A stretch of 64,000 nucleotides of DNA from Pseudanabaena yagii GIHE-NHR1 (GTDB taxonomy: Bacteria; Cyanobacteriota; Cyanobacteriia; Pseudanabaenales; Pseudanabaenaceae): contig NZ_JAAVJL010000001.1 in NCBI RefSeq assembly GCF_012863495.1, forward strand, positions 248,001-312,000, written 5' to 3'. The position numbers and the translations under genes are program-made. The notes beneath the pieces are model-generated. The model made no database searches. It saw only the letters and a program-made list of their open reading frames with translations, and was not told the DNA's origin. Below, in pieces: positions 1-64,000 of this stretch (position 1 is its first letter; each line of letters starts with the position of its first letter).

Positions 1-1
1 T

Positions 2-655
2 GATCGGCAATACAACACTCTTTCTATAGAATTTTTAACATTTAAAGTTGTTCATGAAGATCTTAAGTTCAATTTTATTTTGCAAAACTCAGAAAACGGT
101 CAGTTTTCACATTTTGACATTGTTTATAAGCAAGAAGAAGTAAAGCGAATTTTGCCTTCAGTACCAAGAAAACTTTTAAATTGGGCTTTAAGCAATGATG
201 AAAATATTCAAAAAAGGATCTTAGACATCAGAGAAAAGATTTTAAACTTTGATGAAAGATTAAAAGAGATAAATTCAACATCTTCTGTTCTGTATAGTAA
301 AACTAAAAATAGCCCATGTGCTGAATTTCGCTTTGATAAAGCAAGCAATTCTTTCCGTCTTTTCCTATGGTTGCCACATCCTAGCCGCAGGCACATGGCT
401 AGAATGCTTATTTCTACACAAGATTGGCTCTTAGTAAATAGACTAGATTATTGTCCTAAAGGTTTTAGAAAAGGTGACGCATGGGATTGGTCTTACTGGT
501 CAGATCCTATTGACCTAGTTAAATGGTATCAAAAGGATAGAACTGGTTATGCAGCTAAAGGCTATAAAAAACTTCTTGACAACCCTAGTAAAGCAAATTC
601 ACTCGATCTAATTATTGAGGTTGCGCTTGACTTGTGGTTAACTAAGATCTCCTAA
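2..655 (+). CDS. Hypothetical protein, 5'-truncated by the window edge
   Basis: I do not recognise this protein. A TTG at 80 could start a 191-residue product, but the same frame is open back to base 2 and reads as ordinary coding sequence, so the gene very probably begins outside the window. The visible product is soluble, with no signal peptide or membrane segment. A lysine- and glutamate-rich helical stretch lies in its middle. The C-terminal third is aromatic-rich (WLPHPSRRHMARM, then DWSYWSDPIDLVKWY). It stands alone on the plus strand with a 185-nt AT-rich spacer after it. The C-terminal part faintly recalls the DUF5655 type of domain, but I cannot support a function. Confidence 0.6.
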   Translation, partial: DRQYNTLSIEFLTFKVVHEDLKFNFILQNSENGQFSHFDIVYKQEEVKRILPSVPRKLLNWALSNDENIQKRILDIREKILNFDERLKEINSTSSVLYSKTKNSPCAEFRFDKASNSFRLFLWLPHPSRRHMARMLISTQDWLLVNRLDYCPKGFRKGDAWDWSYWSDPIDLVKWYQKDRTGYAAKGYKKLLDNPSKANSLDLIIEVALDLWLTKIS

Positions 656-840
656 CTAGAAGTTATTCAAAAATTACGTCTAATTAAAATCAAATAAAAT
701 ATCGTTCTATTACTCATACACTATATTAAATGAAATTTTTTAATAAGCTTTCATAAGGTGATTAGTTTGACAGTTTTTATGTAGATTAATCAGGAAAATT
801 AAGTTTGTAAAGCAAGCAAATTGCACGCACTGTAATACAA

Positions 841-1212
841 ATGAGTAATAGCCGAATTTTTGATAGTGCTAAGTTTTTTCAATCAACAAAAGGAGATCCT
901 ATTCGCTCAGTCATTACCGAATCTCCAGATACCGTCGTTGTTGCTTGGTATATTAACCCCAATCAAGAAATTGCGCCCCATCTTCATCCTCATGGACAGG
1001 ACACTTGGACTATTTTGCAGGGCAAAGGCAAATATTATTTAGATCAACAAGGTAGAACTGAAGCGATCGCCGCAGGCGATATCGTAATTGCACCTAAAGG
1101 CTTTGTGCATGGAGTATTGAACGATGGCGAAGAACCGTTAGTTTTTATCTCAACCGTTTCACCTGCTACCGCAGGGTATCAACCTGTATTGATAAGTACT
1201 TCGACTTCATAA
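841..1212 (+). CDS. Cupin-domain protein
   Basis: A 123-residue single-domain cupin. Cupin motif 1 is seen as HLHPHGQDTW followed by LQGKGKYYL; the usual glutamate ligand position is not clearly kept. Motif 2 is seen as GDIVIAPKGFVHGVLN, with the conserved P-x-G and a histidine ligand. Small cupins of this kind bind a metal and act as sensors, isomerases or dioxygenase-like enzymes; the substrate cannot be told from sequence. The ATG at 841 is the natural start. The gene is monocistronic and followed at once by a perfect 27-bp hairpin. Confidence 0.85.
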   Translation: MSNSRIFDSAKFFQSTKGDPIRSVITESPDTVVVAWYINPNQEIAPHLHPHGQDTWTILQGKGKYYLDQQGRTEAIAAGDIVIAPKGFVHGVLNDGEEPLVFISTVSPATAGYQPVLISTSTS

Positions 1213-1267
1213 AACCCAAAGAGGCTGTTTTGCTCGCGTAGCGAGCAAAACAGCCTCTTTGGGTTTT
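1211..1267. repeat. Perfect 27-bp hairpin after the cupin gene
   Basis: Arms 1211-1237 and 1241-1267 are perfect inverse complements around a GTA loop (apex CTCGC-GTA-GCGAG). The left arm begins inside the stop codon of the cupin gene. A T-rich stretch follows at 1271-1280, so it may terminate transcription. It belongs to the family of three-nucleotide-loop hairpins described in the findings. Confidence 0.85.
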
Positions 1268-1293
1268 ATTGTAATTTTTTTGGCATAGAAACT

Positions 1294-1692
1294 ATGAAAT
1301 GGTTGATGCAATATTTTCGAGAGATCAAACTCAATAAATTAATTTTATGGTGCTATTTAATTTGGTATTTAGTGATCATTACTTTTCATTTTGACCCTAC
1401 GCCTAAAATATGGATCAATGCGATGGGAATAAGTGTTGTAATTGGTACTGCACTAATCTTAAGTGTTTCTAATAGCAATGACAAAGTGGATTATTGGCAA
1501 GTATTTCGACTGTACTTAATGCCCTTTTGTGTATCTAGTTTCTCTTCACTGATCAAAGATCAAGGTTTTATCGTAATTATTTCCCCTAAGCCACAGGAAA
1601 CAATATTGGCAATCTTAAGCTGTGTGATTTTCCTGTTAATTATTGGCGCGATTAAATTCACGAATAGAGAGATTAAACAAGAAATTGGCTAA
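1294..1692 (+). CDS. Small integral membrane protein of unknown function
   Basis: A 132-residue hydrophobic protein with about four predicted membrane segments: roughly residues 16-32 (LILWCYLIWYLVIITF), 43-58, 70-90 and 103-120. The N terminus is basic (KWLMQYFREIKLNK) and the C terminus charged (FTNREIKQEIG), suggesting both face the cytoplasm. No catalytic motif or known family is evident. The ATG at 1294 is the only sensible start. It is separated from the cupin gene by a strong hairpin, so it is probably transcribed independently. Confidence 0.7.
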   Translation: MKWLMQYFREIKLNKLILWCYLIWYLVIITFHFDPTPKIWINAMGISVVIGTALILSVSNSNDKVDYWQVFRLYLMPFCVSSFSSLIKDQGFIVIISPKPQETILAILSCVIFLLIIGAIKFTNREIKQEIG

Positions 1693-1797
1693 TACAGAAA
1701 CTAAAAATGGCATAGCCATTTTTAGCTTTGAAAAGCTTTACTGGGTTTGGTTTTAAATTCACAAAAATGCAGTCACACTTTCGTGAATTGGTATAAC
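1690..1797 (-). repeat. Dispersed structured repeat, family E, copy 1
   Basis: In inverted orientation this matches the spacers at 22950-23025 and 24560-24645. Shared parts are the box AAAACCAA-nCCCAGTAA (complement near 1737-1757) and a hairpin with apex ATGGC-nnn-GCCAT (1700-1723, loop ATA). The flanking stem sequence differs between copies but stays paired. The function is unknown. Confidence 0.6.
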
Positions 1798-1861
1798 TTG
1801 TAAGCTAAGCTCGTAAATGCACTGCAACACTTGCTACACTTCCCTGCTTCATGAGGTAAAA

Positions 1862-2278
1862 ATGCCTGCAAAAGATATGTTCCATGACAGCGCTAAAGCA
1901 GCATTGCTCAAGGATGGCTGGACAATTACCCATGATCCACTAAGTTTACGCATGGGGAAAAAGGATTTTTTCGTGGATTTAGGCGCAGAGAAACTTTTGG
2001 CAGCAGAAAAGGATAATCAGAAAATTGCAGTAGAAATTAAAAGCTTTGTTAGTCAATCTGAGATTCGAGATTTAGAAAACGCTTTAGGTCAGTATGTTTT
2101 GTATCACAATATTCTTAGCGTTCTTGAGCCCGATCGCGTTTTATATTTAGCTGTACGCGAGTCAGTTTTTGTTGATTTGTTTGAGGAGACGATTGGTAAG
2201 CTTTTGTTAGATAGACAAGTTTTGAAATTGTTAACGTTTGATCCAGAAATGGAGGTATTAAAACGATGGATAAATTAG
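1862..2278 (+). CDS. xisH: XisH family protein
   Basis: A XisH protein of about 138 residues starting at MPAKDMFHDSAKAAL. A longer frame opens at 1817, but family members begin MPAKD, so ATG 1862 is preferred. Family hallmarks are visible: GWTITHDPL, GKKDFFVDLGAEKLLAAEK, IAVEIKSF and LYLAV. XisH was named as a factor controlling excision of the Anabaena fdxN element; the family has a PD-(D/E)XK nuclease-like fold, with the D...E-x-K pattern seen here in VDLGAEK and VEIKSF. It overlaps xisI by 13 nt, so the two are translationally coupled. Such pairs are abundant in cyanobacteria and often lie away from any excisable element, as here. Confidence 0.92.
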   Translation: MPAKDMFHDSAKAALLKDGWTITHDPLSLRMGKKDFFVDLGAEKLLAAEKDNQKIAVEIKSFVSQSEIRDLENALGQYVLYHNILSVLEPDRVLYLAVRESVFVDLFEETIGKLLLDRQVLKLLTFDPEMEVLKRWIN

Positions 2279-2601
2279 AAAATTATCGACAAATTATCCG
2301 TAATGTCTTACTACCCTACACAAAAATCACCTATGCCAATGTACCTGTACGAAACATTGCAGTTTTTGATGATGAACATGGACAATATCTAATCATGTCT
2401 GATGGCTGGGATGGCGTAAGACATTTACATGGTTGCTTGATTCATATTGAAATTATTGGTAATCATCTCTGGGTACAACGTGACGGCACTGAAGACGGCA
2501 TAACCGATGAACTAGTCGCGTCAGGTATTCCCAAGCAAGATATCGTATTAGGTTTCCAAGAGCCAGCAGTAAGAAAATATACGGGCTATGGTGTAGCTTA
2601 G
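2266..2601 (+). CDS. xisI: XisI family protein
   Basis: A 111-residue XisI protein, the constant partner of XisH. Diagnostic segments are LENYRQIIRNVL near the N terminus, DDEHGQYLIMSDGWDGVRHLHGCLIHIEI in the middle, and ELVASGIPKQDIVLGFQEPAVRKYTGYGVA at the end. Length and both termini match the family, so the gene looks intact. It starts inside the end of xisH (13-nt overlap). A complex with XisH is inferred from constant pairing. No fdxN-type element or recombinase gene lies next to it. Confidence 0.93.
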   Translation: MDKLENYRQIIRNVLLPYTKITYANVPVRNIAVFDDEHGQYLIMSDGWDGVRHLHGCLIHIEIIGNHLWVQRDGTEDGITDELVASGIPKQDIVLGFQEPAVRKYTGYGVA

Positions 2602-2613
2602 GTAAAAGTAAAT

Positions 2614-2670
2614 AGCGAAGTAGAGAGTTGTTTCTCCACCTTCTGTGGGGAAACAACTCTCTACTTCGCT
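2614..2670. repeat. 21-bp hairpin after xisI, within a family D-like element
   Basis: Arms 2614-2634 and 2650-2670 are perfect; the 15-nt top can form a further short CCAC/GTGG stem. The flanks resemble family D: AAATAGCG on the left, and GGGAAAAGCGCTATATTT at 2674-2691 on the right. It lies between xisI and dapB. Confidence 0.75.
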
Positions 2671-2727
2671 TGCGGGAAAAGCGCTATATTTAGCCAAAGT
2701 GTAGACCTGCCAAATTACTTATTATTT

Positions 2728-3549
2728 ATGACCAATAATGCACAAATTCCTGTTGTTGTCTCTGGGGCGACAGGCAAAATGGGGCGCGAAATTATCAAAG
2801 CGATCGCCCAAGCACCAGATATGTATCTTGTAGGGGCGATCGGGCGGAAGCACCTTGGCGAAGATATTGGCGAAGTTGTTGGTATTGGCGAATTAGAAAT
2901 ACCTGTGACCGATAATCTCGAAGTCGTTCTTGCTCAAGCTGCCCAAGAATCACAACTACCCGTCATGGTCGATGTCACCCACCCCAGCATCATCTATGAC
3001 AATATTCGCTCGGCGATCGCCTATGGTGTGCGTCCCGTCGTCGGCACAACGGGCTTAAGCGAAAAACAAATTGATGATCTTGCCATTTTTGCAGACAAGG
3101 CAAGTACAGGCTGTATCATTGCCCCAAATTTCTCCGTTGGCGTAATCCTAATGCAACAAGCAGCGATCGCTGCCGCCAAATATTTCCAGCATGTCGAGAT
3201 CATCGAACTGCACCACAATCAAAAAGCAGATGCTCCTAGCGGTACGGCAATTAAAACCGCCCAAATGCTCTCAGAACTAGGTCAATCTTTCAATCCTGCT
3301 CTTGTCGATGAAAAAGAACATCTCACAGGCGCAAGAGGTGCGACCTATGGCGAAAATATCCGCATTCACAGTGTCCGTGTGCCGGGACTAGTCGCCCGTC
3401 AGGAAGTGATTTTTGGCGCAATGGGGGAAACTTTAAAAATTGAGCATAATGCTAGCGATCGCACTTGCTACATGGCAGGAGTCTTGCTTTGTGTCCGCAA
3501 AGTGCTTGCTCTCAAGTCACTAATTTATGGACTAGAAAAACTTCTCTAA
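2728..3549 (+). CDS. dapB: 4-hydroxy-tetrahydrodipicolinate reductase
   Basis: A 273-residue DapB, which reduces 4-hydroxy-tetrahydrodipicolinate with NAD(P)H in the diaminopimelate/lysine pathway and so supplies peptidoglycan. The N-terminal Rossmann motif is [14 protein letters not shown] (about residues 9-22). GTTGLSEKQ and APNFSVGV mark the middle. The catalytic and substrate-binding region appears as [15 protein letters not shown]. Length is standard for the family. It is a single gene with a strong terminator just after the stop codon, facing the tRNA-Glu genes on the other strand. Confidence 0.96.
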
Positions 3550-3551
3550 GC

Positions 3552-3582
3552 AAAGAAGCCTTCGCAATGCGAAGGCTTCTTT
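3552..3582. terminator. Bidirectional terminator between dapB and tRNA-Glu
   Basis: A perfect 15-bp stem (3552-3566 / 3568-3582) flanked by A and T runs. It serves dapB on the plus strand and tRNA-Glu on the minus strand. Confidence 0.85.
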
Positions 3583-3587
3583 ATTAA

Positions 3588-3660
3588 TACCCCCAGGGGA
3601 ATTCGAATCCCCGTCGCATCCGTGAAAGGGATGTGTCCTAGGCCTCTAGACGATGGGGGC
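3588..3660 (-). tRNA. trnE: tRNA-Glu (UUC)
   Basis: Read on the minus strand, the 73-nt molecule begins GCCCCCATCGTCTAG and ends CCCCTGGGGGTA. The acceptor pairs GCCCCCA with TGGGGGT. The anticodon arm CATCC-CTTTCAC-GGATG carries TTC, and the T arm GGGGA-TTCGAAT-TCCCC is complete. CCA is not encoded. In cyanobacteria this tRNA also supplies glutamate for tetrapyrrole synthesis through HemA, whose gene is at 42.3-43.6 kb. It is identical in sequence to the copy at 3755-3827. Confidence 0.97.
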
Positions 3661-3711
3661 GTATTGTTTGAGTTTATTTTTTAGCTGATTGAGCTAATTT
3701 TCTTTTCCGAC

Positions 3712-3742
3712 AAAAAAGCCTTTGCAGTGCAAAGGCTTTTTT
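3712..3742. terminator. Terminator between the two tRNA-Glu genes
   Basis: A perfect 15-bp inverted repeat (3712-3726 / 3728-3742) with A and T runs on the two sides. It separates the tandem tRNA-Glu genes, suggesting each copy is transcribed on its own. Confidence 0.85.
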
Positions 3743-3754
3743 GCTTGTCAAGAA

Positions 3755-3827
3755 TACCCCCAGGGGAATTCGAATCCCCGTCGCATCCGTGAAAGGGATG
3801 TGTCCTAGGCCTCTAGACGATGGGGGC
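3755..3827 (-). tRNA. trnE: tRNA-Glu (UUC), second identical copy
   Basis: The 73 bases are identical to 3588-3660, with the same acceptor, anticodon (TTC) and T arms. Only a few bases either side are shared, so the duplication is limited to the gene. Two adjacent identical copies may reflect a high demand for charged tRNA-Glu in both translation and haem/chlorophyll synthesis; this is inference. Confidence 0.97.
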
Positions 3828-3895
3828 GTGTTCTTGACCTTTATTAAGATACCTACCTAGTTGTTAGTTTGTCAACACCTGAAGAAAATTTTATT

Positions 3896-3932
3896 GATTT
3901 TTGTGGTGCGGCTTTGCCGCACCACAAAAATC
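3896..3932. repeat. 17-bp hairpin, TTT loop, overlapping the Nudix gene end
   Basis: Arms 3896-3912 and 3916-3932 are perfect around GCGGC-TTT-GCCGC. The right arm runs into the stop codon of the minus-strand Nudix gene. The same apex occurs at 30201-30243 and 35344-35378 with different stems. Confidence 0.8.
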
Positions 3933-4371
3933 AAATTGCAGGGCGAATGCCATAGGTGCGGTAACGCCAATAGTCTTGCAAAATTTGGGCATGATCAAAA
4001 CATAACTGGCTTGGCATTTCCCATGCTGCAAAAATTCCCACAGACTTAGCATCATCATCCGCTTTAGGTTCACCGACTGCCTCAGCCATATACACAGTAC
4101 TGATCGTATGTAATCGTTCATCGCGTCGGGGATCAGAATAAATTCCTAATAAATCGATTAACTCAACCTTTAAGCCAGTTTCTTCTTGAGCCTCTCGCCT
4201 CGCCGCATCCTCTAAACGCTCGCCATAGTCCACAAATCCCCCAACGATCGCCCAGCCATGCGGTGGATTAAGACGTTCTATTAACACAATCGGTTGATGG
4301 GGGCGATCGCGCAGAGCAATGATGATATCAACTGTAGGAACAGGGTTTCGATAAGTCACTTGATTAGTCAT
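3931..4371 (-). CDS. Nudix hydrolase
   Basis: A 146-residue Nudix protein. The Nudix box is complete: G45, then E51, R59-E60, E63-E64 and G66, seen as [19 protein letters not shown] followed by EETGL. These glutamates bind the catalytic divalent metal used to cleave nucleoside-diphosphate-X substrates. The preceding segment ([19 protein letters not shown]) resembles ADP-ribose or sugar-nucleotide hydrolases, but the substrate cannot be fixed. The ATG at 4371 is the start. It is divergent from the response regulator gene at 4495, sharing a 120-nt promoter region. Confidence 0.9.
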
Positions 4372-4494
4372 GAGGGTGAAATGAAGTCCCAGAACAAGCT
4401 CAACATTATTGTGAACTATAGGGTTTAAAGCAAAGTTTGCTGCACTCGAAGAGAGTAATTACAGCTACAAAATGCAGCTTGACACTAAGTTATC

Positions 4495-5337
4495 ATGCAG
4501 ATTCATAATCCGAGAGCTATAGGCATTACTCGGCAGGAGAGTATTTCTTTGATTCCGATCAGTATAGAAATTGTAGAAGGTAATCCGAATCTTGCCTCTC
4601 TCTTGGGTTGGCATTTACAGCAGATTGGCTATTCGGTATTTCAGGCAGTCAGTGGTCAGCAAGCAAAGTTGGTATTTCAAAAGCAACAGCCAAGCTTGGT
4701 GATTTTGAGTACAGATTTGCCTGATGGGGATGGAATTGAGCTATGCCGTTGGTTGCATAAGCAAAGAAGTTCTTTGATCTTTGTCATTTCATCGCGTACG
4801 AGCGAGTCTGACATCGTGGAGGGTTTGAAAGCAGGTGCAGACGACTATTTGACGAAACCCTTTGGAATGCAGGAATTTTTGGCAAGGGTAGAAGCGTTAA
4901 CGCGCAGATTACGCACCTCGGCTCCGCCAGCCTGCCTTGACTATGGCGTATTAAAAATTGATCTAGTGCAACGACAGGTCAGACTCAAGGGCAGTGCGAT
5001 CGATCTCACGCCGCAGGAGTTTAGCTTGCTCTATGTCCTTGCTCAATCCGAGGGTTTAGCCCTAAGTCGTGCGGAGCTTTTACAACGAGCTTGGCCAGAT
5101 GAGATTAATAATCCGCGCACTGTGGATACCCATGTTTTATCATTGCGAAAAAAATTAGAAGTTGATCCACAGCAGCCCAATTTAATTCAAACAGTGCGAA
5201 ATATTGGTTATCGCTTTAATCCAGAGGCATTATCGCGCCCATCGCTACGCCAAAATCCGCAAAATACAAATAACACCAATAGCGATCGCCCACCACAATT
5301 CACAGCTCCCCCCAGCCGCTCGTTTGCCAAGTATTAG
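4495..5337 (+). CDS. OmpR/PhoB-type response regulator with an atypical receiver
   Basis: A 280-residue regulator with a receiver domain (about residues 22-137) and a winged-helix OmpR-type DNA-binding domain (about 146-242; LTPQEFSLLYVLAQSEG, then TVDTHVLSLRKKL and VRNIGYRF). The receiver keeps S99 and K121 (TKPF). The phospho-acceptor aspartate is missing: aligning ...LVILSTDLPDGDG puts S72 there. The acidic pair near the N terminus reads VEGN instead of V-D/E-D. It should therefore act without normal phosphorylation, as reported for some atypical cyanobacterial regulators such as NblR. A serine- and asparagine-rich tail of about 35 residues follows. No histidine kinase gene is adjacent. 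Confidence 0.85.
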   Translation: MQIHNPRAIGITRQESISLIPISIEIVEGNPNLASLLGWHLQQIGYSVFQAVSGQQAKLVFQKQQPSLVILSTDLPDGDGIELCRWLHKQRSSLIFVISSRTSESDIVEGLKAGADDYLTKPFGMQEFLARVEALTRRLRTSAPPACLDYGVLKIDLVQRQVRLKGSAIDLTPQEFSLLYVLAQSEGLALSRAELLQRAWPDEINNPRTVDTHVLSLRKKLEVDPQQPNLIQTVRNIGYRFNPEALSRPSLRQNPQNTNNTNSDRPPQFTAPPSRSFAKY

Positions 5338-5356
5338 GGATTTGAGATGGATTGCA

Positions 5357-5920
5357 TCAAGCACAACCTTCGATATAACCTACCTCTGGTAACTTACCAG
5401 CCCGATAACGTACAACCTTTTGTCCATCTGTCTCAAAAATCACTCGATAATTACTATCTTCTTCATCCCTCGGAATGAAGACTAGGTAATGTCCTCCAAA
5501 TCTATTGTAGGGATGCTTTTGAACTTAAATTTGTCCTTGGTAGAGATATTTAATTCGTTCCTCAGAATCGCCGATTTTTGCACCACGAAAAGTTGTAACT
5601 CTAGGATTATCTATATCAACTCTTACAATGCGATAGTCAGACACCATGAAGCTAACACCATCTAATCCACTCACAGGTTTGTAGTAAGTACAATATTTAG
5701 GATTTCCCCCATAGACTTTCTTCATGTTTAGACCTGAAGCCTTTACAGCCTCATCGATTGTCTGTCCTACCAAAACCGACCCTATACCATTTGTACCCAC
5801 TTGAGATTCTTCAGTTAAAGTTACCTGAGCAAAACTTGGCAAAGCTCCTGTACTGAAAGTTCCTGTAATGATTGAAACGGAAGCGATAGCTAACCTAATC
5901 AAAGGGAAAGAAGTTTTCAT
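5357..5920 (-). pseudogene. Secreted cyanobacterial protein interrupted by an in-frame TAA
   Basis: The frame from 5920 encodes a Sec signal peptide (hydrophobic core about residues 8-28, LASVSIITGTF-like, with a likely cleavage after SFAQ) and a small extracytoplasmic domain of unknown function. It meets TAA at 5525-5527 after 131 residues. The same frame continues without interruption for 55 further codons to TGA at 5357-5359, and that stretch reads as ordinary protein (HPYNRFGGHYLVFIPRDEED ... ETDGQKVVRYRAGKLPEVGY). A single GAA-to-TAA type change would explain this. Either the gene is a fresh pseudogene, the stop is read through, or it is a sequence error. It overlaps the upstream reductase gene by 4 nt (ATGA). 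Confidence 0.75.
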
Positions 5921-6456
5921 GATTCTTTAAGTCCAGTATGGTTTTGATAAGTTTGATAAGTGAGTTGCACTAAACCAGTTTCAAAAGCCTGACAACTCTC
6001 CAAACTTAAGGGCAACGTGGGTAATGGAGGTGCGAATAAAGCTATTCCTTTACCTAAAATTATCGGGTGTATTGACAGAATAAATTTATCCACCAGATGC
6101 TGCTCTAAACAGGTCTTAGCGATCGCTGCACCACCGACTAACCAGATGTCTTTTCCTTCCTGATTTTTTAGGTCTTTAACAAAACTAACTAAATCGCTAG
6201 ACACAAAAGTTACATTCTCGTCGCGATCGCCTTGGAGAGTTTGCGAAAAAACAAATCCTACCTTATCTGCGTATGGATACTCGCCCCACGATTGGATCTG
6301 CTCATAGGTATTGCGTCCCATAATTAAACGATCGATCGAACTATAAAAATCCTCATAGCCATAATCTTGATCGGTAAAAAGCCAATCTACCTCGCCAGAA
6401 CTACGCGCAACATAGCCATCCAAGCTAGTGGCAATGTACAAAATTAGCTGTCCCAT
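5917..6456 (-). CDS. RibD C-terminal / dihydrofolate reductase-like protein
   Basis: A protein of about 179 residues of the RibD C-terminal (DHFR-like) family, the kind annotated YyaP/YoaB-like. Family signatures are ILYIATSLDGYVARSSGEVDWL at the N terminus, DRLIMGRNTYEQI, and the nucleotide-binding segment DIWLVGGAAIAKT. Members are NADPH-dependent reductases of pteridine- or riboflavin-like substrates; the actual substrate is unknown. A GTG lies one codon upstream (6459) but the ATG at 6456 is the likelier start. Its stop overlaps the start of the secreted-protein gene, so the two form a minus-strand operon. Confidence 0.85.
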   Translation of the reverse strand: MGQLILYIATSLDGYVARSSGEVDWLFTDQDYGYEDFYSSIDRLIMGRNTYEQIQSWGEYPYADKVGFVFSQTLQGDRDENVTFVSSDLVSFVKDLKNQEGKDIWLVGGAAIAKTCLEQHLVDKFILSIHPIILGKGIALFAPPLPTLPLSLESCQAFETGLVQLTYQTYQNHTGLKES

Positions 6457-6550
6457 CACAGAAAATCTAATCGTTTTCAGGAAACCAGCGATCTTTAGAT
6501 CCCCATTAAATGATATTTTGAGAAGCGGTTAGCTTTATATGTGAGCGCAA

Positions 6551-6585
6551 AAAGTTAAACAAAAAGTTAAACAAAAAGTTAAGCT
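6551..6585. promoter_or_regulatory. Three direct repeats upstream of the ATP synthase beta gene
   Basis: The unit AAAAAGTTAAAC occurs three times in tandem (about 6549-6582, the last ending in G), roughly 110 nt before the atpD start codon. Spacing is 12 bp, close to one helical turn. It may be a regulator-binding array or simply slippage; no function is shown by the sequence. Confidence 0.45.
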
Positions 6586-6680
6586 TTTATAGTTTGATGT
6601 ATTGCATTTTCTTGCATATATCTTTTTGCACGTCATTTCATTGCAAATTTTTTAGATTCTGAGTTAAGAGGCTGGAGTAA

Positions 6681-8123
<1,443 letters not shown>

Positions 8124-8124
8124 G

Positions 8125-8210
8125 CATTAGCTATTAGCGTTTAGCTGTTGGCGTTTAGCTCATAAAAAGCTAACAGCTAACAGCTAACGGCTAATAGCCA
8201 GCAGCTATAA
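8125..8210. repeat. AGCTAAC-type heptamer array between atpD and atpC
   Basis: A block of imperfect 7-nt units reads TTAGCT/TTAGCG on the left and, after a short centre (CATAAAAAG), AGCTAACAGCTAACAGCTAA on the right. The whole can fold into a long imperfect hairpin. A similar but larger array lies at 15676-15868. Such heptamer arrays resemble cyanobacterial short tandem repeats. Confidence 0.8.
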
Positions 8211-8241
8211 AGTTAAAACCTATTACCAAATATTTTAAAAA

Positions 8242-8646
8242 ATGACCCTAACTGTAAAAGTAATTTCCCCAGATCACACGATTCTGGATACTGTCGCAGA
8301 GGAAGTGATTTTACCTAGTTCCACGGGGCAACTTGGTATTTTAACTGGTCACGCTCCTCTAATTTCCGCACTAGAAACAGGCGTATTACGTTTTCGGAAA
8401 GATAAAGCTTGGGCAGCCGTCGCTCTTACAGGTGGTTTTGCTGAAGTTGAAGAAAATGAAGTAACCGTTTTGGTGCGTAATGGCGAACTTGGCAGTGAAA
8501 TCAATGCTGAAGAAGCTCGTCAGGAATTGGCAAAAGCTGAGCAAGATCTGGCAAATATTAAGCCTGATGATAAGCAAGGCAAAATTCAAGCTGAACAACA
8601 TCTACGTACTGCTCGCGCTAGAGTGCAAGCAACTACACCGATTTAA
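8242..8646 (+). CDS. atpC: F-type ATP synthase subunit epsilon
   Basis: A 134-residue epsilon subunit (atpE in plastid naming). The N-terminal beta-sandwich is clear (MTLTVKVISPDHTIL, STGQLGILTGHAPLISALETG) and the C-terminal two-helix region is rich in alanine and glutamate (NAEEARQELAKAEQDL ... EQHLRTARARVQ). It couples rotation and regulates ATP hydrolysis in F1. Co-transcription with atpD is expected, though the repeat-bearing spacer is longer than is typical inside an operon. Confidence 0.97.
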   Translation: MTLTVKVISPDHTILDTVAEEVILPSSTGQLGILTGHAPLISALETGVLRFRKDKAWAAVALTGGFAEVEENEVTVLVRNGELGSEINAEEARQELAKAEQDLANIKPDDKQGKIQAEQHLRTARARVQATTPI

Positions 8647-8665
8647 GTCAGTTAATTATTTATTT

Positions 8666-8706
8666 GATTAAAAAAGCACTCATTTAATATGAGTGCTTTT
8701 TTAATC
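8666..8706. terminator. Bidirectional terminator between atpC and the sigma-factor gene
   Basis: An 18-bp stem (8666-8683 / 8689-8706) with GCACTCAT at its core and A/T runs at its foot. It serves both converging genes and overlaps the last codons of the minus-strand sigma gene. Confidence 0.85.
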
Positions 8707-9906
8707 TATGGGTGTAGCTAAGATTTTTTTGAGGGCAGTTATGCCTTTTTTGAGTTGTCGTGAAACTGTGACTGCGCTAATGCCTAAGGTTTCCGCAACT
8801 TCACGATGCGTAAATTCTTTTAAAAATACAAACTCTACGACTTCGCGGGTGCGATCTTCTAAGAGATCAAGAGCTTGCTGTAAACGAATACTATCTTCTT
8901 GGGCAAGTTGAAAGCTTTGATATTTATGATCGGTGACGAGATCGCCGATGGATGTTGAGCTATCTTCACTCTGATCGACTGGAGTATCCAGACTAATAGG
9001 AGAACGGTTTTGGCAGGCGAGTTTAATGTCGTACCACTCGCTGACGCTAATACCTAGCTCATCCGCAACTTCTTGGCTAGAAGGCTCACGACCAGTTTCG
9101 GTACGTTTGTTGCGAATGATCTTACAGCCTTGATTGTATGTAGTGAGCCAAGCACGCGGCATCCGTACCGTTGGACTCTTATCGCGTAAATAATGCTGAA
9201 TTTCCCCCTTAATATATGGCACGGCAAATGAACTAAAAGCGTTGCCTTTACTAACATCAAAACGCTCGATCGCATTGATCAGACCAATCGAACCAACCTG
9301 CATTAAGTCTTCAAAACTTTCTTGGCATTGATTTTTCCAGTGATAGGCTTCACGACGTACTAAGCCAATATTCAAATTGACAAGCTGATTGCGAAGTTTA
9401 GTTGTGGGATTCGCCCGATAGGCTTGCAAAATTTCGAGGGTTTCTTGTTTACGGTTAATCGTGGGCGTGATATCAACATCCTCCTCGTCCTGTGGTTCGT
9501 TGCGATTGTCTAGATGTTGTCTCTGCAAAAAATTCTCTAAGTGTTGATAGATCTGCGATCGCGCAAATTCCGAAAAATCAATATCTTTTTCAGGATTAAA
9601 TTGGACAAGCGCCTTTTTAAATCCCTGCTTTCCGATTTCGAGTAATTCGCGATCGCTTTCCCGACGTTCCGCAGTGCGACGATTAGATACACGACGGTCA
9701 GATGTAGCTGGTCGATTTGGCGATCGGCGATCGCCAATCCTTGTTTGATTAATTAAAGATACGGGCAAAGCAGCGATCGTTTCCCGAATTAAGCCCATAT
9801 AAATCTCGACAATCTGCTCCTGCAAGTTTTCCGATGGCGAAACTCGATAGGCTCTTAACAGAGGCAATATATTCTCATTAGTTGACGGATTTGAATCTAA
9901 TGGCAT
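8701..9906 (-). CDS. sigF: Group 3 sigma factor, SigF-like, with duplicated region 2
   Basis: An RNA polymerase sigma factor. The C-terminal part (about residues 155-400 from ATG 9906) matches SigF-type factors: ESFEDLMQVGSIGLINAIER (region 2), GEIQHYLRDKSPTVRMPRAW (regions 2-3), and a region 4 helix-turn-helix HREVAETLGISAVTVSRQL. The frame opens at 9975, but ATG 9906 (MPLDSNPSTNE), preceded by GAGGA, is the better start. The N-terminal 130 residues are a degenerate second copy of the same region 2 (LLRAYRVSPSENLQEQIV; LLEIGKQGFKKALVQFNPEK; DFSEFARSQIYQHLENFL), joined by an arginine-rich linker with repeated DRR/NRR/ERR. SigF controls pili and motility in Synechocystis. Assignment to SigF is by resemblance. 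Confidence 0.82.
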   Translation of the reverse strand: MPLDSNPSTNENILPLLRAYRVSPSENLQEQIVEIYMGLIRETIAALPVSLINQTRIGDRRSPNRPATSDRRVSNRRTAERRESDRELLEIGKQGFKKALVQFNPEKDIDFSEFARSQIYQHLENFLQRQHLDNRNEPQDEEDVDITPTINRKQETLEILQAYRANPTTKLRNQLVNLNIGLVRREAYHWKNQCQESFEDLMQVGSIGLINAIERFDVSKGNAFSSFAVPYIKGEIQHYLRDKSPTVRMPRAWLTTYNQGCKIIRNKRTETGREPSSQEVADELGISVSEWYDIKLACQNRSPISLDTPVDQSEDSSTSIGDLVTDHKYQSFQLAQEDSIRLQQALDLLEDRTREVVEFVFLKEFTHREVAETLGISAVTVSRQLKKGITALKKILATPID

Positions 9907-10228
9907 ACGGCAGACATCCTCAAAGATGTAAGCAGCTCGAAGATATGCCCAACACATAACATGAGAATTTTGCATACATGTGCTTGATACCGATAGTTGT
10001 CACTTGCACATAGACATGTAGAAAGGCTTTATTACCTTAGTTTTTGTCAACCCCAAATATCGGTTTAGTGTAAGACCACTTTAGGATATAAGCAATATAA
10101 AAACATGAATCTTATACAATCTACATTCTAATGCGCGGTTCCCTGCCCTAGATTATACAAGTATCGTTATCCTAAATCATTGCGAAATCTCAAAAGAGAA
10201 TTAAGATTACTTTTCTCTAAACATTCTC
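9907..10228. other. Spacer between sigma-factor gene and moeA
   Basis: About 320 nt, AT-rich, with no RNA gene or convincing small gene. It must hold the sigma-gene promoter. I see no long hairpin here, unlike most other spacers in the window. Confidence 0.5.
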
Positions 10229-11491
10229 TCAAACTATCATTATCATCACTTCGTCACCTACAGGCACATAGGTTTGATTGACACGCATGACTGCCAGTGC
10301 ATTTGTCCCGATCGCACTAATCAAATTGCCAGAGCTATAGTTTTTGATAGGCTGAAAGATTGGGTTCCCTTTATGATAGGTGAGCTGCCCCCAGAGATAG
10401 GTTTCGCGTCTACCCTGAGCGTGCAAATCCTCAGTAGTAATGGCTTTGATAAATTGAGGATGCCAATAATTACTGTTCGCTCCATTTAATTTAGCGATCG
10501 CACCACGAATAAATCGCCAGAAACTCATCATTGCAGAAACAGGATTTCCGGGAACTCCGAAATAGAGAATAACATCCTCACTTTCATTCACATTGAGAGA
10601 GCGAGTGAGGGAAGCAACGGTTAAAGGTTTGCCTGGTTTAATTGCTACTGAACATACATGAATATTCGCTCCCATTTTTTCGAGAATTGCATCGACATAA
10701 TCATAATCACCAACGGAAGCACCTCCCGAAGAAATTATGATATCTGCTGAGGCGATCGCCTTTTTGATCGTAATTTCTAGTTCTGCTTGATCATCACTTA
10801 CTATACCAAAGGGAATTGCGATCGCTCCTGCTTGGGTAATTAGAGTAGCTAGGGCATAGAGATTAGAATCAATAATCTGTCCATCTTGAAGAAATTGAGA
10901 ACGATCAAGGCTCACCAACTCATTACCTGTAGAAATAATGGCGATTTTAGGCTGGCGATAAACTTTCACCTGCTGACATCTTGCTGAGGCTAAAGCACCT
11001 ATCTCAGTTGCACCTAATTTCGTGCCTGCTCTAACCAGAGTTGTGCCAGCTTTGACAAATTCACCCCTATGTCTTACATATTCACCTTGAGTCGGTTTGA
11101 CTTTAAGTTGCAAAAAATTATCTATTCGTTCAGTATCTTCTTGCATGATGACCGTATCTGCTCCCTTCGGCAACATTCCTCCCGTAAAGATGCGGACACA
11201 TTCACCTTGTTTTAACAATTGAGTGATCGCCTTACCTGCGGTGATTTCATAGGGGGCGATCGCTAATTTCAAATTCTGCCAGTCGATTACGTCAGCAATA
11301 TCGGCATAACGTAGTGCATAGCCATCCATTGCTGAGTTGTCCCAATGGGGAAAGTCCCATTCGCTTGTAATGTCTTCTGCTAAAATTCGGTTGTTAACCT
11401 CCAACAGTGGCAAAATTTCACTATCGCCTTCAGGTGCAAAAGGTTTTACCAAATCCAAAATAATTTTTTCGACTTCAGAGACAGGCAGCAT
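10229..11491 (-). CDS. moeA: Molybdopterin molybdotransferase
   Basis: A 420-residue MoeA, which inserts molybdate into adenylylated molybdopterin to make Moco, needed for example by nitrate reductase. Seen in order: the domain holding WDNSAMDGYALRYAD; EYVRHRGEFVKAGTTL; PKIAIISTGNEL; the MPT-binding SSGGASVGDYDYV; VPGNPVSAMMSFWRF; and a C-terminal barrel domain. Length and motifs are complete. No other mo- gene lies nearby. It is divergent from trmD, 93 nt away. Confidence 0.96.
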   Translation of the reverse strand: MLPVSEVEKIILDLVKPFAPEGDSEILPLLEVNNRILAEDITSEWDFPHWDNSAMDGYALRYADIADVIDWQNLKLAIAPYEITAGKAITQLLKQGECVRIFTGGMLPKGADTVIMQEDTERIDNFLQLKVKPTQGEYVRHRGEFVKAGTTLVRAGTKLGATEIGALASARCQQVKVYRQPKIAIISTGNELVSLDRSQFLQDGQIIDSNLYALATLITQAGAIAIPFGIVSDDQAELEITIKKAIASADIIISSGGASVGDYDYVDAILEKMGANIHVCSVAIKPGKPLTVASLTRSLNVNESEDVILYFGVPGNPVSAMMSFWRFIRGAIAKLNGANSNYWHPQFIKAITTEDLHAQGRRETYLWGQLTYHKGNPIFQPIKNYSSGNLISAIGTNALAVMRVNQTYVPVGDEVMIMIV

Positions 11492-11584
11492 ATCAATTTA
11501 CCAATGCTATTACCAATGTTATTTTTGAACAGCTCACCAAGTCAGCTTTTCAAAAAATAGCATTGGTTCGGGTAAAATTTATGT

Positions 11585-12253
11585 ATGCGTATAGATATTG
11601 TTACCCTCTTTCCTGAATTTTTTACTTCGCCTTTGCAGACCAGTTTGCTAGGAAAGGCGATCGCTAATCAAATTGCGGAAGTACATCTCACCAATCCTAG
11701 AGATTTCACCACCGATAAGCATCATCGAGTCGATGACGAACCCTACGGCGGTGGTGTGGGAATGTTGATGAAACCTGATCCTATTTTTGCGGCGGTGGAG
11801 TCTTTGCCAATTTTGCCAAAGCGCGAAATTATCTATATGACTCCGCAGGGGGAGCCAATGAAACAGAATCTATTTAAGGAATTAGCAGATTATGAACAGC
11901 TAGTTCTCATTTGTGGCAGCTATGAGGGAATTGATGAACGTGTATGTGAACATCTCGTAACTCGCGAAGTTTCCCTTGGTGATTTTGTACTGACCTGTGG
12001 CGAGATTCCTGCATTGGCGCTAATTAATGGAGTAGTACGTTTGCGCCCGGGAACTGTTGGGAAAGAAGAGTCGCTCAAGTTTGAGAGTTTTGAAGATGGA
12101 TTGTTAGATTATCCGCAATATACGCGCCCACCAATATTTCGGGGTTGGGAAGTTCCCGAAGTTTTGCGATCGGGTAATCATAAGCTGATTGCAGAATGGA
12201 GAAAGGAACAACAAATTTTAAGAACAAAACAGCGTCGTCCTGATATGCTCTAG
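11585..12253 (+). CDS. trmD: tRNA (guanine37-N1)-methyltransferase
   Basis: A 222-residue TrmD, which makes m1G37 in tRNAs from SAM and prevents frameshifting. The trefoil-knot SPOUT region is clear: PYGGGVGMLMKPDP, IYMTPQGEP, LICGSYEGIDERV and SLGDFVLTCGEIPALALINGVVRLRPG. The C-terminal domain ends in RPDML, as is common. In many bacteria trmD sits in an rpsP-rimM-trmD-rplS operon; here it is alone. Confidence 0.97.
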   Translation: MRIDIVTLFPEFFTSPLQTSLLGKAIANQIAEVHLTNPRDFTTDKHHRVDDEPYGGGVGMLMKPDPIFAAVESLPILPKREIIYMTPQGEPMKQNLFKELADYEQLVLICGSYEGIDERVCEHLVTREVSLGDFVLTCGEIPALALINGVVRLRPGTVGKEESLKFESFEDGLLDYPQYTRPPIFRGWEVPEVLRSGNHKLIAEWRKEQQILRTKQRRPDML

Positions 12254-12463
12254 TTTTTCTCACTCTATTTAAATACAAATATTTTAAAGTGTTTCTTAAA
12301 ATTTCAATCAAGAGTGGGTAGAAGGTTTAACAGCGATCTCGCCACCATGCAACAACAAATGCGTAAATGCCTCGAATATATCGATAACCTTGCCTAGACT
12401 GACAAGCGAAAGTAAATTTGTGCTAGCTTTAAAATCAGAATATTTCTCTAGATTATTGCAACT

Positions 12464-12694
12464 ATGTCGTCACCTCAAATTACAACGCTAGTCAAGATAA
12501 TGGAAACTTTGCCTGATAGTTTACAGGAGAAGGTTACAGAACATTTGAGAGAGTATATTTATGACTTGCAAGATGACATTAAATGGAGCAAGTCATTTGA
12601 AAAGACGCAATCTAAACTAGTTATGGCAGCTAGGCGTGCTAAGCAAGAAATCGCTGAGGGAAAAGCTGTTGCTCTTGACTACGAACAGCTATGA
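12464..12694 (+). CDS. Putative antitoxin of a RelE-type pair
   Basis: A 76-residue acidic and helical protein. It begins MSSPQITTLVKIMETLPDSL and has an internal ARRAKQEIAEGKAVALDYEQL tail of the kind that wraps around RelE/ParE toxins. No named DNA-binding motif is visible, so the antitoxin call rests on the tail and on position: its stop overlaps the start of the toxin-like gene by 4 nt (ATGA). Confidence 0.7.
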   Translation: MSSPQITTLVKIMETLPDSLQEKVTEHLREYIYDLQDDIKWSKSFEKTQSKLVMAARRAKQEIAEGKAVALDYEQL

Positions 12695-12954
12695 AATCGT
12701 TTATCTTACCTTCATTTTGGATTGAGTATCGAAAACTTGATGATGATGTCAGACAAAGTGCTAGAAAAGCTTATAGATTGTGGGCAGAAAATTCATTTCA
12801 TCCTTCTTTACATTTCAAGTGTATAAATAGCGATGAGGCTATCTGGTCTGTGAGGGTGACGAGGAATTATCGAGCGCTTGGAATATTAGAAGGCGATATG
12901 GTGACTTGGTTTTGGATTGGAAATCATGATGATTACGAGCGTTTCTTCTCATGA
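12691..12954 (+). CDS. RelE/ParE-superfamily toxin-like protein
   Basis: An 87-residue protein with a RelE/HigB-like pattern: an N-terminal helix (FWIEYRKLDDDVRQSARKAYRLW), then PSLHFKCI, WSVRVTRNYRALGI and a strand ending TWFWIGNHDDYERFF. R and H residues in VRVTRNYR and GNHDDY occupy the usual positions of the ribonuclease surface. Such toxins cut mRNA on the ribosome. It forms a translationally coupled pair with the preceding gene and opens a small accessory patch between trmD and thrB. Confidence 0.8.
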   Translation: MKSFILPSFWIEYRKLDDDVRQSARKAYRLWAENSFHPSLHFKCINSDEAIWSVRVTRNYRALGILEGDMVTWFWIGNHDDYERFFS

Positions 12955-13017
12955 TAACGTTGACTATTTATCACTATGAAGAATGTATAGCATCGTAAAT
13001 TATTGGAGGGAAAAATT

Positions 13018-14319
13018 ATGGCTTCACCGTTAGCCGATTTAGATGAATTAGTTTTGAAATGTCGAGATGAAAAATCCAAGCAATATATTCGAGAGGCTGT
13101 ATCTTGTTACAAAGCAGGAGCTTTCAGATCGGCAATTGTTTCAACTTGGATTGCAGTAACATTTGACATAATCGATAAAATCAAAGAACTTGCTCTATCT
13201 GGCGATAAAGAAGCCGAAAACCAACTCGAAATCTTTGAAAAAGCAAGAAGACAGAATGATATTACAAGTGCATTAAAGTTTGAAAGAGAGCTTTTGGGAA
13301 TTGCCAAAGATAAGCTTGAATTAATCTCACATATTGAGTGCTTAGACTTGGAACGGTTAAAGCAAGACCGAGATCGGTGCGCTCATCCATCAATGACATC
13401 TGAAGGAGAAATATTTAATCCTCCTGCTGAGTTGGCTAGAGTCCATATTAGAAATGCTGTTGAATATTTATTGCAGTATCCACCTGCACAAGGTAAATAT
13501 GCATTAGATAAACTATTGGCTGAAGTTGATTCTGAATATTTTCCAATTACGACAAAACAGGCTGAAGTTGCTTTTAAGAAGAGTCCTTTATTTAAAGCAA
13601 GATACAGTCTTGTAAGGAATTTTATAATCATACTTCTTAAGAAATTAATCAGCAATCTTAATGTAGATAAATTTAAAGAAATACAAAAGTACATTTGTGC
13701 TTTACAAGCAACTGAAATAATGTACAAAGACATATATGACGACGTTTTAAATAAAAAGCTGTCAGATTTATTAAGAGAGATAAAAGATAATGAAATGGAT
13801 AAAATTGAGTTAATAATAATAACTTATAGGGAGATTTGGAACTATATAGATAACGATGTTCAACAAAAAATAGCGCAGTACATTCAAAATTTACCATCTA
13901 GAGATATAGGTAGCTTAGGAACTTTTTTGAATTTTAAACCTTTACAAATACAAGCTAAGCAAAGACTTAGAGAGATAAACCAAATTGACCTGTTAAATCA
14001 GGTATGTGGCTTTGATCTTCATCCTCTGGTAGCAGATAGGAGTATCGATCTCTACTTAACATCTAATTCGTATGACGCTGCAAACAGATGTAGTAAATTT
14101 ATAATAGAAAATTATAATGATTATTCACTAGAACAAATTGAACGAATAATCAAAGGTATTGTTACTAATGAACAAATAAAGGGAAGTTTTGAAGTTGGTT
14201 CAGTAATTTATAAATTAAAACAGAACAAGAAATTAGATCCTGATACTTTCGATAAACTCCTTAAGGAAAATGATCTTTATCAACATATATCTTCCAGAGA
14301 TGATAAAGATGATTTCTAA
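13018..14319 (+). CDS. HEPN-like protein with a long helical C-terminal part
   Basis: A 433-residue protein starting at ATG 13018, which has GGAGGG about 8 nt upstream; a TTG at 13003 overlaps that site and is unlikely. Residues 1-140 look like a HEPN domain: a helix AFRSAIVSTWIAVTFDII and an R-x4-H motif at R118-H123 (RDRCAH), the usual ribonuclease site of HEPN proteins. The remaining 290 residues are helical, lysine- and isoleucine-rich, and match nothing I know. Base composition is markedly more AT-rich than neighbouring housekeeping genes, suggesting transfer. Position in a toxin-antitoxin patch suggests a defence or abortive-infection role, which is inference. Confidence 0.65.
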   Translation: MASPLADLDELVLKCRDEKSKQYIREAVSCYKAGAFRSAIVSTWIAVTFDIIDKIKELALSGDKEAENQLEIFEKARRQNDITSALKFERELLGIAKDKLELISHIECLDLERLKQDRDRCAHPSMTSEGEIFNPPAELARVHIRNAVEYLLQYPPAQGKYALDKLLAEVDSEYFPITTKQAEVAFKKSPLFKARYSLVRNFIIILLKKLISNLNVDKFKEIQKYICALQATEIMYKDIYDDVLNKKLSDLLREIKDNEMDKIELIIITYREIWNYIDNDVQQKIAQYIQNLPSRDIGSLGTFLNFKPLQIQAKQRLREINQIDLLNQVCGFDLHPLVADRSIDLYLTSNSYDAANRCSKFIIENYNDYSLEQIERIIKGIVTNEQIKGSFEVGSVIYKLKQNKKLDPDTFDKLLKENDLYQHISSRDDKDDF

Positions 14320-14374
14320 TTTGCTAATTAAGGGAAATTTATAACCAATCTCTGAGAAACAGGTAAAACTGTAA

Positions 14375-14677
14375 ATGACAACAGTGATTAACAGCCACAT
14401 TGAAATTACCGAAGGCGTATGTGGAGGAAGACCTCGCATCGCTGGACATAGGATTAGAGTTGAAGATATTGTCATCTGGCATGAACGCATGGGACTATCA
14501 CCCGATGAAATAGTTTCACAATATCCCACAATTATATTGGCGGATGTTTATTCTGCCCTGTCCTATTATCACGACCATTTTCGAGAAATTAGACAACAAA
14601 TTGCTGAAGATGAAGCCTTTGCAATGGAGATGAAAGCAAAAACTCCATCACTTCTACACTCTATTAGGTCAGTATAG
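14375..14677 (+). CDS. DUF433 domain protein (orphan antitoxin-like)
   Basis: A 100-residue DUF433 protein. The signature is clear: HIEITEGVCGGRPRIAGHRI followed by RVEDIVIWHERMGLSPDEIV and a segment LADVYSALSYYHDHFREI. DUF433 proteins are helix-turn-helix antitoxin-like partners of PIN-like DUF5615 toxins. No such toxin gene follows (the next gene is thrB), so this is a solitary copy or the remnant of a pair. Confidence 0.88.
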   Translation: MTTVINSHIEITEGVCGGRPRIAGHRIRVEDIVIWHERMGLSPDEIVSQYPTIILADVYSALSYYHDHFREIRQQIAEDEAFAMEMKAKTPSLLHSIRSV

Positions 14678-14765
14678 TAAGACACAATACCCTTAGCTAT
14701 ATAATGTCCTACGTTGACGGAGATAACCAATAGTTCTTGGCTCCAGTGTATTTTAGATTTTCAAC

Positions 14766-15674
14766 ATGACCATTTTTGAAGTTTCCGTTCCTGCGACTAC
14801 TGCTAATATTGGCCCGGGGTTCGATTGCCTTGGCGCAGCCTTAACACTTTATAACCATTTTGAATTTTCTCTCGCCGATCGCCTCACAATCACAGCATCG
14901 GGTGAAGGTGCAGACAAGGTGGAACGGGACGAAACAAACTTGGTATATCGAGCGATCGCTAAGTTTTATCAGCATATTGATCGCCCAATTCCGACGATCG
15001 CTTTTCATACAGATACTAAGATTCCCCTATCGCGTGGGTTAGGTAGTTCCGCAACTGCAATTGTAGGCGGTATTGTCGGCGCAAATCTATTGGCAGGTTC
15101 ACCACTTGAGCGTTTGGAATTGTTGGATTTAGCGATCGCAATGGAAGGTCACCCCGACAATGTTGCGCCTGCGATGTTGGGCGGTTGTCAGTTGATGGCA
15201 TCTAATCAAGCAGGTGGTTGGGAATATTGCGATTTGCAGTGGCATGAAAGTATTGGGCTAGTTGTGGCAATTCCTGACTTTGAGCTATCGACAGCCAAGG
15301 CGAGAGAAGTATTACCTAAGAAATTTTCGATGCATGATGCGGTCTTTAATGCCTCGCACTTAGCCCTGTTAAGTCATGGTATCCAGACAGGGAATGTGAA
15401 TTGGTTGAAGGCGGGCTTGCAGGATCGACTACATCAAAACTATCGCCAAAGTTTGATTAAAGGCATGGCAGAGGTACAAGCCGCCGCGATCGCCGCAGGA
15501 GCCTACGGCTTGGTAATTAGTGGTGCTGGTCCCACCCTACTTTCTTTAGCGCCAATGGGTACAATAGAGGCAGTCGCCCAAGCAATGAGTCAGGCATGGC
15601 AAGCAATTGGTGTTAATGCTGTGACAAAATGTTTAGCGATCGCCAAAGATGGTACAACATTCAAAACTCGTTAG
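14766..15674 (+). CDS. thrB: Homoserine kinase
   Basis: A 302-residue GHMP-family kinase that phosphorylates homoserine in threonine synthesis. The N-terminal VPATTANIGPGFDCLGAAL, the ATP-binding LSRGLGSSATAIVGGIVGAN (about residues 87-106), EGHPDNVAPAMLGG, and the C-terminal VISGAGPTLLSLAP are all present. Length is standard. It starts 88 nt after the DUF433 gene and is followed by a large repeat array. Confidence 0.96.
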   Translation: MTIFEVSVPATTANIGPGFDCLGAALTLYNHFEFSLADRLTITASGEGADKVERDETNLVYRAIAKFYQHIDRPIPTIAFHTDTKIPLSRGLGSSATAIVGGIVGANLLAGSPLERLELLDLAIAMEGHPDNVAPAMLGGCQLMASNQAGGWEYCDLQWHESIGLVVAIPDFELSTAKAREVLPKKFSMHDAVFNASHLALLSHGIQTGNVNWLKAGLQDRLHQNYRQSLIKGMAEVQAAAIAAGAYGLVISGAGPTLLSLAPMGTIEAVAQAMSQAWQAIGVNAVTKCLAIAKDGTTFKTR

Positions 15675-15675
15675 G

Positions 15676-15868
15676 GCGATTGGCTTTTAGCGATTAGCTT
15701 TTAGCTGTTAGCGATTGGCTTTTGGATGTAGTTCACTTATTAAGGGTTATCAAATGTAGAATCCATGAAAATTAAGAGAATCCCTAGTTAAGCTAATAGC
15801 CAAAAGCTAACGGCTAACAGCTAATAGCTAACAGCCAAAAGCTAACAGCCAAAAGCTAACAGCTAACA
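15676..15868. repeat. Large heptamer inverted array after thrB
   Basis: The left block 15676-15726 (TTAGCGATTAGCTTTTAGCT type) and right block 15791-15868 (AGCTAACAGCCAAAAGCTAA type) are built from the same 7-nt units in opposite orientation around a 64-nt spacer. The repeat family is the same as at 8125-8210. It should fold into a long imperfect hairpin. Confidence 0.85.
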
Positions 15869-15890
15869 ACAAAACACTTCAGGAAACCCT

Positions 15891-16178
15891 ATGTCTAAAT
15901 TTCAATTTTTACTAATCTCGGCGCTAATTTCCTCGATAGTACTTTTATTTGTGGGCAGTCGTGATGGCAATCCCTTTGATACAGTATTTCCCATCGGAGT
16001 TGTGATTGGTTTAGCGATCGTGGCTCAAAAATATTTATCAGAAAAAGTCTGGAATCGCTTTGCCCGTTGGGTCAATGAAACCACAGGACGCAAAATTTTC
16101 TATGTGCGATCGCCTCGTCCTAAAGTCGTCCAAGAGCGCAAACTATTGCCGCCTTCTAAGTTAAATCGTCTGAAATAA
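15891..16178 (+). CDS. Small membrane protein of unknown function
   Basis: A 95-residue protein with two predicted membrane helices (about residues 5-21, FLLISALISSIVLLFVG, and 31-47, VFPIGVVIGLAIVAQKY), then a basic cytoplasmic tail (WNRFARWVNETTGRKIFYVRSPRPK...). No domain is recognised. ATG 15891 follows CAGGAAACCCT, a reasonable ribosome-binding context. It precedes bvdR by 43 nt and may be co-transcribed with it. Confidence 0.7.
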   Translation: MSKFQFLLISALISSIVLLFVGSRDGNPFDTVFPIGVVIGLAIVAQKYLSEKVWNRFARWVNETTGRKIFYVRSPRPKVVQERKLLPPSKLNRLK

Positions 16179-16221
16179 ATTATCCGCAATCCCCCGAAAT
16201 AAATAAGAGAATTCTCACACC

Positions 16222-17211
16222 ATGACCTACGCATCATTAAACCAACCTTTGCGAGTTGGCATCGTTGGTTCGGGCTTTGTTGCCAAGCTACGTGCCGAAA
16301 TTTTGAGCCAAGATGCAAGGATTAAACTAGTCGCGATCGCTGGTACTCCCGAAAAAGCACAGGCGATCGCCCAAGAGTTTAATATTCCCAAGGTGCATCA
16401 ATATTGGTCAGAGTTGGTGGTGCGCCCTGATGTGGATTTGGTGGTGGTATGTAATGTCAATCGCGATCATGGAGCCGTAGTTGGGCAAGCTTTGCGATCG
16501 GGCAAACACGTAATTGTGGAATATCCACTTTCCTTCAATTTGGCTGAAGCAGAAGAACTTGTAAAGCTAGCTCAACAGCAGAATTTATTGCTCCATGTCG
16601 AGCATATTGAGCTATTAGGCGGCGTACATCAATTGGTGATGGAACATTTAGCGAAAGTGGGAACTCCCTTCTATGCGCGATATTCCACCAAAAGCCCACA
16701 GCGTCCTGTACCTGACAAATGGACATATAAACCCGACCTGTTTGGCTTTCCTCTAACGGCGGCAGTTTCCCGCCTCAATCGGATTATTGTTTTATTTGGA
16801 AAAGTTAAAGCAGTTTCTTGTCAATTACGCTATAGTGGCGCAAATTTGCCTCATCATTTTACTTCCTGTGTCTGCAATGCTCAGCTTCAGTTTGAGAATG
16901 GAGTAATTGCGGATATTAGCTATAGCAAGGGTGAGAACTTCTGGCAACCAGAGCGAATTATGGAATTGCAGGGAAGTCAAGGTGCTTTAATTTTCTCTGC
17001 TGATAAAGGTAAGCTGATTACTGCCGATGGCGAAATGGAACTGGATGCGGGGACAACAAGAGGATTGTTTAAGAAGGATACAGAGAATGTCCTTTCTCAT
17101 TTGTTTACAGGTACTCCGCTTTATACCAATCACGAAAGTATTTTGCATTCTCTCGCTGTGGCAAATGCGGCGGAAAAAGCGGCAGCAACTAATCAAATCG
17201 TAATGCTCTGA
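16222..17211 (+). CDS. bvdR: Biliverdin reductase
   Basis: A 329-residue Gfo/Idh/MocA-type oxidoreductase closely resembling Synechocystis BvdR. Shared stretches include the NAD(P) fold RVGIVGSGFVAKLRAEIL, GKHVIVEYPLSF, the distinctive LLHVEHIELLGGVHQL, FYARYST, FGFPLTAAVSR, and TRGLFKKDTENVL. BvdR reduces biliverdin to bilirubin with NADPH, and its loss disturbs phycobiliprotein synthesis in Synechocystis. Length matches (about 328). No haem oxygenase or bilin lyase gene is adjacent. A general sugar dehydrogenase is less likely given the specific matches. Confidence 0.88.
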   Translation: MTYASLNQPLRVGIVGSGFVAKLRAEILSQDARIKLVAIAGTPEKAQAIAQEFNIPKVHQYWSELVVRPDVDLVVVCNVNRDHGAVVGQALRSGKHVIVEYPLSFNLAEAEELVKLAQQQNLLLHVEHIELLGGVHQLVMEHLAKVGTPFYARYSTKSPQRPVPDKWTYKPDLFGFPLTAAVSRLNRIIVLFGKVKAVSCQLRYSGANLPHHFTSCVCNAQLQFENGVIADISYSKGENFWQPERIMELQGSQGALIFSADKGKLITADGEMELDAGTTRGLFKKDTENVLSHLFTGTPLYTNHESILHSLAVANAAEKAAATNQIVML

Positions 17212-17236
17212 TGAATCTCTTGCTAAATCACAAGGC

Positions 17237-17306
17237 AGGGCAACCACGGGGGATTTGCCCCTACCTGTATAATTTTAGATCTTGTAGGGGCTGTGCCCCC
17301 GTGCCA
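17237..17306. repeat. REP-like inverted repeat after bvdR
   Basis: GGGGGATTTGCCCCTAC (about 17248-17264) faces GTAGGGGCTGTGCCCCCGTG (about 17284-17303) across a short AT spacer. It is a GC-rich REP-like palindrome of the type associated with RAYT transposases. Confidence 0.65.
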
Positions 17307-17364
17307 GCCCCCAACCTTGGACATCACAAGAATTCCTTGCATATAACATCAGCAAATAATCAAT

Positions 17365-18462
17365 ATGCCAAAGCCTAAGACGAATCTCATCCTGAATTCC
17401 AAACCTCAATCACAAATTACCCTCAGCGAATACATCACCGCGATCGCATGGTCGTCTAATAGCAAATATCTAGCGGCGGCGACTGCTTCAGGAGAGATCG
17501 TCCTGATCGATGAGGCAAAGGCAGGGAATGACCTTGCTCAGAAACAAACGGAATTACAAGCACCAACGGAAATTTCTGTGGATTGTTTGGGCTTTTCCGC
17601 CGATGGGCGTTGGCTGGCGGCTGGGGGACAGGATGGGAAGGTGCGTGTCTGGGACTTGGCAGGAGCGCAACCTGCGATCGCCTCAACGATCGACCTTGGC
17701 AAAACATGGATCGAACATCTCGTTTGGCATCCTACCCGTTCCGAATTTGCCTTTGGCTTAGGGAAATATGTGCAGGTCTGGAGTGCAGAAACTCTGGATA
17801 TTGTGACTACTTTGCATTTTGAGCAATCAACGGTTTTAGCGATCGCATGGCATCCCAGTGGCGACTATCTCTCCGTTGGTGGTGATGGAGGGATTAAGGT
17901 TTGGGCGGCACAGGATTGGTATGAAGACCCTATTCTCTTTGAAATGCCCACTGCTGCGGCAAAGATGGTTTGGAATCCCTCAGGAGAATATCTCGTGGCA
18001 AGCACCCTTGATAATTTGGTGGTGGTGATGCAGTGGCTCGGTAAGGATTTTGATGCTTCTCCTTGGCGGATGCAGGGCTTTCCAGGCAAGATTCGCTACT
18101 TTGACTGGACAGCTAGTAAAACATCCCCCCTATTAGCTTCCTCAAGCGGTTCCGATGTGGTGGTGTGGGAAAAACATGCTGACTTAAATGTTGGTTGGGA
18201 AGGTGAGGTCATTAAGGGACATAACAACATTGTGGGCTTTGTTGCCTTTAAGCCTAAGACCGAAACCTTAGCATCCGCCGATGAAAATGGCAGAATCGCC
18301 ATTTGGAAAGATGCGAAGGACTGGGTACAGGCGCTTGAGACTCCGATGGGTGAGATTACAGCTTTGCAATGGCAACCACAGGGCAAAAAGCTTGCTGCGG
18401 CGAATGCTGATGGTCAGCTCATGCTTTGGACAGAATCATCACAGGGTAAGGGGTTTCGCTAA
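17365..18462 (+). CDS. WD40 repeat protein
   Basis: A 365-residue protein made almost entirely of WD40 units, about seven blades, for example WSSNSKYLAAATASGEIVLI, FSADGRWLAAGGQDGKVRVW, WHPSGDYLSVGGDGGIKVW and FKPKTETLASADENGRIAIW. It should form one beta-propeller acting as a scaffold for protein partners. There is no signal peptide, so it is cytoplasmic. The partner is unknown. Propellers like this are plentiful in filamentous cyanobacteria. Confidence 0.9.
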   Translation: MPKPKTNLILNSKPQSQITLSEYITAIAWSSNSKYLAAATASGEIVLIDEAKAGNDLAQKQTELQAPTEISVDCLGFSADGRWLAAGGQDGKVRVWDLAGAQPAIASTIDLGKTWIEHLVWHPTRSEFAFGLGKYVQVWSAETLDIVTTLHFEQSTVLAIAWHPSGDYLSVGGDGGIKVWAAQDWYEDPILFEMPTAAAKMVWNPSGEYLVASTLDNLVVVMQWLGKDFDASPWRMQGFPGKIRYFDWTASKTSPLLASSSGSDVVVWEKHADLNVGWEGEVIKGHNNIVGFVAFKPKTETLASADENGRIAIWKDAKDWVQALETPMGEITALQWQPQGKKLAAANADGQLMLWTESSQGKGFR

Positions 18463-18639
18463 AGCGATCGCTCTGGATGATTATGAAATATCCCCATAGT
18501 TCCAAAATCTCTTAGGGGCATTGCATTCTCGCAGAAGTTGATGATTTTACAGATTCCTTCAATTTGGGAATGCTCTGCCCTAAACCTCGCAACGCAGGGG
18601 CAAGCGATCGGTGAAGGCGAAGATGGTTAAGCGTTACTC

Positions 18640-18713
18640 AAGTAAAAAGGTAAAAGTAAAAAGTAAAAAAACATCTATTCCCAAACTTTTTACTTTTACC
18701 TTTTTACTTTTTC
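18640..18713. repeat. AT-rich inverted repeat between WD40 and NACHT genes
   Basis: AAAAAGGTAAAAGTAAAAAG (from about 18646) faces ACTTTTTACTTTTACCTTTT (about 18687-18709). It is a long imperfect hairpin that probably terminates the converging genes. Confidence 0.65.
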
Positions 18714-21272
18714 CTTGGCAACAGCATCGTTGCTTCGATTTCTTCGCGGACTTGTTTGCTGACGTAGCTGCGGTTCATGCACTCGACAAGGAGGAGATTG
18801 GCTTTGAAATACTTTGCAAGTAGTTGAACTTGTTCACCAGTAAACTTCCAATTGTGACAAATGTTGCGGTGGTCGATGCATAATTGGCGCAATTCACCTA
18901 TCCATTCTTGTCCGTTAGTTAGCCACCATTGAACGTTATGATTAGAATTCCTTTGCTTATAGGGTAATCTATCCTTAAGTGATAGTAGCTTTTGTTGCAA
19001 TACATCGTTACCCATATCACTAGCGAGTTTGAGTATGCCCTCAATATCAGGGGAATGTTCGCCTGATAGTTTGCTTGCGCTAGCCAGTTTGCTGTCAAGG
19101 TTGAGGTCGGAGTTAAGTTTGATGGAATCAGAAGTGCTTACTATAGAGGCAAGCCATGTGCCATCGGGGGCACTGACAGCAAGCATGGAATTGTTATCAT
19201 TCCATGTGCTGCCATTGGGTACTCTGACAACAATAGTGGAATCGCCATTATCATTAAGCACAAGGATGGATTCGGGGGCGTGGAAAGCGCGGCTTTTGGG
19301 TCTATTGAACCCACTGCTTTGAGATCTGTTGAAACCGCTATCTTCGGAGCTATTAAAACCGCTATCTTCATGGCTATTGAGTCGCTTGACGAGGGCAACG
19401 ACACGTTCATGAACAATGGCGAGATTATGGTCGATAGCTAGGATTAGAGCGATGGCATAGTCAATGGCTATGTCTAGGGCATATAACTCAGATTCAAAGT
19501 AATAAGCTCTTACAGCAACCGTTTTATAATTTGTCTGAACTGAATCTGCCTTATGTTTTGCCCAAAGTAAAAACTTTTGCAAATTCTCATCTTCGGCTAA
19601 TATTCCATCAATCTGCTTTTTCAGCAATCGCCAAAAGTCATCTGAGCCTCTCAACATTTCTGCTGTCAATAAGAAAACTTCTTTCCATCGTGGATCGGTG
19701 ATATGCTACCAGCATCTCCCATTGACATTCCCGCACGATTTCTCGTGCCGTAAAATATTCTTGAAAAGTTAAATGTGAAAAGGAATAAATATTTCTTGCC
19801 CGTTCCACTAGCAGCCCATGATGGTGCTCGATTGTTTTTAGCACAACTTCAAGATCAAGGCTATGCGCGTCAGGATCGGATGAGGCTTTGGGAAGATTGC
19901 AGATATAGTCTTTAATTTGTTGTTGTAAATCCTCTTGTTGAAATAAATATTCCCCACTTACAAAGGAGCGAAAGGCGATTTTCGCAAGCATGTCTGCTTT
20001 GTCCTCAGAAGATAGTTTTTTGTATATTTGCTCCCCTCTAAAGTGCCTTGAAACATCTCTGTCAACATTACGTTTTTTATCCCACTGTTTTAGTAAAAAA
20101 CTTAAACATTCCTTGAGAAGATCAGATCGTCTTTCAGAAAGATTATTTTTTTCCTCAAAAACAAAACATAAAAACGTCAATAACAAAGGATTTTTCGCTA
20201 ATTCTTTTACAGATTTATTCTCTTTCAAATTCTTTAACAACCTCGCCGCTTTTGACGGACTTTTCTTCTGAAACCACTTATTTACAAACGTCAATATCTG
20301 TTGTTTGTCAAAATCAGCAATTTCCACGTCCGTAAACTTCTCAAACTGATAGTCCCGCGCTGCAATTCGACAAGTGATTACAAATCGATTGTTGAGCCAA
20401 TCCCTAGAAAATTTATCTATATCTTGCTTAACGCGTTGATCGTCTTCCTTTTTGACTTCATCTAATCCATCCAACAAGATCAAAGCTTTCCCATTTTCTA
20501 GCAAGCGTTCTACTGAATCTCGCGTCACCTTGCGCTGTTGCAACTCACTAAAAATATATTCCTGTAACGATGGTTCGCCCCTAGTTTCGGCATAAACTTT
20601 CAGAGTCACAAAGATTGGCACAAGCTCCCCATGAAATTTTCCATTGAGGCAAGACATCGCCAAATATTTCATAAATGTAGTTTTCCCCGCCCCCGGTTTG
20701 CCTAATACAATCAGCTTTTGCAACTTATTTACCGCATCAAAACTCGTCACCCGTTTTTGATTTGTTCCCACTAAAAAGCGGTCAAAATGTTCGCGAGTAC
20801 AAACATCCATCACCTCGTCATATCCAATGCGTCGTAGTCCAGTCAGCTCTTTTATGATACTAACATCGGTATAAATACGAGCTAGATCAAGAGGTTGCGT
20901 CATATCCAACACTCTCATTGTTCCACAACACTCAGTAACATCCGCCGCGATTTTTTGCTTCACCTCTTGGACTAGGAGATCGAGATTGTCGTCAGGTTGA
21001 AGATCAGCTTTTACATTTTGCTTTTTCGCCTCTGTCTCTAACCAATTTCTCAACTTATTCGCCTTATTCGCGCCAGTACCCGTAATACTAAATTTCTTGT
21101 AAATACCAGTCTTGCGATTGCGGATTGCCTCAACTGTGACATGTAGTTGTTCCGATATCTCGCGATCTCCCTTACCATTGCCCCACCAAAGCAAAAACAC
21201 TTCTTCTTGTTCAGGAGACAACTCGTACTTACGAGCCAAATCAGTTAAGAAATTGCGAGGAAACATAGGCAA
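18704..21272 (-). pseudogene. NACHT-family STAND NTPase split by a 2-nt deletion
   Basis: The frame from 21272 (544 residues) and that ending at 18704 (321 residues) are parts of one gene. Seen in order: an N-terminal HTH like those of vMAP-type cyanobacterial proteins (YELSPEQEEVFLLWWGNGK), a NACHT NTPase with Walker A GKPGAGKTT (191-199) and Walker B ALILLDGLDEV (263-273), FTAREIV, then a helical C-terminal region. Near 19700 the frame goes astray (VAYHRSTMERSF); adding two bases there restores VAYITDPRWKEVFLLTAEML and gives exactly 857 codons. The C-terminal part has SGFN repeats (SEDSGFNRSQSSGFNRPKS). NACHT proteins include anti-phage sensors. The break makes this copy inactive unless it is phase-variable or a sequence error. 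Confidence 0.85.
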
Positions 21273-21744
21273 TCTGGCGATTAGATAGGCTTATCTTAAC
21301 CGAAAATTTAAGATGAACAAAACCTGTAGGGGTTCAGCATTTGCTCCACAATCTCAAAACCCATCACAGAGATATCACTCTGCAAATGCTGAACCCTCTC
21401 CGCTTTTACCGATAAATTTTCCCTGCGGTTTGAGAATAATCGATGCATATTCAAGGTTGAGGGCAAAACATTCCCGATTTAAAAAATTGTCCCTGCGATT
21501 TGAGATTAAGGGCAAAGCATTCCCGATTTAAAAAGCTCGGTAAATTTGTAAATTATTGCGGGAATGCTTTGCCCCTACAGCCTTTGATCTTTTTTGTGGT
21601 AGTGGAGGTAAGTTCTGTAACCCTGACTATGTAAGGAAATATGTAAGGCAATGTAAGGCTTGTAAGGCTATGTATGTGGAGTGACCTCCAAACCTAATTT
21701 GAGATTCTTGATATTGTCAAAACAACCAAAGGCAATTCAAAAAT
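21273..21744. repeat. Repeat-rich spacer upstream of the NACHT gene
   Basis: Two REP-like inverted pairs are visible: GGTTCAGCATTTGC with GCAAATGCTGAACC (about 21331-21344 and 21382-21395), and GGGCAAAGCATTCCCG with CGGGAATGCTTTGCCC (21510-21525 and 21559-21574). A near copy of the second left arm lies at 21461-21476. TGTAAGG then occurs four times at 21630, 21642, 21652 and 21661. No gene is seen. Confidence 0.7.
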
Positions 21745-21918
21745 ATGAATACTCAAAATCAAAAGCAAGTTACAACTCAAGCGATCGCCCAAAACAACAA
21801 CGCAGATAACCCAAACACCAATCCTGCATTTGTTAACGATCCAACCTTCTGGATTATTATCGCCCTCGCCTTTCTCTTTCGCGTCATCCTCGATCGCCCA
21901 TCTCCAACCAAAAAGTAA
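21745..21918 (+). CDS. 57-residue single-span membrane protein
   Basis: A short frame from ATG 21745 to TAA 21916-21918. Residues 1-34 are polar and asparagine/glutamine-rich (MNTQNQKQVTTQAIAQNNN...), then comes one membrane span (FWIIIALAFLFRVIL) and a basic tail DRPSPTKK. Composition and codon use look like real coding sequence, including an HIP1 octamer in frame. The function is unknown. A hairpin follows 17 nt later at the start of the solute-binding protein gene. Confidence 0.6.
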   Translation: MNTQNQKQVTTQAIAQNNNADNPNTNPAFVNDPTFWIIIALAFLFRVILDRPSPTKK

Positions 21919-21935
21919 ATGCTACTATTCCTATA

Positions 21936-21972
21936 GCAGTTTTCAAAGGATGCATACTCCTTTGAAAACTGC
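21936..21972. promoter_or_regulatory. Perfect 15-bp hairpin over a candidate start codon
   Basis: Arms 21936-21950 and 21958-21972 are perfect around a 7-nt loop. The left arm ends in AAAGGA and includes the first base of ATG 21950. If that ATG is used, both ribosome-binding sequence and start are buried in the stem; otherwise it is a spacer hairpin and translation starts downstream. Confidence 0.65.
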
Positions 21973-22891
21973 ATTAGCAATCCTCAATCAATTGTGGAGA
22001 TATGTGGGTGTGAGACAGATAGAAAAAGGCAACAAATCTCAAACTAATAGAAGGCAGTATCTAAATTGCTTAGCAGTCGTCTCATCCACGCTCACCATAG
22101 CAACACCGATCGCCTTATGGGATTTAGCAAATCCCCTCACTGCCCAACCACTCACCCATGCGATCGCCTCTAGTTCCAATAACAACTCCGCCATAAATTC
22201 AGACATCAATTCCCTAGATGCAATTCAGAAACGCGGCAAACTAATCGTGGGCATTAAGGACAACTTGCCACCATTGGGATTTCGCGATCGCAATGGCAAC
22301 TTAGCAGGATTAGAAATCGAACTTGCCCGTGAATTAGGTAAAGAGCTAAATATACCCGTCGAATTTGTCCCACTCAAAAATCGCGATCGCCTATCTGCAT
22401 TAGCCAATAATCAAGTAGATTTAGCGATCGCCCAAATTACCGTCACCACCAATCGCACACGCCTAGTTGATTTCTCCTTGCCCTACTACACCGATAGCAC
22501 CATCGCGATCGCCAAGCAGGGCAACACCCGTCAAGACCTCAACCAACCCATAGCGATCGCTGTTCTCAAAAATTCCGCATCCATTGCCGTGATCCAATCG
22601 CAATTTCCCAAGGCAGCAATTATTGGCGCGAATTCCTACGAGGATGGTCTAGCTGCCCTACAAGCAGGTAAAGTCAAAGCCTTTGTTGGCGATCGCAGCA
22701 GTCTCACCCAATGGCTCAAGGAACACCCCGAATATGAAATTATTGGTCAGCCCTTAGCCGTACATAGTTTAGCGATCGCCTTACCGCGTGGACTCCAGCA
22801 TTTAGACTTGCGCGATCGGGTCTTTGCCATTGTGGACAAATGGCGCAAAAGTAGCTGGCTCACAGACAGAGTAAAATATTGGGGATTGTAG
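21950..22891 (+). CDS. ABC transporter substrate-binding protein (amino-acid type)
   Basis: A family 3 solute-binding protein, about 313 residues from ATG 21950. After an unusually long n-region a hydrophobic segment (LNCLAVVSSTLTIATPIALW) acts as signal peptide or anchor. The binding domain is typical: GKLIVGIKDNLPPLGF, GNLAGLEIELARELGKEL, VDLAIAQITVTTNRTRLVDFSLPYY, and a second lobe SIAVIQSQFP with FVGDRSSL. It should bind polar amino acids in the periplasm. The start is uncertain: GTG 22004 or 22010, after GGAGA, would give a more normal signal peptide. No permease or ATPase gene lies beside it. Confidence 0.82.
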   Translation: MHTPLKTALAILNQLWRYVGVRQIEKGNKSQTNRRQYLNCLAVVSSTLTIATPIALWDLANPLTAQPLTHAIASSSNNNSAINSDINSLDAIQKRGKLIVGIKDNLPPLGFRDRNGNLAGLEIELARELGKELNIPVEFVPLKNRDRLSALANNQVDLAIAQITVTTNRTRLVDFSLPYYTDSTIAIAKQGNTRQDLNQPIAIAVLKNSASIAVIQSQFPKAAIIGANSYEDGLAALQAGKVKAFVGDRSSLTQWLKEHPEYEIIGQPLAVHSLAIALPRGLQHLDLRDRVFAIVDKWRKSSWLTDRVKYWGL

Positions 22892-22900
22892 ATAAATCCT

Positions 22901-22951
22901 AAATAGTTTGTGAAAGCGCAACCCTTTGGGTTGCGCTTTCACAAACTATTT
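22901..22951. repeat. Perfect 24-bp hairpin, TTT loop
   Basis: Arms 22901-22924 and 22928-22951 pair perfectly around AACCC-TTT-GGGTT. The left flank ATCCTAAATAGTTTGTG matches the 93-bp MITE-like elements at 42069 and 45396, so this is a shortened relative. Confidence 0.85.
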
Positions 22952-23025
22952 AATTAAAAACCAAGCCCAGTAAGGTTTTTCAAATGAAGAAATGGCGTAG
23001 CTATTTTTTCATTTGGTATAGATTG
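22950..23025 (+). repeat. Dispersed structured repeat, family E, copy 2
   Basis: The box AATTAAAAACCAAGCCCAGT is followed by a hairpin with arms CAAATGAAGAAATGGC and GCTATTTTTTCATTTG around GTA, then GGTAT. It is related to 1690-1797 and 24560-24645. Confidence 0.6.
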
Positions 23026-23090
23026 GAAACAAGCAAGTATGGCAGCTAGTCTATTTGTCTAGCCGCAAATCGCTAAAGGTATCGACAAAG

Positions 23091-24524
23091 ATGATTGTGT
23101 TTGAGGATGGTGCTGTGAAAAAAGGAATAAAAAAAGGTTTTGTAAATTTGGTTGCCTCTAGCCTCGTGCTATGCGGCGGCATGAATGCGATCGCCGCCCT
23201 TCCTTTCATGGTATCCACACCCGCACAGGCTCAATCCGACGAAGATACGAATATTCGTGTTTATAAATTAGCTAGCCCTGCGGTCGTCTCGATCCAAACG
23301 CAACGGGGTAATGGCAGTGGCTCAATTATTGATCCGACAGGCTTAGTTTTGACCAATGCCCATGTCGTGCGGGGTGTCACCACCGTTAATGTCATCCTCA
23401 GTGATAAGCGTCAGTTTCGTGGAACCGTGATCGCCAGTAGCCGTAACCCTGACCTCGCGCTAATTAAACTAGATGGAGTCACCACCAATCTGCCAACTGT
23501 TACCATCGCCACTTCCAATGGTATTCAAGTAGGACAGCGTGCCTTTGCGATCGGTAATCCCTTTGGACGCTTTGCAGGCACACTCACCACAGGCATCATC
23601 AGTCGCATCGATCGCGATCGCAAATTATTACAAACCGATGCCGCTCTCAATCCCGGAAATTCGGGTGGACCTTTGCTCAATAGTCGTGGGGAATTAGTGG
23701 GCGTAAACACCGCAATTTTTACCACCACTTCGACAAATAGTGGCATTGGTTTAGCGATCGAAGCCGATACTGTTAATCAATTTATAGCGGCAGCTCGTCA
23801 AGGTAGAGTCCCGAGTTCCGTCGCAAACCTACCTAACCCCAGCACTCTAACCTTAGATGGCAATCCGATTACCTCCACCCTCGGCACAAATGACAATACC
23901 TTGCCCGATGGCAGCTACTACAAGGCATATCAGTTTCAGGGTCAAGCAGGACAATCGGTAGTGATCGAGATGCGCGGTAATGGGATTGATCCCTACCTCG
24001 TATTATTCGACGCTAAGGGGCGCAAAATTGCCGAGGATGATGATGGTGGCGGCGGCAAAAATGCCCGTATTGCCATTACCTTACCTAGCACAGGCAAATA
24101 TACTCTCTATGCCAATTCCTATGAAGTCGGCGATACAGGTTCCTTTACCCTCTCAGGTCGCATCAGCAATAACTTCACAGCCGAGACAACAAGCGATCGC
24201 GATATCCTCTTACAAAAAAATGGCACTTTAGACGACAAGAGCCGCGTCTTAGCCAGAGATGGCAGTCTATTCGATACCTTTAGCTTTAATGCCCAAGCAG
24301 GACAAATCGTCCAAATCGATCTGGTCAGTTCCGACTTTCACCCCTATCTAGTCCTATTTGCCCCCAACAGCAAAGTTTTAAAAGAGAACAATGGCTTGCC
24401 AAGTCGTACCAGTGCATCGATTACCGTTGAGTTACCCTTTACAGGAACCTATCGCACCATCGTCAATGCCTTCGATCGCACAGGCAAAGGTACATACAAA
24501 CTAATCGTAAAGAGACTCAGATAA
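23091..24524 (+). CDS. HtrA-like serine protease with two PPC domains, no PDZ
   Basis: About 477 residues from ATG 23091 (a TTG at 23055 also opens the frame). The order is signal peptide (LVASSLVLCGGMNAIAAL ... PAQAQ), then a trypsin-like S1C domain with the catalytic triad visible in TNAHVV (His), NPDLALIKL (Asp) and GNSGGPLL (Ser). Two beta-sandwich PPC domains follow, each carrying the D-P/H-Y-L-V-L-F motif (GIDPYLVLFDAKG and DFHPYLVLFAPNS). HtrA/Deg proteases normally carry PDZ domains after the protease; here PPC domains replace them. It is expected in the periplasm or outside the cell. The CDS end forms the left arm of a perfect hairpin. Confidence 0.88.
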   Translation: MIVFEDGAVKKGIKKGFVNLVASSLVLCGGMNAIAALPFMVSTPAQAQSDEDTNIRVYKLASPAVVSIQTQRGNGSGSIIDPTGLVLTNAHVVRGVTTVNVILSDKRQFRGTVIASSRNPDLALIKLDGVTTNLPTVTIATSNGIQVGQRAFAIGNPFGRFAGTLTTGIISRIDRDRKLLQTDAALNPGNSGGPLLNSRGELVGVNTAIFTTTSTNSGIGLAIEADTVNQFIAAARQGRVPSSVANLPNPSTLTLDGNPITSTLGTNDNTLPDGSYYKAYQFQGQAGQSVVIEMRGNGIDPYLVLFDAKGRKIAEDDDGGGGKNARIAITLPSTGKYTLYANSYEVGDTGSFTLSGRISNNFTAETTSDRDILLQKNGTLDDKSRVLARDGSLFDTFSFNAQAGQIVQIDLVSSDFHPYLVLFAPNSKVLKENNGLPSRTSASITVELPFTGTYRTIVNAFDRTGKGTYKLIVKRLR

Positions 24525-24557
24525 GCAAAAAGCTTTGCTTATCTGAGTCTCTTTACG
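24506..24557. repeat. Perfect 24-bp hairpin using the end of the protease CDS as one arm
   Basis: Arms 24506-24529 and 24534-24557 are perfect around AAGC. The first 19 bases of the left arm are the last codons and stop of the protease gene, so the right arm is an inverted copy of coding sequence. Confidence 0.85.
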
Positions 24558-24559
24558 AA

Positions 24560-24645
24560 AGTGTACCAACACTCTTGTGAATTAAAAAACCAACCCAATC
24601 AGGATTAAAAACACAAAATGGCAATGCCATTTTGTGTTTTGGTAT
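24560..24645 (+). repeat. Dispersed structured repeat, family E, copy 3
   Basis: It has the AATTAAAAAACCAACCCAAT box, then a 16-bp hairpin (24608-24623 / 24625-24640, core ATGGCAATGCCAT) and GGTATT. The hairpin probably also terminates gatA. Confidence 0.65.
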
Positions 24646-26105
24646 TAAATTTTAGGTTGGCGCTTGTGCCATTCCGTTGACTGCTCGTAGCCATAGGCGA
24701 CTTGCAACAGCACATCTTCTCGCAACACGTTAGAGACCAGTTGGAGACCGATGGGCAAACCTTTGGAGTCAAAGCCGCAAGGAATACTAATTCCAGGTAG
24801 TCCCGCAAGGTTGACAGGAATAGTCATCAAATCCGATAGATACATCCCAAGTGGATCTTCAGTTTTACTGCCAGCTTGGAAAGCGGTAGTCGGAGCCGTG
24901 GGGCATACGAGGACATCGACTTGCTCAAAAGCTTTTTGGAAGTCTTGCACAATCAAAGTTCTGACTTTTTGCGCCTTCAGGTAATAGGCATCGTAATAAC
25001 CTGCGGACAGTACATATGTCCCAATCATGATCCGTCGCTTGACTTCCGCACCAAAACCTTGCTCGCGAGTATTCTCATACATACTCAGCAAATTATCGGC
25101 ATTTTCATCCCGCAAGCCATACTTTACGCCATCATAGCGGGCGAGGTTTGCCGATGCCTCAGAGGGAGCAATGATGTAATAGGTAGGTAAGCCATAGCGA
25201 AAACGTGGACAGGAAATTTCATAAACCTCTGCACCCATACTCTCGAAATGGGCGATCGCTTTTCTGACCGCAGCTTCCACTTCACTATCTAAACCTTCAC
25301 CGAAGGTTTCGGTAATTACACCAACTCTTTTGCCCTTGAGGGATTGAGTTAGATCAGGTGTTAATAAAGCAGCATAATCAGGAATTTCTGTCTTAATGCT
25401 TGTTGAATCCTTAGGGTCATAACCTGCGATCGCACCCAAGAAAATCGCCGCATCTTCAACGGTGTTAGCAAAAGGACCAATTTGATCGAGGGATGAAGCA
25501 AAGGCAACTAGTCCAAATCTGGAAACTAGTCCATAGGTAGGCTTTAGTCCCACCACACCACAATAGGAAGCAGGTTGACGAATCGAGCCACCCGTATCGG
25601 AACCTGTCGCAATTACACATTCACCACTAGAAACTGCTGCTGCCGAGCCACCTGACGATCCTCCTGGAACATAGTCTGTATTCCAAGGATTCGTAGTTTG
25701 GGCGATTGCTGAGTTTTCCGTTGAGCTACCCATCGCAAACTCATCGAGGTTAGTCTTACCAACCATCACGGCTCCAGCCTCACGCAATTTAGCGGTAATT
25801 GTCGCCTCATAGGGGGGCACAAAATTTCTGAGCATATTGGAGCCACAGGTAGTAGGCATTCCCTTGACACACATATTGTCTTTCATGCCAAGGGGGACAC
25901 CTGCTAATGCTGGTAAGGTCTCACCTGCGGCGATCGCAGCATCAATGACCTTTGCTTGGGCGATCGCCACTTCGGGAGTAACAGTGACAAAACTATGTAA
26001 TTTCGGTTCTAGCCGATCAATGCGATCTAAAAACTCTTGAGCAATTTCAGTTGCTGATCGCTCTTTATTGATTAAGGTTTGCCGAATTTGGGCGATCGAT
26101 GACAT
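24645..26105 (-). CDS. gatA: Aspartyl/glutamyl-tRNA amidotransferase subunit A
   Basis: A 486-residue GatA from ATG 26105. It is the amidase subunit that releases ammonia from glutamine to convert Glu-tRNA(Gln) to Gln-tRNA(Gln) in the GatCAB complex; cyanobacteria lack GlnRS. The amidase signature is complete: [13 protein letters not shown], the glycine-serine-rich [15 protein letters not shown] with catalytic serines, and [27 protein letters not shown] is near the end. A TTG two codons upstream is less likely as start. gatB and gatC are not in the window. Confidence 0.96.
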
Positions 26106-26250
26106 AAACAATCTGATGGGTTATTGGGCAGAATCCCAATTATAAAACCAAACCAGCTAATGCTAACGATAGGGTAATTTAACAATTTTCTGGACAAGTG
26201 CGGACAAAGCAAATACAATATATCCGCAAATTAAGGTACGTTCGCACCGC

Positions 26251-26640
26251 TTGGAGGTCATTATTCCTGAACCGCTAACCCTGACTGTGAGTTTACGAGG
26301 CAGCCGCGAAGTCAAGGACACCTATCAATTGATCCGCCTCACAGGTCTTCTCGACGCTTTTTCTGAGCCAGCCTTTAAGAAGGTAATTGGTAAGTGCGTT
26401 GAGGATGGACCTTCTAATGTGATTTTAGATCTGTCAACCATTGATTTTGTCGATAGCTCTGGGCTTGGGGTTTTGGTGCAAATGGCTAAAAAAACTCAGG
26501 GGCTGAGTGGCACTCTTCAGATTATTACCAATCCTAGAGTTACCCAAACTGTCAAACTAGTCCGCTTAGACCAATTCCTATCACTCCAGACATCAATTGA
26601 TGAAGCTCTGGCAAAAATTGATCAGCCCAAGCAAGGCTAG
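26251..26640 (+). CDS. STAS-domain anti-sigma factor antagonist-like protein
   Basis: A STAS protein of about 125-130 residues. The diagnostic serine motif is present (NVILDLSTIDFVDSSGLGVL). RLTGLLDAFSEPAF forms the first strand-helix, and LQIITNPRVTQTVKLVRLDQ ends the fold. Such proteins bind anti-sigma kinases or phosphatases and toggle by serine phosphorylation. The start is unclear: no ATG precedes the domain in frame. TTG 26251 overlaps the only Shine-Dalgarno-like GGAGG (26253-26257), which would suit the ATT at 26263 or a GTG further on. Confidence 0.88.
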   Translation: MEVIIPEPLTLTVSLRGSREVKDTYQLIRLTGLLDAFSEPAFKKVIGKCVEDGPSNVILDLSTIDFVDSSGLGVLVQMAKKTQGLSGTLQIITNPRVTQTVKLVRLDQFLSLQTSIDEALAKIDQPKQG

Positions 26641-27005
26641 AGAATCCACTCACGATCTACATCACAAAATCACGCTCGACGTAAAACTTTAAAATTAAGT
26701 TGAGTCAAAAATGAACAAAACTTAATCACTAGATGTTTAGGGAGATTAATTGGGGCAAATCTTCTTGTTTTGATGTTTGTATTGAATCTACCGACTTTCA
26801 AAAACTATTGTCTCGAGATTGTGCTGATTTAGGCAGAATCAACTTATGATGTAAGTAAGACAAAGTTTATAAATACTGATGGGCAAGCAATGCTTGCCCA
26901 TCAGTGTCTAAAATAAATGTAAATGTTAAATATCTACGTCAGTATCTAAACATTGTTGTCCAAACGTACTTTAAGCAAACTCTTGTGTAACGGCATTATT
27001 CCATA
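26641..27005. other. Spacer between STAS and Mini-III genes
   Basis: 365 nt, AT-rich, without a gene. One perfect 14-bp hairpin lies at 26876-26904 (GGGCAAGCAATGCTTGCCC core) and is not followed by a T run. The promoter of the Mini-III/RlmB operon should lie after it. Confidence 0.55.
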
Positions 27006-27398
27006 ATGTCTCTTAGCCGAACTATTGACAATATCGCTGAGATCCCAGTCTCTGCTCTAGCCTATATTGGAGATGCTATTTATGAAATGCAGATGCGATT
27101 GCATTACTTGCTACCGCCACGTACTGCTAAGCAATATCACCAACTTGTAGTTAGTCAAGTCAGAGCAGAGCAACAAGCGCAACTCCTCGAAAAACTTGAT
27201 CTCACAGAATTTGAGTCCGATCTCGTAAGACGCGGGCGCAATGCTGCGGGATCGGCTCCCCGTAAAGTCAATCCTCACATTTATCAAAAAGCAACAGGAT
27301 TTGAGGTACTGATTGGTTATCTTTACTTAACCGATCGCGATCGCCTCGACCAAATTTTTACTCAGCTACTTAGCCACATCGATCCCCCATCGCCATGA
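27006..27398 (+). CDS. mrnC: Mini-ribonuclease III
   Basis: A 130-residue Mini-III. The RNase III catalytic domain signature is seen as ALAYIGDAIYEMQMR at residues 17-31 and a second conserved part GRNAAGSAPRKVNPHIYQKATGFE. Family members lack the double-stranded RNA-binding domain, as here, and mature 23S rRNA ends. It overlaps the next gene by 4 nt (ATGA), linking it to an rRNA methyltransferase. Confidence 0.93.
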   Translation: MSLSRTIDNIAEIPVSALAYIGDAIYEMQMRLHYLLPPRTAKQYHQLVVSQVRAEQQAQLLEKLDLTEFESDLVRRGRNAAGSAPRKVNPHIYQKATGFEVLIGYLYLTDRDRLDQIFTQLLSHIDPPSP

Positions 27399-28876
27399 CA
27401 TCGCAACCCAAACTGAAATCGAAGAAGAAAAAGTCCAATAGAGACATAGATAGGAATTTCGAGAGTCGTCCAGAAAAGTCTTTCGATAAATATTCGGACA
27501 AACGGACTGACAGCCGTGCTGGTAAGTATTCAGATAAATATGCTGACAAACGCTCGGATAAGCGCCCAGACCGAGCAGAAAAGTCCTTTGATAAACCTTA
27601 CAAAGCCGCAGACAGCCGCTCTGATTCTAAATATTCAGGCAAATCTGACAGGTATTCAGACAAATATGCAGATCGTCGCCCCGAAAAGAGTTTTGAGAGA
27701 CGAGCAGATGCACCTGAACCAAGATTCGATCGCAAGTTTGATAAGCCGATCGCCAAAAAGATTGGGGACAAGTTTGCTGAAAAGAAGTTCGGCGATAAAA
27801 AATTCGGCGATAAGAAATTTGGCGATAAATTTGGTGACAAGAAGTTTGGCGATCGCAAGTTTGATCGGGATCGCCCTGAGCGCTCTGAGCGTGGCGATCG
27901 TGATTTCGGTGATCGTCCTGAACGTAAATTTGATCGCTCTGATCGCGATCGCAATTTTGGTGATCGTCCTGACCGCAAATTTGATCGAGATCGCAACTTT
28001 GGAGATCGTCCATCGGTTCCCAACTTTGAAAGGCGATCGCTGCCACCAATTTCGCGCAATCTTGATCCCGATGGCGAACTAGCGATTGTGCCACCCAGCC
28101 AAGCTGAAGCAAATCCTGATATTGTCTATGGTCGTCATGCCGTTGAAGCAGTATTAAATAGCGATCGCAGCATTAACCGTATTTGGGTCACACCCAGACT
28201 GCGTTACTCCGCTGACTTCTTGCCCCTCATTGATGAAGCTAAGTCAGGCGGAGCCGTAGTTGATGAAGTGGACAATACCCGTCTTGATCGCATCACTGAA
28301 AATGGTAGACATCAAGGGATCGCCGTTCAAGTTTCCGCTTATGAATATGCGGATCTTGATGAATTGATTGTGAAGGCAAAAGAGAAATCTACTAATCCTG
28401 TGATTGTGATAGCTGATGGAATCACTGATCCCCATAATTTGGGAGCAATTATTCGCAGTGCAGCAGCTCTTGGAGCGCAGGCTCTCGTGATTCCTCAGCG
28501 TCGTGCGGCGGGGATCACAGCCACTGTCGCTAAGGTTGCTGCGGGTACATTGGAAATTCTTCCCGTTGCGCGTGTAGTCAATCTCAATCGTGCCCTTGAG
28601 AAAATTAAGGAAGCTGGTTTTTGGGTATATGGAACTGTCGCAAGTTCAGGTGATGCCATTCACAAAGCCAAATTTACTGGAGCGATCGCTTTGGTGATTG
28701 GAGCGGAAGGAGAAGGATTAAGTCTTTCCATTCAGAAAAATTGCGACTTCCTTGTATCTATTCCTTTAGATGGAAAAGTGGAAAGCTTAAACGCATCAGT
28801 AGCGACAGGAATGGCGCTATATGAGATTTTCAGACAACGTTGGGTAAATACGTTAAACCTGAACAATTTGTCTTGA
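27395..28876 (+). CDS. rlmB: 23S rRNA 2'-O-methyltransferase RlmB with a long disordered N terminus
   Basis: A 493-residue SpoU/TrmH-family methyltransferase. The C-terminal 260 residues hold the RNA-binding entry domain (VYGRHAVEAVLNSDRSINRI) and the knotted SAM domain (ADGITDPHNLGAIIRSAAALGAQ; LVIGAEGEGLS; IPLDGKVESLNASVATGMAL), as in RlmB, which makes Gm2251 in 23S rRNA. The first 225 residues are low-complexity, dominated by K, D, R, S, F and G, with repeats such as KKFGDKKFGDK and DRPERKFDRSDR. They are probably disordered and RNA-binding. The operon with Mini-III fits a common role in 23S rRNA maturation. Confidence 0.9.
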   Translation: MTSQPKLKSKKKKSNRDIDRNFESRPEKSFDKYSDKRTDSRAGKYSDKYADKRSDKRPDRAEKSFDKPYKAADSRSDSKYSGKSDRYSDKYADRRPEKSFERRADAPEPRFDRKFDKPIAKKIGDKFAEKKFGDKKFGDKKFGDKFGDKKFGDRKFDRDRPERSERGDRDFGDRPERKFDRSDRDRNFGDRPDRKFDRDRNFGDRPSVPNFERRSLPPISRNLDPDGELAIVPPSQAEANPDIVYGRHAVEAVLNSDRSINRIWVTPRLRYSADFLPLIDEAKSGGAVVDEVDNTRLDRITENGRHQGIAVQVSAYEYADLDELIVKAKEKSTNPVIVIADGITDPHNLGAIIRSAAALGAQALVIPQRRAAGITATVAKVAAGTLEILPVARVVNLNRALEKIKEAGFWVYGTVASSGDAIHKAKFTGAIALVIGAEGEGLSLSIQKNCDFLVSIPLDGKVESLNASVATGMALYEIFRQRWVNTLNLNNLS

Positions 28877-28971
28877 AGTCATGTTTTAAGTTATATAAAG
28901 ATATAGGAAGAAAGCTTTAAATTTAAGGCTTTGTCATTCACCTAAACCATTCACTTTAGCTATGTAAACTC

Positions 28972-29268
28972 ATGGGTGGTAACTTGTTTAAGAACATTTT
29001 TACATCAATTCTCGAAACGTTTGGTTTGGCAGTGTGGGTCGAAATTGTCACCGATTCACCACGTTGTACTTATTATTTTGGACCTTTCAGCAATGAGTCT
29101 GAAGCTGAATCTGCCAAAAGTGGTTACATCGAAGATTTAGAGGCTGAAGGGTCTAAGGGTTTGGCTGTAACAGTTAAACGTTGCAGACCAGAAAATCTCA
29201 CAGTTTATGATGACTCACTGGATTTTAAGTTCGACCGCTTTCCTGCATTTAGCGGTCAGACTCTGTAA
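28972..29268 (+). CDS. DUF1816 protein
   Basis: A 98-residue DUF1816 protein, a family confined mainly to cyanobacteria. The core is WVEIVTDSPRCTYYFGPFSN, then ESAKSGYIEDLEAEG and VTVKRCRPENLTVYDD. The function is not established. The ATG at 28972 is the start, and a terminator follows 23 nt after the stop. Confidence 0.88.
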   Translation: MGGNLFKNIFTSILETFGLAVWVEIVTDSPRCTYYFGPFSNESEAESAKSGYIEDLEAEGSKGLAVTVKRCRPENLTVYDDSLDFKFDRFPAFSGQTL

Positions 29269-29291
29269 TCACTAAATTGATCAATGACTAC

Positions 29292-29316
29292 AGGGGCTGA
29301 TGCCCCTAGTTTTTTA
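29292..29316 (+). terminator. Terminator of the DUF1816 gene
   Basis: AGGGGC pairs with GCCCCT around TGAT and is followed by AGTTTTTTAT, a typical intrinsic terminator. Confidence 0.75.
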
Positions 29317-29498
29317 TGAGATAAATGCATAAAGAGGATCTTTACAAGATCCATATCTGTGCATATCAGCGATCGCTGGATGTCAGTTTAATTATTAGAA
29401 ATTTTTGATATAGCAATTCAGCATCAAATGAGGGGACTGCCCTTTTGCCTTACCTCTTATGTGAATGCTAAACATTTTTTATTTTTTTAGTGAGCATT

Positions 29499-30152
29499 AT
29501 GTTATTTGGACTTGGCAAAAAACTAACACTTCCAACTGCGGCAAATGCTCTTGCTGGCAGATCTACAGCAATTCCCACAGCGTCACACCATTTTGTCAAT
29601 GGCAATGCGCTGAAACCGCCTTTTCCTGAAGGAATGGAAACTGCTGTATTTGGTTTGGGATGTTTTTGGGGAGCAGAGCGTCGATTCTGGCAACAAAAGG
29701 GGATTTATGTAACGGCTGTCGGTTATGCCGCAGGCTTAACACCTAACCCCACCTACGAAGAGGTTTGCTCTGGCATGACTGGACATAATGAAGTTGTCCT
29801 AGTTGTGTACGATCCCAAGGTAATTAGCTACTCCGATTTGCTAAAAGTCTTTTGGGAATCCCATAATCCCACACAGGGAATGCGTCAGGGCAATGATCAG
29901 GGAACGCAATATCGTTCAGGTATTTATGTCTACAACGATGTCCAACGCAAGTTAGCTGAGGATTCGCGAGAAGTTTATCAGGATGCACTGAAGGCTTCGG
30001 GCATGAAGCAAGGTATTACCACGGAAATTCGTGATGCAGGCGAGTTTTATTATGCTGAGGGCTACCATCAGCAATATCTTGCTAAAAACCCCAATGGCTA
30101 TTGTGGTCTAGGTGGCACAAATGTTTGCTACCCTGCTGCCACAGTCGCCTAA
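29499..30152 (+). CDS. msrA: Peptide methionine sulfoxide reductase A
   Basis: About 217 residues from ATG 29499 (a GTG at 29490 is also in frame). The catalytic cysteine sits in [34 protein letters not shown], the [21 protein letters not shown] segment and [13 protein letters not shown] are classic MsrA. It reduces methionine-S-sulfoxide in proteins, using thioredoxin. The C-terminal [11 protein letters not shown] carries candidate resolving cysteines. Confidence 0.96.
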
Positions 30153-30156
30153 ATTG

Positions 30157-30189
30157 CAAAAAGAGTTCGCAATGCGAACTCTTTGTTTT
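30157..30189 (+). terminator. Terminator of msrA
   Basis: AAAGAGTTCGCA pairs with TGCGAACTCTTT and is followed by GTTTTA. Confidence 0.75.
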
Positions 30190-30200
30190 ACTAACTTCCC

Positions 30201-30243
30201 AGTGAATAGAGGTGTGCGGCTTTGCCGCACACCTCTATTCACT
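30201..30243. repeat. Perfect 20-bp hairpin, TTT loop
   Basis: Arms 30201-30220 and 30224-30243 pair perfectly around GCGGC-TTT-GCCGC. A T run follows on the plus strand. Confidence 0.85.
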
Positions 30244-30264
30244 TTTTTTCGATTGGGAATAGCG

Positions 30265-30295
30265 TCTAAAAGCCTCGCATTGCGAGGCTTTTAGA
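30265..30295. terminator. Terminator of the LpxB-like gene
   Basis: A perfect 15-bp stem (30265-30279 / 30281-30295) overlapping the end of the minus-strand gene. Confidence 0.75.
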
Positions 30296-31547
30296 TTGCG
30301 TTGATGACCATTGCGGCAAGTTTGCTGGCCGCACCTGCTTCTCCGCATACTTGTTTTAAGCGATCTCGCACTTTCTCTAGTTCTTCAGGATGCTCCAGAT
30401 AAACCACAATTTGCTCAGCAATTTGGGTAGGCGTAAGTTCTCCTAAAAACTCTGGCACGATCGCTTCACCTGCCCAGATATTTGGCCAAGCTAGTAATTG
30501 ACCTTTTTTCTGAATTTGGGAGATGAGAATGGAATTAATGATCTTGGATAGTACCTTCCCTAATAATGGGGCAGCCGCTAGTAACCCCCATATTCCATCC
30601 CAGCCAATTTTCATGTCAGTAAAATTTGTTGGCAAAAGGACGATCATCGGTTGATGAAGAGAGGCAAGCTCAGCAGTATTTGCGCCAACAGTAGTAACGC
30701 AAAGTTGACTGCTCTTGATGAGGGCATGGGCAGGAAATTCACGATGAATCTTGATAGTTGTTCCTTTTGCGGTTAATAAGTTGCCATCAGCCAAGTTTGC
30801 CGTCGATCCCTCACTATCTGCGGTTGGAAAACTGAACTGGGCATAGGTCGCTAAAATTTCGGGTGTCGTCGTAGGCGCAAGGGCGATCGCTAGTTCAATA
30901 TCAGGATACTTTTGGTGCAAAATATCAGCGATCGCCACAACTAGAGGCACACCAATCCTGAGTTTGTGTCCCTTTGATCCCGGCATAAAACAAATACGCT
31001 TCTGGGTGAGTGATTCTGATTGCGGTTGGGAATCTAGGCGATCCACCATTAAGTCCCCAATTACATGCGCTTTGTGTCGGAATGGGCTAGGAATTTTAGT
31101 GGAGATCGCCTCATTTCGTACGGCAAACAAATCCACCCAGCGATACCATCTTGCCTCCCACTCAGCATAGATTAGAGTTTTGTAGCCCAGCCGTTTAGCG
31201 ATCGCTAAGGCAAAAAACTGATCCCCTCCCAAAAATACGACCATGCCCTGTTTAGCCCATTGCCAATCAGGAGTTTTGCCCCATATTAGAAAATCGAAAA
31301 ATTGTTCCTGCGGCAAGACGCGATCAACATTGGGAAAACTTTTAGCGAGTTGCGCTTCCTGTCCACTGGCATTTTGACAAGGGGCAAGGGCGATCGAGAT
31401 CCGAGTTTTCGCTGCATCATCTGGAGATCGCCACGCACTTTCCAAAGCTTTCAGAAAAGGATATACCCATGTGGTCAGCTCCCCTGGTCCATTGGACAGG
31501 ATCAGGATATCCGTAGAAATATCTGTGACAAGAGGAGTGGAGAGCAT
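30291..31547 (-). CDS. Lipid-A-disaccharide synthase-related protein
   Basis: A 418-residue glycosyltransferase-like protein of the cyanobacterial family related to LpxB. The N terminus ILILSNGPGELTTWVYPFLKAL resembles the donor fold of LpxB; HVIGDLMVDRLD, ICFMPGSKGHKLRIGVPLV and VTTVGANTAELASLHQPMIVLLP follow the GT-B pattern. True LpxB joins UDP-diacylglucosamine to lipid X; this family is shared by cyanobacteria without a proven reaction. It is monocistronic on the minus strand. Confidence 0.82.
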   Translation of the reverse strand: MLSTPLVTDISTDILILSNGPGELTTWVYPFLKALESAWRSPDDAAKTRISIALAPCQNASGQEAQLAKSFPNVDRVLPQEQFFDFLIWGKTPDWQWAKQGMVVFLGGDQFFALAIAKRLGYKTLIYAEWEARWYRWVDLFAVRNEAISTKIPSPFRHKAHVIGDLMVDRLDSQPQSESLTQKRICFMPGSKGHKLRIGVPLVVAIADILHQKYPDIELAIALAPTTTPEILATYAQFSFPTADSEGSTANLADGNLLTAKGTTIKIHREFPAHALIKSSQLCVTTVGANTAELASLHQPMIVLLPTNFTDMKIGWDGIWGLLAAAPLLGKVLSKIINSILISQIQKKGQLLAWPNIWAGEAIVPEFLGELTPTQIAEQIVVYLEHPEELEKVRDRLKQVCGEAGAASKLAAMVINAI

Positions 31548-31590
31548 GAATAATTACCGACTTTTCTTCCCAATCATAAACCCAAAATAT

Positions 31591-31617
31591 AAGCGGCGGC
31601 GCTTCGCGCCGCCACTT
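31591..31617. repeat. 12-bp near-perfect hairpin, TTC loop
   Basis: AAGCGGCGGCGC and GCGCCGCCACTT pair with one mismatch around TTC, just upstream of the LpxB-like gene. Confidence 0.65.
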
Positions 31618-31672
31618 AATATTTAAAACCTCGTATTCCCATGCGCTCAAGGATTTATCGAGGAAAGCATAA

Positions 31673-31781
31673 TACAGCCTGTTGAGGCTTACTTAAAGTA
31701 TTACAGAGAAATTTGTGAAAGCACGGCGAAGCCGTGCTTTCACAAATTTCTCTGGGTTTCAAGTCAGCGCAAAGCGCTGTA
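31673..31781. repeat. MITE-like element, family C, copy 1
   Basis: About 109 bp. It has TACAGCCTGTTGAGG at the left, a central hairpin with apex ACGGC-GAA-GCCGT, and the conserved right end AGTCAGCGCAAAGCGCTGTA. The right end recurs exactly at 51513-51532, and with two differences at 59381-59400. Confidence 0.75.
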
Positions 31782-31782
31782 G

Positions 31783-32235
31783 CTATTCCCAAAAATCAAC
31801 ATTGAGCATTGTGTCGATATCCCGCCCAAATTGCCATGTATCGGGGAATTGGTAATCAGGGTATTCAATCTTGAGCCGCTTTAAAGAAGTTTCAAAGCAA
31901 TCATCAAACATTTTCAAAAAGTGACGCTTGAGGCTAGGTGACTGTCTGAGCAGTGATTTTAGTTCATCTCGTTGCTCGAATATTGTTAACAGCCAGCCAC
32001 GATAACATTCAGGCATATCGACATAGCATCGTTTCAGGATATGTTCGATTAATCTTTTGAGTCTGCTCTCAATCTCACGTTTGTTACTGCCTGACAAGCC
32101 CTCTAACTCCTCTATTAAATTTTCGACATCAAGATTGTGAAAATCACCTGCTTTTAATTGGGTGATCACAGTCTCTAACCACAGATCAAGATCGCGCTCG
32201 TACAGGGTCAATGGTGGTGCAATTGCTTGAGTCAT
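31783..32235 (-). CDS. DUF29 family protein
   Basis: A 150-residue DUF29 protein, a family highly expanded in cyanobacteria. The pattern is typical: LYERDLDLWLETVITQLKAG, FHNLDVENLIEELEGLSGSNKREIESRL, KRLIEHILKRCY and a final PDTWQFGRDIDTML. All helical; the function is unknown. Intact length. Confidence 0.9.
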   Translation of the reverse strand: MTQAIAPPLTLYERDLDLWLETVITQLKAGDFHNLDVENLIEELEGLSGSNKREIESRLKRLIEHILKRCYVDMPECYRGWLLTIFEQRDELKSLLRQSPSLKRHFLKMFDDCFETSLKRLKIEYPDYQFPDTWQFGRDIDTMLNVDFWE

Positions 32236-32405
32236 TTATTTTGCTCCTTTGCTATTGGCGCGATCGCTAAAACTCATTTTCTGTATTATCGCTAGAAATT
32301 GAAATGACGGGATCGAATTCACGATAAAATTATGCACTCATAATCGAGTTAAATTAAAAGCTAGTAACTGAGCTTTTTACCCAAATTTTTATAAACATCA
32401 CGCAT

Positions 32406-33269
32406 GTGGATTTAATTAGTTTATTTGATACATCAAAACCCGTAATAGGGGTCATTCATCTTTTACCATTGCCTACTTCACCGCGTTGGGGGAGCAGCCT
32501 TAAAGAGGTCATTGATCGAGCCGAACAAGAAGCCACTGCCCTTGCCGCAGGCGGAGTTCAAGGAATTATCGTAGAGAATTTTTTTGACGCTCCCTTTACT
32601 AAAGATCGTGTTGATCCTGCGGTGGTTAGTGCCATGAGTCTGGTTGTGCATCGAGTCAAACAGATGGTGGGTATCCCCGTAGGCATTAATGTTCTGAGGA
32701 ATGACGGTCATAGCGCGATGGCGATCGCCTCCTGTGTAGGCGCTCAGTTTATCCGTGTCAATGTCCTCATGGGCGTAATGGCAACCGATCAAGGCATTAT
32801 CGAAGGTGATGCTTATCAACTGCTGCGTTATCGCCGCGAACTCGGTACAGATGTGAAAATCTTTGCTGATGTTTTGGTCAAGCACGCTCAACCCATTTCT
32901 GTGCCCCAAATTACTGCGGCGGTTCACGATACGATTCATCGCGGACTTGCCGATGCCGTGATTCTATCAGGATGGGCAACAGGCAATCCACCGACAACTG
33001 AGGATCTCAAGGAAGCAAAGCTTGCCTGTGGTGACACGCCTCTATTTGTTGGATCTGGCGCAACATGGGACAATGTGCCGCAACTGATGCAATATGCTGA
33101 TGGTGTCATTGTTTCCAGTTCTCTCAAGCGAAATGGTCAGATTCAACAGGCGATCGATCCGATTCGGGTCAGCCGTTTTGTTGATGCTGTCCGTTTGGAT
33201 ATTGCTAATCGCAAAAAAAATCTGGCTGAAGAGCAAATATTGCGATCGCCAACAGTGTCAATTGGGTAA
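32406..33269 (+). CDS. btpA: Photosystem I biogenesis protein BtpA
   Basis: A 287-residue BtpA/SgcQ-family TIM-barrel protein starting at GTG 32406. Signatures: VIGVIHLLPLPTSPRWG, GGVQGIIVENFFDAPF, GINVLRNDGHSAMAIA, FADVLVKHAQPIS and DAVILSGWATGNPPTTEDL. In Synechocystis, BtpA is a thylakoid-associated factor needed for stable photosystem I reaction-centre proteins, especially in the cold. Related SgcQ proteins in other bacteria have sugar-metabolism contexts, but no such genes are here. Confidence 0.93.
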   Translation: MDLISLFDTSKPVIGVIHLLPLPTSPRWGSSLKEVIDRAEQEATALAAGGVQGIIVENFFDAPFTKDRVDPAVVSAMSLVVHRVKQMVGIPVGINVLRNDGHSAMAIASCVGAQFIRVNVLMGVMATDQGIIEGDAYQLLRYRRELGTDVKIFADVLVKHAQPISVPQITAAVHDTIHRGLADAVILSGWATGNPPTTEDLKEAKLACGDTPLFVGSGATWDNVPQLMQYADGVIVSSSLKRNGQIQQAIDPIRVSRFVDAVRLDIANRKKNLAEEQILRSPTVSIG

Positions 33270-33358
33270 AAGTAGATTGAATAAACTCTTATAATTTGGA
33301 AATCATGGTGCAATATGCGCTGTGATTTTCAACGGGGCTATTAGCAGGTAGGTACAAA

Positions 33359-34267
33359 TTGTCTGGAACAAATACGCGAAAACGATCTGAGCCTTGGTTG
33401 CATCGATGGTCGCACCCTGCGATCATTGCGATCGCTATATTTGGCTTTTCGCTTACAACCTATTTAACCGTCACACACTTCTTTGGGCAAAAAGTTGCTC
33501 TTTGTGATGTTCAAGGCAGTGGTTGTGACCTAGTACTAAGTAGTGAATATGCCAAAATCTTTGGTATTCCCCTCACGATTTTTGGAGCTTTAGGCTATCT
33601 GACTCTGGGGCTTCTGGCTGGAGTGCCAATGTTGCTAAAACGCGACGACCCTAAAGAGCAAGCCAAAATCAAGGAAGTTGCCAATTTCTTGATGTTTATG
33701 GTTTCGTCAGCAACATTTGTGTTTAGTGGTTACTTAATGTATCTACTTGCCTCAGGCAAAGTTGACAGCATTAACGGACAACCACAGTTTTGCCTTTACT
33801 GTGTCACCTCCGCGACAAACATGGCTTTGATTTGGTTGCTGACAGTATTTGGCAACTCTTGGAAAGATGTGGGGCAGTTGTTCTTCACAGGTGCGATCGT
33901 GGCGATCATCACCTTGACAGCTACTGTTGGTGTTTATGCTAGCCAAACTAAGATTGCTGTGCAAAGTAATTCTTTTGCTGGTAGGCTCGCCCATCACTTG
34001 ACTGCCACCAATGCCAAGATGTATGGCGCATATTGGTGTCCGCATTGTCAGGATCAGAAAGCAAGATTTGGCGAGGCAAAGAAACTAATTCCTTACGTGG
34101 AATGTGCTGCCAATCCTCCTAATGGAGTAAAGTCAGAGGCTCAACTATGCGAGCAAAAAGGCATTAAGGGTTATCCTACTTGGGAAATTAATGGCAAGAT
34201 GGTTTCAGGCGAGCGCTCTTTAGATGAACTAGCTGATTTATCGGGTTATACAGGCGAGCGTAAATAA
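33359..34267 (+). CDS. VKOR-thioredoxin fusion protein
   Basis: About 302 residues. The TTG at 33359 is the only plausible start after the stop at 33323 and has GGTAGG upstream. The N-terminal VKOR domain has four to five membrane helices, loop cysteines in LCDVQGSGCDLV and the active-site CLYC. It is joined to a lumenal thioredoxin-like domain with YWCPHCQDQKARF and a cis-proline segment GYPTWEING. It forms disulfides in thylakoid-lumen and periplasmic proteins, like plant LTO1. The system supports assembly of photosystems and cytochromes; ccs1 lies 1.2 kb away. Confidence 0.95.
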   Translation: MSGTNTRKRSEPWLHRWSHPAIIAIAIFGFSLTTYLTVTHFFGQKVALCDVQGSGCDLVLSSEYAKIFGIPLTIFGALGYLTLGLLAGVPMLLKRDDPKEQAKIKEVANFLMFMVSSATFVFSGYLMYLLASGKVDSINGQPQFCLYCVTSATNMALIWLLTVFGNSWKDVGQLFFTGAIVAIITLTATVGVYASQTKIAVQSNSFAGRLAHHLTATNAKMYGAYWCPHCQDQKARFGEAKKLIPYVECAANPPNGVKSEAQLCEQKGIKGYPTWEINGKMVSGERSLDELADLSGYTGERK

Positions 34268-34281
34268 AATTATCAATTCAT

Positions 34282-34312
34282 AAAAAAAGGGATGCAATGC
34301 ATCCCTTTTTTT
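34282..34312. terminator. Bidirectional terminator between VKOR-Trx and PstS-like genes
   Basis: A perfect 15-bp stem (34282-34296 / 34298-34312) with seven As and Ts at its foot, between two converging genes. Confidence 0.85.
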
Positions 34313-35285
34313 ATTGCATAGGAATGAATCCTAATTTCTGGACAATTTGCTGACCTTGAGGCGAAAGGGCAAACTCGATAAATTGCTTAACAACAGGGCT
34401 AGTTGTTTTCTTGGCTCCTAAAAACAAACTCCGACTGATCGGATACTTACCAGATTTAATCGCAGCGATATCAGTAGCATTGATGCCATCAATTGCCACT
34501 ATTCTGACAATTTCCTGTTTTTCCACTTGAGAAACTGTGGCATAACTAATGCCGTTATCGCCTAAATCCCTTAAAATTGCTGTCGTTTCATCCTGTTTCC
34601 AAGTAATGAAGTTAGGGCTATCAGGTGGAAAGTTTTGCCCAAGTAGGACGATATCTTGAAAAGCTTCTCTAGTGCCGCTTGTGGTTGCGCGATTAATTAC
34701 TTTAATTGGTTGATTTGTGCCACCAACTTGTGACCAATTGGTGATTTTGCCCTGATAAATATCACGAACTTGATCTTTAGTTAAATTGCCTTTAAAGGGA
34801 TTGTTAATGCCCACTACTACAGCGATCGCATCTTTGGCGATCGGTACTAGTTGGACACCTGCTTGGGCTTCTGCGGCTTTGAGAGGACGTGAGGTTGCAG
34901 CGATCGAGATCGAGCCACTTATCAGATTTTGCAAACCTTGACTAGAGCCATTGGGTTTACCATCAGGCAATCCAAATGTGGTGGGGATATTCGGATTAAC
35001 TTGGCTATAGGCAGTCCGCAATTCTTTAATTAACGTCACCATCGTGGTACTGCCGTCAATTTCCAAAACATTGGGATTGGGCAAAGATGTATCAAAATTT
35101 AAGCTAGTTGGAGTTGGCGCACTGGTTTTAGTAGCTGTAGGAGATGTTGCTTCAGGTGTGGCTGTCGAAGTTGGGGATTGAGTTGGTTTACTCTGCTGCG
35201 AGAAGAACCAATAGCCACCACCAGCAATCCCTGCTGTGACCAGTAATGACAGAACTAAAACTGTAGTTTCTTTGCCCTGTGACAT
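34311..35285 (-). CDS. PstS-like phosphate-binding protein
   Basis: About 324 residues from ATG 35285 (MSQGKETTVLVLSLLVTAG). An upstream ATG lies inside a palindromic repeat and is unlikely. An N-terminal membrane anchor is followed by a Thr/Pro/Ser-rich linker and a phosphate-type binding domain: EIDGSTTMVTLIKELR, RDIYQGKITNWSQVGG, INRATTSGTREAFQDIVL, then SRSLFLGAKKTTSPVVKQFIEFAL. It should bind phosphate or a similar oxyanion outside the membrane. No pstCAB genes are adjacent, so it may be an accessory or sensing PstS. Confidence 0.85.
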   Translation of the reverse strand: MSQGKETTVLVLSLLVTAGIAGGGYWFFSQQSKPTQSPTSTATPEATSPTATKTSAPTPTSLNFDTSLPNPNVLEIDGSTTMVTLIKELRTAYSQVNPNIPTTFGLPDGKPNGSSQGLQNLISGSISIAATSRPLKAAEAQAGVQLVPIAKDAIAVVVGINNPFKGNLTKDQVRDIYQGKITNWSQVGGTNQPIKVINRATTSGTREAFQDIVLLGQNFPPDSPNFITWKQDETTAILRDLGDNGISYATVSQVEKQEIVRIVAIDGINATDIAAIKSGKYPISRSLFLGAKKTTSPVVKQFIEFALSPQGQQIVQKLGFIPMQ

Positions 35286-35343
35286 AAATTTTAAATACCT
35301 AGATATCTCGCATAACTTTAGCGTGAATTTAAATAAAGAACCG

Positions 35344-35378
35344 ATTTTTGTAGTGCGGCTTTGCCGCATCACAAAAAT
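35344..35378. repeat. Near-perfect hairpin, TTT loop
   Basis: ATTTTTGTAGTGCGGC and GCCGCATCACAAAAAT pair with two mismatches around TTT. The stem resembles that at 3896-3932, the only pair in the hairpin family with clearly similar stems. Confidence 0.7.
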
Positions 35379-35457
35379 TGACTTTTAACCCTTAACGAAG
35401 GTCAAGATAAACATATGAGCTAAGATCTAGTCTAGAAGTAGTAATCATTGACGTGAC

Positions 35458-36816
35458 GTGTTTCAACAACTCCGATTTCAGGCAAACCAAATTTGGCGAC
35501 ATCAGGTCGTGGCAGTCCTTGCCAATCTCAAGGTAGCGATCGCCCTTTTATTATTAATTGCCCTGTTTAGCATCCTTGGCACAGTGATCGAACAGGGGCA
35601 AACCCTTGATTTCTATCGCGAAAATTATCCTGAACATCCTGCCCTATTTGGTTTCTTGTCGTACAAAGTGATTTTGGCGATCGGATTAGAACATGTTTAC
35701 GGTAGCTGGTGGTTTCTCACTTTACTAATTTTGTTTGGCACAAGTCTCACTGCTTGCACTTTCAATCGTCAATTGCCAATCCTTAAGGCTTCTAAGCGTT
35801 GGTTTTACTACACTAAGCCCCAAAGTTTTGCGAAACTGCCCCTTGCCACGGAAATTGTTGGCGGCAATCTCACCCAGTTAGCACAGTCATTACAGTCCAA
35901 AAATTACAAGGTATATCAAGCCGACGATCGCCTTTATGCGCGTAAAGGACTTATTGGCAGAATTGGACCGATCATCGTTCATGCCAGTATGTTATTGGTT
36001 TTGATTGGCTCGATCTGGGGTTCGATGACAGGTTTCATCGCGCAGGAAATGGTTCCCAGTGGCGAGACATTTCAAGTAAAAAATATTACGGAAGCAGGGA
36101 TTTGGTCAGCTTCCCAAGTTCCTAAGGATTGGTCAGTGCGAGTTAATCGCTTTTGGATTGATTACACACCGACAGGAAGAATTGATCAGTTCTATTCCGA
36201 TTTATCGGTTCTCGATAAAGATGGCAAAGAAGTTGATCGCCAAACGATCCATGTGAACAAGCCCTTGAAATATAAGGGAGTCAGCTTCTATCAAGCAAAC
36301 TGGGATATTCACGCCATCAAATTTACGCTCAATAATAGTCCTGTTCTCCAATTGCCTGTCAATAAATTGGAATCTCAAAATGGCGGACGGCAAGTTTGGG
36401 GAACATGGATTCCGACGAAGCCCGATCTCAGTGCAGGAGTGACACTCATTACGCCAGATTTGCAAGGTACTTTCTTGATTTATGACGAGCAAGGAAATCT
36501 GCTCACGACAGTGCGAACTAATGGTAAAGCAGAAGTTAATGGTGTTACCTTTACGCTAAAAGAAGCGATCGGTAGCACAGGCTTACAAATTAAAGCTGAC
36601 CCCGGAATTCCCATTGTTTACGCAGGATTTGGACTGTTGATGTTGGGTGTAGTGATGAGCTATATCAGTCATTCGCAGGTATGGGCTTTGCAAGTAGGCG
36701 ATCGCCTTTATGTCGGAGGCAAGACCAATCGTGCCCAAGTCAGTTTTGAGGCAGAATTAATCGATGTTACAAATGTGGTTGATAGTCAGGCGATCGCTTC
36801 TGGAGTTGCTGCCTAA
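35458..36816 (+). CDS. ccs1: Cytochrome c biogenesis protein Ccs1 (ResB family)
   Basis: A 452-residue ResB/Ccs1 protein starting at GTG 35458. Three N-terminal membrane spans ([56 protein letters not shown]) are followed by a large lumenal domain containing [17 protein letters not shown], and a last span ([19 protein letters not shown]). With CcsA it delivers haem to apocytochromes f, c6 and c550 in System II. ccsA is not in the window. Confidence 0.94.
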
Positions 36817-36834
36817 TTACAGTTAAATAAATTT

Positions 36835-37401
36835 ATGTATAAAAATTCTCAAGATTTTCCTTTTACCAAGATTTTAGAAGACAATTGGCTGACTGTGCGT
36901 CGCGAACTCGAACAACTCAGCGATCGCAGTTTTGTGGAATGGCCAGAAAAGCACCTCTATCAAGATGGCTGGGATATTTTCGGTTTGTACGCCTTTGGCA
37001 TGAAGCTAGACAAAAATTGCCAACTCTGTCCCGAAACCACCAAACTAGTTGAGCAAATTCCTCATCTCGTCACCGCAGGTTTTTCCTCCCTCAAAGTTGG
37101 AACTCATATTAAGCCGCATACTGGCTATCCCGATGGCGTACTGCGCTGTCATTTAGGATTAGTTGGTTGTGAAGGATGTGGGCTAAGAGTTGGCGATGAA
37201 ACTCGCGGTTGGGAAGAGGGAAAGACCTTTGTGTTTGACGACACCACCGAGCATGAGGCATGGAATCGCGGTACACAAACTCGCATCGTTCTACTCTTAG
37301 ATTTTAAATATCCTGTAGATGAAGAACAGTCTAATAATTTAGAGGATAAGAGTGTAATGGAATTGCTCAAGGGAGCCTTACCATTCTTTAAGAAGAAGTA
37401 A
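36835..37401 (+). CDS. Aspartyl/asparaginyl beta-hydroxylase-like protein
   Basis: A 188-residue Fe(II)/2-oxoglutarate dioxygenase of the Asp/Asn hydroxylase family. Metal and cosubstrate residues are visible in THIKPHTGYPDGVLRCHLGL and in KTFVFDDTTEHEAWNRG with RIVLLLDF. The substrate may be a protein residue or a lipid (LpxO group) and cannot be fixed. It begins 18 nt after ccs1 and may be co-transcribed with it. Confidence 0.88.
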   Translation: MYKNSQDFPFTKILEDNWLTVRRELEQLSDRSFVEWPEKHLYQDGWDIFGLYAFGMKLDKNCQLCPETTKLVEQIPHLVTAGFSSLKVGTHIKPHTGYPDGVLRCHLGLVGCEGCGLRVGDETRGWEEGKTFVFDDTTEHEAWNRGTQTRIVLLLDFKYPVDEEQSNNLEDKSVMELLKGALPFFKKK

Positions 37402-37477
37402 ATCTATTTGTAATTTGGAGGAGGGGTTAGCGATCAACTAACCTTCCTTGCGATAGAAATTTATTTGCATTACATGG

Positions 37478-37822
37478 ATGCTTCCCATTCTCATGAATAT
37501 TACCCTAGCTAACATTAAGCCAGTACTTAACGAACTCAAACGAGAGTTGCAAGAGCTATATGGTGATCGCCTTGTGCGATTAATTTTATTTGGCTCCCAT
37601 GCCAGAGGCGAAGCCAATCCTGACTCAGATATTGACTTACTAGCAGTACTTAAAAGTCCAGTATCTCAATCACAAGAAATATCTCATATGTCAGAACTTT
37701 GCGTCAAAATTCTATTAGACTACAATGAGCTTGTCTCTATCATACCAATGAGTGAAGCTCGATTTAATGCTAAAGATGTTGCTTTATTGAGAAATATCCA
37801 AAGAGAAGGCATTGAACTATGA
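37478..37822 (+). CDS. mntA: MNT-domain nucleotidyltransferase (antitoxin)
   Basis: A 114-residue minimal nucleotidyltransferase. The NT motif is perfect: ILFGSHARGEANPDSDIDLL. MNT antitoxins inactivate a partner HEPN toxin by adding AMP. ATG 37493 (MNITLANIKP) is an alternative start. It overlaps the HEPN gene by 4 nt (ATGA). Confidence 0.93.
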   Translation: MLPILMNITLANIKPVLNELKRELQELYGDRLVRLILFGSHARGEANPDSDIDLLAVLKSPVSQSQEISHMSELCVKILLDYNELVSIIPMSEARFNAKDVALLRNIQREGIEL

Positions 37823-38196
37823 ACGAGTTTAAGAAGTTATTAGCTTTAGCATTAGAAGAATTAGATATAGCGAAACTTTTACTTGAAAGAGTACATTATC
37901 GTACCAGTATTTCCCGTTCTTATTACTCCATGTATTATGCTACCCAAGCACTATTTTTATCTCAAAATATAGATGTATCGACCCATAAAGGACTGATTCG
38001 CCTATTTAGTCTACATTTTGTAAAAACAGGACAATTCTCTTCAGAGTGGTCAAATACTTTAAAGGCAGCCTATGATCTTAGACAATTGAGTGACTACGAT
38101 ATAGAGTTTACTGGAACATTAGCTGAAGCAGAAATGCTTTTAGAGAAAGCAACAGCTTTTATTAAAGAAGTTGAACAAATATTGAGGGAAAAATAA
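37819..38196 (+). CDS. hepT: HEPN-domain protein (toxin of the MNT/HEPN pair)
   Basis: A 125-residue HEPN protein: an N-terminal helix LALALEELDIAKLLLE, the SISRSYYSMYYATQALFLSQ core, THKGLIRLFSLHFVKTGQ and AYDLRQLSDYD near the end. It is a ribonuclease-type partner of MNT antitoxins. The catalytic motif is not the standard R-x4-H in a place I can confirm, so activity is uncertain. Coupled to the MNT gene. Confidence 0.9.
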   Translation: MNEFKKLLALALEELDIAKLLLERVHYRTSISRSYYSMYYATQALFLSQNIDVSTHKGLIRLFSLHFVKTGQFSSEWSNTLKAAYDLRQLSDYDIEFTGTLAEAEMLLEKATAFIKEVEQILREK

Positions 38197-38198
38197 TA

Positions 38199-38373
38199 TG
38201 ACTACATATTTAGTCAATAACACTCAGATTCCTATCCACAGATTTGAGGATTTTGTGATCGCTGGCAGAGCGTCGATTTAAATACTGCACAAATAATTTA
38301 TGTCAACAATGTCAACAAATTAAGATACTGCATCACTAAATCAATAGTAAATTATGATTGCCAATCCGCAATT
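38199..38373 (+). pseudogene. Short broken gene remnant between HEPN and Uma2 genes
   Basis: ATG 38199 starts MTTYLVNNTQIPIHRFEDF and stops after 27 codons. Adding one base after RFEDF joins it to DRWQSVDLNTAQIIYVNN and VNKLRYCITKSIVN, which runs into the Uma2 start. It looks like the N-terminal 60 residues of a decayed gene whose identity I do not know. It could also be chance. Confidence 0.35.
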
Positions 38374-38929
38374 TAATTATATAACTCCAGAAGAATATCT
38401 CGAAATGGAGGAAAACAGCGATATCAAACATGAATATATTGATGGATATATTTATGCAACGGCTGGAGCAAACGATCCCCATGTGACGATCGCTTTAAAT
38501 ATGGCTTTTGTAATCCGCAACCACTTACGCGGTTCTAATTGTCGAGTCTATATGTCAGATATGAAAGCACGGATAGACTCATTAAATCGCTTTTACTATC
38601 CTGATGTCATGGTAACTTGCGATCCTAGAGATACTCAAACTCCAAATCATAAAAGCTTTCCTAAACTAATTATCGAAGTTCTCTCAAAATCTACTGAGGG
38701 ATTTGATCGAGGTGATAAATTTGCTGATTATCAACAATTAGAAAGCCTAGAAGAATATGTTTTAGTTAATACCAAACGTCAACGCCTTGATTGTTTTCGG
38801 AAAGAAGCAGGACGCTGGTTTTTAGCAACATATTCCGATGAGCAAGAAATTTTCCGATTATCTAGTATTAACTTTGAAGGTAAGTTTGAGGATCTCTACG
38901 AAGATGTTAGTTTTGTGGAACATTTATGA
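38354..38929 (+). CDS. Uma2-family (DUF820) putative endonuclease
   Basis: A 191-residue Uma2 protein, a family hugely expanded in cyanobacteria, with a PD-(D/E)XK-like core: YITPEEYLEMEENSDIKHEYIDGYIY, YYPDVMVTCDP, PKLIIEVLSKSTEGFDRGDKFADYQ and EEYVLVNTKRQRLDCF. The D...E-x-L pattern lacks the classical lysine, as in many members. The function is unproven. Its stop overlaps the start of an Hsp70-like gene (ATGA). Confidence 0.92.
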   Translation: MIANPQFNYITPEEYLEMEENSDIKHEYIDGYIYATAGANDPHVTIALNMAFVIRNHLRGSNCRVYMSDMKARIDSLNRFYYPDVMVTCDPRDTQTPNHKSFPKLIIEVLSKSTEGFDRGDKFADYQQLESLEEYVLVNTKRQRLDCFRKEAGRWFLATYSDEQEIFRLSSINFEGKFEDLYEDVSFVEHL

Positions 38930-40557
38930 ATGCGATCGCCATTGATTTTGGTAGTAGTAATACGGTGATTGCTCGATGGAATATCGCTACTAATCAACCT
39001 GAAACTTTAAATTTTGAAAATCTCAATCGTCCAGCACCTTTAAATGCCCTTGTGCCATCATTGCTCTATGTCCAGAATGCTCAAGAGGAAATCGTAGAGA
39101 TTGGACAATATGTAATCGATAGGGGAAAAGATCGTCCTCAACCACGATTGTTTAATCAAATCAAGCGGCGATTGGTGGCAAATGTTGGCTATAGTCCTAG
39201 GCTTGATGATGTAAAAGTAACGCCAGAATGGGTGGGCAATCAGTTCTTGAGGCAACTCCTCAACAAATTGCGATCGCAACAAATCTTTCCATCGGAAGTG
39301 ATTTTGACGGCTCCTGTCCAAGCTTACGAGAAATATCTACGCTGGCTAGAGGAATGTAGTGTAGAAATATTCGCTTCCAATTTGCCGACTTTAGAAGTAC
39401 CGCGCATTCGGATTATTGACGAACCAACGGCAGCAGCACTGGGCTATGAGGCGATCGCCCCTAGTGCATTGGTACTAGTAATTGATTTTGGAGGCGGAAC
39501 CTTAGATTTATCATTGGTGCGCTTGCCTAAGAGTGACAATGTGGTGAAATGGGGTGATCAGATTGGTGTCAATCGTAGTCAATGGACGGAACATAAAGCC
39601 GAAGCGATCGCCAAAACTGGTTATACGCTGGGTGGTGAAGATATCGATCAGTGGCTAGTTCAGGATTATTTAGATAGTCGAGAAGATATTGTTGATAGTG
39701 ATGGATTAAGGAGTTCTAGTATTCTGAAATTATTAATGGAACGGATTAAAATCCAGCTTTCGGAAACAGAAACTGCTTCCGAAATATTTTTTGATATCAA
39801 TTCTCAATCAGCACTTGAGATTAGCTATACTCGCCAACAGCTAGAACAGTTACTCGATCGCAAAGGTTTTTATCGCATTCTGCAATTAGCGATCAATGAA
39901 TTAATTAACCGTGCTTTTAATAAAGGAGTTCTCAAAGGTGATATCAAGCATATTCTCTTAGTCGGTGGTTGTACCCTCATTCCCTCAGTGCGTACCTTTG
40001 TTGAATCCTATTTCACGATGGGAAAAGTCTATAGCCACAAACCCTTTGAAGCGATCGCTCACGGGGCATTGCTACTTAGTCAGGGTGTAAGTGTGCAGGA
40101 CTATCTATTCCATTCCTATGCGATTCGTCATTGGGATCGGACTACGGAACAATGGAAATATCAGCCCCTATTTCGGAGAGGTCAGGTCTATCCCACCCGT
40201 CGTCCCATTGAGTTAGTACTTAGAGCCACTCACCCCGATCAGTCCGAAATTGCCCTCACCATTGGCGAACTCGAAAGTCGTCCCAAGGGTGCTGCTGAGA
40301 TTAGCTTTGATGGCGATCGCATCGTGATGCAGTTTAACCAAAAAGAGAAAGAGAATTTTCAACCCTTACAAGCTGATGTTAATGGTGAGGGTATCCCACA
40401 AGCAATCGCCATGCTCGATCCACTCGGACAGCCCGACTGCGATCGCCTCAAGGTTTTATTTAGCATTAGTGAAAATCGCGAGTTATTGGTTACAGTGATC
40501 GATCTACTCATGCAACGCCAACTATTAACCGATTATCCTGCCGCAAAATTGCATTAA
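38926..40557 (+). CDS. Hsp70-family protein
   Basis: A 543-residue Hsp70/actin-fold ATPase. Phosphate 1 is AIDFGSSNTVIARW, then IDEPTAAALGYEA, phosphate 2 VIDFGGGTLDLSLVRL, and the adenosine motif LLVGGCTLIPSVRTFV. The C-terminal 150 residues do not look like the normal DnaK substrate-binding domain and lack an EEVD-like tail. It is a specialised Hsp70-like protein rather than DnaK. Translational coupling to a Uma2 gene is notable; the role is unknown. Confidence 0.9.
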   Translation: MNAIAIDFGSSNTVIARWNIATNQPETLNFENLNRPAPLNALVPSLLYVQNAQEEIVEIGQYVIDRGKDRPQPRLFNQIKRRLVANVGYSPRLDDVKVTPEWVGNQFLRQLLNKLRSQQIFPSEVILTAPVQAYEKYLRWLEECSVEIFASNLPTLEVPRIRIIDEPTAAALGYEAIAPSALVLVIDFGGGTLDLSLVRLPKSDNVVKWGDQIGVNRSQWTEHKAEAIAKTGYTLGGEDIDQWLVQDYLDSREDIVDSDGLRSSSILKLLMERIKIQLSETETASEIFFDINSQSALEISYTRQQLEQLLDRKGFYRILQLAINELINRAFNKGVLKGDIKHILLVGGCTLIPSVRTFVESYFTMGKVYSHKPFEAIAHGALLLSQGVSVQDYLFHSYAIRHWDRTTEQWKYQPLFRRGQVYPTRRPIELVLRATHPDQSEIALTIGELESRPKGAAEISFDGDRIVMQFNQKEKENFQPLQADVNGEGIPQAIAMLDPLGQPDCDRLKVLFSISENRELLVTVIDLLMQRQLLTDYPAAKLH

Positions 40558-40559
40558 AA

Positions 40560-40590
40560 AAACAGGTTGTTGCAAAGCAACAACCTGTTT
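40560..40590. terminator. Terminator after the Hsp70-like gene
   Basis: A perfect 14-bp stem (40560-40573 / 40577-40590) around AAA with GTTGC-AAA-GCAAC at the apex. It serves two converging genes. Confidence 0.8.
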
Positions 40591-40595
40591 AGTGC

Positions 40596-41276
40596 TTAAA
40601 GTGCCAGCTCTAATAAAAAGCCAACCCGACTGTCATAAATTAAAGGCGATCGCCGCCATTCAATTTTTGTGCCGAGCCGTAAATTATTGGTAATAGCATA
40701 GCTAGTGGAGAGCGTCGTTGTACTCATCTCTAGATCACCACTAGGAGAGGTAAAGGTATGGCTCAACCGCAGGTCTGAGCTATGGGGCGATAATATCAAA
40801 ACTCCTTGCAATCCCACATCTAGCCCTGAAATTTGTGGACGATCTAGTTGATTGAACTGGCGATAACCGACTATTGGCGCTATATTCCAATAGGAACCTA
40901 GGGGCAAGATATAGTAGCGGAAATTTGCCTGTAGCTCGCTTTCGCGACCACTAAATTCGGTCTGATAACTACCATTGACGGTTAGGGGTGATTGCCCCAC
41001 AAACATATCTTCAAATCCCGCCTCAATTCCCAGTGAGTTATTCCGCGATGTAATTCCTAGCTTCAGTTTTTTATCAAAGCTCGGCACGTTATAAATATCG
41101 TCTAAAAGATCGGGTGGTTTCTCTAGCCAACGGCGTAATACAGGGCTACTTTCGATCACTTGGCGATCGATTTCGATGTCCTTAGCTTGCCGTGCCATTT
41201 TGGTATCGCCATAGGCTGCTGTGCTAATACCAAAATGCAAAAATGCAGCTATAGCGATCGCCAATTTTTTTGCCAT
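40596..41276 (-). CDS. Secreted, possibly beta-barrel protein of unknown function
   Basis: A 226-residue protein with a clear signal peptide (KKLAIAIAAFLHFGISTAAYG). From residue 70 on it alternates hydrophobic and polar residues (LKLGITSRNNSLGIEAGF; LQANFRYYILPLGSYWNIAPIVGYRQF; LRLGTKIEWRRS), as in outer-membrane barrels or periplasmic beta proteins. No family is recognised. Monocistronic. Confidence 0.72.
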   Translation of the reverse strand: MAKKLAIAIAAFLHFGISTAAYGDTKMARQAKDIEIDRQVIESSPVLRRWLEKPPDLLDDIYNVPSFDKKLKLGITSRNNSLGIEAGFEDMFVGQSPLTVNGSYQTEFSGRESELQANFRYYILPLGSYWNIAPIVGYRQFNQLDRPQISGLDVGLQGVLILSPHSSDLRLSHTFTSPSGDLEMSTTTLSTSYAITNNLRLGTKIEWRRSPLIYDSRVGFLLELAL

Positions 41277-41421
41277 AACTTTTGCAAGAGGTTGCTAGAG
41301 GTGAGGTAACTCAGATAATTATGCCTTATTGAAAGATTTTCGCCTATGCAATCCTGATATCCCATCCGCAGACTATCTTGTCTTTGGCACAAGAAATGAA
41401 ACTAGAAACAGCCATATCGAG

Positions 41422-41468
41422 AATCCCAAGAACTGTGGCGCACTCTGTGTGCTACAGTCCTTGGGATT
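41422..41468. terminator. Hairpin after the HHL1-like gene
   Basis: AATCCCAAGAACTGTGGCGC faces GTGCTACAGTCCTTGGGATT with two mismatches, just downstream of the minus-strand gene end. Confidence 0.65.
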
Positions 41469-41474
41469 TTGCTT

Positions 41475-41918
41475 CTATTTACTATCTGGCTTCTTCGTTA
41501 CGCTATTAAAATACTGTTTAGCCTTAGTGAAAGCATAATTCAACTTATCACCAATGGTAGGTTCAGGAAGTACGGCAACAGTAATTTCTTCATCGGGAAA
41601 TTCCTTGAGACGATAGCCATACTCAAGATTTTCCTTATACTTCCGTAGAATTGGATAAAGACGAATTGCTCCCTTAAGCAAAGCATCCTCTTGCTGGAAA
41701 ATAGCACGACTAATCAGATTACTTCTTTCTACTGCCATCGAACCCGCAGGAACCCATTCTTTTCCCTTAATACGGATGTAAATATTGAACTCAGGCAAAC
41801 CCTTCTCTTTCAACTCGTCATATTTACTAGCAGCAACTTGATGTTTATTAGGAGCTTTTTTCTTTTTCTTAGACTGACCCGAACCTTGAGCAAATCCAGT
41901 TGGTTTATTTACAGGCAT
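41475..41918 (-). CDS. HHL1-like protein
   Basis: About 147 residues from ATG 41918 (MPVNKPTGFAQ, with AAAGG upstream); the longer frame to 41987 runs through a hairpin. A lysine-rich stretch (SKKKKKAPNKHQ) is followed by the conserved core EFNIYIRIKGKEWVPAGSMA, AIFQQEDALLKGAIRLYPIL and LEYGYRLKEFPDE. It matches proteins related to plant HHL1, which helps protect photosystem II under high light. The assignment is from memory of the family. Confidence 0.7.
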   Translation of the reverse strand: MPVNKPTGFAQGSGQSKKKKKAPNKHQVAASKYDELKEKGLPEFNIYIRIKGKEWVPAGSMAVERSNLISRAIFQQEDALLKGAIRLYPILRKYKENLEYGYRLKEFPDEEITVAVLPEPTIGDKLNYAFTKAKQYFNSVTKKPDSK

Positions 41919-41954
41919 AGCTTTACCTTTGATTTTTAAAAATAGTTTTGAGGA

Positions 41955-41989
41955 ATTTGATATGTGCTGCGAAGTAGCACATATCAAAT
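41955..41989. repeat. 14-bp hairpin upstream of the HHL1-like gene
   Basis: ATTTGATATGTGCT and AGCACATATCAAAT pair perfectly around GCGAAGT. It lies 37 nt before the start codon and could be in the transcript leader. Confidence 0.75.
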
Positions 41990-42068
41990 CTTTTTAATTA
42001 TTAAATGCGTTTACAAAAGTTTACTTTAGTGGATGATGTAAACACAATCATTCTTTAAGTAGGTAGTT

Positions 42069-42161
42069 ATATAGCAGTCCTAAATCATTTGTAGATTTTT
42101 GGGTTTGTGAAAGCGCACCCCGAAGGGGTGCGCTTTCACAAACCATTTAGGATTGCTATAT
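42069..42161 (+). repeat. 93-bp MITE-like element, family A, copy 1
   Basis: The ends ATATAGCAGTCCTAAAT and ATTTAGGATTGCTATAT form terminal inverted repeats with one mismatch. Inside is a perfect hairpin with apex CACCCC-GAA-GGGGTG. A second 93-bp copy at 45396-45488 lies in the opposite orientation. Confidence 0.85.
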
Positions 42162-42200
42162 CTAAATAAGCTGCTTCGCGGACGAAGCAGCTTATTTAGA
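42161..42200. repeat. 18-bp hairpin abutting the MITE-like element
   Basis: TCTAAATAAGCTGCTTCG and its inverse complement (42183-42200) flank CGGA. It starts at the last base of the 93-bp element. Confidence 0.75.
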
Positions 42201-42256
42201 TTTTATATTTACTCGCTAAATCAGGCGGTTGCTACCTACCTTAACAAACGTCAGAT

Positions 42257-42288
42257 ATCAAAAAGCCGCCTACAGGCGGCTTTTTGAT
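42257..42288 (-). terminator. Terminator of hemA
   Basis: ATCAAAAAGCCGCC and GGCGGCTTTTTGAT pair perfectly around TACA at the end of the minus-strand hemA gene. Confidence 0.85.
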
Positions 42289-43589
42289 TAACCTTCTTTC
42301 AGTTGGCTAGAGGGTGAATCTAGATCAAATAGGACTTGTAACATTTGCATGGCACGGCGGCGCGACTCGATGTCCTGCTGAGCGCGTAACTGCACCATCG
42401 GATCATGCAAGATCTTATTGATGATGCCGCGAGTCATGCTTTCGATCACATCCTGATGCTTATCAGCAAAATCATTGCCAAGGCGAGATAGAGCCTTTTC
42501 CATCTCTTGCTCACGGATGATTTCCATTTTTTGACGTAGCTTGCTGATCGTGGGGACCGTTTCGAGCGATCTCCACCACATATCAAACTCAGCTACACAA
42601 CCTTCGAGTAAAATCTCCGCTTGCATTGCCATTTGCCGACGGCTTTCTTGGTTCTCGGCAACCACTGCTTGGAGATCGTCCACATTGTAGGCTCTAGTAT
42701 TCGGCAACTCGTTTACATCAGAACTGATGTTGCGGGGTACAGAGATATCAACGAGGGTTAAGCCATTATGATTTGTAGAAATTTCTTCAAGATGCTTACG
42801 GCTAATAATCACCTCAGTGGAAGCCGTACTGGTAAACACCAAGTCGGAAACTGCCACACAATCAAACATTTGATCGAGAGGATGAATGTCAAACTGAGCG
42901 CCACTCGTTTCAAATTCCTTGAGCATTGCCTCGGCACGCGCACGGGAGCGATTAACGATCGCAATCTTTTGTGCACCTTTAGAAATTAAATGCTTGACCA
43001 ATAGGCGCGACATCTTGCCAGCACCAATGATGGTTGTGTGCTTATCCGATAAATTTTGCAGCTTAATCTGAGCAAGTTCTACTGCTGCTGAACTAATTGA
43101 CACCGCACCTGTCCCAATTTCGGTTTCAGTGCGAACTCGTTTACCTGCTGAGAGAGCTTGTTTAAAAAGTTGGTTGAGAATGCGACCTGCACCATTGTGT
43201 TGTTGGGCAAGACGATGGGTATTTTTGACCTGTGCAAGAATTTGTCCTTCACCAAGCACGAGACTGTCTAAGCCTGAAGCAACTCGCATCAGGTGAGTCA
43301 CGGCATCTTGACGGAGCAGAATAAACAGATAGCGACGGAGGAACTGTAGAGGTAGTTGGCTAAATTCCGCAAGAAACTGCATAATTTCGCGAATGCCACC
43401 TTCGGCTTCGCTGGTGACTACATACAACTCTAAGCGATTACAAGTGCTTAAAATTGCAGCTTCTTCGATATTCGGATAGCTCATCAGTTGAGCGATCGCA
43501 GCTTCCATGCGATCCTCTGGGATACTCAACTTTTCTCTTACTTCCACAGTCGCCGTTTTGTGACTCAAGCCAACAACTGCAATATTCAT
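42288..43589 (-). CDS. hemA: Glutamyl-tRNA reductase
   Basis: A 433-residue GluTR. It reduces Glu-tRNA(Glu) to glutamate-1-semialdehyde, the first committed and regulated step of haem, chlorophyll and bilin synthesis. The catalytic cysteine lies in [51 protein letters not shown] (NADPH domain), [17 protein letters not shown] and a C-terminal dimerisation helix complete the family pattern. The substrate tRNA-Glu genes are also in this window. Monocistronic and parallel to glpX. Confidence 0.97.
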
Positions 43590-43720
43590 ATCGTAAATGC
43601 GTTTCTTATTTAGGAATTGGACTAGAAATAATTATCTTATTGGTAGAGCTTATCAGGAGATAGCTACCACTGTAGTAGGTACTTATTACTCCTTAATGTT
43701 CTGTAACGTACACATAAAAA

Positions 43721-43740
43721 CAAGGGGCTTAAGCCCCTTG
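43721..43740. terminator. Perfect palindrome between glpX and hemA
   Basis: CAAGGGGCTTAAGCCCCTTG is self-complementary and A-rich on its left. It may terminate glpX transcription together with the next hairpin. Confidence 0.6.
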
Positions 43741-43786
43741 TTGAAAAGTCCAATACAGTCTGCTGACGGCAGATCATTGTCATACA

Positions 43787-43835
43787 GAACCAATTTTTTG
43801 TGGCGCGGCTTCGCCGCGCCACAAAAAATTGGTTC
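43787..43835. repeat. Perfect 23-bp hairpin, TTC loop
   Basis: Arms 43787-43809 and 43813-43835 pair perfectly around GCGGC-TTC-GCCGC, just after the glpX gene end. Confidence 0.85.
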
Positions 43836-43855
43836 CTTATTTTCCTGTATGTCCC

Positions 43856-44899
43856 TTAGCGCAAATTAATAGTTTTAGGGCTATCGCCAGTCAAGTGAAT
43901 GGTATCAACGAAACGAGCAGTTTTCGATTGAGTAGAGATGACCAAAGACTGAGTACGGCAACCGCCACCAAAGAAGCGGACTCCTTCCATCAAAGTACCG
44001 GGGGTGATACCACAACCAGCGAATAATACATCTTTACCACAAGCCAACTCATGAGCATCATAGACCTTATCGCCATCTTCGATACCCATTTCCTTAAGAC
44101 GAGCCAAGTTACCTTCACGAGTCCACTTAGCGCTTTCAGGAGTATTAACTTCGGCTGGGTCATATACTAGACGACCTTGGAAATGTCCACCTAAGCAACG
44201 CATTGCGGCTGCGGAGATTACACCTTCAGGGGCAGCACCAATACCCATCAAAGCATGGATGTTTGTACCAGCGAAACCGCAGCAAATTGCCGCAGATACG
44301 TCACCATCACTGATCAAACGTACACGAGCACCCGCAGCACGAATTTCCGAGATTAAGCCTTTATGACGAGGACGATCCATCACAACAACAACCAATTCCT
44401 CGATCGAGCGATTGAGACATTCAGACAGAATTTTTAAATTTTCGGTAGGTGTTTTGCGGATATCTACGTGACCCTTTGCAGCAGGAGGTGCAGCTAATTT
44501 GTCCATATAAAAGTCAGGAGCGCGGAATAAACCATTACGCTCAGAAATAGCCAAAACAGCCATCGAACCGTTTTGACCATAAGCAACTAGGTTTGTACCT
44601 TCGCAAGGGTCAACAGCGATATCGATTTCTTGTAATTCTTCGATTGTGCAAACTTCAGCAGCATTGGGCTGTGTGCAAACACCAACTTCTTCACCGATAT
44701 ATAGCATGGGTGCTTCGTCGCGCTCACCTTCACCGATAACGATGCGTCCACGCATATGAATTTTGTTCATGCGTTCACGCATTGCTTCAACGGCTGCTTC
44801 GTCGGCTTCGTCTTTTTTGCCCAAGCCCATCCACTTAGAAGATGCGATCGCAGCCTGTTCAACGACCTCAATAATCTCAAGGCTGATTGTATTATCCAT
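43856..44899 (-). CDS. glpX: Class II fructose-1,6- / sedoheptulose-1,7-bisphosphatase
   Basis: A 347-residue GlpX-type FBP/SBPase, the bifunctional Calvin-cycle phosphatase of cyanobacteria. Metal and substrate motifs are clear: [55 protein letters not shown] and [20 protein letters not shown]. Cytoplasmic; redox- and AMP-sensitive in known orthologs. Length is standard. Confidence 0.96.
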
Positions 44900-45320
44900 G
44901 CGTAGGAATCCCTATATTTATCTAAATTTTGCAACTATTAAGCTTTTGTTATGTTCTAGAAATTTTCTAGAAACCGAAAACAAAGTTAAGTCTAGTTGTG
45001 CCTTACTACACAACCTCGTAATCTAGTTTACAGGTCAGACTGACACGAAACTGATAAGAAGACCAAATGGATGGTATTAAGTTTTTATAAGTTTTGATAC
45101 GATTTAAATGATAAAACCCTATAGAGCGGTACAAAGTGCTGCCTCTGTTAATTGAGAGATAATTCACAGAACTTTTGAAAGCACAAGGTATTCTCAGGTT
45201 TTTTGTAAGTTTGGCAGAGGTCTACTTATCAAAAATCTTGGAATTTTAAGTTAACGCCCCACGTTCTCCTATGCTTTGTTTTTGTCTGTAAATAGCTAGT
45301 CACAATGAAATGCACAACTC

Positions 45321-45361
45321 CAAAACCTGTGACATACGCGCAGCGTATGTCACAGGTTTTG
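45321..45361. repeat. Perfect 19-bp hairpin, GCA loop
   Basis: Arms 45321-45339 and 45343-45361 pair perfectly around TACGC-GCA-GCGTA. Confidence 0.85.
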
Positions 45362-45395
45362 TCTCTGTTTTTTTAATTATGTTTAGCTAATTATT

Positions 45396-45488
45396 ATGTA
45401 GCAATCCTAAATGGTTTGTGGAAGAGCACCCCTTCGGGGTGCTCTTCCACAAACTCAAAAATCGACAAATAATTTAGGACTGCTATAT
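45396..45488 (-). repeat. 93-bp MITE-like element, family A, copy 2
   Basis: It has the same length and ends as 42069-42161 when read on the minus strand. The central hairpin is different (stem GTTTGTGGAAGAGCACCCC, loop TTC), yet perfectly paired. A TCAAAAATCGACAAATAA arm matches the other copy. Confidence 0.85.
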
Positions 45489-45582
45489 GGCGTTTCACAG
45501 TCTAGTGAAGTACTGGATAGTTTCCTCCCGCCTTCGGCAGGAAACTATCCTGCGTGCCTCGCTTGATTGAAAAGCGCTATAT
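45484..45582. repeat. MITE-like element, family D, copy 1
   Basis: It begins TATATGGCGTTTCACAGTCT and ends TTGAAAAGCGCTATATG, with CAGTCTAGTGAAGTAC inside. A GATAGTTTCCTCCCG hairpin (loop TTC) lies in the middle. It overlaps the end of the 93-bp element by a few bases. The second copy is at 55005-55071. Confidence 0.75.
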
Positions 45583-45735
45583 GTGTTTTGAGTGATTGCA
45601 ATTACTCAAAAATTTTGGATTGCCCGACCTGCTTTACCTCGTTTACTAATTTTGGTTAAGAAATGCTTAACACTGGTACGATCTAAGCATGGGCTTTTCT
45701 CCTCTATCCCAATTAACGTACTGCGTATAACTGCT

Positions 45736-47250
45736 ATGCTGCCAGACCATTCTGTTTTTGCTGATGAGATGCCTACCGAATTTCTTAATCACCATGATCT
45801 TAATGATCTAGAGACAAATAATAATATCGAGACTGATAAACCACAGGAAGCTTGTGGAGTTTTCGGAGTACTAGCAGCAGAGGGGGATGTTGCCAAACTT
45901 GTATATTTTGGACTATATGCTTTACAACATCGTGGACAAGAGTCCGCAGGGATTACGGTCTATGACGATCGCGGTATAACCCATACCTATAAAGCGATGG
46001 GCTTAGTCTCACAGATTTTCAATGAGACTATTTTGTCAGAAATGAAAGGGGCTTTGGCGATCGGGCATAATCGCTACTCCACCACAGGTTCGAGTAAGGT
46101 GTGCAATGCTCAGCCTATTGTGGTAACTACTCGCCTTGGTGATTTTTCCCTCGCCCATAATGGCAACTTGGTAAATGCTACGGAGTTGCGCGGTGAGCTT
46201 TCTGCTCAAGGTCATGCCCTCGAATCAACCACTGACTCCGAAGGTATTGCCTTTGCCGTCGGAGAGGCAGTAGAAGAAGGCAAAGACTGGCAAGAGGCGA
46301 TTGTTACGGCTTTGCGGCGATGTCATGGAGCTTTTAGCTTGGTGATGGCAATTCCTAATGCAATTGTTGGTGCACGAGATGCCTATGGTGTGCGTCCCCT
46401 AGTAATTGGCAAGACTCCCGATGGCTCTTATGTATTGTCGTCAGAGACCTGTGGATTAGATATTATTGGCGCAGAATATGTGCGTGAGGTTCTTCCGGGG
46501 GAACTTGTCATTATCACAATGGAAAAAGGGATTCAATCTTTGCAATGGGAAGAATCCAAACCCAAGCTTTGTGTATTTGAGATGATCTATTTTGCAAGAC
46601 CTGATAGCGTCATGCATGATGAAAGTCTTTATACCTATAGACTGCGAATTGGTCGTGAACTGGCGAAAGAAAATTTCGTGGAAGCGGATATTGTGATCGG
46701 TGTGCCTGATTCGGGCATTCCTGCGGCGATTGGGTTTTCCCGCGAGTCAGGGATTCCTTATGGTGAGGCTTTGATCAAAAACCGTTATGTGGGACGTACT
46801 TTTATCCAGCCAACTCAGGCAATGCGTGAGTCTGGCATCCGCATGAAGCTGAATACGCTCAAGGATGTTTTGCAGGGTAAACGGGTAATTGTGATCGATG
46901 ATTCGATCGTAAGAGGAACGACGAGTCGTAAAATAGTAAGAGCACTGCGTGAGGCTGGTGCGACTGAAGTACATATGCGTATTTCTTCACCGCCCGTGAC
47001 TCACCCTTGTTTTTATGGTATTGATACGGACTCGCAAGATCATTTGATTGCTTCACACAATTCTGTAGAAGCGATCGCCAAACAGATTGAGGTTGATACG
47101 CTTGCGTATCTCAGTCACGACGCAATGTTAACAGCGACACAAATTGATACCACGCATTTTTGCACAGCTTGCTTTACAGGAAAATATCCTATTGACGTTC
47201 CTGATAAGCTCAAGCGCACCAAACTTATGCTAGAAAATACTGCACCATGA
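45736..47250 (+). CDS. purF: Amidophosphoribosyltransferase
   Basis: About 504 residues from ATG 45736; ATG 45772 is an alternative. It makes phosphoribosylamine, the first step of purine synthesis. The propeptide ends at the nucleophile cysteine in EACGVFGVL. The glutaminase domain has YGLYALQHRGQESAGI-like sequence, GHNRYSTTGSS and LAHNGNLVNA. The phosphoribosyltransferase domain has VIDDSIVRGTTSRKIV. Cysteines near the C terminus (HFCTACFTG) fit the iron-sulfur type. It overlaps a VOC-family gene by 4 nt. Confidence 0.96.
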   Translation: MLPDHSVFADEMPTEFLNHHDLNDLETNNNIETDKPQEACGVFGVLAAEGDVAKLVYFGLYALQHRGQESAGITVYDDRGITHTYKAMGLVSQIFNETILSEMKGALAIGHNRYSTTGSSKVCNAQPIVVTTRLGDFSLAHNGNLVNATELRGELSAQGHALESTTDSEGIAFAVGEAVEEGKDWQEAIVTALRRCHGAFSLVMAIPNAIVGARDAYGVRPLVIGKTPDGSYVLSSETCGLDIIGAEYVREVLPGELVIITMEKGIQSLQWEESKPKLCVFEMIYFARPDSVMHDESLYTYRLRIGRELAKENFVEADIVIGVPDSGIPAAIGFSRESGIPYGEALIKNRYVGRTFIQPTQAMRESGIRMKLNTLKDVLQGKRVIVIDDSIVRGTTSRKIVRALREAGATEVHMRISSPPVTHPCFYGIDTDSQDHLIASHNSVEAIAKQIEVDTLAYLSHDAMLTATQIDTTHFCTACFTGKYPIDVPDKLKRTKLMLENTAP

Positions 47251-47711
47251 CCAAGATCCTCTTTCATCTCGCATTCCCAGTCAAAGATATTCCAAGCACC
47301 AAGGCTTTTTATATTGACGGCTTGGGTTGTCTTGCGGGGCGCGAGTCAAATGACTCACTGATCATGAGTTTGTACGGACACCAGTTGGTAGCGCACGTTG
47401 TTCACGAATCACTCGAAGTACAACGTGGAATTTATCCTCGTCATTTCGGCTTAGTTTTCTATTCTGAAAGTAACTGGATGGCTTTATTAGAAAAAGTGCA
47501 TGATAAGCGACTGAAATTTTATCAAAAACCTAAGGTTCGCTTTGTTGATACCCCTTTAGAGCATCGAACTTTTTTCTTAGCTGATCATTCAGGTAATATT
47601 TTAGAGTTTAAGCATTACAAGTTTGAGACAGCTATTTTTGGCGAGACTGATTTTCATGAAGTCGGTGATGCAGATTTTGCTCAACAAGTAGCAGTTGGTA
47701 CTTACAAGTAA
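47247..47711 (+). CDS. VOC-superfamily (glyoxalase-like) protein
   Basis: A 154-residue VOC protein with paired beta-alpha-beta-beta-beta units: FHLAFPVKDIPSTKAFYIDGLG at the N terminus, RHFGLVFYSES, and HRTFFLADHSGNILEFKHYK with the usual metal-ligand H and E. Substrate unknown. It starts within the purF stop (ATGA), so it is translationally coupled to purF. Confidence 0.88.
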   Translation: MTKILFHLAFPVKDIPSTKAFYIDGLGCLAGRESNDSLIMSLYGHQLVAHVVHESLEVQRGIYPRHFGLVFYSESNWMALLEKVHDKRLKFYQKPKVRFVDTPLEHRTFFLADHSGNILEFKHYKFETAIFGETDFHEVGDADFAQQVAVGTYK

Positions 47712-47724
47712 TAAAAACATTAAT

Positions 47725-47760
47725 AAAAAAGGAGATAGCACTAGCGCTATCTCCTTTTTT
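47725..47760. terminator. Terminator after the VOC gene
   Basis: A perfect 15-bp stem (47725-47739 / 47746-47760) with six As and Ts at its foot. Confidence 0.88.
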
Positions 47761-47892
47761 GTGTGATTTTAATTTGTTCCGAAGCATCTGAAATTGTTTT
47801 CTTTTTTGGCGTTGGCGTGCTGAGCCACCTTTCCCTTTGTTATTACGACCTTCGCTGCGAGGAGATTCCCATCGTTTGAGTCTTTGGTTCAT
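47761..47892 (-). CDS. Small basic protein of unknown function, C-terminal end unclear
   Basis: The frame starts at ATG 47892 with a strongly basic, coding-like sequence (MNQRLKRWESPRSEGRNNKG; GGSARQRQKRKQ). It has no stop before the terminator at 47725-47760 and would run through the hairpin into the antisense of the VOC gene, ending at 47632. The native end is probably near the hairpin and has been lost or altered. No family is recognised. Confidence 0.4.
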
Positions 47893-47989
47893 ATATGTTC
47901 TCTAATTTAGGATGAGACCAATATAAGTTGAGCTACTTCAGAATTACTATCACTCTTTGGAATGAAAGCATAAATATCTAACTAAAGAA

Positions 47990-48099
47990 TTGCTATTAAT
48001 TAAAGTACCTGTGGCTTCGACTCCGCTCAGCCAAAGTTAGCTGAGCGAAGTCGAAGCTAGATAACTTTGGTGGGACATTTTTTATCCGCAAAAGCCTTA
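47990..48099 (-). repeat. 110-bp dispersed repeat, inverted relative of the 52.7-kb array
   Basis: Read on the minus strand this matches 52877-52987 end to end: GCGGATAAAAAATGTCCCA, AAGTTATCTAGCTTCGACTT, CGCTCAGCTAAC, then GGAGTCGAAGCCACAGGTAC. The core is a long imperfect palindrome built on CTTCGAC...GCTCAG. Confidence 0.85.
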
Positions 48100-48125
48100 A
48101 CGCGAGTTCGGGATAATTTGAAACG

Positions 48126-48168
48126 GTTTTTGAGAGAGGGTTTGCTACGCAAACCCTCTCTCAAAAAC
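48126..48168. repeat. Perfect 20-bp hairpin, TAC loop
   Basis: Arms 48126-48145 and 48149-48168 pair perfectly around TTTGC-TAC-GCAAA. Confidence 0.85.
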
Positions 48169-48199
48169 AAAAATTTGCCAGCTTTAACCCAAACTGACG

Positions 48200-48556
48200 T
48201 TAGTTAGATATTAGTTTTTGTTTAAGATCTTCAGGATTTCTAAATCCTACAGCGATCGCTTTACCATCTTTGACAAATAAAGGACGTTTTAGCAGCATGG
48301 CATCCTTGGCATAGCCTTCAATCCATTGAATATGTGACCATGTTTCTTTTTCAGAACCCAAGGCGCGATAAGACTGCCCTGAGGTATTTCTCATAGATCT
48401 TTCCCCTAAAATGCTTACCCATTCAGCGATCGCTGTTCTAGATGGCGGATAGTCTTTGGTATTTATAAATTCATAGGCAATACCTTGAGCTTCTAGCCAA
48501 GCGATCGCCTTTTTGCAAGTTCCACAACTAGGAATGCCATAGACTTGAATAGACAT
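48200..48556 (-). CDS. ArsC/Spx/MgsR-family protein
   Basis: About 118 residues from ATG 48556 (MSIQVYGIPSCGTC); a longer frame to 48598 is less likely. It has a thioredoxin-like fold with CGTC near the N terminus, YEFINTKDYPPSRTAI, and LLKRPLFVKDGKAIAVGFR at the end, the pattern of Spx/MgsR-type proteins. These are redox-responsive regulators or glutaredoxin-like reductases. No arsenic genes of the ars type are adjacent, although a permease lies 1.9 kb away. Confidence 0.88.
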   Translation of the reverse strand: MSIQVYGIPSCGTCKKAIAWLEAQGIAYEFINTKDYPPSRTAIAEWVSILGERSMRNTSGQSYRALGSEKETWSHIQWIEGYAKDAMLLKRPLFVKDGKAIAVGFRNPEDLKQKLISN

Positions 48557-48647
48557 GAATTTTCTCGGTATAAATGGTGGCTTTTCTCTATACAACAATA
48601 GTGTTATGCATCGCTATTGTAAGTGAGAGAGGCAATCTTTTGCCTAA

Positions 48648-49832
48648 TCAACCTTGAATCGTCGTATAGTCTGATTCGTCACCAAAATCCCTCAGATTTG
48701 ATACGGAATAATTGGGTATGGAAATAGTGTGTCTATGACTATGGAGAATTTCCTGTGCTTCAGGGGAATTGATATGAATTAAGGCTCTCTCCACCGCTTT
48801 GCGTACAGAGCGATCGCGATCTTTGAGGAATTGCGAAAGATAAAATACGGCATCATGAGTACCAATTTCCCCCAATGCTGAAGCCGCATCACAACGTACA
48901 TAGGCATAATCATCCTCTTTTAGGACTTTAGCCAGTAGTGGGACAACTTCCTCCATCCCAATTTGTCCTAGAGTACGGGCAGCAACGCTGCGGGTATGAC
49001 TAGAAGAATTTTTGAGCATTTGGGCGACAGGTGCGATCGCAGGAACACCAATATTTTTCAGAGCTTGCACAGCTTGCGATTGCACACTGATATCATTCTC
49101 GGTTAATAGGCTAGCAAGAGGATGGGCTGATAGCGGTGATTTAATCTGTCCTAAGGCCCAAGCTGCTTCAAACCTTACGGACTTACTACCATGTTTGAGC
49201 GCTTCGATCAGGGTAGTCACTGCTAGGGGTGAGCTAATCTGACCTAGGGAGTGGGCTGCATGGACTTTGACAATATCATCGCTGTACTTGAGGGCATCTA
49301 CTAGAGGTGATACCGCAGGTAGACTTGCGCGCCCTAAGGCTTTGGCTACAGCCGCTTGCACTTGGATCGATGGGTGACGCAATAAACTGATTAAGGCATT
49401 AATGGCTTCAGCACTGCCGATCCAGCTCAGTGCCGAGGCTGCCTGCCAAATAATTTGTCGATTAGGATTTTTAGTTGCTTCGATGAGGGGATTAATAGCT
49501 AAAGGCGATCGCAAATATCCTAGGGCGATCGCTGCTTTTTTGGAGATGGAAACTTCGTCGCTCTCTAAGCGATCAAGCAATGCAGGAACAACATTTTCAC
49601 GACAGCGAATAATTTTTTGAAGTGCGATCGAAAAATGATCAGAACGAGCAGCCGCATCAAACTCAGCAAGAATTGCTGACTCCCCCCCTAATTCAGGAGC
49701 AGACAGAATATGACGATTGTCGGAAACTGCATACCCCGGAGATACAGGAATCCGATAATCTTCAAGCTTTGGTGGAATAAATTTTGAATTCGGCGGGATT
49801 TTGGGTATTTCAGGTGGTTCTTGAGCATTCAT
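48648..49832 (-). CDS. HEAT-repeat protein (PBS lyase-like repeats)
   Basis: A 394-residue protein. After a proline-rich N terminus (PPEIPKIPPNSKFIPP) and a tail of about 70 residues come some nine HEAT units of about 31 residues, for example AAIALGYLRSPLAINPLIEATK, AASALSWIGSAEAINALISLL and AAHSLGQISSPLAVTTLIEAL. These are the type found in phycobilisome lyase and NblB proteins, but also in scaffolds. No CpcE/F partner is near, so a bilin-lyase role is not supported. Confidence 0.88.
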   Translation of the reverse strand: MNAQEPPEIPKIPPNSKFIPPKLEDYRIPVSPGYAVSDNRHILSAPELGGESAILAEFDAAARSDHFSIALQKIIRCRENVVPALLDRLESDEVSISKKAAIALGYLRSPLAINPLIEATKNPNRQIIWQAASALSWIGSAEAINALISLLRHPSIQVQAAVAKALGRASLPAVSPLVDALKYSDDIVKVHAAHSLGQISSPLAVTTLIEALKHGSKSVRFEAAWALGQIKSPLSAHPLASLLTENDISVQSQAVQALKNIGVPAIAPVAQMLKNSSSHTRSVAARTLGQIGMEEVVPLLAKVLKEDDYAYVRCDAASALGEIGTHDAVFYLSQFLKDRDRSVRKAVERALIHINSPEAQEILHSHRHTISIPNYSVSNLRDFGDESDYTTIQG

Positions 49833-50452
49833 ATCGGCTGTCCTAATTAAGCATTAATTATGTTGTTTAGTCCCGTTACCCATTACAACAAGCCAAAGGT
49901 TCGCTATATTTAACATTACATTTTACGAGCAGAGTCCGCAACACTGGTTACAAAAATCATCTTGCTTTAGGTTGGGTAGTTATCAATTTTTTGCAAAGCT
50001 AGATTTTGAGTTCTTTGGGCTCTAAATCGTTGTATATCCCACAAAATGGCTTTATAACAGTGATTTAAACTCAAAATCCTCCAAAAAGTTTTCTAACGTC
50101 TAAGCATCTATAATTGTTGAAAGATTACTATGATTAGCTACTTATTTGTGAATCAACGGCAAGTAAATATGTATATGTAACTTAAATGCAAATTATCCAT
50201 TAATATAGCAATCCCCATAAGTCTAAGAAATTATTTAAGAATTTGAGGGACACAAAAGAAAATAAGAAACTAACTTTTTGGGCAAAGCTTTACCAGAAAA
50301 ATCGGTTTCTCCATTAACTTGTTGCATTCCAATATATAGATTTTTGTTTAACATTCTAGAAATCTATCTCCCAAAATCTCCCATTATTTGAGAACTTCAT
50401 GCGGTTTTTAGATTGTACTGAAAGCCTGCAAAATAATGCTAATAGCTAATCT
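49833..50452. other. 620-nt spacer between divergent genes
   Basis: AT-rich. It must hold two divergent promoters. No RNA gene or small CDS is convincing. ATATAGCAATCC at about 50203 matches one end of the 93-bp MITE-like element without its partner end. Confidence 0.5.
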
Positions 50453-51442
50453 ATGAACCAACTTCTGAGCGCCTTTACTTTATTTTTAAGTCTCCTTGTT
50501 GAAGCAATTCCCTTTTTGCTGATGGGCGTTTTGCTGTCTGGGGCTTTATTAATATTTGTAGATGAACGCAAGCTTATTAAGATCTTACCCAAAAATCCTT
50601 TTTTAGGTGCTTTGGCAGGGAGCCTCCTCGGTTTTATGTTTCCTGTGTGCGAATGTGGCAACGTGCCTGTGGCAAGGCGATTGATTTCTCAAGGTGCGCC
50701 GATTTCGGTAGCGGTAAGTTTTTTGTTGGCGGCTCCGACGATTAATCCTGTCGTAATTTGGGCAACTTGGACAGCATTTCGCGACCAGCCTGAAATTGCC
50801 GTGCTGCGAGTAGTTTTATCCCTAGCAAATGCGGCGATTGTATCAATGATATTTAGCGCTCAAAAAGATTTACGTCCGATTTTGCAGCCAAATATTGCGA
50901 TCGCCTTGCCTGCCCCCAAAGTTAAAGTTGGTGCTGTGCCTACAGGTACATTTTTCTTAGGGGAAGATCGCAGTCAGCCTTTAGATTTATCAGGCTATAA
51001 CACTGAAAGTAATCAAATTATTACGAAATCTTTGCCCGATCGCTTAAATCTATTGTTAGACAATACCCTTGCAGAAATGCGCGAATTAGGCGCAATTTTG
51101 GTGTTTGGGAGTGCGATCGCGGCGATCATTCAGGTATGGGTTCCTCGCGATATTATTCTCAATTTGGGGCAGGGACCAGTTAGCTCGATCGTGTCCATGA
51201 TGATTTTGGCGGCGATCGTTTCCATTTGCTCAACGGTGGATGCATTTTTTGCCCTATCCTTTGCGTCAACTTTTACAGGTGGATCGTTGCTAGCCTTTTT
51301 GGTGTTTGGCCCGACGATCGATCTTAAAGCGATCGGTTTGATCTTAACGATTTTCCAAAAACGCGCCGTTATCTATATGTTTTTGCTAACTGCCCAACTC
51401 ACCTTTTTAAGTTGTCTGTTTATCAATTTCCAAATTCGTTAA
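50453..51442 (+). CDS. YraQ/ArsP-type permease (UPF0718)
   Basis: A 329-residue membrane protein with about eight spans in two blocks separated by a cytoplasmic loop (residues 145-200). The family motif MFPVCECGNVPVARRLISQG and APTINPVVIWATW are in the first half. ICSTVDAFFALSF and FLVFGPTIDLKAIGLIL are in the second. Such permeases include exporters of organic arsenicals; many cyanobacterial members have no known substrate. The two cysteines (CEC) are potential ligand contacts. Confidence 0.88.
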   Translation: MNQLLSAFTLFLSLLVEAIPFLLMGVLLSGALLIFVDERKLIKILPKNPFLGALAGSLLGFMFPVCECGNVPVARRLISQGAPISVAVSFLLAAPTINPVVIWATWTAFRDQPEIAVLRVVLSLANAAIVSMIFSAQKDLRPILQPNIAIALPAPKVKVGAVPTGTFFLGEDRSQPLDLSGYNTESNQIITKSLPDRLNLLLDNTLAEMRELGAILVFGSAIAAIIQVWVPRDIILNLGQGPVSSIVSMMILAAIVSICSTVDAFFALSFASTFTGGSLLAFLVFGPTIDLKAIGLILTIFQKRAVIYMFLLTAQLTFLSCLFINFQIR

Positions 51443-51532
51443 GCTACTAAAACCCAGAAAAATTTTTGAAAGCATCGCTTCGCAATGCTTTCAAAAATTT
51501 TTTTGGGTTTTAAGTCAGCGCAAAGCGCTGTA
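51443..51532. repeat. MITE-like element, family C, copy 2
   Basis: A hairpin with arms AAACCCAGAAAAATTTTTGA and the matching complement, apex ATCGC-TTC-GCAAT, is followed by the right end AGTCAGCGCAAAGCGCTGTA, identical to 31762-31781. Confidence 0.75.
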
Positions 51533-51577
51533 TGCTGATCAAAAGCTATTCTCCGTTACTAAATTGAAAGGTTGCCC

Positions 51578-52639
51578 GTGTCTGTTAGTGAATCTGTGCT
51601 CGAATCTATCTCTGTCGAATCCATTACTAATGAATCCTTAACCAATATCGATCCCACAGATTTTTCGTTATCTTTACCTGATCCAAATGATGAAGGTTTA
51701 GCGGAAGGGCAATTTCTTGCAGAAGTTGATCAAGCATGGCAAGTATGCGATCGCTTTGATTTACAAACAGATATTTGGCGTGGCAGAATTTTGCGAACTG
51801 TGCGCGATCGCGAAAAGGCAAATGGGGAAGGTCGTGGCACGGGCTTTTTGAAATGGCTACAAGAACGCGAAATCAGTAAATCTCAAGCCTATTCATGGAT
51901 TCAACTAGCGAATAGTGCAGATACGCTCATGGCGGATGGGCAGCTAGATGCCGATGATATTCGTCAGTTTAGTAAACGCGCCTTTCTGGAAACTTCCCAA
52001 GCGGCTCCTGAAGTGCAGCAACTAATTGTCGATGCGGCTCGAAATGGCGAAAAGATTACCCGTCGTGAAGTGCGCCAACTTTCCGATGAATGGACTGCCA
52101 TGAGTTCTGATCATCTTCCCGATGATTTAAAAGAGAAGGTTGCTGCTCATACAATCCCCACAAGATATGTGGCTCCATTGGTGCGCGAAATTGATAAATT
52201 GCCTGAAGCTTATCAAGTACCGATCAAACAGGCGATCGCGGATGGTTCTGATCTGGACAATATCAAACTCGTCACTGCTGATGCTCAAAGGTTGACTAAA
52301 TATCTATCGAATACCAGTCAAGTCCAAGCAATTACGCAGCGTTCGGTAAATATCGATCTTGCCCTCGAAGAAGCCCTACGCATCGGATGTCTCAAGCTTG
52401 CCTCGGATCTCGTTAGCCAAGCCTCACAACTCGAACAGGCGATCGCGAAACTCTACAGCACATGGAAACGAGTCTCAATGTCCGCCGATCAGCTATATGT
52501 AGAAGCAGGTGCAAGTACTCCCAATTTAATTGATTTACTCAATTCTCTTGATTCTCTTGCTAGTCCTAATGTGGCAGTGCAAATTGGGAATGATCAATCA
52601 GGACGAACGATTCGCTTACAAATTACAGAAGAGTCTTAA
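51578..52639 (+). CDS. Conserved cyanobacterial protein of unknown function
   Basis: About 353 residues from GTG 51578, which has GAAAGG 7 nt upstream; TTG 51572 is less likely. The N terminus is acidic. A segment TGFLKWLQEREISKSQAYSW followed by IQLANSADTL looks like a helix-turn-helix. FLETSQAAPEVQQLIVDAAR and TIPTRYVAPLVREIDKLPEA follow. The C-terminal half is helical. I recall similar proteins throughout cyanobacteria without assigned function. A DNA-binding role is possible but unproven. Confidence 0.75.
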   Translation: MSVSESVLESISVESITNESLTNIDPTDFSLSLPDPNDEGLAEGQFLAEVDQAWQVCDRFDLQTDIWRGRILRTVRDREKANGEGRGTGFLKWLQEREISKSQAYSWIQLANSADTLMADGQLDADDIRQFSKRAFLETSQAAPEVQQLIVDAARNGEKITRREVRQLSDEWTAMSSDHLPDDLKEKVAAHTIPTRYVAPLVREIDKLPEAYQVPIKQAIADGSDLDNIKLVTADAQRLTKYLSNTSQVQAITQRSVNIDLALEEALRIGCLKLASDLVSQASQLEQAIAKLYSTWKRVSMSADQLYVEAGASTPNLIDLLNSLDSLASPNVAVQIGNDQSGRTIRLQITEES

Positions 52640-52645
52640 AAAATG

Positions 52646-52671
52646 TGGGGTGGTGCATTTGCACCACCCCA
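52646..52671 (+). terminator. Terminator-like hairpin
   Basis: TGGGGTGGTGC and GCACCACCCCA pair perfectly around ATTT, 6 nt after the stop of the preceding gene. Confidence 0.7.
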
Positions 52672-52722
52672 TACTGGTTTAGCAACCACAGAGAAATTAC
52701 TCTAGGAATTTCATGAATGTGG

Positions 52723-52987
52723 GTAAGGCTCTTGCGGATAAAAAATGTCCCATCAAAGTTATCTAGCTTCGACTTCGCTCAGCTAACGTTGGCTGATAGG
52801 TAAGGCTCTTGCGGATAAAAAATGTCCCATCAAAGTTATCTAGCTTCGACTTCGCTCAGCTAACGTTGGCTGATAGGTAAGGCTCTTGCGGATAAAAAAT
52901 GTCCTATCAAAGTTATCTAGCTTCGACTTCGCTCAGCTAACGTTGGCTGAGCGGAGTCGAAGCCACAGGTACTTTAGTTAATAGCAA
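52723..52987 (+). repeat. 77-bp tandem triplication with a full-length last unit
   Basis: Units start at 52723, 52800 and 52877, each 77 bp and nearly identical (GTAAGGCTCTTGCGGATAAA ... CGTTGGCTGATAG). The third continues into GCGGAGTCGAAGCCACAGGT and TAGTTAATAGCAA, giving a 111-bp full element. The inverted single copy is at 47990-48099. Confidence 0.9.
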
Positions 52988-53004
52988 GTCCCTAATGCCA
53001 AAAT

Positions 53005-54975
53005 CTATGCACCTTCGCGCAGTTTGTCTAAAATCGAACGATCTTCTAAAGTGGAAGTGTCGCTGGTGATTTCTTGACCAGAGGCTAGCGATCGCAATAA
53101 GCGCCGCATAATTTTGCCAGATCGCGTTTTTGGTAATGCCTCGGCAAAGCGAATCTCACTCGGACGTGCGATCGCGCCAATTTCTGAGACAACGTGCTTT
53201 TTAAGTTCCTTCGCCAGTTCCTCGCTAGGTTGGCGATCGCCTTCAAGAATTACAAAGGCAAAGATATCCTCACCCTTGACCTCATCGGGCTTACCGACTA
53301 CGGCAGCTTCCGCCACCGCAGGATGGGAAACGAGCGCTGATTCAATTTCCATTGTGCCTAAACGGTGTCCTGCCACATTGATCACATCATCCACACGACC
53401 CATCACCCAGTAATAGCCATCCTCATCCTTGCGAGCGCCATCACCCGCAAAGTAGACATACTTACCATCCTTGGGCGGAATATGTTCCCAATAGCTCTTA
53501 CGGAATCTCTCTGGATCGCCGTAAACCGTTCGCATCATCCCCGGCCAAGGATGACGCACGACTAGATAGCCGCCTTCGTTATCATTAGCAGGATTGCCAT
53601 CAAGATCGACAATATCGGGAATGATGCCAGGGAATGGAAGAGTTGCTGAACCGGGTTTGGTGGGAATTGCCCCCGGTAAAGCCGTAATCATGATTCCACC
53701 CGTTTCCGTTTGCCACCATGTATCGACAATTGGGCAACGGCTACCGCCGATCACACGGTGATACCACATCCAAGCTTCGGGATTAATTGGTTCGCCCACA
53801 GTTCCCAATAGACGCAGGGAAGTTAAATCGCGAGTATTAGGATGATGTTCACCCATTTTGATAAAGGAACGAATCGCAGTCGGTGCAGTATAGAAGACTG
53901 TGACCTGATACTTCTCAATCACATCCCAGAAACAACCGAGATTAGAAGCTCTCGGTGCGCCTTCGTACATTAAGGTCGTTGCCCCATTGGAGAGAGGACC
54001 ATAGACAATGTAGCTATGTCCTGTAATCCAGCCCACATCCGCAGTACACCAATAGACATCGGTATCCTTAAGATCGAAAATCCATTTGGTGGTCATGTGG
54101 CTATAGAGGTTATAGCCTGCGGTGGTATGCACGACTCCCTTCGGTTTGCCTGTGCTTCCTGAAGTATAGAGAACGAACAACATATCTTCGCTTTCCATTG
54201 GCTCGGCTTCGCATTTAGCGGAAACGCCTTGCTGGAGGTCATGCCACCAATGATCGCGACCTGCGCTCATGGGGATATGCTGTCCTGTCCGCTTCACGAC
54301 CAGTACATCGGTAACGGAAGGAACTGCGCCATTAGCGATCGCTTTATCCACTTGATCTTTTAATGGCACGATGACATCCTTGCGCCATCCCCCATCGGCG
54401 GTGATGACTAGTTTGGCTTCAGCATCCACAAGGCGATCGCGCAAAGCTTCCGCACTGAAGCCGCCAAATACTACCCCATGCACTGCGCCGATTCTGGCAC
54501 AGGCAAGCATGGCGATCGCGGCTTCAGGAATCATCGGCATATAAATACCTACGCGATCGCCTTTTTTAATTCCTAATTGCTTGAGAGCATTGGCAAACTG
54601 GCAGACTTCGCGATGGAGTTGGGCATAGGTGAGGGTGCGCGAATCGCCATTTTCCCCTTCCCAAATTAACGCCGCTTTATTTTTGCGCCATGTGGTCAAG
54701 TGGCGATCGAGGCAGTTATAGGAAATATTGATTTTGCCGCCATCAAACCATTTCACCGATGGGGGCTGCCAATCGAGAACGGTGTGCCATTTCTCAAACC
54801 AATGCAATTCTTTATCCGCGAGGTCTGCCCAGAAGGCAGCAGGATCGGCGGCGGCACGGTCATATATTTGTTTATATTCTTCTAGACTCTTAATGTGAGC
54901 AGCTTGTGAGAACTCAGCCGATGGCTCAAATAAGCGCCTTTCTTGTAAAACTGATTCAATCGTGGGTTGAGACAT
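53005..54975 (-). CDS. acs: Acetyl-CoA synthetase
   Basis: A 656-residue AMP-forming acetate-CoA ligase. Seen in order: N-terminal Acs domain, [20 protein letters not shown] (P-loop), [55 protein letters not shown] (hinge), and the C-terminal lysine region [15 protein letters not shown], the site acetylated in regulated enzymes. Length is standard. Monocistronic. Confidence 0.97.
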
Positions 54976-55004
54976 AGGTATTGCAAGATCTATAGTTAAA
55001 TCAA

Positions 55005-55071
55005 TTTATAGCGTTTCCCAGTCTAGTGAAGTACGGGGGTGTTTCCTCGCTTGTGTGAAAAGCGCTATAAA
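55005..55071. repeat. MITE-like element, family D, copy 2
   Basis: TTTATAGCGTTTCCCAGTCT at the left, AGTGAAGTAC, GTTTCCTCGCTTG and GTGAAAAGCGCTATAAA at the right. It is the short form of 45484-45582, lacking the central hairpin. Confidence 0.75.
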
Positions 55072-55180
55072 TCAGGAAAAATTTGATAGTTAATCTAATA
55101 AGGTGATGGTTATAACCCTAGTTTAATTTACGCAGATTATTTAATCGAGAAATACTAAGATTCCGCAATAATCGGCAACA

Positions 55181-55369
55181 TCAGCGATTATTTCTGGGTT
55201 GATCTTGGGTAAAAGGTTGGTACAGAAAATATGGCGAACAGCAATACCGATTATCTATTTCTCCAAATAAATGCTGTCTTTGATGGCTACAGATGATTGC
55301 AAAATAGATTCCTGCGTTTGTGTAGTCATATCCTTGCAAACGGATAGAATGTCGATGACGAAGGTCAGG
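55181..55369 (-). pseudogene. N-terminal fragment of a REP-associated (Y1) transposase
   Basis: Read on the minus strand from the IS boundary, the frame gives HRHSIRLQGYDYTNAGIYFA and IICSHQRQHLFGEI, the N terminus typical of RAYT/Y1-family transposases (RRSIRLKGYDY, then a strand and a FGEI-type turn). The start codon is missing because the IS1-family element begins there, and homology ends after about 40 residues. It is a dead remnant. RAYTs are the enzymes linked to REP palindromes, which are common in this window. Confidence 0.7.
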
Positions 55370-55434
55370 GGCATTGCATAAATAAAAGATGAATTAGTAA
55401 ATATAAAGACAATGAGTTTAAGCAATGAAAAAAA

Positions 55435-55770
55435 ATGAAATGTCCAAGGTGTGGTTCAACACATATTCGTAAAAATGGGAAACGAGGAGACAAACAAAAT
55501 CATATTTGTGCTGATTGTGGTGGTCAGTTCATTGATAACTACTCAGAGCTTGGATATTCGCAAGATGTCAAAAAAATATGCCTAAAAATGTACTGCAACG
55601 GCATGGGATTTAGACAGATTGAGAGATGTACCGATGTTAGTCACAACGCAGTAATCAACTGGGTTAATGAAGCAGCAAAGCAATTACCAGAACATCCACC
55701 GATTGAGACTATTCCTGATGTTGGTGAACTGGATGAACTCCAGACTTTTGTTGGGTCAAAAAAAACTTGA
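55435..55770 (+). CDS. IS1-family transposase InsA-like protein
   Basis: A 111-residue N-terminal transposase part. It has a zinc-finger CPRCGSTHIRKNGKRG ... HICADCGGQF and a helix-turn-helix FRQIERCTDVSHNAVINW. It ends at TGA 55768-55770 just after an A8 tract (55758-55765). A -1 slip there would fuse it to InsB, as in classical IS1. Confidence 0.88.
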   Translation: MKCPRCGSTHIRKNGKRGDKQNHICADCGGQFIDNYSELGYSQDVKKICLKMYCNGMGFRQIERCTDVSHNAVINWVNEAAKQLPEHPPIETIPDVGELDELQTFVGSKKT

Positions 55771-56146
55771 TTTGGTTATGGACTGCGATGAATCATTTTA
55801 GTCAAGGCATATTGGCTTGGGTCTTAGGGGATAGGAGTAGTACTTCGACAGGCTCAGTAACCATCAAACCTTTGAAAACTTGTGGACATTGATTAAAGTT
55901 TGGCAATGCTATTTCTGGGTTACTGATGGTTACTGCGTCTACAAAATGTTTATCAACTCAGAAGACCAAATTATCAGCAAAACCTACATGACTAGAGTTG
56001 AGTGTGAAAATACGAGACTGAGACATTATTTAGCTCGATTGCACAGAAAAACTTTATGTTATTCAAAATCGGAACAAATGTTGAGACATTCAATTCGTCT
56101 GTTAATTCACTATCTTAAGTACAAATCATTTCCTTCCTTTACTTGA
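55764..56146 (+). pseudogene. IS1-family InsB (DDE domain), broken by a 26-bp insertion
   Basis: The -1 frame reads NLIWLWTAMNHFSQGILAWV and LGDRSS, then is interrupted at about 55841-55866. Removing those 26 bases restores GDRSRTFENLWTLIKVWQCY, continuing FWVTDGYCVYKMF and RLRHYLARLHRKTLCYSKSE to the normal end. The inserted piece (ACTTCGACAGGCTCAGTAAC within it) contains CTTCGAC and GCTCAG, the same boxes as the 110-bp repeat. This copy cannot make active transposase. Confidence 0.85.
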
Positions 56147-56147
56147 T

Positions 56148-56927
56148 TCATCTTTTATTTGTGCAACGCCACTTAACTACACTATTATCAAAATCAATAT
56201 GCTTCCATTGCAGCCCGATCACCTCACTCGGTCTACAACCAGTAAAAAAGCAAAACTGGACATAGGCTGTGTAGTAGCAATAGTGAGGATGCTTTGCAAA
56301 AGCCTCAATGATTAGATCTCTTTCCTCTCTGTTAAATGGAGAGATTTCGTTATCTTCACCACGCTGATTTTTAGGCAACTTGATTTCAGATGCCATATCA
56401 ACAAATGGGTTTTCAGGGATTAGTCCTGATTTCACGCCCCATTTACAGCAAGCATTCAGTTGCACAATCAAACGCTTAGCTGCGTTAGGTGGCTTATTAG
56501 CGACGATCCAATCTCGAATCAGTATAGAGTCTTTTAAATTTTGTGATGGCAAAAGCGCGATCACACGGGTAAATCCTGCGTATTGATTGCCAATAGTACT
56601 AGGAGAAGCGATTGGCTTTTTAAACTCCATATACTTATCCCACAATGCCCCAATATTTAAAGCCTGTTGACTATAATTCATAGTCACAGTTTTTAAGTGG
56701 GTGGGACGATATTTATCTAGTGTGTAGTCAAATCGCTCCAGAACAATATCAGTCTGGATCTCTTGAGCTTTTGCTTCAGCAATTTTGAGATTGATTTTAG
56801 TATCTGACAGCCCAAGCGTTAAGTATTTCTGCTTGCCATCAAATAGCTGTCTTGGCAATCTCAGCCAGTCGTCATTGAAACACCTCGACGCTGACTGTGC
56901 CTTTGCTTTGACGCTCTTTAGATGCAT
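56148..56927 (-). pseudogene. Tyrosine recombinase (integrase), truncated by the IS element
   Basis: About 252 native residues from ATG 56927: an arm-binding N-terminal domain, a SAM-like core-binding domain (ALWDKYMEFKKPIASPSTIG ... LNACCKWGVKSGLIPENPF), and the start of the catalytic domain with the first arginine in FFTGCRPSEVIGLQW. The reading then enters the IS end (KWRCTNKR) and stops. The H-x-x-R and tyrosine are lost, so it is inactive. It lies downstream of a tRNA 3' end on the same strand, the usual place for the integrase of an integrated element. Confidence 0.88.
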
Positions 56928-56935
56928 ACATATAT

Positions 56936-56998
56936 TTGACTATGAACTCGTTTGCTTATGACTATGACAACAGAATTCATAGTCATATCATAGTCAAA
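56936..56998. promoter_or_regulatory. Four GACTATGA boxes upstream of the integrase gene
   Basis: GACTATGA occurs at 56938-56945 and 56960-56967, and its complement TCATAGTC at 56977-56984 and 56988-56995, giving nested inverted repeats. They lie within 70 nt upstream of the integrase start. Operator sites or recombination arm sites are both possible. Confidence 0.65.
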
Positions 56999-57079
56999 AC
57001 TAGGCTAAATGTGTCCAAAAGTGTCTAACGTGTAAGTATTTACACGGTGTAATTTAGTTGTAGTGGCTTGTGCGTCTTA

Positions 57080-57151
57080 TCCAAGGTGTCGGAATTGAAC
57101 CGACATATCAACGATTATGAGTCGTTTGCTTTACCAGTCAGCCAACCTTGG
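57080..57151 (-). tRNA. tRNA with CAU anticodon (Met likely)
   Basis: Read on the minus strand, the 72-nt molecule begins CCAAGGTTGGCTGACTGGTA and ends CCGACACCTTGGA. The acceptor CCAAGGT pairs with ACCTTGG, the anticodon arm AACGA-CTCATAA-TCGTT carries CAT, and the T arm GTCGG-TTCAATT-CCGAC is complete. The D stem is short (GCT/AGC). Elongator Met is the default; tRNA-Ile with lysidine is possible, since the anticodon arm resembles it. CCA is not encoded. It is the likely attachment site of the integrase-bearing element next to it. Confidence 0.85.
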
Positions 57152-57242
57152 TAATATTGTGATTATAACCGTAAGTATTATATGCTATCAGCAAGCTACC
57201 TTGTAGGTTGCCCAAGGGAAATTTTAGCTAAACAAGTTTGTG

Positions 57243-57995
57243 ATGGCAACAACCCGCCCCGAAAAGCCAGAAAAGCGTCTCCGTAAGAGAAAAAAAACAC
57301 CTAAAAAGTTTAGGTTTAGTTATAGCCTTCTGCTGCTATTAGCAATGGTAGTTGTAGGTTCTGTAGCTGGTATTGTTGCTTATAGATTTGGGAAACAAGC
57401 CTTAGAGGGAGTTAATCCATCGCCTGCGGGGATTAAACTACCAAAGGTGAGTCCGTCCCCATCTGCTAAGCCTAAGGATGCACCAAAATCATCAACCTCT
57501 AGCCAAGATAGCAAAACTTCATTTTTGTTAGATGAAGCTGATATACTTGCCGAAATAAAAGCCCGATCGCAGCAGGAATTAGGTGGACTGACTCGCCCAG
57601 CCTATGTGGCAAAAGCCAATATTAGCGATCGCAAAAGGATCTATACCAGAGTTGATCGAGCCTATAACTCAATCCGTGAGCCATTAGCCATCTCTGCAAA
57701 TGCCGATGAGCGAATTGCCGAGAGAATTGCCTTATTGCGCCAAACCGTCTATAGCCGTAGTCGTACTTATGAAAATGATTTTGAGCTAAATCGCCCGATC
57801 TCCAATAAGGCAAGCACGATGCCTGTATTATCGACATCTGTAGACATAGCACCAATACGCAGTCGATGGGAAGATCGTGATACGGCTTTAGTGAACTCCC
57901 AAAGAGTTAGCGATGTCGAAATCTTGACTAAACCAACCAGTAGTTTTTTTATTCCTGAACAACAACCTTCTCGTACTGAGATAAATCGACCTTAA
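57243..57995 (+). CDS. Single-span membrane protein of unknown function
   Basis: About 250 residues from ATG 57243 (a GTG lies one codon before). The basic N terminus (KRLRKRKKTPKKF) is followed by a membrane span (LLLLLAMVVVGSVAGIVAY), a proline/serine/lysine linker, and a charged domain LDEADILAEIKARSQQELGG and ISDRKRIYTRVDRAYNSIRE. The topology is N-in. No family is recognised. Confidence 0.7.
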   Translation: MATTRPEKPEKRLRKRKKTPKKFRFSYSLLLLLAMVVVGSVAGIVAYRFGKQALEGVNPSPAGIKLPKVSPSPSAKPKDAPKSSTSSQDSKTSFLLDEADILAEIKARSQQELGGLTRPAYVAKANISDRKRIYTRVDRAYNSIREPLAISANADERIAERIALLRQTVYSRSRTYENDFELNRPISNKASTMPVLSTSVDIAPIRSRWEDRDTALVNSQRVSDVEILTKPTSSFFIPEQQPSRTEINRP

Positions 57996-58032
57996 AACAA
58001 CAAAGGCGGTGCAAAGCACCGCCTTTGTTGTT
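57992..58032. terminator. Hairpin with AAA loop after the membrane-protein gene
   Basis: AACAACAAAGGCGGTGC and GCACCGCCTTTGTTGTT pair perfectly around AAA, between converging genes. Confidence 0.8.
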
Positions 58033-58071
58033 TAGACTGTGCGAAGCACAGCACAGAAAGCTCATGTTGTT

Positions 58072-59154
58072 TTATATCGCTGCGAGTAGAGCTTCGCCCA
58101 TGGCGATACATCCTAATTTTTCGCAACCATCCGCCATAATGTCGCCTGTACGCTTACCTGAATCAAGAACTTTATTGACTGCTGACTCGATCGCATCGGC
58201 TGCTGCACCTTCATTAAAGGCATAGCGCAACATCATTGCTGCACTCAAAACCTGTGCTAATGGATTGGCTAAATCTTTACCTGCAATGTCAGGAGCAGAA
58301 CCATGCACAGGTTCAAATACCCCCGGTGCACCTGCCACCCCAAGGCTAGCTGAGGGCAACATACCAATACTACCCGTGAGCATCGCTGCCGCATCGGAGA
58401 GAATATCGCCAAAGAGATTACTAGTCAGAATTACGTCAAATTGCTTAGGATTGCGGATAATCTGCATCGTGGCATTATCCACATACATATGCGATAGCTT
58501 CACGTCAGGATAATCACTAGAAATTGCGGTTACACGCTCACGCCATAGCTGCGACACATCTAAAACATTGGACTTATCAACAGAGACAACGGAACCACGT
58601 CGTTTTTGAGCTGCTTCAAACCCAACTTTGGCAATGCGATCGATTTCTGGCTCGGTATACACCATCGTATTGAAGCCGCGACGCACACCATTCTCATCAG
58701 CAACAATTCCCTTAGGTTTACCAAAATAGATACCACCCGTAAGTTCGCGCACTACTAAAATATCTACGCCTTCGACAACTTCACGTTTTAAGGTGGAGGC
58801 ATCAATTAATTGGGGCAAAATCTGAGCAGGACGTAAATTTGCAAATAGTTCCATCCCACCACGCAAGCCTAATAATGCTTGTTCAGGACGCAAATGTGAT
58901 GGCATTGAGTCCCACTTGTCGCCTCCCACAGCAGCTAATAAAACCGCATCGCTATTTTTACATGATTGCAAAGTTTCATCGGGTAGGGGATGTCCCGTTG
59001 CATCGATCGCTGCTCCACCGATTAAAGCCGTCTCAAAAGCAAAGGTGAGATCAAATTTGGGAGCGATCGCCTGAAGTACCGCTACCGCCACTTTCATAAT
59101 TTCAGGACCAATGCCATCACCAGGGAGGAGCGTAATTTTATAGTTTTTAGACAT
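58072..59154 (-). CDS. leuB: 3-isopropylmalate dehydrogenase
   Basis: A 360-residue LeuB from ATG 59154 ([20 protein letters not shown]); the upstream extension to 59226 is not conserved-looking. It oxidises and decarboxylates 3-isopropylmalate in leucine synthesis. [50 protein letters not shown] and [20 protein letters not shown] are diagnostic. Length is standard. Monocistronic. Confidence 0.97.
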
Positions 59155-59258
59155 TACAAGATTAAATTCAAAATTGAATACAAAGACAGATTTCCTAACA
59201 TAGCATTTTGAGTTTCTGATCACCACAAAGTGGCGACAGTCATCTCTGTGAGGATTTT

Positions 59259-59293
59259 GAGTTTTTATTTTGCCCTAGGCAAAATAAAAACTC
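59259..59293. repeat. Perfect 16-bp hairpin, CTA loop
   Basis: GAGTTTTTATTTTGCC and GGCAAAATAAAAACTC pair perfectly around CTA, in the leuB-ddl spacer. Confidence 0.8.
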
Positions 59294-59400
59294 TACACAG
59301 TCTATTGAGGGGTTATGTAACCCAAATAAATTTTGAAAAAGCTTGCTTCGCAAGCTTTTTCAAAATTTATTTGGGTTTTGAGAAAGCGCAAAGCGCTGTA
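59294..59400. repeat. MITE-like element, family C, copy 3
   Basis: TACACAGTCTATTGAGG at the left; a hairpin of about 20 bp with apex CTTGC-TTC-GCAAG and arms AAATAAATTTTGAAAAAGCT; then AGAAAGCGCAAAGCGCTGTA at the right. Confidence 0.75.
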
Positions 59401-59455
59401 AGGTAAAGTAGTCAGTACTTAAAAGTTAACGTCAGATTGGCGAGGGTGTTTACTA

Positions 59456-60523
59456 ATGACGGCTGTATTGATCGATTTGAAGGCAAAATCTCCTCTTTAT
59501 GTCGGTTTGTTATTTGGTGGACAGTCAGGCGAACATGATGTCTCGATCACATCGGCAAGAGCGATCGCCTCAGCCCTCAATCAAAACTCTCGTTACAAAC
59601 TACAGCCTTTTTATATTCAACGCGATGGCACATGGCGCAGTCCCGATGTATCGCAACAAGTTTTAGATTCTAGCAAGGCTTTACAGGATGCAGAACTATT
59701 AACTAATGCGGCTTTTTTCTTGCCTACGGAAGTGCAACAAGTTGATCTTTGGTTCCCTGTTCTTCATGGACCAAATGGTGAAGATGGTACGGTGCAGGGG
59801 CTTTTACAACTAATGCATAAGCCCTATGTCGGGAATGGCGTGCTTGCCTCATCGGTCGGTATGGATAAAATCGCGATGAAGGCAATTTTCGCGAATGCGG
59901 GCTTGCCTCAGGTCAAATATGTGGCGCTAAATCGCTGGCAATGGCAACAGGATGAACTAGCTTGGAGTGAGCATATTGAAGCAACTCTCGGTTATCCCTG
60001 TTTTGTAAAGCCTTCTAATCTTGGTTCATCAGTGGGGATTTCTAAGGTGCGCGATCGCCAACAGTTAAAAGAAGCGATCGCCAGTGCTACTAGCTACGAT
60101 CCAAGGATCATCATTGAGCAAGGTGTAACAGCCCGTGAAATCGAATGTGCGGTGCTCGGTAATGAGCAACCTCAAGCTTCGGCGATCGGTGAAATCACCT
60201 TCACCAGTGACTTCTATGATTATGAAACTAAGTACACCGCGGGGAAAGCCGATCTGATTATCCCCAGTCAATTGCCCGACAATGTGACTCAAGCAGTGCA
60301 GTCAATGGCAGTGAAAGCTTTCCAAACAGTAGCAGGTTCAGGTTTAGCCAGAGTCGATTTCTTTTATGTAGAAGCAACGGGAACGGTTTTAATCAATGAA
60401 ATTAATACTTTCCCCGGATTTACTTCGCTGAGCATGTATCCTAAGCTATGGGAATATTCAGGAATTCCATTTACAGAACTATGCGATCGACTGGTAGATT
60501 TAGCTCTTGAGAAGTACTACTAA
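59456..60523 (+). CDS. ddl: D-alanine--D-alanine ligase
   Basis: A 355-residue ATP-grasp ligase making D-Ala-D-Ala for peptidoglycan. Seen: LLFGGQSGEHDVSITSARAI, VLHGPNGEDGTVQGLLQ, PCFVKPSNLGSSVGISKV, TAREIECAVLGN, FYDYETKYTAGKADLIIPS and INEINTFPGFTSLSMYPKL. All substrate and metal segments are present. It precedes an LD-carboxypeptidase by 22 nt, likely one operon. Confidence 0.97.
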   Translation: MTAVLIDLKAKSPLYVGLLFGGQSGEHDVSITSARAIASALNQNSRYKLQPFYIQRDGTWRSPDVSQQVLDSSKALQDAELLTNAAFFLPTEVQQVDLWFPVLHGPNGEDGTVQGLLQLMHKPYVGNGVLASSVGMDKIAMKAIFANAGLPQVKYVALNRWQWQQDELAWSEHIEATLGYPCFVKPSNLGSSVGISKVRDRQQLKEAIASATSYDPRIIIEQGVTAREIECAVLGNEQPQASAIGEITFTSDFYDYETKYTAGKADLIIPSQLPDNVTQAVQSMAVKAFQTVAGSGLARVDFFYVEATGTVLINEINTFPGFTSLSMYPKLWEYSGIPFTELCDRLVDLALEKYY

Positions 60524-60545
60524 ACCATACGGAAGGTGATTCAGG

Positions 60546-61445
60546 ATGAGAATATCCCAACTTCCATCAAGTATTAATCCTTCGCAAAAGGTGCAAGTCA
60601 TTGCTCCTAGTGGAGCCTTACGAGAATGGGAGCGCTTTGAACAGGGTGTAAAAATTTGGCGCGATCGCGGTTATGAATTGGGCATTCCTGAAGACTTAAG
60701 CCAACCTTGGGGCTATCTCGCAGGAACCGATGAGCAACGCTGTCAACAATTAATCGCCGCATGGAATGACCCTAAATCTGTGGCGATCGTTTGTGCGCGA
60801 GGAGGTTACGGCTCCATGCGGCTCATGGAAAAATTAGATTGGCAACAACTCCACGATCACCCGAAATGGCTAATTGGCTTCTCTGATATCACGGCTTTAC
60901 TCTGGGGATTTGCTCAACATAAGGGTATTGGCGGCTTACATGCACCAGTGCTAACAACGTTAGGCAATGAACCTGCGCGATCGCAACAGCAGTTATTTGA
61001 TTGGCTAGAGGGCAAGGTAAATGCGATTACTCTATCTGGCGAAGGGTGGAGTAATGGTAAAGCAACAGGTGTGCTTTTACCCGCAAATTTAACGCTCGCG
61101 ACACATATCATCGGTACTGCGATTTGTCCCGATCTAGAGAATGTGATTTTAGCGATCGAGGATGTGGGGGAAGCACCCTATCGGGTTGATCGGATGTTAA
61201 CCCATTGGCGCTGGTCTGGGCATTTACAAAAGCTCAAAGGCATTGCGATTGGTCGGTTTAGCCAAGCGGAAGTATCAACACCTAGTTTTCCAATGGAGGA
61301 TGTATGGCGCGATCGCCTATCTGATTTAGGCATTCCCATTGTCAGTAATTTACCCTTTGGGCATGATGGTGAGAATGCCCCCTTACCAGTTGGTTGCATG
61401 GCTGAAATAGATAGCGATAATGGAACTCTTCGCTATAGTAGATAG
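60546..61445 (+). CDS. LD-carboxypeptidase (peptidase family S66)
   Basis: A 299-residue S66 protein, LdcA-like, which removes the terminal D-Ala from tetrapeptides in murein recycling. The N-terminal VQVIAPSGAL, VCARGGYGSMRLM, and the nucleophile-bearing IGFSDITALLWG are visible, with GGLHAPVLTT. ILAIEDVGEAPYRVDRML holds the acid residue, and NLPFGHDGENAPLPVGC supplies the histidine. GGAAGGTG precedes the ATG. The operon with ddl makes functional sense. Confidence 0.92.
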   Translation: MRISQLPSSINPSQKVQVIAPSGALREWERFEQGVKIWRDRGYELGIPEDLSQPWGYLAGTDEQRCQQLIAAWNDPKSVAIVCARGGYGSMRLMEKLDWQQLHDHPKWLIGFSDITALLWGFAQHKGIGGLHAPVLTTLGNEPARSQQQLFDWLEGKVNAITLSGEGWSNGKATGVLLPANLTLATHIIGTAICPDLENVILAIEDVGEAPYRVDRMLTHWRWSGHLQKLKGIAIGRFSQAEVSTPSFPMEDVWRDRLSDLGIPIVSNLPFGHDGENAPLPVGCMAEIDSDNGTLRYSR

Positions 61446-61476
61446 AGAGGGATGATGCTTCGCATCATCCCTCTCT
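61444..61476 (+). terminator. Hairpin with TTC loop after the LD-carboxypeptidase gene
   Basis: AGAGAGGGATGATGC and GCATCATCCCTCTCT pair perfectly around TTC; the left arm starts at the stop codon. Confidence 0.8.
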
Positions 61477-61516
61477 TCGCAGTTAAAATTAACTTCTAAC
61501 TTCATTAATCACCTTT

Positions 61517-62404
61517 ATGACTTGGCAATGGTTCAATCTTGCATTTAAACTTCAAGGATCGGTCGCACCGATTGTTTTGCCAAGAACACTTGTTTTTGTA
61601 GGATTTGCCCTTTGCGTTTCTCTAGTTGACTGTTACATGCCAGAGATATCGCTCAATGCTTTAGGAGATCTTACAAATAATGTGGTTTTCAATCTAGTTT
61701 TAGGTTTGCTGTTAGTCTTTCGGACAAATACTGCCTATGATCGCTACTGGGAAGGTCGCAAAGCATGGGGAACCTTAGTAGTCAATATTCGGAATTTGTC
61801 GAGGTTAATGCAAATTGCCATTAAATGCCCTGAAGGCGAACCAAAGCAACAAAAAGAGCAATCGATCAAGTTATTAACAGCTTTTGCGATCGCGACAAAA
61901 TTACATCTTCGTAATGAGGAAATTAATCAAGATTTAGATGCAATTCTCACCGAAGCCGAAACTCAAAAATTAAAGGAGTCAAAGCATGTACCGCTAGAGT
62001 TAACTCTCTGGTTGGGCAACTATCTCCAACAACAAGTGCAAAGCGATCGCATAGATACTAATTATTTTGTGGCGATGAATAATAACCTTAATGCCCTAGT
62101 GGAAGGTTTAACCAGTTGCGAACGGATTCTCAAAACGCCATTACCCATTGCCTACAGTATCTATTTAAAGCGCCTAATTTTAATTTATTGCATCGGTTTA
62201 CCATTCCATTTAGTGATCGATATCCATTGGCTCACAGCGATCGCAGTTGGCTTAGTTAGCTTTATTCTGATGGGAGTAGAGCAAATTGGCAATGAAATTG
62301 AGAATCCGTTTGGGCATGATTTTAATGACTTACCTATCGATGCAATTTGTGAAGGGATCACAGCCAATGTGGAACAGGCGATCGCTTTGCAGGATATAAT
62401 TTAA
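61517..62404 (+). CDS. Bestrophin-family channel protein
   Basis: A 295-residue bestrophin-like (UPF0187) protein. The family pattern is clear: LPRTLVFVGFALCVSLVDCY, LVLGLLLVFRTNTAYDRYWEGRK, then a cytoplasmic helical region, LPIAYSIYLKRLILIYCIGLPF and a C-terminal IENPFGHDFNDLPIDAICEG. Bacterial homologues are ion channels; in thylakoids relatives conduct anions. It begins 72 nt after the preceding gene. Confidence 0.9.
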   Translation: MTWQWFNLAFKLQGSVAPIVLPRTLVFVGFALCVSLVDCYMPEISLNALGDLTNNVVFNLVLGLLLVFRTNTAYDRYWEGRKAWGTLVVNIRNLSRLMQIAIKCPEGEPKQQKEQSIKLLTAFAIATKLHLRNEEINQDLDAILTEAETQKLKESKHVPLELTLWLGNYLQQQVQSDRIDTNYFVAMNNNLNALVEGLTSCERILKTPLPIAYSIYLKRLILIYCIGLPFHLVIDIHWLTAIAVGLVSFILMGVEQIGNEIENPFGHDFNDLPIDAICEGITANVEQAIALQDII

Positions 62405-62431
62405 TCACTTAACTTAAATGATTATGAATTT

Positions 62432-63997
62432 ATGCCCACATTATTGAGTCCTGCAATGATTTCTCTATCTACAGTATTCCCTTACCTCTTCCCTACGACA
62501 ATCATCATTATTGCAGGAATCCTGAGCTGGCAATATTGGGCAAAAAGAAAACGCTATCAATCTCTTAAAGCATTACCTTCTCCGTTAGGACACTGGTTAT
62601 TAGGCAATATTCCACAAGTATTGGCAGCAGTAAAGAAAAAACAATTTTTTCAACTACTGTTTGATTGGAGTAAGCAATATGGTTCTATCTATGTTTATTG
62701 GGCAGGTACGCCTGTTGTCATTTTAAGTAAGCCTTCAGTCATTGAAAGTACAGTTATTAATGGCATGAGAGATGGTAGTTTAATTCGGTCTCAAAATGCA
62801 ACTCGTGCTTGGAATGATATTAGTGGCGAGATTTTACTCGGACAAAGTGGAGCAGAGTGGCAATGGCGACGCAAGGCTTGGAATCCAGAATTTAGTCCAG
62901 TGGGAATTTCGGCATATATTGGTGTTGTGGAGCAAGCCTGTTCGCAAATCACCAACAAAATTAAAGCCGATGTCTCTTCAGATGCAATTCCTGTTGATCG
63001 CTTGTTTGTGGAATTGACGATGCGGGTAATTGCTAGCTTATTGTTAGGCATTCCTGTAGATAGCAAAGTTGTTAGTCCTGAAGGAGCGCCCCTCGATGTT
63101 CCCAAAGTCTACGAAGCAATGTCAGTGCTGGGCTATCGATTTCTGCGCGTCGCCACCAGTGAAAATCCTTGGATGAAATATTTGCCTACCCAATCGTCCC
63201 GTGATTATTGGGCAGCCCGACGATATATTGAACAATTTCTCACTCCTCGTGTAGACCTTGCTCTGCAACTCAGAGATCAACAGGTTAAAGATTCCAGTTC
63301 AATTTCTACTCTATTCCAAGAGTCAATGCTGGTCAAAATTACCTCTAAGGAACCTCGCTACACAAGGGAGACATTAATTGCCGAAGTAATTGAGTTAATG
63401 ATTGCTGGGACTGATACCACAGCGCATACTCTATCCTTTGCTGTTGGTGAATTAGCCGCCCACCCAGAGGTTTTCCAGAAGGCACAGGCGATCGCCGATC
63501 AGGTATGGCAAAAGCATGGAGCAATCTCTATCGAAAGTCTAAAAGAACTTAACTATATCCGCGCCATTGTTAAAGAAACCCTTCGCCTTTATTCCGTTGC
63601 ATCTGGTTCTACATCGTTACAAGCGATCAAACAAACCACCATTGAGGGAATTACTATTCCTGTAGGCACAAAAATATTTTGGTCGATGTTAGCTGCTGGC
63701 AGGGATGCTGAAACCTATGCCCAGCCTGACAAATTTTTACCAGAGCGTTGGCTCGAAGAAGGGCATGGAAGTCTTTCGCTACCGATGATTGATTTTGGAT
63801 CAGGTTCTCATCGTTGTCTCGGTGAACATTTAGCAATGTTAGAAGCAACGATTATGTTGGTGCAACTGTTACGGCAATTTGATTGGGAGTTGGTCAACGG
63901 TCGTGCATCCCTAGAAAATCTCCAACAGAACCTACTGATTTACCCTTCAGATGGTATGCCTTTGCGATTTCGCTTGAGGGAATCTATAAGCATTTAG
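62432..63997 (+). CDS. Cytochrome P450
   Basis: A 521-residue P450 with an N-terminal membrane anchor (FPYLFPTTIIIIAGILSW). Seen: the proline-rich start ALPSPLGHWLLGNIPQ, the I-helix AGTDTTAHTLSF, K-helix ETLRLY, the PERW segment FLPERWLEEG, and the haem-binding FGSGSHRCLGEHLA with the cysteine ligand. It resembles cyanobacterial CYP110/CYP120-like monooxygenases of fatty acids, retinoids or terpenes; the subfamily is not settled. ATG 62456 is an alternative start. Complete; it ends 4 nt before the window edge. Confidence 0.93.
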   Translation: MPTLLSPAMISLSTVFPYLFPTTIIIIAGILSWQYWAKRKRYQSLKALPSPLGHWLLGNIPQVLAAVKKKQFFQLLFDWSKQYGSIYVYWAGTPVVILSKPSVIESTVINGMRDGSLIRSQNATRAWNDISGEILLGQSGAEWQWRRKAWNPEFSPVGISAYIGVVEQACSQITNKIKADVSSDAIPVDRLFVELTMRVIASLLLGIPVDSKVVSPEGAPLDVPKVYEAMSVLGYRFLRVATSENPWMKYLPTQSSRDYWAARRYIEQFLTPRVDLALQLRDQQVKDSSSISTLFQESMLVKITSKEPRYTRETLIAEVIELMIAGTDTTAHTLSFAVGELAAHPEVFQKAQAIADQVWQKHGAISIESLKELNYIRAIVKETLRLYSVASGSTSLQAIKQTTIEGITIPVGTKIFWSMLAAGRDAETYAQPDKFLPERWLEEGHGSLSLPMIDFGSGSHRCLGEHLAMLEATIMLVQLLRQFDWELVNGRASLENLQQNLLIYPSDGMPLRFRLRESISI

Positions 63998-64000
63998 ACT

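Follow-up and report, generated by a model that had tools for sequence, protein, structure and literature searches.

A degenerate second region 2 at the N-terminus of SigF in the Pseudanabaenaceae

The sigF locus, its architecture and its translation start

The window analysed here, 64,000 nucleotides of Pseudanabaena yagii GIHE-NHR1 (contig NZ_JAAVJL010000001.1, positions 248,001 to 312,000), carries on its minus strand at 8701–9906 the gene for an extended, 401-residue form of SigF, a cyanobacterial group 3 sigma factor, flanked by moeA and the convergent atpB–atpC genes in an order shared by most congeners. The frame is open over 8701–9975 (minus strand); its residues 174–421 match the SigF model (NCBIfam accession: NF005644) with 416 bits against a cut-off of 261, and Pfam regions 2, 3 and 4 are present in that order, bearing out the identity proposed in a preliminary description of this DNA. 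Group 2 and ECF sigma factor identities are ruled out by the scores. Regions 2, 3 and 4, the model score and tree placement are shared with canonical cyanobacterial SigF (Synechocystis Slr1564; NF005644); canonical SigF, however, comprises ∼260 residues with a single region 2, whereas the window protein is longer by ∼150 residues at its N-terminus, where a second, degenerate region 2 is found.

The first ∼130 residues of SigF constitute a degenerate copy of the protein's own regions 1.2–2.4 (the N-copy), for which a canonical-SigF HMM identifies two blocks on the minus strand: regions 1.2/2.1 at 9748–9879 (residues 10–53, numbered from 9906; canonical positions 10–43) and regions 2.2–2.4 at 9514–9654 (residues 85–131; canonical positions 51–98). 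The intervening residues 54–84 (9655–9747, minus strand) form an insert with 10 arginines and a net charge of +6, modelled by AF2 at low confidence. An arginine-rich linker had been described between the two halves of the protein, but the arginines interrupt the N-copy itself, separating its region 2.1 from its region 2.2, and the true linker to the functional sigma factor (9451–9513, minus strand) is acidic, with a net charge of −5. The functional regions 1.2–2.4 follow at 9178–9450 (Pfam Sigma70_r2, E=6e-17; no variation at 84% of sites across the genus), and regions 3 and 4 occupy 8704–9177 (Pfam Sigma70_r3 and r4), all on the same strand.

Comparison across the genus places the most likely start of translation at ATG 9906: this codon is present in 25/25 genus members, preceded in most congeners by GAGGA (9917–9921, 10 bases 5′ of the ATG); the frame back to the ATG at 9975 is absent in six congeners (L009, L010, L025, L026, L028 and L029); and the 69 bases between 9975 and 9906 have a pN/pS of 0.68, which, unlike that of the extension, is not protein-like. 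The end coordinate of 9906 in the preliminary description already implies this start. The segment 5′ of 9906 is probably a leader, the conserved DNA at 9907–10009 (minus strand; alignment of 18 congeners) being a likely promoter and 5′ leader. Conservation of this stretch in the genus is unusually high and includes GTGCAA (10004–10009) and, 12 bases on, GGTATC (9986–9991), an arrangement that resembles a SigB/SigF-type promoter and may reflect autoregulation; SigF has known roles in transcribing pilin genes and in autoregulation (PMC2758279; PMC6495340).

Initiation just ahead of the functional region 2 would leave the whole extension untranslated, and canonical SigF elsewhere does begin ∼8 residues before that point. 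This is nevertheless highly improbable: frames of 350–526 codons are open in 35 of the 36 family genomes with an extended SigF (324 in G059), most congeners lack an ATG near the core, and the extension is under purifying selection. Frame and selection indicate a translated extension rather than the start downstream of it that would have spoken against the preliminary description. A pseudogene reading of the extension is ruled out by the same intact, selected frame.

Homology and predicted fold of the N-terminal half

The proposal that SigF contains a second, degenerate region 2 is borne out by shuffled controls, HMMs and profile comparison. A recount of the two ungapped segment pairs originally aligned gives exactly the 12/36 and 12/44 identities claimed, and Smith–Waterman alignment of the N-half with the core scores 88, against a mean of 32 and a maximum of 59 over 2000 shuffles, ruling out chance similarity. 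The N-half of the window protein alone matches NF005644 (E=3e-9), as do 20/21 aligned N-halves (best 4e-16); the canonical-SigF HMM is matched by 25/25 congeneric N-halves at E<=1.1e-5, where the best of 1000 shuffles reached only 8.7 bits. Comparison of a profile of 21 N-copies with one of 16 canonical SigF sequences (hhalign) returns a probability of 99.4% and E=1e-21, with an alignment spanning regions 1.2–2.4 and broken solely by the arginine-rich insert.

Pfam region 2 (Pfam accession: PF04542) finds no match in the N-half of the window protein, for which Pfam and PADLOC scans returned nothing above chance, and matches the N-halves of 3/21 relatives (best 1.2e-6). That Pfam misses the N-copy in the window protein would explain its being overlooked: 4193 cyanobacterial sigma factors were classed by domain models in a 2024 survey, including families with duplicated domains such as A.5, and its main text, as far as consulted, makes no mention of a SigF with two regions 2 (PMC11119718). 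A literature search for duplicated or fused sigma domains returned nothing relevant.

Structure prediction agrees with the profiles. The AF2 model of the N-half alone has a mean pLDDT of 69 (71–86 in the helical blocks), with helices at 13–22, 26–35 and 37–46 (regions 1.2/2.1) and at 76–102 and 111–135 (regions 2.2–2.4). Sigma domain 2 ranks first in a Foldseek search with this model, and nearly all of the top 50 PDB matches are sigma factors; TMq reaches up to 0.55 and the E-values are weak (∼0.1), with probability and ranking consistent. The predicted fold is therefore that of sigma domain 2, and not the unrelated fold that would have spoken against the original proposal. The full-length model has usable helices, with pLDDT <50 at residues 133–149 (the linker), and shows no confident packing between domains (pTM 0.33), so that no interface in cis can be read from it; a fold search with this model matched through the functional sigma factor and was uninformative on the N-half.

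Decay, constraint and family-wide history

The N-copy has lost the residues through which a sigma factor works. RGEIQHYLRD, invariant in regions 2.3–2.4 of the core and known for promoter contact, is replaced in every aligned N-copy, as the preliminary description had anticipated for the window protein. The position equivalent by hand alignment to Q406 of E. coli sigma70, a contact to core polymerase, is E in Pseudanabaena and E, M, D or A across the N-copies, with Q only in L032/L033 (one genus). Structural positions (A99, F111, F114 and A115) and the hydrophobic core are retained, and the N-copies have newly conserved residues that are absent from the core (RSxIxQHLExFLQRxxLDxRN), whose conservation suggests a partner-binding or packing surface.

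Purifying selection acts on the N-copy: dN/dS within the genus is ∼0.13–0.15 (0.15–0.23 in regions 1.2/2.1, 0.08–0.12 in regions 2.2–2.4 and ∼0.2 in the arginine-rich insert), compared with 0.00–0.06 in the functional core (Nei–Gojobori, 18 pairs with pS <0.45; wider and narrower sets agree). With its contact motifs lost and dN/dS at ∼0.15, the N-copy is decayed as a sigma factor and constrained as a protein. Its ten arginines in 31 residues, under constraint of their own, could be taken to bind DNA in an N-copy still contacting RNA polymerase or DNA as a weak second sigma-2, but the insert is largely absent from other genera, the −10 motif is lost everywhere, and lysines occupy core-contact positions in the genus, making a residual sigma activity quite improbable. 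HIP1 palindromes (GCGATCGC) occur at 9555, 9649 and 9727 in the N-copy, one inside the insert and one at its edge; the window as a whole has 109. Growth of the insert through HIP1 repeats is possible.

Pseudanabaenaceae are thread-like cyanobacteria. Extended SigF is encoded in 36/38 genomes of the family, with a detectable N-copy in 34 of the 36; G016 (76% complete) and G060 (90%) gave no SigF match at the threshold. Among the matches listed in a 390-genome survey of the class, SigF of other families has stop-to-stop frames of 248–341 residues, which leave no room for a full second copy. Phylogeny of SigF orthologues, a check proposed at the outset, places the bearers of the extension in one clade (96*) within the SigF rows of the tree; in a tree of region 1.2–2 segments the N-copies also form one clade (100/94), on a very long branch, and the tree does not point to their source SigF. 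Both trees indicate that the extension arose in one event. Most family genomes carry, in addition, a SigF-like gene of normal length (L002:1411-2247, G000:C1:3498515-3499246; L136–L143, L150 and L151), several examples of which begin with a conserved REFS-x-x-DK tail ahead of region 1.2; this gene groups with extended SigF in the best tree (98*), and in an AU test its link to more distant paralogues of the class is not rejected (p 0.425).

Traces of region 3.2 persist behind the N-copy in two genera: residues 151–193 of L034 match canonical SigF positions 164–206 (KYQSFRLAAEDTKRLQ), and residues 105–137 of L037 match positions 178–210. These traces argue that sigF was likely duplicated in tandem and in frame, completely or for the most part, after which the first copy would have lost regions 3 and 4. 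By eye, a region 3.2 remnant is also possible between the two copies of L035 (SFQLSAQDRERL), perhaps twice.

Divergence between genera is strong: N-copies share 18–31% identity and differ by insertions and in length. Genus g6 (L036 and L152) has a proline- and acid-rich SigF extension of 74–100 residues in which no region 2 copy is detectable; the copy has apparently been lost or replaced, and since g6 retains SigF the N-copy is not indispensable. Such divergence and loss would suit a non-adaptive leftover, decayed but needed for folding or solubility, and the selection signal would also be expected of a domain kept merely through folding dependence. That reading is rather unlikely, as it must accommodate the low dN/dS within the genus, the retained hydrophobic core, the newly conserved motifs and the retention of the copy in all but two of the family's extended SigF proteins.

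A putative regulatory domain in cis

Homology, single origin, order of losses, open frame, selection, predicted fold and lost motif are well supported. From the position of the N-copy, its retained fold, its lost sigma contacts, the selection upon it and its new conserved residues, we infer a regulatory, inhibitory role in cis; the N-copy is probably a built-in regulatory part of SigF. Auto-inhibition and anti-sigma-binding mimicry had both been raised as possible roles in the preliminary description. In the account we favour, tentatively and at somewhat less than even odds, a tandem, in-frame duplication of sigF in the Pseudanabaenaceae ancestor would have been followed by decay of the first copy, which would have shed regions 3 and 4, its −10-reading residues and, in the majority of genera, the main residue gripping the polymerase clamp, with the sigma-2 fold retained under purifying selection. 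The N-copy would then pack on the functional sigma factor, or recruit a partner to it, and thereby limit or condition its access to RNA polymerase or the promoter, a pseudo-sigma-2 domain acting in cis after the model of region 1.1 of primary sigma factors.

Region 1.1 is likewise an N-terminal module ahead of region 2 and a possible model of cis-inhibition; the N-copy, which derives from region 2, is not known to be related to it in sequence. Regulatory use of a degenerate sigma domain has a counterpart in PhyR of Alphaproteobacteria, whose sigma-like domain binds NepR; PhyR, however, is a response regulator in its own right, built from a receiver domain and a sigma2–sigma4 pair, whereas the N-copy is fused to an active sigma factor and has neither a receiver domain nor region 4.

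The N-copy, as a degenerate sigma domain, might instead act as a decoy for an anti-sigma factor or as its docking site, binding a SigF inhibitor or permitting one to bind. RsbW/SpoIIAB-type kinases are abundant in these genomes, and the window's genome alone has 8 PF13581 matches; PF13581 does not discriminate, since none of the genomes searched was without a match. Region 3, reportedly the part of Bacillus stearothermophilus sigma-F bound to SpoIIAB in 1l0o, is missing from all N-copies, which makes a decoy of the RsbW type less likely. The N-copy lies in cis with an active sigma factor, the neighbours of sigF (atpB/atpC and moeA) include no anti-sigma gene, and no SigF anti-sigma factor was found in the literature searched, although partner switching does act on SigC of Synechocystis (PMC12329169). 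On balance, an anti-sigma decoy is unlikely.

Two further sigma factors invite comparison with the N-copy. Family A.5 of cyanobacteria (r1.2*r3*r2*r3*r4) also arose by internal domain duplication but is SigB-type, prevalent in Nostocales and repeats region 3 (PMC11119718). SsdA of Actinoplanes missouriensis is a sigma factor with an extra fused part, in a sigma/anti-sigma system, that part not being described as a second region 2 in the sections of the report drawn on here (PMC10733313).

This case suggests that sigma factors with two regions 2 can go unrecognised when classified through Pfam. In model cyanobacteria SigF directs the transcription of genes for pilin and motility, and little is known of how cyanobacterial group 3 sigma factors are restrained. 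It is possible, if doubtful, that a decayed region 2 in cis became a built-in inhibitor or sensor, the sigma factor counterpart of a pseudokinase, fixed across the family. A family-wide, selected pseudo-sigma-2 would make it possible to test cleanly whether duplication can supply a sigma factor with an inhibitor of its own, with the canonical SigF of other cyanobacteria and the copy-less SigF of g6 as natural controls.
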